From: Lobulomyces angularis
Taxonomy: Eukaryota > Chytridiomycota > Chytridiomycetes > Lobulomycetales > Lobulomycetaceae
Assembly: GCA_027604685.1 (NCBI GenBank)
Contig: JADHYX010000190.1
Location: 1 to 41,159, forward strand
DNA: 41,159 nucleotides
Reading direction: 5' to 3'
A program made the translations under genes and the position numbers. The notes beneath the pieces are model-generated. The model had not been told where the DNA came from. It was given only the letters and a program-made list of their open reading frames with translations, and ran no database searches. Below, one piece after another: positions 1 to 41,159 of this stretch (position 1 is its first letter; every line of letters starts with the position of its first letter).

Positions 1-36
1 TTTTATTTTTATTTTTATTTTTATTTTTTTTTAAAG

Positions 37-2936
37 ATGGTTTCAATAGTACAAGAAGAGAAAGCTGATAACAATGACATCAATAAAATCAACCTGAAAA
101 AAGATAAGAAGAAGAAAGAAAAAAAGGTAATTTAAACATTTCGAATTTATGTACAGTTTATTGATGGTTGATTTTAAAATCTTTTAAAAAAATTAATTTA
201 ATCATCTTAAAAATATTCTTTAAAACATGCTTTAAAGAGCTCATCTGAAGAAAAAAGTGAAAAAAAAAAAGCAAAAAAAGAAAAAAAAAAGCAGGGAAGT
301 GAGAGTGTGCTAAATAAATCAGAGGTCCCAAAAAAAAGAAAATTGGATGAGGAAAATACAGAAATAAAGGAAGGAGCTTCAAGTTTAGATTTATTAGAGT
401 CGGAACAGGAATTCAAGAAAGATTTGATTAACAAGGAACAAAATAAAAAACAAAAACTTAACATTTCAGAAACTAAGGAAGTGGTTATTACTATAAAAGA
501 AACTGACAAGAGCTTAGATTTTAGTAATTTTGAGATTCAACAATCAAGCAAGGATGCCCTGATTAAAAGTGGAATAACTGCTTTATTTCCAATTCAGGCT
601 GCGACTTATAATCAAATATTAAATGGAAGTGATTTACTGGGCCGGGCGAGAACTGGTGGGAACTTTCTTCTTATCATAGAATAAAAGATATTAAATGAAA
701 TTTTTTATAACAATTTTCGTAGGTACTGGAAAAACTTTAGCTTTTGCATTACCGATGATGGAATCTTTGAAAAGAGAAAGATTAAAAAATTCAAACTCTT
801 TTAACATTAGAGGAAGATCCCCTAAAGTATTAGTGATGGCACCTACTAGGGAATTAGCCTCTCAAGTAGCAAAAGTTTTTGGAACTATTTCTGATGGCTT
901 AAAAGTTACGTGTATTTATGGTGGTGTACCTTACGATTCACAATATGTGGATTTAAAAAGTGGAGTAGATGTAGTTGTAGGTACTCCGGGACGATTGATT
1001 GATCATGTTGAAAGGACCAATTTAAAGTTGGAAAGTCTTAAATTTCTTTGTCTGGATGAAGCCGATCAAATGCTGGATATTGGTTTTGCTGAATCTATGG
1101 TATTTATTATTTATGTTAAAAATTTGAGTTTTCTCACCATCCAGTCAATAGGATAAAATTTTACAGCATGTCATAGAGCAAAAAAAGAAAATTGGTGCAG
1201 AAGCTCAAACGCACCAAACTTTATTGTTTTCCGCTACAGTAAGAGAAAAGTTAAAAAAATATTCAAAAATTTCTTTTTAAGGTTCCGGAATGGGTAAAAG
1301 AATGTATTGGAAAGTACATGAAAGCTGAAAGAGTTACAATAGATTTGATCGGAAATGAAAAATATAAAGCTTCAGGTATTAAACATCAATTATTTTTAAT
1401 TTACTTTATTTTTAGAAACTGTGCAGCATTTTAATTGTCAGTCTCGTTGGCAAAATAGAACTGGTATTAACTAGTGTATTTTTGTAATTCTTTACCAATT
1501 GAACCTTTGTTATACAGCGGTTTTGGGAGATATTGTGTCTGTTTATGGCAGAGGAAAGGTTGGAAGAACCATAATTTTTGTAGAAACCAAAGGGGAAGCT
1601 AATGAACTGGCTATGGATGAAAAATTAAAAGATAGTCAAGTTATTCATGGTATGTTATCGAATTATTGCACTAATATTGTTTTCAATGGTAGGAGACATT
1701 GTTCAAAAGCAGAGAGAAATTTCACTTCAAGGATTTAGAGATGGAAAATTTTCAGTTTTAATTGGTATAAGATTTAATTCATCAAATGTGAAATTTTATG
1801 TTTCATTTAGCAACCAATGTTTGTGCTAGAGGAGTCGATATTCCTGAAATTGATTTAGTAGTAAACTGTGAACCACGTATAGATCTATTTATTTAAGACG
1901 TAGTTTAATGAATTATATAAATTTTTTAGCTTCAGATGTTGAAACTTATATTCATAGATCTGGGAGAACAGGACGTGCTGGTAAAGCAGGGGTGTGTGTT
2001 ACCTTTTATAAACCACAACAGGAATATTTGATATCCAATATTGCACGAAAAGCAGGGGTAAAGTTTCAACGTATTGGAGCACCGCAACCTGAAGATATTA
2101 TTAAAGCCAGAGCAAGTGACACTGTGGCGCAACTAGAAACAATAGATCCGAAAGTTTTAGATTACTTTACTTCCACCTCTGAAAATATATTAGATTTTTA
2201 TAATGGTGACAGTTTAAAAGCGACCAGCGCAATCATGGCCATTATGTGTGGAACTTTGAAACCACTACCTCCAAGATCTTTGTAATCAAAAATTTTGATT
2301 ATTTCTTAAAGTTTTTATTTTTTAGATTGTCAGCTAACGAAGGTTTCTTAACTTTAATTTTCCAGTGTTCCCATAAAATCCACAATGTTGGTTATGTACG
2401 ATCTAAAATTCAACACCAGTTTCCAAAATGTAAGTGCATCTTGTTCTTATGTAATTTTTTTAATTAGTGCAATTTTTTTCATAGTGAAATATGATGACAC
2501 TTCTGGTTGGAGAATGACGCAAGATGAAACTGCAGTAGTAGTTGATTTTAAAAGTGAAATTGTACAATTTGATAGAGATGAAGATGGCTTAAAGTTGCTG
2601 GTAAATGGCGTGTTGTAAGAATTTTTAAGAGTCTACTAACACTAATATCTTTGTGGTAGGTGGAGAGATGGTAATGGGATCACAGTGGATATTTGTAAAG
2701 ATATTCCTGAATTAAAGGAGTTTGCTAATACTACACCTTCATATGGTGCAGCAAGAGGAAGAGGCGGATTTAGTTCAAGAGGTTCTTTTAGAGGATCCAA
2801 TTCCAATAGAGGTGGTAGAGGTAGTTTTGGCTCTGCAAGAGGTTCCAGAGGTGGCTTTAGTGTTGGAAGAGGTCGTGGAAGTTTTGGGTCCAGTGGTAAT
2901 CCATTTGATCGAGCCAGTACTGCAAATCGTTCATAG
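37..2936 (+). CDS. DDX21: DEAD-box RNA helicase, DDX21/DDX50-like, with GUCT domain
   Basis: ATP-dependent RNA helicase, by family a nucleolar protein of rRNA processing. I read 13 exons: 37-126, 238-655, 723-1099, 1152-1238, 1282-1375, 1416-1463, 1518-1649, 1693-1764, 1811-1876, 1930-2281, 2326-2429, 2485-2614 and 2660-2936. All splices are GT-AG with consistent phase and give about 748 residues. Visible motifs are a Lys/Glu-rich N-terminus, motif I (TGTGKT, residues 169-174), PTREL, the DEAD box (281-284), SAT (322-324), ARGVDIP and HRSGRTGR (470-477). A GUCT-like domain follows at about 560-655, beginning near SLLSANEGF, and then a Gly/Arg/Ser-rich RGG tail to the end. That order of domains is the DDX21/DDX50 arrangement. 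The motif I codons are split by the 656-722 intron. The ATG at 37 is the first in-frame start and opens a basic tail. The stop is TAG, with a TAA two codons later. Confidence 0.92.
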
Positions 2937-3217
2937 TATATTTAATTTATTTTAAGAGATTTAGACCTTTAATTTAATTTATGTTATCATTTTATAAATA
3001 ATTTATTTTAATTTGAAAATTAATTATTTTTTTTGATTTTGGAATAATACAAAGTATTGCATTTTACAACAAAAGAAATAAAAGACTTTTAATATATTTG
3101 ATAAAGGAAGCATCTGCTAGACTAAATATATGATATCAAAATAATAAAAATAATTCAAGTATATTTTCTACAAAGTTGAAAAAACTTTTAACAGGTTTTT
3201 GTAGCTTTTTAAAAGAA

Positions 3218-5185
3218 ATGTCAATTTTTAAGTTAGGATCTGATGTGCTGAGTTACATTATTGAATACTTATCGGAGTATCATCATTGCTCCTTTCAAAG
3301 TTTCGTACTGACTTCAAAGAAAATATCGAATTTGGCAACAAACAAGGCATGGTTTTACTATATAAAAAATAATAATAACTCCGTTCAAAACATTTATAAA
3401 AGTTTAAATTACGATAAAAATTTAAATTATGCTCAACTATTTAAGGAAAAATTGTTTTTGAAGAACTGTTTGAAAAACTTCACATACAAGAAGGTATTTG
3501 AATTTAATTTTGTTGTTTTAAGTTTTGTGTTGGATTCTGTTCAATTTCAACCACCATTTTTGACTGACTCTTTTGGTTTTACTTATTTTGAGAACGGTTA
3601 TACTACTACTGGTAAAGATTATGCGTGATTCTATTTTTATCTTTTATTTAAGAGAAATTTAAATTCTTATATTTGAATATATCATTTTTTAATTTGTTTT
3701 CTTTGAATTTAAATGTTGCTTTTTTAAAGAATTTCGATTACTCTCTGATATAAAACGAACAGATACCAATTTTCCTACCATTATTAAAAAAATAGAATCG
3801 GAGATGTTTTACAAATTAGTTTATTTCAGTGCAGAAAGCGATGTGTTGGTTTTAGGCTTGACTCAAATTAATAGTGGTTCTCGGTCAAAGAAGTTACTTT
3901 TCTGTTAGTAAAATTTTTTATATTTATTTTTTAATAAAAATTAGATTCCATTAAAGAAAAAAAAATAACGTCAATTTTGGAAACCAAAAAGTATGCAATT
4001 GTAGATTACCACCAACACCCTACTGAAAAATCTCAAATCATATTAACAGCAGAGGAACGAATGGTATTGCTCAACGAGTTTCAAATGTTAAATGATCACT
4101 TAATAATCTATGACTTTGTTAACTCAACGGTTACGAGATCGTTAAATTTTGGAGACTTTAGCTTTTTCAGTGTTTGGCAGAGAAAACTTGAATTGGGAAG
4201 TGATGATTTAAACATAATCACAAGTTTTAATCCCGAAACCAAAGATTTTTTATTTTGGTCATTTGATACTTTCCAGCCATTATTCATAATTGGGAATTAT
4301 GGGTTTAATTACATTTTATATGGGCAAGTGTTTACAAAAATTTTTCTTAAGATTATGCTTTCTAATAGCATTTAAATAAAATTAAAAAAAACAGATTTTT
4401 GGATGTGGATTATAGCTGCAGGTTTTCTAGTGTAAAACAACCTATTAGTTTTTCCGTTGCAACAAAGGATCCAGATTATTTGGAAAAAGCAAAATTTTTA
4501 ATTAGTGATTTGAGGCCATTATTAGAAAAGAGTGTAAAAAGTTCAACATCAAAAGCTGTGAACTATAAGATTGACAGATTTGAAGTAAAAAAAAAAAATG
4601 CTAACGAAGGCGGTGTAAATCCTAACATTTTAATGATTAAGATTGATACACTGGAAAAAGAAATTGTTGAAACAGTCCCTTTTTTTACAGAACAAGTGTT
4701 TGTAAATATTTTAGATAGTGTAGATATCACTGGTGAATACAGGTATTTTAATGAAAAATTTTTGTGCATAAACAATAACTTGCTTATCATTTTTAGTTTT
4801 CTGTTAAATCCTTTTCTATTGGTACAGCCTAAAGATAATGAAGGGCTTAAAATTGTAAATTTGTCAACAGGGACGTATTTGCGACAAAATAAGGATAGTG
4901 ATAAACAAGAGGAAGAGTTAAGAATATTTTTTGAAGACAATGAAAGTTTTACTTTACGAAAAACGAACAAGAGAGAATTTCTTTTGTACTGTGGAGTGCC
5001 AGTGGGTGATGTTGATGATCAAGAATATGTAATATTTGTTATCTTTATAATCACTTTTATTGAATTCTTTTAAGCGTTCCGCATTGAAAAAATTGATTTT
5101 GAGTGGAATTTTTAGAAGTTTACAACGACATTTTTATTTTATAACGGAATTAGGCGTTTACCAACTTTGTTTAGACTCACTTTAA
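3218..5185 (+). CDS. F-box protein, otherwise unrecognised
   Basis: I do not recognise the full-length family. Proposed exons are 3218-3611, 3730-3903, 3945-4329, 4395-4742, 4797-5028 and 5075-5185, phase-consistent, for about 547 residues. Residues 4-50 look like an F-box: a start resembling LGSDVLSYIIEYL, then a hydrophobic helix, a TSKKISNLA segment and an aromatic W-F-Y end. F-box proteins usually recruit substrates to SCF ubiquitin ligases through Skp1. The rest is rich in short beta-type stretches ending in aspartate, compatible with a degenerate propeller, but no repeat is clear. The ATG at 3218 is chosen because an F-box begins right after it. The third donor is uncertain: GT at 4330 keeps the frame, but GT at 4303 also works. 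The fourth intron is 54 nt and open in frame, so it could be retained. Confidence 0.6.
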
Positions 5186-5316
5186 AAATAGATTAACTTA
5201 CAATGACTTAGATTGATTTCTTAACTTTTTTCCATAAAACTACAAAATTTTTTTTCACTGTAGCCACCAGAAATTTTGAGTGAAACCAAACTTTACAAAG
5301 AAAAATTTAAATTTTT

Positions 5317-6740
5317 ATGAACAGGATAGCCCAAGCTATTATGGAAAGCTTATATAACTTCACTCGAGATCAAATTAAAAATGACAACAGTGCAACAACA
5401 GTTGAAAATTTAAATCAAAATTCGGACGACAGTATAGTTTTACTAGCAAAAAAATTTGAAATGAAAAACCAAACAGAAGACTTAACCGAAACAGTAAAAT
5501 CAAACTTTATAAAAAACTTTAAAAGTTTACCTTGGTTAACTTATAGATCAAACTTTCCAAAAATAGTAGGAACAGAGTTCACAACTGATTTGGGATGGGG
5601 TTGTATGTTAAGAACAGGACAGATGTTATTATGCAACTGCTTTTTTTTTAAATACTTCGGTAAATTTTGTGATCAATATGAATCAAAAGATGTTGAAGTT
5701 GATAACATTTTTCTGGAAAAAAAAAACTTTAAATTTGAAACGTATACAAAGGTAAACAAAAAAAAACATTCAATTCAAATAATGAGTTAAAATTTAAAAA
5801 AAAGATAAGGATTTTTAAACAGTTTTCATTTAATACATTTTGTTAAAATTTTTAGATTTTAAGTTGGTTTTTAGATTCAAATACATCCCACTATTCTATA
5901 CACAGAATATCCCTTTTAGGAAATCAACATGAGAAAAGAGTTGGTGAATGGTTTGGTCCTTCAACTATATCTTTAGTTTTAAAGTATAAAAAAAAAAAGG
6001 TTAATTTTATATAAACTTTGTTTTAGATCTTTAGTTGAGTCTCACAAGGAAAGCGGACTTTCCTTACATATATCGACTGATGGAGTAATATATAAAGATG
6101 AATTACCGAAGGAGGATACAAGTATTTTAATTCTGATACCACTGATGTTGGGTACACAACAAACTATTCGGAACATATAAAATTAATTTCACAAAAAAAA
6201 TTGTGATGTTAGGTCAAGGAGTTTTAAATAAAATTTACTTTGATTCAGTAAAAGCTTGTTTTGAAATACCTCATTGCGTAGGAGTTGCAGGGTAATTTCA
6301 TTACGTTTGAAGTATTTACTTTTTCGCAAAATTTAGTGGAAGACCAAATTCAAGTTTGTTTTTTTTGGGATATAAAGGAGAGGAATTAATTTTTTTGGAT
6401 CCACATTTTGTTAGACCATCAATAAATATCAAGGAACTGTCAAATTACAAATTAGAAGATTTTGAAACTTACCATTGTGAGAAACCAAAATTTACAAGTT
6501 TAAAAACTTTAGATCCAAGTTTAGTTTTGGGATTTTTCGTAAAGGATCTTAGTGATTTGCATCAATTTTTTGATTTTGTTGAGAAAAAGGTAAAAAACTG
6601 TATGCTTACTTTATTTTTAATTACAACCGCATTCTTATTTACAGAATTCACAGTTAAGCTATCCTATCTTGACAATTGAAAAATGCAAACCGAAATATTT
6701 GGATAATGTTGATTTTGCAGATTTTGATGATGATTTTTAA
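5317..6740 (+). CDS. ATG4: Cysteine protease ATG4 (autophagy)
   Basis: Peptidase C54 enzyme. It cleaves the C-terminus of Atg8 to expose a glycine and later deconjugates Atg8 from phosphatidylethanolamine during autophagy. Exons are 5317-5751, 5856-5983, 6027-6151, 6213-6291, 6337-6589 and 6645-6740, giving about 371 residues, a normal length for the family. The catalytic cysteine is Cys96 in DLGWGCMLRTGQ. The catalytic Asp and His are in LDPH (Asp277, His279), just after GGRPNSSLFFLGY. Other family signatures are RVGEWFGPSTI and LILIPLMLG. The C-terminus is acidic and aromatic (DFADFDDDF); in other ATG4 proteins this end can carry an Atg8-interacting motif, but I see no canonical W/F-x-x-L here. 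Splice phases agree throughout. The start lies in a short unstructured lead of about 75 residues and is the first in-frame ATG. Confidence 0.95.
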
Positions 6741-6936
6741 GCATAATTTTTTTTATGTTTTTTTTTAATTTTATTTTTTATTGTTCTTATATATAGCATT
6801 TACAATTGTTCTTTTAAAAAAATAAGAAATATGTAATATAATTACTACATGATAGTAGTTTTTTTTGAAAGTTCATAAGTGCCGTTAACTGCTTTATTTT
6901 GGCAATTATAAGTATTTTATTCAAAAAATTAATTAA
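6741..6936. other. Intergenic, 3' flank of ATG4
   Basis: T-rich downstream sequence with no gene visible. Read on the minus strand, an AATAAA lies at about 6913-6918, just past the TAA that closes the TAG-containing open frame described next. Confidence 0.5.
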
Positions 6937-7440
6937 TTAAACAAACTATGGATCATTAAATTCCGCCTAATGATCTCTTTCAGCATCTGTCTATATCATT
7001 TTAGCATTCTATTTATCATATATAAATTCTGTATAATTACTATCATCTTTATTCCAATTATTATCAATTTTTAACGGATTTTTAACTCCTGATAATTCCT
7101 ATATAGTTTCAGCTCGTTTAGCTGGATCTCTAAAATCTATTAGTTTTATAGCTCCTTCTTCTCTCTATATTTCTTCTGCTTTTCTACCCATATCCATATT
7201 ATTTTCTTCTATATTTATTGGTATATATTCATTTATATTATATATTGGCACCTTATTATTAGTCTACTATTCCTAACGTTCCTATTCTTCTCTTTCTATT
7301 GTAGTCTATTCTTCTCGTGTTTGTATAATCTATTCTTCTCGTGTAGTACTTTTATTATCTTCTTCAATCTTACTAATTATATTAGATTCAATATTTCCTA
7401 TTGTAACTTTAAATTTCGATATTCTAATTATACAATATTA
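6937..7440 (-). other. Open frame interrupted only by TAG codons
   Basis: On the minus strand, one frame runs from about 7437 to the TAA at 6937-6939, some 166 codons, with no TAA or TGA inside but twelve TAG codons. Examples are at 7330-7332, 7306-7308, 7282-7284, 7273-7275, 7264-7269 (two in tandem), 7106-7108 and 6946-6948. Reading TAG as Gln gives a hydrophilic, protein-like product. It has a Glu/Gln/Arg-rich segment (TREEQTTIEREEQERQEQQ), then ordered-looking stretches such as IKLIDFRDPAKRAETIQ and a DNNWNKDDSNYTEFIYDK region. In-frame Gln codons otherwise number one CAA and no CAG. Out-of-frame CAG trinucleotides (GCA-GAA, ACA-GAT, TCA-GGA, ACA-GAA, CCA-GCT) are intact. An AATAAA follows the TAA. 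Upstream of 7440 all three frames look partly coding, so the 5' end is unresolved; an ATG exists at 7505-7507 in another frame. I do not recognise the product. It is either a recoded element or a decayed gene. Confidence 0.5.
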
Positions 7441-7507
7441 CATATGAAAATGAACCGTTATTCTTGGTTTTCCACTGACTCTCGTTTTTCCTCTATAAAA
7501 TATCCAT

Positions 7508-9025
7508 TCAAATATTAAACAGTTTCATCAACAAACCTTATTTTATCGAGTGAATAATGCTATCTCCTTCTTCATAAATAATAATAAGTGGCGAATTTGT
7601 TATTGCTCTATAAAAATACAGGTCTTAAAATAAAGATAAATATGCGTTTGAATGTTTACTGTTACAAGGGAAGGAAGTTGAAAAAAGAAAATAAAATAAA
7701 AAACTTGACTGTAGGTTGGTATTAGGCAAAAGTAACGACACTACTTAGCGCTTAAAAAGCATTTTTGATAGAACTCAAAAATTAATGTCAATAAAATAGG
7801 ATAAAATAAGTATTGTAAATGGGTGTTTATAAATAACGGAACACAGACAATTTATCTCATAGCATTTTATAATTTGAACTAAAACATCTTTGGATCCCAA
7901 TTTAGATAGTAATTATATAGATTTTCAATTATCGCAAACTATTGAACCCAAGTAAATCCAATAATTTTTCCTAAAATAATTAAGCTATGAATTTTTATAA
8001 CAAAGGTTTTTAAATAGTTTTAAATACTAAAATATTTTAAATGGGAATTATCTGGTATTTCAAAGATGTCTGACAAAAGGCTTTCCGAGTCATCCAATAT
8101 TAAGGGGTAAGTGCTTTTGAGGCTCTGACTTTCTTTTGTTGATCGAAGAATTTGAGGTTCAAAAAAAACCAAATTCATAAGTTCATTTAAAGTTCATTTA
8201 CGATAAAATAGGATAAATACAGTACTAAGTAGCTCGAAATAGTCTTCGATAGATTAATTAGTAAGAATAAAGTTGAAAATCTTTCTGCGTCTTCTCAGAT
8301 TTTAGCTATGATATTGAAGTTTTAAATGTACATTTTAAAGCTGCTTTTATAATCTGGCTACCGTTAATTTACTTTTAAATAAAAATTAAATTAATTACTA
8401 GCAATGACGTTTTTATATTACTGTGACCATAAACTTTAAGATATAGATTTAAAATTTTATTGTAAAATGAGAAGTTGTGTTCGTATAAGCCGAATTTAAA
8501 AAAGAGTCGATCTTCTCCTGTTTGAGTTGTTGGTGGGGGGAAAAAATTTATCAAGAAAAAAAATGATAATAAATATGGAGTTTTCAGAGATGAGTAAAAA
8601 TGCTCAAAGATGTTTTTGGTGAATTTGGTCTTTCCTTTTTTAGAGGTCCAATAACATGTAACTTAACAAAATCGCGTTAAAGCAAACATTGAAGAAACTA
8701 GGTATTGGCAGAAAGCAAAAACATCAAATATTACAGTTAAAGAGTAATCATCTTAGATCTATACTTGGCATGTTAAATTTAGCATATCTGAATTTGAGTT
8801 GGATTGAGTTGAATTTGCAACTTAAATTTTTCGGTAAAGCTTTGAATTTCGCGCCTTTCTACATTGGGCCCTTTTAAGGGGCAACTAAAAGAGTAAAGAA
8901 AAAGAAAGAAAATTTTTCTAATGAATATTGTTAAAATTTAAAGCATTGTAATCTTACTATTCTACTATAGTAATAAATATAGAGTTTTCTCTTCACAAAA
9001 AAAAAAAAAAAAAAAAAAAAGCAAA
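7508..9025. other. Intergenic, no gene seen; poly-A tract and 19-bp direct repeat
   Basis: I find no convincing gene; the longest frames are short and lack coding character. Two 19-base segments, 8567-8585 and 8971-8989, both reading TAATAAATAT(G/A)GAGTTTTC, match at 18 positions. The second contains AATAAA and is followed by about 23 consecutive A residues near 8997-9020. Confidence 0.5.
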
Positions 9026-9171
9026 ATGCTAAAAAAGACGCAACAACTTTTTTTAACATCCTATTTTTGCGTGGGGTTAGTTTTATTTAAAACTGAAGCT
9101 CAAGTCTCTTTCAAAAAATTTTCTTTTGATATAGAAAGTAAAACCTTTTTTTTTTTTTTTTTTTTTCATAG
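9026..9171 (+). other. Short upstream ORF and possible 5'UTR intron
   Basis: An ATG at 9026 opens a frame whose first 35 residues look like a signal peptide (MLKKTQQLFLTSYF, then a hydrophobic run). It then runs into a tract of about 22 T residues. GT at 9138, the T tract and CATAG at 9167-9171 resemble a very short (34 nt) intron in the leader of the DUF3712-like gene. I regard it as an upstream ORF or chance. It is not in frame with the main start at 9180. Confidence 0.2.
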
Positions 9172-9179
9172 ACTTTTAA

Positions 9180-12100
9180 ATGGCTATAGAAGTAGACAAT
9201 AATAGACTAGATACATCAACCCCAACAACCAATGATGCTGTCTTTGTTGTTTCGCAACCTGAATCCTCTACTCAACAGAAAAAGCGATACTGTTGGGGAA
9301 AACTCTCTAAAATTCAATTTGTAATCACTATTACCCTGTTAACCTTCATTTTTATTGTTGCACTAGGTTTTGCAATTGGGTTCTTGGTAAGTTATTATTT
9401 AAAAAATTAACTCAAAAAAAAATTTTTTAAAGGTTATTCTACCAAACTTCGTTCCAAAAATCGTTTATCACTTCTTGTTTGAATCAGATTTAAAAGAACT
9501 TCACATAAACTCTTTATCTGTTCACAAAGTTGATGATAAAGGTATTTACCTTGGTGCTGATGTGGACACACCTTGGAAATTACCAATCTCATTTGCTGAC
9601 GCCGGTACTATTTAACAGTTTAATAATTTGTTTATAAGTTTCCTTTAGAATTACAGCCAATGACACTTAGTTTCAAATCTGAAAAGAATAATGAAGATCT
9701 TTTTGACATTGCCGTTCGGGATAAAATTTATATGGTATAATAATAACACGCTAATAATGGATTAACAAATACATTATAAAGAATGGTTGGGATAAAACGC
9801 ATTTAGCTTTGAACAATGTTGATATTCTTGTTAAGAATCCAACCAACATGGGGGTTTTCTTAAATAACCTTGGTACTTGGTTACTTTCCGAAAATGCTAC
9901 TGTAGAAAACGCTCCAGACAGACTTGTAATTACTGGTACTGGATCTTCCAAAGTATTAGGCATGATGGTTAATAATTGCAATTTCAATAGAGTTCAAAAT
10001 TTAGAATTTATTGCAAAACTCATGGGTAAATTTTTTATTTGATTATTCATTTATTTAATTTTCCCTAGCCAAAGGTGCATTTGCTGGTTTCAACTTCAAC
10101 GCATTAAACACCGAGTTAGGTGCTTTAGGCGGTGAAAAATCAGATTCTGCAATAGCCGCTGGACCAGTATTAATTGATCAAATCGATGTGAACGTGGATG
10201 CTAAGGGAATTAGTGTAAAAGCTGACGGCCACTTTGTTAAAAACTCTCCAATAAATCTAGAATTCGGTAAAATAAATGTTGGTATCAACTTGGGAAGTGA
10301 AGCTCAACTAGCAAGTGTTGCCAGCCTTCAAGTGAACGGAATTAAACTAAGTGAACATGATCCAAACTTTAAGTTAGACGTTTCTCTTATTCCAAAAATT
10401 GGAGATGCTCAAATTGTTTCTAAAGCTGTTGGTATGAGATAATATACTATCACGTCATAATAACAATTTCATAGGTTCACTATTGGCTGGTCAATATGAC
10501 GGAATCTACGCTGGTGTAAGCGATATTTTCATCCAAGGTCCTAATAACGTAGTTATTCCATGGTTAGATACTGCTTTATCTCAAATTAACGTATGCTTTG
10601 ACTTTTTTTGTGTGGAATAAAATTTAACTTTTTTTTTTCTTAGATAAAAGTTCCTTTAAAATCTTTCCAAGAAAAATTAATGACAATGAGTAACCCTTCA
10701 TCTGCTGGCTCTTTATTGGGTGATTTGGCTATTAATGATTTATCAGTTGCCATGGCTGTTAACAACACCATAAATATTCAACCAAACATTACCATTCCCG
10801 CATTCCTCAAAGCCAAGGTCAATGTTATGCCGTTTACTGCTGCCATTTCTGATGACAATGGAGTTAAACTGATTGACCTCTCCCTCGGTGCAATTTCTCT
10901 AACTGGTAGCGGACCACAAACTCTTGCTCCTCCAATTAAATTAGTTCTCAATCCTGCCCCTGAAGCTGCTGCTGCTCTTGGAAAAGTTGGTCAAAATCTT
11001 ATTTCTGTTCAACCTGCTTACCTATCCGTAGGGAAAATTGAATTTCAATCCCTTGCTGGAAAAGCTGATAATTTATCTGGGTTGAATCAGATGTTTTCAG
11101 TATTACGAATTAGAATACCGTTGTTAAAATTGGTTGATAAATCGCCTGGTCCGAAATTCTTGATTGCACCAGGTAACTCTAAGGCTACTGAAAATGATGC
11201 TAAGGCACTTCCTCCAAAGATTTTATTATCGTTGATTGGTGGTGGAATTTCTGCAACTGGTAATAGCATTATTATCAAACTCGATTCAACTCTTGCTTCA
11301 TTACTTCCTGTCCAAGCTTCTATTCCTTATTTGGCATTGCGATTAGGACTTGATAAAATTGAAGATGCTGTTAAGGTTGAGTTAACCGGTTTGGCATTAA
11401 AAAAAGGAAGCCATGCTTTAAATAATACACTTGAAATTACTTTTGGCTCTAATAATCAATTACCACCAAAATTTGCAAACATCATCAATTCATTCTTAAA
11501 GAAAGAGGAAATCAAAACTGATATTGTTATTGGTGGACTTCGTTTCGGTCCTAGTAAACCTGACAGTTATGGATTGCTTGATAACTTAAATATTGTCATT
11601 AAACCAATTACTTTAAAAACTCTTACCGCCGTGTTAGCCGCTCCTCCTGCCCCTGGCGCTGCCCCTAAGGCTCCACTCTTCAAATTTAATCTTCCACCAT
11701 CTATTGCTGACTTCAAGGCTGATGCAATCGCTACTACCTTGAATCCAGTCCTTCAAAGTCTTGACATCAGTACCGAAGCTTCTAAAAGTTTAAAACTAGG
11801 TACATCGCTTTCATTTACCAATCCTTTCCCATTATCACTTGATGTTCCTTATGGTAAGAAAATCTCTATGAAAAATTGACTAAATTTTAATAAAATTACT
11901 CTTTTAGTTGGCCTTGACTTAAGTATTGATGGAGATAAGTTATTACGAGTTGGAATTGCAGGATTAAAGGCTGAGAAGAGTTCCCCTAACACTAATCAAA
12001 TTGTAGTTACTTTAGGATTTGTAGATAGTTTCCCAAGTGCTACAATTACAAAAGTAGTTGGAAACATTAAAGCTGGAAATGGAATAAAGGGACTAGGATT

Positions 12101-15100
12101 AGGAATTAAAGGCATTGCTTTAGGTTTAGATCCATCAAAATCGATTAAAGCTTTGTCAGAATTAGAAGTCAAGGTTGGTTCAAATGGACCTTCCCTAGAT
12201 TTCGCCAAAATGGTTCCATGGTTAACTAAGGATTTATTACAAAAATTCCAATTAGCTGTGGCTTCTGTTGAAGTAAATGCTGTTGCCAACGGATTGCAAG
12301 TTGTTGCTGGTAAAATAACCTTTTTTTTTTCAATTTAAAAAATATCATTTTGAATTTTAAGGTGTGAATCTAAACAATGTTGCTCCCCTGACTGTTAACA
12401 TTGGTGTATTGAATTTGGGTGTATCATTAACCTCAACAAAACTAGTTACTGTTGGTATATCTAACATCAAGATCGTTCGTGGTCCACAACTTGCTGCTTT
12501 GAGTGCTTCTGTAACTTTTGGAAGAGATGCAGCTTTAAAAGAGAAAGTGAAGGATTTGGTGGACAAAGTTCTTAATAAAAGATTGGCTTTGATTGAAATT
12601 GGTGGTATCTCTTTGGGACACTCAGCAAATGATAGAATTACTGCCTTTGAACAATTAACTCTTCCGTTCCCTCTACCTGAACTGAACTTGGGTTCATTAG
12701 GTGGATCATCTGGTGGTTCAAGTGGTTTGTTGAAGATGCTCAATAAAGCAGATGTTACTGCTGTTCCAGATGGCCTTAATGTTGCATTAGGCATAAATTT
12801 TGCAGGAGCTCCATTTAATGTGGTGGTTAGAAACCTTTACGTCTCATTGGATGTATTTTTACAAAACGCACGTATATTAGGAGTTTCTATTAACAACATC
12901 AATATGTCCGCTGGTAGAGCTGCTCAAGTTCTTAACCTTCCAATTGGCCTTGCGATTTCTAAGGATCCAAGTGTTGCAAGAAGTCTTGCTGGACTAATTA
13001 ACCCTATATTCCAAGGGAGACCTGCAAACCTTGCCCTTGCCATTAGAGGTCTCAAATTTGGTTCAAGTCCATCAAATATGTTTGATTTTGCAAGCTTAGC
13101 TGAATTAAGTTTCCAATTACCATTGCCAGCTATGGATGTCAAATCATTATTTAATAAAGGTTCATCTAGTCAAAGTGGCGGTATCACCAGTTTATTGAAA
13201 AAGGTTGATGTTACTGCTGTAGCAAAAGGACTTAATGTTGGTTTAGGGTTAGCTTTCCCAGGGGTAGGATTTGAATTAAATGTTCACAGTCTTTTCCTTT
13301 CAGTTGATCTTTTCATGGAAAAAGTAAGACTAGTTCAAGTAGCTTTGGACAACCTTAATGTTGCTGCTAAAGATGCTCAAATTTTAGCTCTTGCTATTGC
13401 TGTTAACTTTGCACCTGAAGCGTCAAATGCCGCTCAAACTGTTGCCACGTACCTTAACCCAATCTTAGCTGGTCGACCTGACGTTTTACCACTTTCCATT
13501 ACTGGATTAAGATTTGGTTCTAGCCACGCAACAATGTTGGATTTATTAAGTCTTATTGAAATCCCATTACCTCTAGATCCAAGTTCCTTGTTGAGTGGTA
13601 TCTCTGGTGGAGGAGCTGGAAAGCCTGGTTTGAAAGATTTATTGAAAAAGGTTGATGTTACTGCAGTTCCAAAAGGACTTTCAGTCGGACTAGGTCTTGC
13701 TTTCCCAGGAGTTGGTTTTGAATTAAATGTTCGTAGTCTTTTCCTTTCTGTTGAACTCTTCATGGAAAAAGTAAGATTAGTTCACGTAGCTTTGGACAAC
13801 CTCAATATTGCTGCTAAAGATGCTCAAATCTTAGCTCTTGCCATTGCACTTGACTTTGCACCTGAAGCAGCTGATGCAGCTCAAACTGTTGCCACTTACG
13901 TAAATCCAATTTTGGCTGGAAAGCCTAGTAAATTACCACTTTCAATCTCTGGATTAAGATTTGGTTCAAGTCCTTCAACAATGTTAAATTTATTAAGTTT
14001 AGTAAAGATACCATTACCACTAGATCCAAGTTCATTGTTGAGTGGTATCTCTGGTGGTGGGGCTGGAAAACCTGGTTTGAAAGATTTATTGAAAAAGGTT
14101 GATGTTACTGCAGTTCCAAAAGGACTTTCAGTCGGATTAGGTCTTGCTTTCCCAGGAGTTGGTTTTGAATTAAATGTTCGTAGTCTCTTCCTTTCCGTTG
14201 AACTCTTCATGCAAAATGTAAGATTAGTGGATGTTGGCATTGATAATATTAATATCACCGCTAAAGACCCTCAGGTGCTAGCTCTTCCAGTTGCTGTCAA
14301 TTTCGCCCCAGAAGCTGAAAAAATTGCTGAAACTGTTGCTAACGCTGTTAACCCTATCTTAGCCGGTAATGGAGGAACTATTCCACTTACCATTTCTGGA
14401 TTAAGATTTGGATCAAGTGCTGCTGCAATGTTTAACTTTTTAAGTCTGGTAAAGGTTCCATTACCTGTTAATCCGGGAAACATTTTAAGCGGAATTGGTG
14501 GCTCAACACCTGAAGGTGGTTTGATGAGTTTATTAAGAAAACTTGATGTAACCGCTGTGCCAAAGGGACTTTCTGTTGGTTTAGGTTTAGCTTTCCCAGG
14601 AGTGGGTTTTGAGCTAAATTTGAAGAGCTTGTTTGTCTCTTTAGATGTTTTATTGGATAAAATTAGACTAGTTCAAATAGGACTAGATAACGTTAACGTT
14701 AACGCAACTGGCGCTCAAGTGTTATCTCTTCCATTCGCACTAAACTTTGCTCCAGAGGCTCAAAATGTTGCTCAAAATGTTGCTGGAATTGTTAATCCAA
14801 TTTTTGCCAAATTAACAAATAACACTGTTCTTCCAGTTGGTATATCGGGATTAAGATTTGGTTCAAGCCCTGAAACTATGTTCAATTTATTAAGTTTAGT
14901 CCGAGTTCCTTTACCTGTTAATGTAAAACCTATACTTGATAAACTGGGAGGATCTTCCGGAGGTCCAGGATTAGATTTCAAAAAAATCCTTGCATTAATT
15001 AAAAGTGTTGACGTTGCCACAGTTGAATCTGGCATTAAGCTTGGATTAGGTGTTGCACTCCCAGGAGTTGGTTTTGAATTGAATTTAAAAAGCTTCTTCT

Positions 15101-17063
15101 TTGAAATTGAGATTATTCTAAACAGAATTAGACTTTTACAAATTGCTTTAGCCAATGTTAATGTTGCTGCTAAAGATGCTCAAATTTTAACACTTCCAAT
15201 TGGATTAAACCTTGCTCCAGAAGACCCAAAGATCGCGGAAATGGTAGCTGCTGTAGTTCAGCCGATAATTAATGGGGACTTCTCAAAAACCTTCTTCGCT
15301 GGTATTAAAGGTTTGAAATTTGGTTCAAGCAAAAGTACACTCTTTACTTTATTCAGTTTAATTGAAATCAATCTACCTATAAAATCTGAAATTTTCCAGA
15401 CAATTGGCGGTGGTGCTACAGAGAGTGCATTAGCTCTTCCTAAAATTACAAGTCTTACTGGCGGATTTTTACCAGATGTTTCAATGGAAGTAAATGTTGG
15501 CTTACAACTAACTACTCCTTTACCATTTGCAGTTACTGCTAACATTGGTTATTTAGGAGTTGATATCCAATTTGGTGCATATAAAGTTGCTACTTTAAGT
15601 GTTTCTGGTACTACTGTTAATGGTGCAGGTGCCATTGGTACTAGTTTGAAAGTTGCATTTTACAATAACGCAGAAAATGAATTAGAAGCCCGTTCATTTG
15701 TTTCTTGCTTTATTGCTCCTCTTCTTGGTCCTGGAGCAGGATGTGAAAACCATCGTATCAACATAAAAAATATTCGCATTGGTCACACTAGTTCCCAAAA
15801 CTTTGTATTCCTCTCATTACTATCAAAAGAATTATTAGTGGATATTAGGGATGTGTTGAAATTGGCTTCTGGAGGAAGCAGTGGTTCTGCTATCGGTTTC
15901 ACTAATGGGGATATTACTTTATCTGAAACTGGTGTTAGCATTGCTGGTGACCTCACTCTTAACCTAGACTTCAATGTAAACTTAAATCTAGGTTATCTTA
16001 ACTTATTGCTGATCCACAATACCGGTAAATCAAAAATTGTCATGAAGTAGTATTTATTCTTTTTTTTTCAGGTCTTTCTACTGGAACTGCTGGATCTCCT
16101 ACCACAATGTTGGTTAATGTAGTCGTTGAAAACTTGGTCATTAGTAACAGTAGTCCACAAAGAATTGGTGCAACAATCAATATGGGAACCACACCTTACT
16201 GGCAAGAAATTGCAGGTTCATTACTAAAAAAGGTTGATATTCCAATGAGCTATGCACTTTATAACTTCCGATTCGGTAAAGACGCCGCCTCTGCTGTAAC
16301 ATTGTTTTCTAAAGTTCCAATTTTTGTACCTTACATTCAGCAAATCCTTAAGAAACTTGCGAAACCAGATGCTCCAAAAAAACCATTACCGTTTGGAGCT
16401 CTATTTTCAGGTGAAGAAGAATTCGGATTTATGCTCACGTACTTGTTGGAAGGACAATATAGTACAGTACTCCTGCATGTATGGAATGCCGCTACCTTTA
16501 ACATCAATTTAGGTCAAGTCTCCATTAACATCTTGGACGCATTACCCACTGGCTTATTCTCTCGTATCCATCCAGTTAGAGTTGGTAATTATGTAAACAA
16601 CTACATTCCTGAACAGAAGTTGAATTTACTAAGTCAAGAGGGATGTTCGTCTAACTGCAATAGGACATCTTCTATTGCCATTATGTTAGGGCCAAGTGGT
16701 GTTATTGGAAGTGATGTTATTAAAGATAAACCTGCTGGTACACCTGGTTTTGACGGTGATTGGTTCCAAAGTCTTCTTGAACCTTATTTGAGTGGTGGTT
16801 TATCTGGCGTCCTTGATTTGGCGAAAACTTTGGTTATTGACTCACCTGCTATTTCAAACTGTCCGTGGGTCACTGACTCCTTCAAGAATTTCCGAATTCC
16901 AATTGCTGGATTTTTACCTGCAGGAGGTTCTGGTAATGCAAGAACTGCTGTTAATAACTCAACTGTAACTGTTACCAGTGCTTCTGCTGCTTCTAGTGCT
17001 ACATCTAACGTTATCCCGACCGCTACTGCTAGTGCAATTGCTAGAAAAGTTAGAAGAAATTAA
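9180..17063 (+). CDS. Giant DUF3712-like (LEA-like repeat) membrane protein
   Basis: Exons are 9180-9386, 9433-9604, 9649-9734, 9782-10025, 10069-10431, 10475-10590, 10644-11853, 11908-12309, 12362-16024 and 16072-17063. All phases are consistent, giving about 2,484 residues. A cytosolic N-tail of about 45 residues ends in basic residues (KKRYCWGK). One membrane helix follows at about 47-72 (FVITITLLTFIFIVALGF), with no cleavable signal peptide, so it is probably a type II protein with a huge non-cytosolic part. The body repeats the pattern of fungal DUF3712/LEA14-like proteins, with conserved GLRFGSS and NPI blocks. Residues about 1064-1970 are six tandem units. Cys pairs near 15710-15740 and 16640-16660 may form disulfides. 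The C-terminus is Ser/Thr/Ala-rich and ends RKVRRN. Yeast vacuolar Tag1, also one helix plus such domains, is a possible relative, so a lipid-binding or vacuole/cell-surface role is inferred, not shown. Confidence 0.85.
12751..15470 (+). repeat. Six tandem coding repeats of 148-155 codons
   Basis: Unit starts, at the codon for Asp in the DVTAV-type motif, are 12751, 13207, 13654, 14101, 14545 and 15010, so spacings are 456, 447, 447, 444 and 465 bases. Each unit has the order DVTAVPKGL, GLGLAFPGVGFELN, a hydrophobic LF(L/V)S(V/L) strand, APE, NPI(L/F) and GLRFGSS, then a Gly/Ser-rich linker. Units 2, 3 and 4 are the closest. The boundary stretches before 13654 and 14101 (SSLLSGISGGGAGKPGLKD) are the same at the protein level. 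Confidence 0.9.
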
Positions 17064-17866
17064 TTTTTTCAACTTTTTAGATGTTAAAAATAGATTGAAT
17101 TTGATATATGATATAATATAATATTATTTTTTTTAATAAATTTTTATTGTTGAAAAGAATTTTTCTCATTCTTATTGATTAATCTCTTGCTTTGTAGTTG
17201 CCATTAGATAAAAATGAAAATTAAGTTAAGAACTGAAAGAAAAGTGTTTGACTTTTTTTAAAATAAAAAATATATTCAATTTATATTGGGTTAATTATTT
17301 GTAGGTGGATTCAAAGAATATCTTTATTATTGTACAATTTAGAGTCGATTTAGTATTTATGTTTTTTTTGGCGAACATTGAAATTTGCATGTAGAAGTCT
17401 TTTTTTTTTGTGTTGAAATCATATTTGCGAAAAGTTTGTGACAAAAACCTTTTAAATCTTTCAGCAAAAGAAAAGAGAAAAGATAATATATAATTAAGAA
17501 GTCCCACAAACTAAAAATTTTAAACATTGATTTCAAAATTTTCAATCCTTATACTTTAAGATATTTCAACAAAAATACTTTAAAAAATAATTCCTATGTC
17601 TGCAATTATAAATTCTTCCTTAAAGCAAAACTTGCCATTCTACAGTCATTTTGTTGTTAATTTAATGAAATCTCTATTTTAATTCCTAAACAATCATTTT
17701 TCACATTTCACCATTAATTCTAAAATTAAGCTGCAAGAAGATAGTAACTAATATTATGATTAATGTTCAGATATTCATATTCAAAAATGCATAAAATGTA
17801 TTGTTTTCTATATTCTAACTATTTAAAATAGCTTATTCAAAAAAAAAAAAAAAAAATAAACAGCTC
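17064..17866. other. Intergenic, nothing recognised
   Basis: AT-rich spacer between two convergent genes. Homopolymer runs are frequent, including about 16 A residues near 17840-17856. I see no ORF with coding character and no RNA gene. Confidence 0.5.
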
Positions 17867-18436
17867 TTAAAAGAAAACTGGTCCTTTGAAACAGGTTACA
17901 GGGGATTCATCACCATTAACAGCACTAACGGTAAGTTCGATGTCTTTAATGAAACTTGGGATAGCCTGGAAAAAAATTATTAACAAATAAGAAGAAAAGA
18001 GATAATATCTTACAGGAACTAGATAGTCATAACTTTGTACTAAATCTGGCTCTCCAGGGAGAGTAGCTGGGATTGGACACTTAAGTTCACTTTCTGCAGT
18101 GCACGTTTTGACAATTCTATCAATCTTGAAAATACCTTTCTTTCCAAGTACATTTACTTGGGCTTCTTTTGCACCATCTTGGATTACTCTCTTTAATGTA
18201 CCAGTGGCAGTTACTCTAACATTTTGTCCTGGAACTGGTGGGTATGGGTTCATTTCAACTTTCTTTAAATCAAGAGCATCTACAATTTTATCAGTAGTTA
18301 AATATGATTAGGATACAGCCATACCATTAGCAGTACCACAAAATTTGAATTGTGAATCAGGGCTAGCAACATCGTAAATGACTTTGGATGAAGCAACAGC
18401 AATAATTAAAGCAGAGACAACTGATTTGACGAACAT
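17867..18436 (-). CDS. NPC2: NPC2-like (ML domain) secreted lipid-transfer protein
   Basis: Exons in transcript order are 18436-18325, 18279-18014 and 17965-17867, giving about 158 residues. The N-terminus is a signal peptide (MFVKSVVSALIIAVASS). The mature part has the ML layout: a Cys in the first strand (FKFCGTAN), the motif NPYPPVPGQNVRVTATG, the central pair TCTAESELKCPIP, and a final Cys near the end (PVTCFKGP). Four cysteines fit two disulfides. Length and layout match fungal phosphatidylglycerol/phosphatidylinositol transfer proteins and NPC2, which bind sterols or phospholipids in the vacuole/lysosome or outside the cell. The second intron (17966-18013) is 48 nt and nearly readable in frame, so a frame-only reading would insert a spurious hydrophobic stretch. 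The gene is convergent with the DUF3712-like gene. Functional pairing with it is speculative. Confidence 0.88.
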
Positions 18437-19672
18437 ACTAATATTTTAATAGTTATTTTTTTTTTTAATGATTTTGTTGAAAAAAATTATCCCTTCTTTA
18501 AATAGATTTATGTTAATTGGAGAACAAAATATGAACACAAAAAGTTCTCAGTGTTAGGAAAGACGCTTTCCCCATATTTCAATTTTACTCCATCAGTTTT
18601 CACTTTCATTGTACATATTAATACTTAGCCATATCAAGGTAGCATCAGTATTAGAATATTGGTATTCGTTTGAATATTATTTTATATATACTGGGTTGCA
18701 CGATTAGCTTTTTCTTTCAATTTAGTTTAGATATACCAATATGCTCAAGAAAAACTAATTAATATACACAGTCATTAATGGCATTGTAAATAATAAATAT
18801 TTGAAACATTATAATTTTTTTGAGTTTCGGAATAAAAATTTTAAAATTTTATTTGAAAAATGACAAATTTTCCGAAATTATTTTCAACAACTTCTGAAAC
18901 TTCCAAACAAAATTGTCTAACTACAGTAATGAAAATTAATTTTAAATTAACTGTTTTCTTGTTAATGCTTAATGTTTGAAGTTGTAAGTAAATGAATTAA
19001 GTATAAAGCAGCAAATTAAATAATGACCCAATGCAACCCCACCTTTTTAGTCAAGCTGTTTATGTATTATTTATTGAACAGGGAACAAAAACCTTCTATG
19101 TATGATTATATTTTTAATGCGCTCAATGCTGAACTCAGTGGTTTGTAATCTCTGGTTGTCTGGAAAATTAAATCATACGATTAAATCATTTCAATAAATG
19201 AGAATAAAATAGAAATAATGCTTTAAATAAGCAAAAAAATAGTTAAGCAACACTGTTTCGCAGTTATAAAATCAACAGCTTTTACATATGTCGGTGTATA
19301 GTAAATTAGTAATGTTGTCTATTATAAACATAATGTTGTAAATGCCTTATAAAAATTAGATTAAAATTACCAATAAAATTTTCTCAGTTTAACCCCTATT
19401 GTATCTTTTGAAATGAAAAGATAAAAAAGGATGATGATAATTTGATATAATTTGATAAACAGTATTTGGTTATTATAGATTATTCCTTTTTACTTTTTTC
19501 TGCTAGGGAACAATTATAGTTCAAATCCGTTCTAACATTATAGTGTGGTAAGTTGTAACAGGTTGTAAGACTTTTCCATAATAAGTAACTGTTTGATGGT
19601 AACAATTGACAGTCAAATAACCCACAGAACAGTAACCATTTCAGATCATTTCCATTTCATTTCCATTTTTTT
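18437..19672. other. Intergenic, nothing recognised
   Basis: AT-rich spacer upstream of the NPC2-like gene and of CCDC146. A T-loop-like segment at about 19518-19530 was checked and does not form a tRNA arm. No ORF with coding character is seen here. Confidence 0.4.
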
Positions 19673-19912
19673 GAAGTCCAAAATGAACTAACAGAATATG
19701 TTGCAGATACTTACAACGTTAAATACACTTTGATGATAAAAGGTGATTTTAACTGGAATGTAGAAAATATATCAAATCGTCAACAAGATTTCTTTAAAGA
19801 CTGTTGCCAATCGTTGAAACGCGTAAAATTGCTACAAAATTTTTTAAAAAAGAAAAATTTTTTCAAAATCAAGTTTCAAATATGGATAATGATGCTAAAG
19901 GTAATTCACTGA
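19673..19912 (+). pseudogene. LINE endonuclease-like remnant (GDFN motif)
   Basis: The plus frame from 19673 to the stop at 19910-19912 encodes a short stretch with the pattern of the endonuclease/exonuclease/phosphatase domain of non-LTR retrotransposons. That is a hydrophobic run, GDFN (19742-19753), then W-N, a Asn-Arg-containing loop, and DFFKDCC. No flanking endonuclease or reverse transcriptase motifs are visible, so it looks like an isolated fragment. The 3' end overlaps the CCDC146 start in another frame. The call rests on one motif and general pattern. Confidence 0.4.
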
Positions 19913-22900
19913 AATAATAAATTAGTAAAATCTAATTTTCTCAAATTTTTCAAAAGATGGCAAATCAACTCATAATGCCAAAGAAGTCACAATAAAAATT
20001 GATGAGGAAAAAAGTATTACATTTTTTATAAAAATCCAAATTAAATAATTTTAGATGAAGCACCCACTAACAATAAACTATCAAATTCAGCGGGACCAAA
20101 TAGTAGACAACCTTCTGCAATGGGGAATTCATCATTGCAGATAGACAAAATTGTCAATAAACTAAAAAACTTTACAGAAATAACGGAGGAACCCATTGAA
20201 GAAGAAGAGGAAATTTTTTTTGGCGCATTATTTCAACTGGACCATTCTCCAGCATTTAAGTTTTTGGAGCAGAGAAGACAGAGAAAGGAATTAACAGAAA
20301 AAAGAATGAATGAATTAAAAGGATACATCAAAAATTTACACTCTTTTTTATTAAATAGCAATACGTTTGAAAAAAAATTGGCAAAAAAAGTTAAACAAGT
20401 TCAACAAGAGGTTGCAAATCAAAGAATGGAAATAGACCGTTGTGGAACAAAAACCTTTTCAGACAACACTTCCATTGGAGAATTGAAAAGGGAACTCTTA
20501 AAAGTACATTAAATTTTATACTAAATTATTTTATTGATTTTATTTATGAAATAGATAGAAAACGAAGAAAGATTGGCTATGGACCGGGAAGCGAAGCTTC
20601 AAAAAGATTTGGAAGAATCTCAGATTCAAAAAGCGGATTTAAATAGCGAAATTGATGAGATTAGAAAACACAAAGCAGATATGCTGGAACCTCAACTTAT
20701 TGCTACAACAAAAGAATTAAAAGTATGAAAATTAAGTACTAACAGCTTAAAAATCTAATAATAATTTAAATTTCAGCTTGACGTTATCCAAAGAAGAAAT
20801 CAAGTGGAAAATTTGGAGAAGGACCTGGAAGAAAAAGATTCCACTTTGGAAATGTGCACAAAGGAAAAAGACAGATTAGAGATAGAAAGAGATAAACTGG
20901 CGATTGCAATTTCTAAAGCAAGTGAAATGCCTTTGAAAATTCTGTAACTTGAACTTCTAAAGTATTTAAAATTGAATTTATTAAAATTTTAGAAAACAGT
21001 GCGAAGTACTTAGAAATGCAATTTCTTCGTTAGTTTCTGAAAACTCAAAACAAACAACATTATCTTTGCAACTTGATAAGGAAATTGAAAGACTAGCAAA
21101 GAAAAAAATTGTTAGTTTTTGTCCTATTTTTATGCGTTTATTGTCTTTGTTAGGAATTTGAGGAAAGAAAATTAGACCAGGCTGCGGAATTTGAGCAGCG
21201 AAGAGCTGAGATTCACGAGATGGAGAAACAATGTGACGAAATATTTAAACAGCATGAATTAGCAAAGGAACATCTGAGTTCCTTGAAAGCGGAAAAAGTA
21301 AAGCACGAATTGCAGATTCGGCATTTAATTCATCAGGTAGATCCTCTTTCTTTTTATAAATATTGAATTTTTGTAAAATTAAAGATGAAACGGGAACATG
21401 ACATTTTACTGCGGTCGTTAAGAGATAAAGAATCCCAATTAAAATTGTGCAGAAAGCTGGAAATGACTGTTAACAACATGTATATTTATATAACTTGGCA
21501 GAAATTGTTAACGCGTTTTTTTAGACATATGTCAACGGAAGTTTTGGAAAACCAAAAAGAAGAAACGAAACGACATGTTCAAGCCGCGAAAAGAGAGGAA
21601 TTAAGATTAAGAAAAGAGATTACTGACATTAGAAAAAAGATTGATTTGAGCCTCTATAGTTTTTTGAAACAAGAACAAATGGAGAAATTAGAGTTTGAAA
21701 AAGTCCACCAATTTTTTACAGTTAATCAAAAATTAGAACTGGAGTTAGAAGAGTTAACAAAAACTTTTGCTGCCTTGGAAAAAGAGATAATGCAGTCTAA
21801 AGCTGAAAGAGAACTAAAAGTAAGAACTTTTTATAGGAAATATGTGTTAAACAAATTTTAAGTCTCGAAATGTTATAAGAATTTCACAGAAATATTCATT
21901 TATTAAAGATGAAATCGCAATGACTGATATTGCTATATTTGATTATAGCAAAAGATGTGGAGAAGCAGTGCAGAGGCTTAAGGACTTTGCAACGATGTAT
22001 GACGTTGTAAAAAATGAAAGAAATAAGTATATGAATCAAATTCAAACTACTATGCAAAGAGCCGCTGAAATGAAGGAAAAAATTAGAATTTTATCTAACG
22101 AAATTGAAATATTAAGGCACGAAATAATGAATAAGGATAGGGAACTGCAAGTAATAAATGCCTAATTCAAACCAATTCTAAAAGTAATATTTATTTTTAG
22201 AAAAAAAAACAGGAAAATGATGCAGCATACTCTCAGAGAGACGGATGCAAAAATGAAGCAAACAAATCTCTTTCGTTGTATAGAGAAAAAAGAGGTTTTT
22301 CTTTTAATTTTTATATAAAATGTTTTATATACAATATATACTAATTAATATAGATCAAATTGGCCAGCATTTATCAAAAATTGACACCTTAAACATGGTG
22401 ATTAATGGTGCAGAAGAGGATATGATAAATTTGAAGCAAAGATTTGCATTAGCGGCAAAAGAAAGGAATGAGGTGGGTATGCATTTATTGGATAGAAACG
22501 ACGAACTTTGCATTCTTTATGAAAAACTCAACATCCAAGTAATGACTCTAAATAAAGGCCAAGAGGAACTAAATAATAGAGAGGACGAAAGAAGAAAATA
22601 TGAGATCATACGAATGGAAGTTTCAAGGGAGGTTGAACTATTAAAAACATTACGCCCTAAGGTGAACGTAGTGAACTGTAAGCTTGAAAAGTGCCAAAAA
22701 GAGTTAACCGAAACTAGATCCAGAATGTTAGAGTTAAGTGCAAAAATGGAATCGCCTGATGATAGAAAAAGAAGTAATTTTTTTTTATAAGTAAGCAGAT
22801 ATTTATAGTTTGAAATTGTTTAGGTAGATACTTAGGTGGAGAAGATCCCAAAAAAATGAATTTAACCCAAAAAATTCAAAGTTTAGAAGAAATGCTTGCT

Positions 22901-23754
22901 GAAAAAGAAGTGAGGAAGTTAACTCTCATTTAAAAAAGTGCTTATTTTAAATAAAAATAGGAGAAACTGTTAGAAAAAGATCTGATATTAGCTGAAATTA
23001 GTACAATGACAAAGCGATTGAAGCAGCAAACAGTGAAAGGAAGGCCAGAAAGTAATGAAGTTGCGTTGCAACTAAATGATTTAGCAAAAAGAATTAGAGC
23101 TGTAACACGATCGATGATGGGAAAAGTTAGTGAACTTTCAATGCACCAAGCACTGACATTAAGTCTTTACCAGCAAAAAACTGAGAAGGTAATTCGTTTG
23201 TAGTAGAAGTTTTAATCATACGTTTAATTTATTAGGAAACATTAATTCAAAATGCAAAAACACTTTTAAACAGTAATAAAAATGGAAACCAAAATGGTAG
23301 CAGTGTTTCATTATTTAAAAATAACTGTTGGGAATCAGTGGAATTGGAAATAAAAAAGAACGAAAAACAAAAATTAAGGCGTGAGTTAGAGCTAAGAAAT
23401 TTAATGGATAAAAAATCCAAAGAAATTGCTCAAGCGTCAGGTCAATATGTTGATTTGTATAAACAATTTTGTTACTATTAATATACATTAATTCATTGTT
23501 TTTTTTTTCTCAGAGACGAAGATGGCTTTTTTATTTTGGACAAACTCAAGACAACTGCTGAACCTCGACCAAATGCTTATTTACCAGAGGATGCAGGTAA
23601 GAATTAATTTTGTTAAGTTGGCCCCTCAACAACTTTTTTCATTGTAGGATTACCTATACCAAAACCATATGGTTCCCAGGCCCCATTCAAACCTTCAGAT
23701 AATGTGATGTTAAGGCATTATCGAAAACCTGTCATAAAGCCTATTGAGATATAA
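19882..23754 (+). CDS. CCDC146: CCDC146, coiled-coil ciliary/basal body protein
   Basis: Seventeen exons: 19882-19900, 19957-20013, 20055-20503, 20555-20722, 20777-20943, 20993-21110, 21154-21336, 21385-21479, 21525-21819, 21890-22150, 22201-22294, 22354-22773, 22824-22909, 22961-23188, 23236-23440, 23516-23596 and 23648-23754. They are phase-consistent and give about 1,010 residues, close to the vertebrate length. Almost the whole protein is coiled coil (Glu, Lys, Arg, Leu-rich heptads). Recognition rests on family segments: [23 protein letters not shown], the KLLEKD region, and the C-terminal signature [22 protein letters not shown] and [10 protein letters not shown]. Vertebrate CCDC146 is a centriole/axoneme microtubule-associated protein, and Chlamydomonas MBO2 is its relative as I recall. 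Its presence implies flagellated cells. The intron at 21820-21889 uses the acceptor at 21888-21889; the next AG would shift the frame. AATAAA lies about 45 bases past the stop. Confidence 0.9.
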
Positions 23755-24416
23755 AACGACATTAATGTCAACAAAAAAAATACGAAATATCCAAACAATA
23801 AAACTATGTAACTTATAATTCCTTTCAAAACAGCAAATTCTTATTAAAATTAAAATTAGTTTTTTTCTGAATATTTAATTAGAAATTCTACTTATTCTGA
23901 TAAGTCGTATCAAAAATAAACCATAATATATTTTATTGATACATCAATTTAGATAAAAGAACAAACCACATGTAGTTTTTTAAAAAAATTGATTACAAAA
24001 CTTTATTTCAAACTGATATGATATGAAAGAAAAACCTAAATGAGAGAGTAACTAATAAGGAGTGATCAAAAAAGTGAAGGTTTAAAGCATTTGAAGGAAG
24101 TATTGAAACGAATTTTCATTAGAAGATACAAAATTTATCAATTGTTTAAGATTTTAGTGCTCCAGTTATTTCAATGATGATTCCTTGCTTCCTCCCATCC
24201 TTCTATTTTTTTTAGTGATGATGTTGTTATTGCATAGCTGAAACCAGTACCATTTTTAAGTTAGCCGATAATTATTAAGTGGAAGTAAAATTCTTTTTAA
24301 ACAAATTGATTATTGTTTTTGATGGCTAAATATATTACAATCTTTTAAACAGTCATTGTTTTGATTTCATTATTAAATCTATTAATTTAAAGTATGTAAA
24401 GTAACTATATATATTA
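23755..24416. other. Intergenic between convergent genes
   Basis: Shared 3' space of CCDC146 and the RalGAP gene. AATAAA on the plus strand is near 23798. Nothing else recognised. Confidence 0.5.
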
Positions 24417-27400
24417 TCAATCATTTAAATCCATTCCTTTTTCTTCCCATGACATAAATACTGACTCCAAAAACCTTTCATATGTCCATTTCCCTACTTT
24501 ATGTCTTGAAGTAATCAACTTAATATCAGCTGCTCTTTGGGAATACGCTGGTCTATATATAGGTGGACCAGCACCTTTTTGAAGATTCGAATTTGATCTT
24601 TGCAGAACCAAACTAGCCCGATATGCATGTATCGCTGACATTCTCACCTGCCATTATGGAATTAAAAAAAAGTATGAATTAATTAAAAACCAAAGGTCCT
24701 AAAGCTTCCCTGGAAACCACCATCCTGTTCTGAAGTGGTCCAAAGGTAGGCACCTTAATTTGTTAATTTAAAGGTTGAACTAAATAAATAAATCAGATCT
24801 ACCTTAGAGTCTCTGTATATTTCGATTGCAAACAAACCATTTATTAAAGGGGTAACAATAATTTGCGCATTTCCAAAATCCCCTCCGATTGTGTTAGATT
24901 TGTAATCCCGGTAATGTTCATTCCATATAATGTGGACTTGATCATTTCCAATATGTCGTTTCTATTATTATGTTAAATACTAAAAAAAGAAGTTAGCAAC
25001 CTTCTTTAGCTGCTTAGGGTCCACTGGATCAGTCGGCATTTTTGTAGTTTCATGATATATTACTTCAATGGTTGATGTACAATAATAGGTAGCCGTTTTT
25101 CCAGTGGCTAAGGACTTTTCCAAACCTCCGAGATATCCAGGGTGTGTTGTAATATCAATCTAAAAGTGTTAAAACCATTTGTTTTTTAATTCTTACCTCC
25201 CATCCCAAACTTTTTACAAACTGATCATATTCGTAACTACCTGCATCATTTTTCAAAATACTTGCTTCGTCCTCTTGACCTGCTTTAACGTAAATAATGG
25301 CAACCTTTATTGCTTCTCTCCTATTTTGCATATTAAAACGTTTTCATTAATATAAAGAATTTATATGGCTTTTACCCAAACTTCTTGTCCAATCCTTTTA
25401 TGTCGCTAATATAAAGTACAAAGGCATTTTGTAAGTAGTAACAAAATTATAACTCACCGATAAAGTGCAGGTGTTTTTCCCAATAGATGAAAGCAGTTAT
25501 CTTTAAGCCCACCAAAAGTTAAAAATCCAAGGTGACTCATTAGCAGCCGTGACCTTTGAAATATTGGTAAACTTTGCTGTGACTTTGTTGGACTGACTTC
25601 AACAAAGTTATGGGTTACTTTTTCAACTTTATCAACACTGGACACTCTTCCTGATGTAGAAATTCCACAGTGCCTCGACTCTTCTGATAAAAGTTGATTT
25701 TGGCTGTTTGGTTTGCTGACAGTTATTGTCCTTACTGCAGCTGTAACATTTTTTTCTAAGTTTCCAATAATATCTTTTGAGTTCCCAATGTGCTTATCAT
25801 AATCCTCTTCACTAGTTATATGTTCTTGTAACAGTTCTCCAACATTTCCTATCAAAGTTTCTCGATCTTTCCTTATGTCGCACGGAACATTTAGTGAACG
25901 CCCTGGCTCTAACAAGCAATCAGGGTGCTCTTCACTTATACTAACATTGTAATTAAATTTATTTTTGGTTCTGTATCGCTTACTATTGAAGTAGCTGATT
26001 TAACATGTCAATGCTTTCACAACCTGTGTCTTCCTTCCAAAAAGGAGGCGTACTTGTATCTCTTTGGTAATTAGCTTTTTCTCTATTAAAATATACAAAG
26101 TGTGAAATTTTTTATTTTTAATTTTTGTTACGAAATAAATTTAAAAAAAACAGAAGGTTTTATTTCAATCTGGTCTTTAAATTTGATTTCCTTTACAAAT
26201 CCAACATTATTTTGACAATAAAAGTCCTCAGTTTCCTCAACGTCTTCAAATGTCTCCACCAACTGTTTTGCTGAATCTCCTATGTTTGTTATCGACTCAT
26301 AAAATAATCTGCTGTCCCAAGCGTATTTCCCTGTAACATCTCTTAAAATAAACCTTGATTTAGTTTCTTGAGGAATTTCACCAGGTATTTCAATAACAGT
26401 AATTAATGTTGAGTCATTATATGTAAAATATAGATATTTTCCGTTATTCTTAGAATTTTCATCTAAAAATGCTGGGTCCATAACAGAACTTACTTTTACT
26501 TAAAAAACTTTAGAACTGTAATAGTTACCTATGCATTAAGGCAGCTCCATAAGGAGGTGAAAAATTATTGACGTGATGCAAAATGTGTTCCAATACATTT
26601 TCAGCAGTTTCCTACATAGATATTAATATATAATGTTTAAATAATTACTTGAATTAAACCGTCTTCAACATTTTCTGTTTCAAACTCATCCATTGCAGAA
26701 CTAAAGATAATTTGATTGCCGAATCCTAAAAGATTTAGAATATCTACCATTCCTGTAATGTTCCCCTTTTTTTTTTCGATTAGGCTGTGCTTCCTTATGA
26801 CTTCCTTTTTTTCTTTTTTCGTATTGTTGGTTTTTTCTGTATCGGAACTTTCAGAGGCATAATCATTAAACTAAATTAATTCTATTAATAAAGAAGTTCT
26901 ACAATTTAATCTTACTGGAGCCGGGGTTTGGGTTAATGCATATTCAATTACATCACATAGCATCTGGCTAGTGTGCGTATTGCTAATAACTGCTCTAGAA
27001 GCTACCATTATCCACTCCAATAAACAGTAAAATATCCTGGATACTATAACACCTAAAATATTCCATACATGTCAGTAGTTTTTCTAATAAACTTCTTACT
27101 TCTAACTTCTTTACTCATTATGTCATTTGGAAACATTAAAACTTCATTTAATGACCCTACTATTTTTTCTATAATGCCTTTGATAATGGCCTATAAAAAT
27201 TAAAATTAAATAAACAGTCAATGAAAAGAATAAATAAAGCGATCATGACCTCTTCCATATACTGAAGTTTTGGTACATTTTCCGCCAAAAAACACAATGT
27301 TCCAGTAGTATAACTCATAATCTTTAAGGATGGAGATGTCAAATGACTTAATAAAGAATTTATACAGTCATCGACAACTTCTTTATTTGGCCTGTAACAA

Positions 27401-30400
27401 CATAAAATTCAAAACAAGAAATAAAAATTAATGAATACTCTTGGTTATTTATCATTTCCTCAAATGCCATCACCCCTATCGAACAAATAATCTGCCCTTG
27501 AGTTTCTTGGTATACATCATCAGATAGTTTATTTTTCTCTTCATTTGATAGCAAAGCCAAGAAAAGATCTTTTAACTCCAACTTGAGTGTTTCAAACGTC
27601 ATATAACCTTTCAAACACAGTTTTGAAGTATAATCTAGTTCAGGTAGATTATTAAGTATCGAATTATCCTCTAAATCTGAAACTCTAACGGTAATTAAGT
27701 CTAATCTGTTACTCTCATTTGTATTTTTGTCAGGATCTTTGAAATCGTCACTGTTTAAAATACAAATCAAAGAAGAAAGTATTTTGATTCCATTCTGCCG
27801 CACTATCTCTGGATAGATGCTTTTTTTTACAAACTGAGTTTCAAAATAAAGAATTATTCAAAACTGTTATTATGTACCAGTCTTTCTACTGCTTTAATAA
27901 ATGCCTTTATAGTAATGCAACTACCTGGTAAGCATAACGTAAACATTTGAGTGGAGTTCATTAAAATTGCAATCTAAATAATATATAATTAGTTCTCAAA
28001 ATAACTTTTGTTCTTACAATAATTTTGCTATCATCAGTGGATAAACCTTTAATCAGTAATCTGTAAAAGTGGGAAAATGCGTTTTCAGGGATTGGTTGAT
28101 CATGCCTTCTACACATCATTTTACAGAGCAAGCCATATGCAATGGCTCTTCCATCACTGTAATCACTATGGAATATGTATTAATGGAAAATTATCCTGTT
28201 TAAAGTCTACTTTGTTAAGTCTGCTGCCTGAAAAATCCATGGTAAAAATTCAAAAAATGATGGCATGGATACTTTTTCGTAAGACTGGGCTGTTCGCACC
28301 TAATTTAATTTATTTAGTAGGAATACTGCTTTTAATATAAGTACTTTTTCTAGTGTATCCCACACGTTGACCAAACATTTAATCGCTTCAGAATGATTGG
28401 AAGGCTAAATGTTTTGCAAAAATTATGGTAAAGGTGTTATAAAATATACAAGTATGGAATTTGGGTTTCCTAATGCGCATAACATATTTTTCCACATATC
28501 CTGTGCATTCTCTGAATTCCAATTTAAAGTAGTAAGATTGAGAAAATCTGCCAATTTATGATGGACTTGAAATGAGAACATAATTCTTTTTGGACTTAGA
28601 AAATAATTTTTTTAAGAAGTCAGAAAATTTAGTTCACTTTTTTGCTCAATTTTAAAAAAAATCTTACGACACTGTTTCAACTTTAGAATTCTCGTCTCCT
28701 AAGAGTCCCATTGATGAAACAGATCCTTTAAAGTCCTTTATTAATTGCTAAAAGCATAATTTTATTTTAGTTTCAGAGGGAAATACTAGAATAAACAACC
28801 TTCACGTTTGGCGCAACTTTAACATTTCCAAACCCTTTTGAAACTACATCTTCATCTTCAGAATCAAAGTCATTTTTAGCAATATTTGGATTAAAGGAAT
28901 TTTCCAACTTTTCTGGACTCATGCTGGTCCTATTGCTGCTACTTAAAAAATTTTCCCCAGAAGTGACTTGATTTTCAGTTTCGACACATATTTCTGGTAA
29001 ATTATTCATGAAAGATCCGGAAGCACCCAATGTCACACTTCTGTTTGCGACACCTGTTGGAGATCGAAATCTTGAAAGTACATTCTTATGCCTTTTTGAT
29101 CCAAAAGTTTCAGTATCTGTTTTAAAAACGTTATCGTAATCGATGTTATAAACTTGACTTGCGATTATTTTGGTTAACTTATACATAGTTTTCTAATAAA
29201 AATGAATATTAACTTATATGAAGTAGGTTTCAATTTCGAATTACTGCCCACTGAGCAACACACTGCGGCCAAAACACACTCCTAGTCAACTGAGAACGCA
29301 ATTTTTTCCACAATTCTTTATCCACAGTAAGTGACCTAACCCACGTACATAATAATGCTTCCATTATGTTTTCATTAATTTCATATAAATCCAACTTTTG
29401 AGAAAGCTTTCCACTATTTCCAGAAGAATCTAATCTAGGACACATAACAATTTCTTGTATTTCCAGTAAGTTGGTTAAAAGAACTTTCCATGTTAGTGAT
29501 TGTATCATAAAATAGATTTCCATAGCTATCAACCTAAAAATTTGTAGCACTTCCTTGTAAATTATTATCTACGTGAATAAAATTCATATATTAATGTATT
29601 AAAATAAATCTAACTTACCTGGTTTGGTGTGTCGACCTGATAGTTACTACTAAAGGTATTTCTCTCTACAAACACCAATTTCAACAGCTTTATATATCTA
29701 CGTGCCCATAGGTTCATTACTACTTCCTCCTGCGATGATATAACAACTCTTGAATTTTTATCGAAAACTCCACTATTTGTAAAACCAACTTCTTGTAGAA
29801 AGGCAGGTCTTTCATCAATCTAATAAAAAATTTTATTAACCAAATTTTTAATTTTTTTCATGTCAATCCAAAGGATTAATAGAAAAAAAAAACTAACGGG
29901 AGAAGTTATCCAATATCGCATGAGATGCACTGCGCCTTTAATGGTCTCGCTTTCTGAATATGGTAGCAGCATGCACTGTCTTATCATTTCATGAAAAAAT
30001 TCCCTATTTTCTTCACTGCCAAGAACTATGAAATTTAAAATCAATGAACAAAGAGAATTTGACAAGCAGTTTTTAACAAAAAAGTTAACTAAGGTAAATA
30101 ATATTTTTGGTGGACCTTATATTCAAAGAATGATTAGCTCCTGCATAAATTTTTAAATAATCAAACTTACAAGCCACAAATCCTTCACCATCTGCTATTA
30201 GTAACCCTACTCTCCTGGAAGTCATTGGAAATAAAATTCGAAGGTAAAATTTCTTGAATAATTCCCAAGAGAAAATTGCAGACTGACCAGTTGAAGAATT
30301 CAAAGCTGCAGCACACTTTATGGAATTATTTGTTGATGAAGATAACACATCGGAGTAGTTAGTTGTGTTACTTGAAAGTGGAGACTCTGAGAGTGGGATT

Positions 30401-31506
30401 TGATTTTGTATACTCATTCTTTTGGAAGGAGAACTAGGTGGTAGTACGCTTACAGGTCTAATTTTTATATCGCATGCGGATTCTTTAATAGCCGCTAAAC
30501 CACACAGTCGAAGTACATTGTGCAAAACTTCTTCAATCATTTCAATAGAGTCGTCCTCCCCAGATAATTCTGTAGGTATCATCACTGAAGATCGGTCACC
30601 TAAAAATTTTTATTCGTGTAAGCGGGGTAATAGATTCCGCGTATTCATTGATAACCTGATATTGTAGGACCATTGGAGTTTATCAACTTTCCCCCCTCAA
30701 TTGGAATTTGCTTCAATTTTACTTTATTTCCCTCACCATACCAGCTAGAAAACTTAGATCCACTCTGGAATTCACAAAATATTTCATCTCTTGCAGTTTC
30801 TGGTAGCTCAAATGAGTTGAATACAAATAAAAAGATACAATTATTGAAAAGGCTTATAGCGCCTTCCATTTTTTTGTCCAATTCTTCAAACTGAGACTGC
30901 TTTAACAGTTGTGAAAAACTTTCTTCCTGTAAATTGCTTAGCAATGCAACTAAGATTTTAATTCCTTCAAATCGTAATCTTGGATGATTGTTTGAGGCCA
31001 GCAATATTTGGGCAATCGTAACTGCATATTTAAGACATAATGATTATTAAGGAAGAATTGGCTGACTTAGTTACCAAATCCTAAATTCTGCCATCCTTGC
31101 TTGGTTCTTTCCACGTTAAAGTGTAATAATTTAATAAATATGAAATTAAGCTTTACAATTGAAAGAAATTCTTTCCCTCCTGGTGTCATTGGACGCTGGG
31201 ATTTGTCTTTTACTGTTAAAAATTCCATTTAAAACCATATAATAGAATCAAATACCTTTTGTTTTTTCTATGTGGCTACCAAATATATCAACAGCGATTG
31301 TATAAATTAATTGATGATAATCAATAAAAACTGAGGTTTGCTCTTGCTCTGTTGCATTTTCTAAAAAGCTATACAAAACTTGTAATCGTTGTTTTGGTTT
31401 TAATTTTTCATCAAAAAATCCTTTCAACTTTTTATTAGATTTCTAAAAAAAATTTATATTAAATATTAATGTAATGTTTATTTATTTTTACATTGGCATT
31501 CGACAT
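24417..31506 (-). CDS. RALGAPA: Ral GTPase-activating protein alpha-type subunit (RapGAP domain)
   Basis: Thirty exons on the minus strand, ATG at 31504-31506 and TGA at 24417-24419. Segments, high to low, are 31506-31492, 31442-31256, 31212-31075, 31021-30656, 30599-30171, 30088-29898, 29819-29619, 29568-29245, 29192-28800, 28747-28668, 28594-28450, 28404-28345, 28299-28211, 28165-28018, 27973-27878, 27833-27439, 27391-27250, 27190-27100, 27052-26916, 26870-26649, 26611-26529, 26488-26132, 26082-25984, 25940-25458, 25405-25376, 25320-25197, 25159-25001, 24961-24803, 24753-24691 and 24647-24417. Every phase agrees; total 5,637 nt, 1,878 residues. The C-terminal RapGAP domain starts near SLGWE (about 1675) and has HIGNDQVHIIWNEH, whose Asn1734 should be the catalytic 'asparagine thumb'. 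Upstream segments such as LLCKMMCRRHD, CESIDMLNQLLQY and ALGNPNSIL fit the helical repeat body of RalGAP alpha. Members inactivate Ral/Rap-type GTPases together with a beta subunit, which is not in this window. Confidence 0.9.
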
Positions 31507-32030
31507 TTAAAAATTTCTGTTTAACAAATTGAAATTTACGTTGCTTCGGAGTTTAAAACTAAAACTTTTATATTTTTTCCTTTTTGTAAATTTAATGACA
31601 AGGTAAGGCGATTTTTGGTAAGCAAAGAATATCTCAACTGCTTATGTCAGTTTTAATATATGTTACAGTTAATGCTGTTTTCTTTTCTTTTCTCATCTTT
31701 TTTTGTATTTTTTCTACAAGCTTCTTTAACACAACTTCTTTAATTTGATCTAAGTGATGAATAATTCTTAAAATAGGCAGATTATTAATTACAGTGGACT
31801 ACAGTACTAGAAAATGAAAAAAGTGGAGGCATACCTTTTTAAATTTATAAGCAAAATACAATATTAGTACTTCAGGATTTTTTTTGATACCAGTAATTAT
31901 TAATTTTTTTAAGTAGTGTGTTGCCATTACAAAAAAATACAAAAATAATTACCAACAAAGTAAATAAAAAAAAATAACAAAAAGGAATAAAAAATAAAAA
32001 ATTAATTGAAATGAAAGTTAATATAAGTCT
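31507..32030. other. Intergenic, nothing recognised
   Basis: 5' flank of the RalGAP gene; AT-rich, with A-rich tracts near 31920-32010. No gene seen. Confidence 0.4.
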
Positions 32031-32230
32031 TATTGGTTTAAACCAGTCCCTTCCGCTACGACATTAGGGCAATCCAGTTAACAATGGGAAGGTCCATTAA
32101 AAAACAGATTAAACACAGGCAGCAACATTATGAACCTGCAAAACACATAAAAAAGTATTATAACTATAACAATTTGTGCTCACAATGTTAATATGTAAAG
32201 CAGGGTACAGATCATACTTGAATATACTCA
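32031..32230. repeat. Dispersed repeat, copy A
   Basis: Resembles 39816-40080 in the same orientation. The clearest shared blocks are TATTGGTTTA(A/C)ACCAGT (32031-32047), GGAA(A)GGTCC(A/G)TTAAAAAA(AA)CAGATT (about 32088-32110), and a 55-base block ending near 32229. Identity in the blocks is high and spacing differs by indels. It overlaps the small spliced ORF on the minus strand. Confidence 0.65.
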
Positions 32231-32319
32231 TTGTCCATTGAAATCCATTGTTTAAATTTGTAGTCATCCTTTTTAGTCCTTTGTGTAGCTTCTTCCTGTT
32301 TCTTTGCAGGTTGTCTCAT
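32109..32319 (-). CDS. Possible small two-exon gene, 42 residues
   Basis: ATG at 32317-32319 opens a Lys/Glu/Gln-rich frame (MRQPAKKQEEATQRTKKDD, then YKFKQW) of 34 codons to 32218. GTATG at 32217-32213 and TTTTGCAG ending at 32136 make a clean 82-nt intron. The second exon (32135-32109) adds eight codons, ending in AACV and TAA. The donor, acceptor and AT-rich codon usage look real, but the product is tiny and unrecognised. Half of the gene lies inside a dispersed repeat, so it may be a piece of that element. The second copy near 40 kb does not keep the ORF. Confidence 0.3.
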
Positions 32320-32866
32320 GGAAATAAAATGTGATAAAATGATAGTTGAAAAAGCAAAGCCTTTAAAGAATTAAATTAACATCTTTTGCAACCAACATCA
32401 AAACAATTAAACTAATTATCTTTTCAGATTTATAATTTGGTATAAATTAACAACAATTTCCTACAATTTCGTTAAATATAATTTCATTAATCCTTTAATC
32501 TAATAATTCTTCAACTAACTACAAAGGCAAAATCAAAACTTTACATAACCTTATTAAAGCAAGAGACTGTCTTAAGAGCATAATCCCAGAAGCACTAAAA
32601 AGCACTTACAAAAGGTCAAACTATTAACGTTGATTTGTTTTTTGTAGCTTTTTATAATGGTGCACTTTTGAAGCTACTTGAGAAAAGGTTATAAATGAAC
32701 TGAAATTTTTATCCAGACCTTTGAAGTGACGTTGATATTTGAGATTGACAACAAAACTTACAGTGTTATTTTTTAGTAGTAATAAGTGGAATTTTGAACA
32801 AGAGTAAAATAATACATTGTGAAACAAGAAAAAATTTTTCCAGCTTTCTGAATATATTGAATTATA
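32320..32866. other. Intergenic, upstream of WBP2
   Basis: AT-rich spacer with no convincing gene; the short minus-strand frame around 32624-32827 has no recognisable content. Confidence 0.4.
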
Positions 32867-33591
32867 ATGTCAATTGATAGTATAGCATTGGATACTTCAG
32901 AGCAACCTATTTTAAATCGAGGAGAAAAGATATTTAATTATCAAGGTAGAAAGAAGAAATAATCAAAGATTTTAATTTAAATTAGAAAATTAATCAAAAT
33001 AAAACATTTTATAGGAGGAGTTTGGTTAGAGTTCGAGTCAGGTTCTGGTTATCCAGGACAAGGACAAAATTACTATACTAAAGGTGGAACCGTGTACCAG
33101 ACAAACTTAAGGGTCATTTACTTGCCCGTACCAAGTTTGCCATACCTGAAAAGTTTTACAGTTCCAATTGTAAAAATGAATTTTACTGAAAATGTATTAA
33201 TAATCTATTTTAGCAAAATTTTAAAGAGGAAAAGTTTAATCAACCGTTGTTCGGTGCCAATTTTTTTGAAGCATTGATTTTTCCAGTACCACTAGGCGGA
33301 CTGACTATACCTGGTATGATTTTAAGACAATTTTTTAACTACCATATGATTAAAAAGCAATTTTAATGATTATTAATCCAAATTTAAGGTAAATTGAAGT
33401 TAACTTTTAAAGAAGGTGGAGGATTTGAATTTAATACGATTTTAAAGCAATTAAAGTCAAGAATATCAGGCACTACAGCAATGGAGGGAGAATCTTTACC
33501 CATATATGACGGAAGTTCATTAGCTAATTCAGATCAACCACCACCACCACCCCCTTCATTTTCAGAAGAACTTCCTCCACCAGAATATTAG
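32867..33591 (+). CDS. WBP2: WBP2-like protein (GRAM/PH-type domain, PPxY motif)
   Basis: Four exons: 32867-32945, 33015-33169, 33214-33313 and 33389-33591, phase-consistent, about 178 residues. WBP2 family proteins bind WW domains of HECT ubiquitin ligases and YAP-type coactivators through PPxY motifs. Features seen are a short N-tail with NRGEKIFNY, then GGVWLEFESGSG and a GGTVYQTNLRVIYLP strand pattern of the GRAM-like domain. QPLFGANFFEA corresponds to the family's P-x-FGANY block. A polyproline run follows, and the last residues are LPPPEY, a PPxY motif right at the C-terminus. The protein is shorter than animal WBP2, with one PPxY rather than several. The stop is TAG, followed two codons later by TAA. 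Confidence 0.88.
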
Positions 33592-33751
33592 TATTAATAT
33601 TCGTTCATTTATCTTTTTTAAAATATTTTTTTTTTTTAAAGATTTTCTAAATCTGTATATTAGTCAAATTTTTAAAAACAACTTTATAAATGAGTATTCA
33701 AGTTACATTCATTATTGTTTTAGTTTTATTAATAAATTTAAAGAGTTCATT
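33592..33751. other. 3' flank of WBP2
   Basis: T-rich downstream sequence; nothing recognised. Confidence 0.4.
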
Positions 33752-34135
33752 TTAATAATATGCATCAACATTTAGTTTACTCCATTCGGTCAAATAACTG
33801 GTTTTCATTACAGTAGCAACTTCAGCAGTGATCTGGTAAATAATAATTGAGTAGTTGGTTAGAGTATTAATATTAACTTTGCTGTTACAGTCATTGCACA
33901 CTACAAATTTCACCATTGTTAGCATCTTCATAATAACCTTTTTTTGTAACACCACTCATTTGAATTTTACCTTTCAAACAAAAATTCAGCTGTATTTACA
34001 GCGTCAAAAATAATTATTTCATTGTCCTTAGAATTTCAGATTTCTATTTCTTTTGTTGGAATTTCTTTTCTTTTCTGTAAAAAAGCTGAAAATTTTACAC
34101 CATCAAGATTGAAGTTTAACTCAACATTGAAAACC
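33752..34135 (-). pseudogene. Broken or mis-spliced minus-strand coding fragment
   Basis: Several minus-strand stretches look coding but do not join cleanly. They are an N-terminal piece near 34130-34060 (NVELNFNLDG), a piece at 34021-33963 with DNEIIIFDAVNTAEFLFE, a piece from ATG 33958 (MSGVTKKGYYEDANNGE), and an end piece at 33830-33752 (TAEVATVMKTSYLTEW) closing with TAA. A branch-like CTAAC and TTTACCAG near 33840-33860 suggest a last intron. A gap between pieces two and three would need an intron of only 16 nt or a frameshift. It is either a small gene with unusual splicing or a pseudogene; family not recognised. Confidence 0.3.
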
Positions 34136-34150
34136 AGTTAAGTCAAGTTA

Positions 34151-37032
34151 ATGTCTATCGAACAATATGGAAAAAATTTTCCAATTTTATTAAGAACACC
34201 CTCTCCTAGAGGAAAGGTTGAATTGTTAGAAACCATTGGAAAAGGAAACTATGGCTATGTCTATAGGGTGAAATCAAATTGATATTCATCAAGAATAATT
34301 AAAACTCATTGTAACTGTTTTTTAGGGACGTTTAGTTGCAACCAAAGAAACAACAGCAGTAAAGGTTGTTTTTTTGAAGGAGGATGAACTAAAGGAAACA
34401 TTATTAGAAATGGACATTTTGAGACAATGTAATCACCCAGGTATTACGCGGTATATGGGGTGTTTTTTGAAAGGTTTAGATTTATGGATATGTATGGAAT
34501 ATTGTGGAGGTGGTGCACTTGATACCCTATATAGAAGTATACTTATAAAAAATTTTTTACAATGCAATCTCTCAGAACTGATATTCATTTAATTGTATAG
34601 CTTTGCGGAAAAATTTGAACGAAGATCAAATTGCATCAATTTTATACGATACTGTTTCAGTATATATATATTTTTTTTAATAAAATGACGAAATCTGTTT
34701 ATGTCAAACACTATAGATAATTTGTTAATTGAAACTAAATTTCATATCATTTTAGGCTCTAGATTATCTGCATCGGGAAGTATTTTTAATTCATAGGGAT
34801 ATAAAAGCAGGGAACGTATTTATTACTGAAAACGGTGAAATTAAACTGGGTAAATAACATGTGTGATATTTTAACTGTTCAAGGTGATTTTGGAGTTTCG
34901 GCAAAATTAAAATCTTCAAATGGTAGGGCAAGAACCTTTATTGGTACACCTTATTGGATGGTATGGGAAATTTGTAAGACTTATAAAAAACTAAACAAAA
35001 CTGCAGGCTCCAGAGGTTATTATGACAGATCCTGAGTCTAGCTCTTCAAAAACAGCTACCTATGATACTAAGGCAGATATATGGTCAATCGGTATATATT
35101 GCAATTAAAACTCTCATTATTTGGATCGCTAATTTTTTTCAGGAATTACGGCAATAGAAATTGCTGAAAAAAACCCACCTTTAAATGACATCCATCCAAT
35201 GAGAGCCTTATTTCTAATTCCAACATCAAACTTAGGATTAGCAAAACCAAAAAATTGGTCTAAACCATTTCAAGATTTAATAGCAGAGTGTTTAATAAAG
35301 GATCCTAATACTAGACCTACAGCAATTCAAATTCTTAATCACCCTTTTTTTGCCAAAGCCAAAAATTTGGATAGAAGAAGAATAATCTTTGAATTGGTAC
35401 AAAAGGTACGAGTAATACGAGAAAAGAAAAAAGCAGGCTTAGATATTGACGATGAAGAGGACGAAAAGAAAGAAGAGATTCCACAAAAAGTGCTCAGTGA
35501 AACTATGAAATTAGCAAAAAAAGCTCAAAATGCTTCAAATAAAGATGTTAGCTCTAACGTATTATTTATTATTTTATTAAATTGAAAGAGGATGGAGTAT
35601 TTATTTTGTAAAATTATTAATTTATTTAGTCTAAGGATCAATTGGTAGATGTATCCATTGTTATTGATAATACTTTTAAAACTTTTCAAGAAACACAGCC
35701 TGCCGTCAAAAGCGTCCTTTTGTGGAAGCCAATTACTAGTGTTTTGAAGTTAGAAGTTCAGACAGGGGATACTCTAGATAATCGTTACACTTTGATTGGA
35801 ACAACCACAGGCCTATATTTTATTGATATGGAAAGAGATACAGGAGCTGGTGAAATGATTCCTTTGATTAGAAACATTAGGTTTAAGCAAATTGAGGTTG
35901 TACAAGAATATGGAGTTTTAATGGCATTGAGTGGTAAACATGATCACATTCGACAATATAAATTGGAAAGTTTAAGAAAGTTGATTAAATATCTTACTGG
36001 AACACCAGTTTCCGCAATCATGCATCCAGATGGTTCGCAAGATAAAGCAGAAGATGAAGATCTTTACAAGCACTTAAAAAGAGATGTGGAAGATGAGGCT
36101 GTTTTAATATCGAAATGGACATCAGATTATATAAAAATTCTTGGAACGAAGAATACACAATATTTTAATATTCAAAAAACAGAGACTTCAATATATATGG
36201 GTGCCCTTTTTAGACAAGATTTGCTGTTGTTTCAATGGGCAAAAGAACCATATTTGAAATTCATGAAATTAAAAGCATTTTGGTTACCAGAGACCCCAAA
36301 GAAATTAAAATTACTGCATGATGGGTTATCAATAAAAGAAATTTGTCTTATGTACAACAACGAGTCTAATTTAATAAACCTTGATGATAGTAAAGTAAAG
36401 GAGGTAAAGGTTCATAAAGAATTTTCAACAAATAGCAACAGTAAAAATCCAAAGTGGGAAACATTTTCACAGATTCCTTTTAGTGACAGTAAGTTAAAAG
36501 AGTTAAGAGAATTAAGTGAAAAATCTGGTACCATAAATAAAAAATTATTGGCTGTTGGAGGAAATACTCCTAAGACTAATCAAGTTGTCGGTGATAGATA
36601 TTTTTTGGCCACATATGATTGTCACACTCGTGTAACAGATATTGACGCACAACCAATGGTAACATAATTTTAACAAAATAAAGGTTGAAAAATTATCTTT
36701 AGATTGGTAGTGGGGTCGGTGGTTGGAAAAGTGGAGTAACATGGCAAGAGCCTCCAATTGATTTGATATTACGGCCAATAGATTTTGTAATTGCGATAGG
36801 AAAGCAAAGCTGTCAAGTTGTAGATTGGAAATCTGCCTCATTGGTACAAGAATTTACTTTGGATAAGGAGGGTATTGCGAAATTAATTTGCGATAAACGT
36901 GGAGGAATTTTATGTTCGGTTGAAAGAAAAAAGAGAGGTACAGTGGTTTTCAAAGTTTATGAACCCAATGTAAGCTTAAATAAAGGAGGAGCCAAAGTTA
37001 TTAACAGTAGTGATGATATCACCAAAAGTTAA
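34151..37032 (+). CDS. GCK-type STE20 protein kinase with C-terminal citron homology domain
   Basis: Nine exons: 34151-34267, 34326-34536, 34601-34659, 34756-34849, 34884-34960, 35007-35091, 35143-35558, 35630-36658 and 36703-37032, giving about 805 residues with consistent phases. The kinase domain spans about 22-300: Gly loop IGKGNYGYV (29-37), Lys52 in TAVKVV, HRDIKAGN with catalytic Asp144, DFG 162-164 and the STE20 signature GTPYWMAPE (APE 187-189). A Lys/Glu-rich linker follows. A citron homology (CNH) region runs from about 376 to 790, with LLWKPITSVLKL, LIGTTTGLYFID and LSGKHDHIRQYKL as typical blades. This matches MAP4K/GCK-I kinases, which act upstream of MAP kinase cascades and small GTPase signals. 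All catalytic residues are present, so it should be active. I cannot assign a specific MAP4K orthologue. Confidence 0.92.
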
Positions 37033-37290
37033 TATTTTTTAATTATTTTTTGCTGTATTTATTATTTAGATTTTTTTTTTATTACCTTTAGTAATCTGAG
37101 ATATTTTATTTACTAACTTATTTTCATTTAAAATATATTGTAAATTTAGAACTTTACCATTTAGTTTTCATGCAAGTTAAAATTATATTATAATTTTTTA
37201 ATTTTTGGTTTTTATTTTATGATCAAATATAATTTTTTAATTGTAATTTAATTAAAACTGCGGAAAAATAAAAAAAAAGTTTCAAAGTTG

Positions 37291-38103
37291 ATGGAAGAAT
37301 CAACGTTAGAATTAAAACCACTCATTTCAAATCCGAAAGTACTGGTGAATAAAACCTCAACAACAAATTTAAAACAAAAATTATTAAAACAATTAAAAAA
37401 TCAAAAAAGTTTATCTGAAAGTAGTTTAATTGAGGGAGAACAAAATTTAGATGATGTGGAAAATAAAGAAGATAGCACCTACGTAAAAAAAGTAATTATT
37501 GAACCATTTTTAACGGCATTAAAAACTGGATCTTCCATTAACGAGTTAACGTTAACAATTACCCTTGGAATTGTGTTAGGTTTGTTTCCAATTCTAGGAT
37601 TGAGTTCCGTCATATGTTTGGTATTAGCACTTGTTTTTAAGCTGAATTTGCCACTAATTCAGGTGGTTAATTTTAGTTTAACTCCCTTCGCTTTTGCACT
37701 CTGTGTTCCTTTTTTTAAGTTTGGAACATTTTTGTTAAGGTAAATGATTTGCTAAAGATTTTAAAGAATAATTTTTATTACAATTAAAGAAAATTTTACA
37801 AAAAGAAATTTTTTTAGGTTTGATGTAGATTCTTTTCTTCCGAACTCTTTATGGAATAAAGTTTACTCCGAACCCATACTTGGGTTAAAAATAATAATTT
37901 CTGGTATATTTGGATGGCTAATTATTTGCCTGCCATTATCGTAAACATTTTATTTGACTTTCTTTTTACATTTTCGTAAAATATTTGATTTCTTCTACTA
38001 ATTGTGATTATTTTTTAATTGTAAAATATTTTATAGTGTTTTGCTATATCCTGCTTTGAAACCTTTAGTAAGATACCTTAAATCACATTATAATCCTATT
38101 TAA
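37291..38103 (+). CDS. DUF2062 family membrane protein
   Basis: Three exons: 37291-37739, 37818-37940 and 38037-38103, giving about 212 residues with consistent phases. A charged N-terminal region of about 70 residues precedes a hydrophobic domain. Its first segment has the DUF2062 pattern: a basic/polar lead, then SINELTLTITLGIVLGLFP, a GLSSV turn and a second hydrophobic run. LNLPLIQVVNFSLTP follows, then two further membrane stretches including IIISGIFGWLIICLPL. The end is short and basic (RYLKSHYNP). DUF2062 proteins are found mainly in bacteria and in scattered eukaryotes, and the function is not established. The start at 37291 is the only in-frame ATG before the conserved part. Confidence 0.75.
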
Positions 38104-38306
38104 AGAAAATTTTAAGTTGATCACCAGTTCTGTACATTATCGCGATTAATCAAATTCATCTCTTTTCTTTTAATAGTTTTAATTATAATATAGTTTTGAT
38201 ATTTAAAACAAATTAAATTGGCAAAACTTTTAATGCAAATTTATTTGATCTTATTTTCTGAGTTTCGTCAAAATTGCACTTTTTTTCCAAGGGTTTTTTT
38301 CTTAAT

Positions 38307-39604
38307 ATGGAATCTAATGGTTTAATAAGATTTCAAGAAGAAACATTAAAAAAACCTTTAACTACTAGCTCTCGATCATTAAATAACCTATTAAATGGAG
38401 GTTTCCCTTCAGTTTTAAATGAAATTTTTGGTCCACCAGGAATTGGAAAAACTCAGCTGTGGTAAGTCAAATTACACTCTTCACAGTTATTATTCAGCGA
38501 CTGTAATTATAACACTTAATATAAATTTTAAAAAAATTATCAAGCTTTTTTTATTTTAAAGGAAATTTTTGTTTTTTAACTGTGTAAATTTTTTTGCAGC
38601 ATTCAGTTGTCGTTAAATGTTCAATTACCTTCAAGCTTAGGCGGATTAGAAGGAGAAGCTATTTATATTGACACAGAGGGCAGTTTTACGGTATTTTATT
38701 AAGTTAAAAAAAAAAAGTTAAACGGTTAACACATTTTTTTCAATTAGCTGGAGAGGGTAGAAGAGATGGCTCGTCATATCTGTAAAAAATTGAATAAAAG
38801 TTTATGTAAGAAGAAACCTTTTCATTTTCCCCCAGTTTTTTTAAGAAATGTTTCGCAAATTTTAATTTTTTTTTGGAGGAAGAAGTAAATATTAAAAGCT
38901 GAACCTAATTAACTCTTTTTTTAAAAGTAACTTCTGTAGAGAAATTTTTATCAAACATTCACTATTTCCGCATCTTTGATCTAAACGAAAATATAGCAAT
39001 ATTTAATGCACTTGATGAGTACATAAAAAAGAATAAGAAAATAAAATTAATTGTTATTGATTCAATTGCCTTTCACTTCAGATCATCTTTTACTGACTTG
39101 GGTAATGATCTAATATAGTAAAGCATTATGAAATAATTTTTTAGGGCTTCGATCACGAATTTTAAATACCCTTTCCCAGAAATTAATGAAACTGGCTTCT
39201 GATTTTAATCTAGTCATTGTTTTAGTAAATCAAATGACAACAAAACTAATAAAAGGTGGAAATTGCAGCACATTGGTACCAGCATTGGGAGATAGTTGGG
39301 GTCACTCATGTACGAATAGAATTTTGTTATTTTGGGAAGATGGTATAAGGTAAATGACGGTGTAGTAATTTTTTAATAAAATTCTTCAAAGAAATGCGAC
39401 TCTAGTTAAATCCCCCAATATGAAGGTAAATACAGTTCAGTTTGAGATATTGGTATGAAAAAATCACCATATTGTTATTATCTATTAGATTTTAAATAAT
39501 TTGAATTTTAGAATGAGGGTATTTCGGACATTTCAACGTTAAATGTCCCAAATGTTGTGTCAAGAAAAAGACCTTTTGAAGAGGAACAGAATAATCAACG
39601 CTGA
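38307..39604 (+). CDS. RAD51C: RAD51C-like recombinase, short form
   Basis: Seven exons: 38307-38461, 38600-38690, 38748-38805, 38928-39101, 39145-39349, 39392-39452 and 39512-39604, phase-consistent, about 278 residues. RAD51 paralogue of homologous recombination and crossover resolution. Walker A is GPPGIGKT (42-49) and Walker B is LIVID, ending at Asp146. Family blocks are [36 protein letters not shown] and KSPNMK. The tail is basic (SRKRPFEEE), matching the nuclear localisation tail of RAD51C rather than XRCC3 or RAD51. It is about 100 residues shorter than human RAD51C because the N-terminal helical domain is missing. The ATP-binding core begins about 40 residues after the first ATG. No in-frame upstream exon was seen in the 200 bases before it. 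Confidence 0.85.
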
Positions 39605-39815
39605 TTTTAGGACAACTTTAAATATGCCAAAAAAAAAATTAATATGTAGTTAATATAAAACAATATCAATTATTTGATGCTGCTCATTACTATACTGCTG
39701 CGGAATAAATATAATTTACGATACTGTTAAAGAAAGAAATTAAAAAGAAATAAAAAAAAATTTAATTCAATTAAACATTTGTTTTTTAAGACTTACACGT
39801 TTTAAGAAGGTATGG
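39605..39815. other. 3' flank of RAD51C
   Basis: AT-rich; contains AATAAA near 39705. Nothing else recognised. Confidence 0.4.
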
Positions 39816-40080
39816 TATTGGTTTACACCAGTGCTAGTGGCCACGGTCCAATATGTCGTTCAATGCAGTTCAATCAAACACAAAAAAGGGACTAGAAAGA
39901 GATGTTGGAAAGGTCCGTTAAAAAAAACAGATTCAACTCACGCAGCAACTATAAGAGTTGATGTTTCATAGATTATGAAACTGCAGAACACCTAAAAATA
40001 ATAGTTTAACTATGGAAAGTTTAAATTTCTGCCTACAGTGTTATTATGTAATGCATGTACAGATAATACTAAGATACACT
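39816..40080. repeat. Dispersed repeat, copy B
   Basis: Second, longer and more diverged copy of the 32031-32230 repeat, same orientation. The best-conserved ends are 39816-39832 (16 of 17 bases) and 40021-40080; extra sequence lies between blocks (for example about 39835-39900 and 39955-39985). No terminal inverted repeats or clear target-site duplication are visible. Confidence 0.65.
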
Positions 40081-40402
40081 AGAGTTCTACTAGATGGTTG
40101 TTTGCCCCGTGCCTCTATGTGTTTCTTTCCAAACCTTATAGTACAGGAAAATTTGTACAATAAATTTTAACGCCCCATGAAGTCTCATTTTTCCACTAAT
40201 TCACCAGGCTGCCACCAGCTTCGCCTTAATTTTGAAACAAATTCAGTAACGAAATTGTGAATACAAAATTAATACTTTTATTTAACATTTTATAATGTAA
40301 AAATTGTAAAAATGCGATTTCTTAGAACTACTACTGCCAATTATGTTTAAAATTTTAAGTGTATTATTATTTAACCTTTCATCTATCTATTTCTAATGTC
40401 CT

Positions 40403-40633
40403 CTAAGAAATAATGAAATAAATAAAATTGTGATTAAAAAATTTCTTTAATGGTGTAAAAAACTATCTACTGAATGGGATATCAGCTATTTCGGTGGTTT
40501 AATCTTGAATAATAAATAAGAGAACTATGGTAAAAATTGTCCTCCTACCAAAAATTTTGGTTGTCCAGAAACAAAAGAAGAGGAATTAAAATTAAAATAT
40601 TTACAGAGATTTGGATTTAAAAGTGGAGTATAA
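40403..40633 (+). pseudogene. Coding-like fragment with two in-frame TAA codons
   Basis: One plus frame reads as protein across TAA codons at 40448 and 40517. It runs from a Lys/Ile-rich lead into CKKLSTEWDISYFGGLILNN and, after the second stop, NYGKNCPPTKNFGCPETKE, then a Leu/Lys helix, ending at TAA 40631. Both stops sit where Gln would fit. I do not recognise the family. It is probably a decayed gene. Confidence 0.35.
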
Positions 40634-40788
40634 AAAATATAGATAACACAATAATTTTAATAAGTTGTAATAAATTGATATATCCATAAATTTCTGTTGC
40701 CTAAATTTTTTGGTGGCACATGTTGCAAATTTATGTAACTCCAGTAGTTTTATTAAATCATAACAATGACCACAAAGATTAACAATCA

Positions 40789-40911
40789 ATGCGAAGTCCC
40801 AGTTTTACTTAATGGATCTCCAAAAAAGAGATCAAGGCTTTTTATGAAATAAAGACTTTGAAAATGATTCGTTTAACTGATGAGAAAACAGGAGTCAAAA
40901 AAGGTTGCTGA
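40789..40911 (+). pseudogene. RRM-like fragment with one in-frame TAA
   Basis: From 40789 the frame reads MRSPSFT, a TAA at 40810, then WISKKEIKAFYEIKTLKMI and RLTDEKTGVKKGC before TGA at 40909. The second half has the shape of an RNA-recognition motif: helix one 'SKKEIKAF', strand two, then a D-x-K-T-G-x-x-K-G loop leading to RNP1. The fragment stops just where the RNP1 aromatics should be. No donor site follows, so it looks truncated. Confidence 0.35.
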
Positions 40912-41021
40912 AAATAAAAGAATGAATACTATAAATGTAAACTAAATTTCCTCATATTTTTTTAAAAATAAAACTCAAAAATAGATAGATTTAGATAAAA
41001 ATATATAGAAATGTCAACTTA

Positions 41022-41092
41022 CACCCACAAAACTTCTTTTCAAAAGGTATTTCAAGGAACTCAAGCACTTCTTGATCGTCTTCAAAAACTCC
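41022..41092 (-). CDS. Partial exon of a minus-strand gene at the window edge
   Basis: A strong donor (GTAAGT, read 41022-41017) follows coding sequence that enters from higher coordinates. Two frames are open. One, with an ATG at 41128-41130, gives 36 Lys/Leu-rich residues with many G- or C-ending codons. The other, from about 41092, gives VFEDDQEVLEFLEIPF and EKKFCG with A/T-ending codons like the rest of this genome, and I prefer it. Its 5' side needs an acceptor near 41092. Product not recognised. Confidence 0.3.
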
Positions 41093-41159
41093 TCATCAAA
41101 TGTAACGAAATCCATATGCACACCATCCATTTTTCAAAATACTACCTGCTTAATTGTCC

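What the first reader, a model, noticed from the sequence alone, without database searches (positions are those of the whole stretch)
6937..7507. Open frame read through twelve TAG codons but no TAA/TGA, beside standard-code genes
About 166 minus-strand codons (7437 to 6940) contain twelve TAG and no TAA or TGA. That is unlikely by chance in AT-rich DNA, where TAA should be the commonest stop. The TAGs sit in Gln-like contexts in a Glu/Gln/Arg-rich product. In-frame CAG is absent and CAA occurs once, whereas CAG out of frame is intact. General C-to-T decay or RIP-like mutation at CpA would have hit all CAG and also made TAA. A closing TAA is followed by AATAAA. Neighbouring genes use CAA/CAG for Gln and have no internal TAG. 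This suggests an element, such as a mobile element, virus-like insert or transferred DNA, from a system where UAG means glutamine. Upstream of 7440 the frame is unclear and one alternative frame shows TAA in Gln-like places.
Basis: partly seen in the sequence, partly recalled or inferred. Interest (0 to 1): 0.8.

Follow-up and report, generated by a model that had tools for sequence, protein, structure and literature searches.

The report
Mitochondrial DNA scrap in chytrid nucleus
The stretch full of TAG codons is a small piece of the fungus's own mitochondrial DNA that sits in a nuclear chromosome; mitochondria of this fungal group are known to read TAG as leucine, so it is an ordinary relic and not a new glutamine code.

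Summary
In detail: 166 minus-strand codons (7437-6940) carry 12 TAG and no TAA/TGA; 0 of 200 simulated windows reach 12 (maximum 9). The glutamine reading does not hold. In the same assembly 453 bases (7406-6954, with 11 of the 12 TAG) match contig C145 at 450/453. C145 is mitochondrial: cob, nad3, nad5 and atp6 frames full of TAG. There the frame lies downstream of a plasmid-type DNA polymerase gene, facing a phage-type RNA polymerase. Window 7421-7515 is a second fragment that recurs in nuclear contig C39. So this is a composite nuclear insertion of mitochondrial DNA (NUMT). At 40 aligned TAG sites in nad1 and nad5, relatives have mostly Leu and other hydrophobic residues, Gln at none. A tRNA with CUA anticodon and long variable arm lies on mitochondrial contig C126. 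TAG = Leu (NCBI table 16) is already described for chytrids (PMC6131824, PMC5304391). A database hit from a contig of C145's exact length names the organism Lobulomyces angularis. Limits: the frame itself has no homologue, and two C145 plasmid-gene pieces score slightly better with Gln, so Leu in this very frame is inferred from the host code.

The parts
6954..7406 (-). NUMT fragment A: copy of mitochondrial contig C145:11675-12126 (downstream open frame of the plasmid-type DNA polymerase region); holds 11 of the 12 TAG
   Evidence: 450/453 identities, one gap; TAG positions
7407..7420 (-). 14 bases between the two fragments, matching neither
   Evidence: junction print-out
7421..7515 (-). NUMT fragment B: 93/95 identical to nuclear contig C39:14915-15008; its first 37 bases 35/37 identical to C145:14985-15021
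6937..6953 (-). sequence past the junction: holds the 12th TAG (6948-6946) and the closing TAA (6939-6937), not from the same mitochondrial stretch
5317..6679 (+). neighbouring nuclear gene, ATG4-like cysteine peptidase, two exons recognised (5317-5790 and 6356-6679)
   Evidence: Pfam Peptidase_C54, 74.9 and 63.5 bits, cut-off 25

Best explanation
A composite nuclear insertion of mitochondrial DNA (NUMT) in the chytrid Lobulomyces angularis. Fragment A comes from an open frame downstream of a mitochondrial-plasmid-type DNA polymerase gene (dpoB) that lies in the mtDNA; fragment B comes from a related stretch. The mitochondrion reads UAG as leucine with a dedicated CUA tRNA, so its frames hold many TAG and avoid TAA; moved into the nucleus the piece is a TAG-only frame with no role. 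Shown: near-identity to a mitochondrial contig of the same assembly, nuclear-type genes on both sides in the window, TAG on Leu-like positions in mitochondrial genes, a mitochondrial tRNA with CUA anticodon. Inferred: capture of mtDNA pieces at a chromosome break, no translation in the nucleus, leucine charging of that tRNA, and that UAG meant Leu in this particular frame.
For: C145 match 450/453. C145 holds cob, nad3, nad5 (two exons) and atp6 frames above Pfam cut-offs when TAG is read as Leu. The window holds nuclear-type genes on both sides: DEAD helicase and ATG4 pieces, CNH domain at 35642-36667. TAG sites: nad1 22 of 24 aligned, L13 V2 A2 I2 R1 F1 S1; nad5 18 of 18, L7 I6 V2 W1 M1 F1; Gln 0 of 40. 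109 TAG sites compared among related frames: 194 cells, L58 I33 F19, Q4. Pfam scores better with Leu in 5 of 7 pairs that pass a cut-off. tRNA with CUA anticodon on mitochondrial contig C126. The same code is in print for chytrid mitochondria.
Against: The frame itself has no homologue, so its TAGs were not tested directly. Two pieces of the C145 plasmid genes score slightly better with Gln (RNA polymerase end 35.4 against 32.5 bits, DNA polymerase piece 97.5 against 95.6). A tract upstream in C145 mixes TAG with CAA and CAG. The mitochondrial source of window 7421-7478 was not found in the assembly. Leucine identity of the tRNA rests on its long arm and the alignments, not on an assay. No reads were available to exclude an assembly chimera.
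Confidence: 0.94

Rival explanations
1. An element from a system where UAG means glutamine (virus, transposon, transferred DNA).
For: The frame is rich in Glu/Arg/Lys and reads smoothly with Gln; two C145 plasmid-gene pieces score 2.9 and 1.9 bits better with Gln.
Against: The source lies in mtDNA whose conserved genes have TAG at Leu-like sites, Gln at 0 of 40. 16 TAG sites in DNA-polymerase frames face Leu at least once in 11 and Gln in 0. In the C145 RNA polymerase the four TAG sites of one motif face L, C, L and V in phage N4 RNAP2, a weak match with E 0.047. No relative in proteins, PHROGs or phage records.
Confidence: 0.02
2. An assembly chimera: a mitochondrial read joined to nuclear contig C190, with no real insertion.
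For: 99.3% identity needs little time; no reads were available to check.
Against: The insert differs from C145 by two substitutions and one gap, it consists of two pieces from different places, and fragment B recurs in another nuclear-type contig, C39.
Confidence: 0.04

Closest known systems
NUMTs (nuclear insertions of mitochondrial DNA)
   Same: Short, nearly identical copy of the same organism's mtDNA between nuclear genes, composite, without a role of its own
   Different: The source has a variant code, so the copy keeps a TAG-only open frame that looks like a recoded gene
Chytrid mitochondrial code, NCBI table 16 (UAG = Leu with trnL(CTA); Spizellomyces punctatus, Synchytrium endobioticum; PMC5304391 and PMC6131824, passages seen)
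   Same: TAG at Leu positions of mitochondrial genes and a CUA tRNA in the mtDNA
   Different: Nothing found that differs; seen here in Lobulomycetales
dpoB (DNA_pol_B_2) in linear chytrid mtDNA, as reported for Synchytrium endobioticum (PMC6131824, passages seen)
   Same: DNA_pol_B_2 frames in mtDNA, one mitochondrial contig (C82) with perfect 77-bp terminal inverted repeats
   Different: Divergent copies on three mitochondrial contigs (C82, C145, C354), with RNA polymerase frames on two of them; the C145 polymerase is split over several frames

Membership tests
NUMT | Sequence derived from the same organism's mtDNA | tested here: met
   450/453 to C145, a contig with cob, nad3, nad5 and atp6 frames
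NUMT | Lies in a nuclear chromosome | tested here: met
   Same contig carries DEAD helicase, ATG4-like peptidase and CNH-domain frames in the standard code
NUMT | Physical continuity of insert and flanks | not testable with these tools
   No reads held
Chytrid mitochondrial code (table 16) | UAG at leucine positions of conserved mitochondrial genes | tested here: met
   nad1 and nad5: L 20 of 40 sites, Gln 0 of 40; 109 sites among related frames, L58 of 194 cells, Q4
Chytrid mitochondrial code (table 16) | tRNA-Leu(CUA) in the mtDNA | tested here: met
   C126:19655-19737, CUA anticodon, long variable arm, Rfam tRNA 56.8 bits; leucine charging not assayed
Chytrid mitochondrial code (table 16) | UGA is stop | tested here: inconclusive
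   The C145 and C354 frames used were cut at TGA by construction; the cox1-RT frame has 2 TGA and one dpoB frame 3
UAG = Gln code | UAG at glutamine positions | tested here: not met
   Gln at 0 of 40 sites in nad1/nad5, 4 of 194 cells among related frames
Linear mitochondrial plasmid (source region) | DNA_pol_B_2 and phage-type RNA polymerase genes together | tested here: met
   C145: PF03175 95.6 bits and PF00940 32.5 and 26.7 bits, over the cut-offs
Linear mitochondrial plasmid (source region) | Own terminal inverted repeats with terminal protein | not tested
   Not examined for the C145 copy; C82 as a contig has 77-bp terminal inverted repeats

The most novel reading that the evidence does not exclude
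The plasmid frame that gave the insert was shaped under UAG = Gln before its plasmid settled in a mitochondrion that reads UAG as Leu, so that the C145 relic keeps Gln-like TAG positions (tracts mixing TAG with CAA/CAG).
Probability: 0.02. Interest if true: 0.65.

Novelty: new member of a known kind. Interest (0 to 1): 0.12.

Why it matters
It shows how a NUMT from a recoded mitochondrion can pass for a new genetic code when read alone, and that proteins named for this species in public databases come from its mitochondrial contig, cut at or around TAG codons (HDU92_001380 and HDU92_001381, 49,782-base contig). No new mechanism is involved.

Tried and rejected
UAG = Gln element: protein search (none at E <= 1 among 27 candidates), Pfam (best 9.2 bits against a cut-off of 27), PHROGs (best E 0.18), phage records (no match), viral contigs with the C145 polymerase pieces (no relative). 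Rejected. C-to-T decay of CAG: rejected, since the mitochondrial copy has the same 11 TAGs. tRNA scans of C82, C145 and C354 at normal settings found no CUA tRNA (one search covered C82, part of C354 and part of C145); permissive settings gave many CUA candidates that I took for chance, being inside open frames. The CUA tRNA came from C126. PDB search of the C145 RNA polymerase end piece gave only unrelated hits with E 0.56 and above. One search (RNA polymerase relatives) found one protein only, from the same contig. Paper searches gave nothing used. An early notebook guess that the organism might be Synchytrium was wrong and dropped.

Full report
What is there. Window 7437-6940 on the minus strand is a run of 166 codons with 12 TAG and neither TAA nor TGA. 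It is the only run in the window with at least 100 codons free of TAA/TGA and at least 5 TAG. In 200 first-order Markov simulations of a 41-kb window the largest number of TAG in a TAA/TGA-free run was 9; 0 of 200 reached 12, and 0 of 60 in a second set. The signal is real. The window is contig C190 of a 20.76-Mb, 533-contig assembly. It holds nuclear-type genes on both sides of the stretch: DEAD helicase and ATG4-like peptidase pieces and a CNH domain. Of 14 window frames scanned with Pfam-A, excluding the TAG frame itself, 6 gave a match at E <= 0.001 (7, of which 5 matched, two of them below the family's cut-off; 3 or more, of which the CNH frame matched): in exact terms 5 of 7 and 1 of 4, so 6 of 11 frames.

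Where it comes from. A protein search and a DNA search of the same assembly found a second copy in contig C145:11675-12126, 450 of 453 bases identical with one gap. C145 is mitochondrial: with TAG read as Leu its frames match cytochrome b with a LAGLIDADG intron frame, nad3, nad5 (two exons) and atp6 above Pfam's cut-offs, and Rfam finds a group I intron in it. C82 (68,662 bp; cox1 pieces, group II introns, bacterial-type LSU rRNA), C354 (nad1) and C126 (two Proton_antipo_M frames with 13 and 4 TAG) are further mitochondrial contigs. In C145 the frame lies downstream of a DNA_pol_B_2 gene, and a phage-type RNA polymerase gene lies on the other strand, a gene set typical of linear mitochondrial plasmids (recalled; PMC6131824 says so for the DNA polymerase). 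So does its upstream end: window 7421-7515 is a second fragment, 93/95 identical to contig C39:14915-15008 and in part (35/37) to C145:14985-15021. C39 carries an acyl-CoA dehydrogenase frame in the standard code, so it is a nuclear-type contig with a related insert. The mitochondrial source of window 7421-7478 was not found. The insert is thus a composite NUMT.

What TAG means in that mitochondrion. With TAG masked as X, nad1 was aligned to PDB chains; 22 of its 24 TAG sites fall in the stretch tallied, and against chain 7a23_H they face L13 V2 A2 I2 R1 F1 S1. In nad5, 18 of 18 face L7 I6 V2 W1 M1 F1 (chain 7zm7_5). Gln faces none of the 40 (one chain tallied for each gene). Comparing related frames with each other, 69 of 99 matches were kept after removing frames that overlap a better one; matches above 90% identity, and cells with a gap, a stop or a TAG opposite, were dropped; stretches of C62, C56 and C120, whose origin I did not check, were included. 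109 TAG sites gave 194 cells: L58 I33 F19, and Q4. This resembles Leu codons (L374 I123 F56 of 736 cells) and not Gln codons (Q74 K38 N26 of 285). Of 16 TAG sites in DNA-polymerase frames 11 face Leu at least once and none faces Gln (my count). Pfam scores with TAG=L against TAG=Q: of 9 protein pairs, 7 had a family above its cut-off; Leu scored higher in 5 (nad1 +28.2, nad5 +13.9, C82 dpoB pieces +12.9 and +11.6, C145 RNA polymerase middle +2.7 bits) and Gln in 2 (C145 RNA polymerase end +2.9, C145 DNA polymerase piece +1.9). A tRNA with CUA anticodon and a long variable arm lies at C126:19655-19737; the long arm marks Leu-, Ser- or Tyr-type tRNAs (recalled). This fits NCBI table 16. Whether UGA is stop was not settled, because most frames used had been cut at TGA.

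What is known. [quoted passage not shown] PMC5304391 cites UAG = Leu and tRNA-Leu(CUA) in the mitochondria of Spizellomyces punctatus (passages seen; the original paper was not held). A database protein from a contig of exactly 49,782 bases, C145's length, is named Lobulomyces angularis, a chytrid of the order Lobulomycetales. A library search for that name with 'genome' listed one paper, on snow-algal parasites (listing only).

Limits. The frame itself has no homologue, so Leu in it is inferred from its place in mtDNA with this code. Composition does not decide: Leu would be 1.8% without the TAGs and 9.0% with them, Gln 0.6% and 7.8%. A tract upstream in C145 mixes TAG with CAA and CAG, which would suit Gln and could also be repeat slippage. 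An assembly chimera cannot be excluded without reads. Verdict: an ordinary composite NUMT from a mitochondrion with a known variant code.

Noticed in passing
L032 1-77 and L038 8586-8662 (G000:C82, 1-77 and 68586-68662): Mitochondrial contig C82 ends in perfect 77-bp inverted repeats, with DNA-polymerase similarity near its right end (67805-68334): probably a linear mitochondrial chromosome.
   Followed up: no
P0003 against L005 2687-3490: A protein named for Clydaea vesicula, another genus, on a 3,211-base contig is 99% identical over 37% of the C145 polymerase piece: recent transfer of a mitochondrial plasmid, or contamination.
   Followed up: no
L044 4858-5009 (G000:C39:14857-15008): A further plasmid-like insert in a nuclear-type contig; it joins a C145-like stretch to the sequence shared with window 7421-7515.
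   Followed up: partly
L043 4697-4836 (G000:C120): 140 bases 98.6% identical to C82:36005-36144 (dpoB): probably another NUMT; the contig's origin was not checked.
   Followed up: no
L041 4341-5342 and L042 4946-5668 (C62, C56): DNA_pol_B_2 frames with few or no TAG, about 90% alike between two contigs; both stretches also share short repeats with window 40136-40307. Perhaps a separate element.
   Followed up: no
L005 5615-6241 (-): The C145 RNA polymerase has a motif most like phage N4 RNAP2 among PDB chains, E 0.047.
   Followed up: no
window 13189-15223: Large open frame (12364-16050) with long internal repeats, 66-76% identical; no Pfam match.
   Followed up: no
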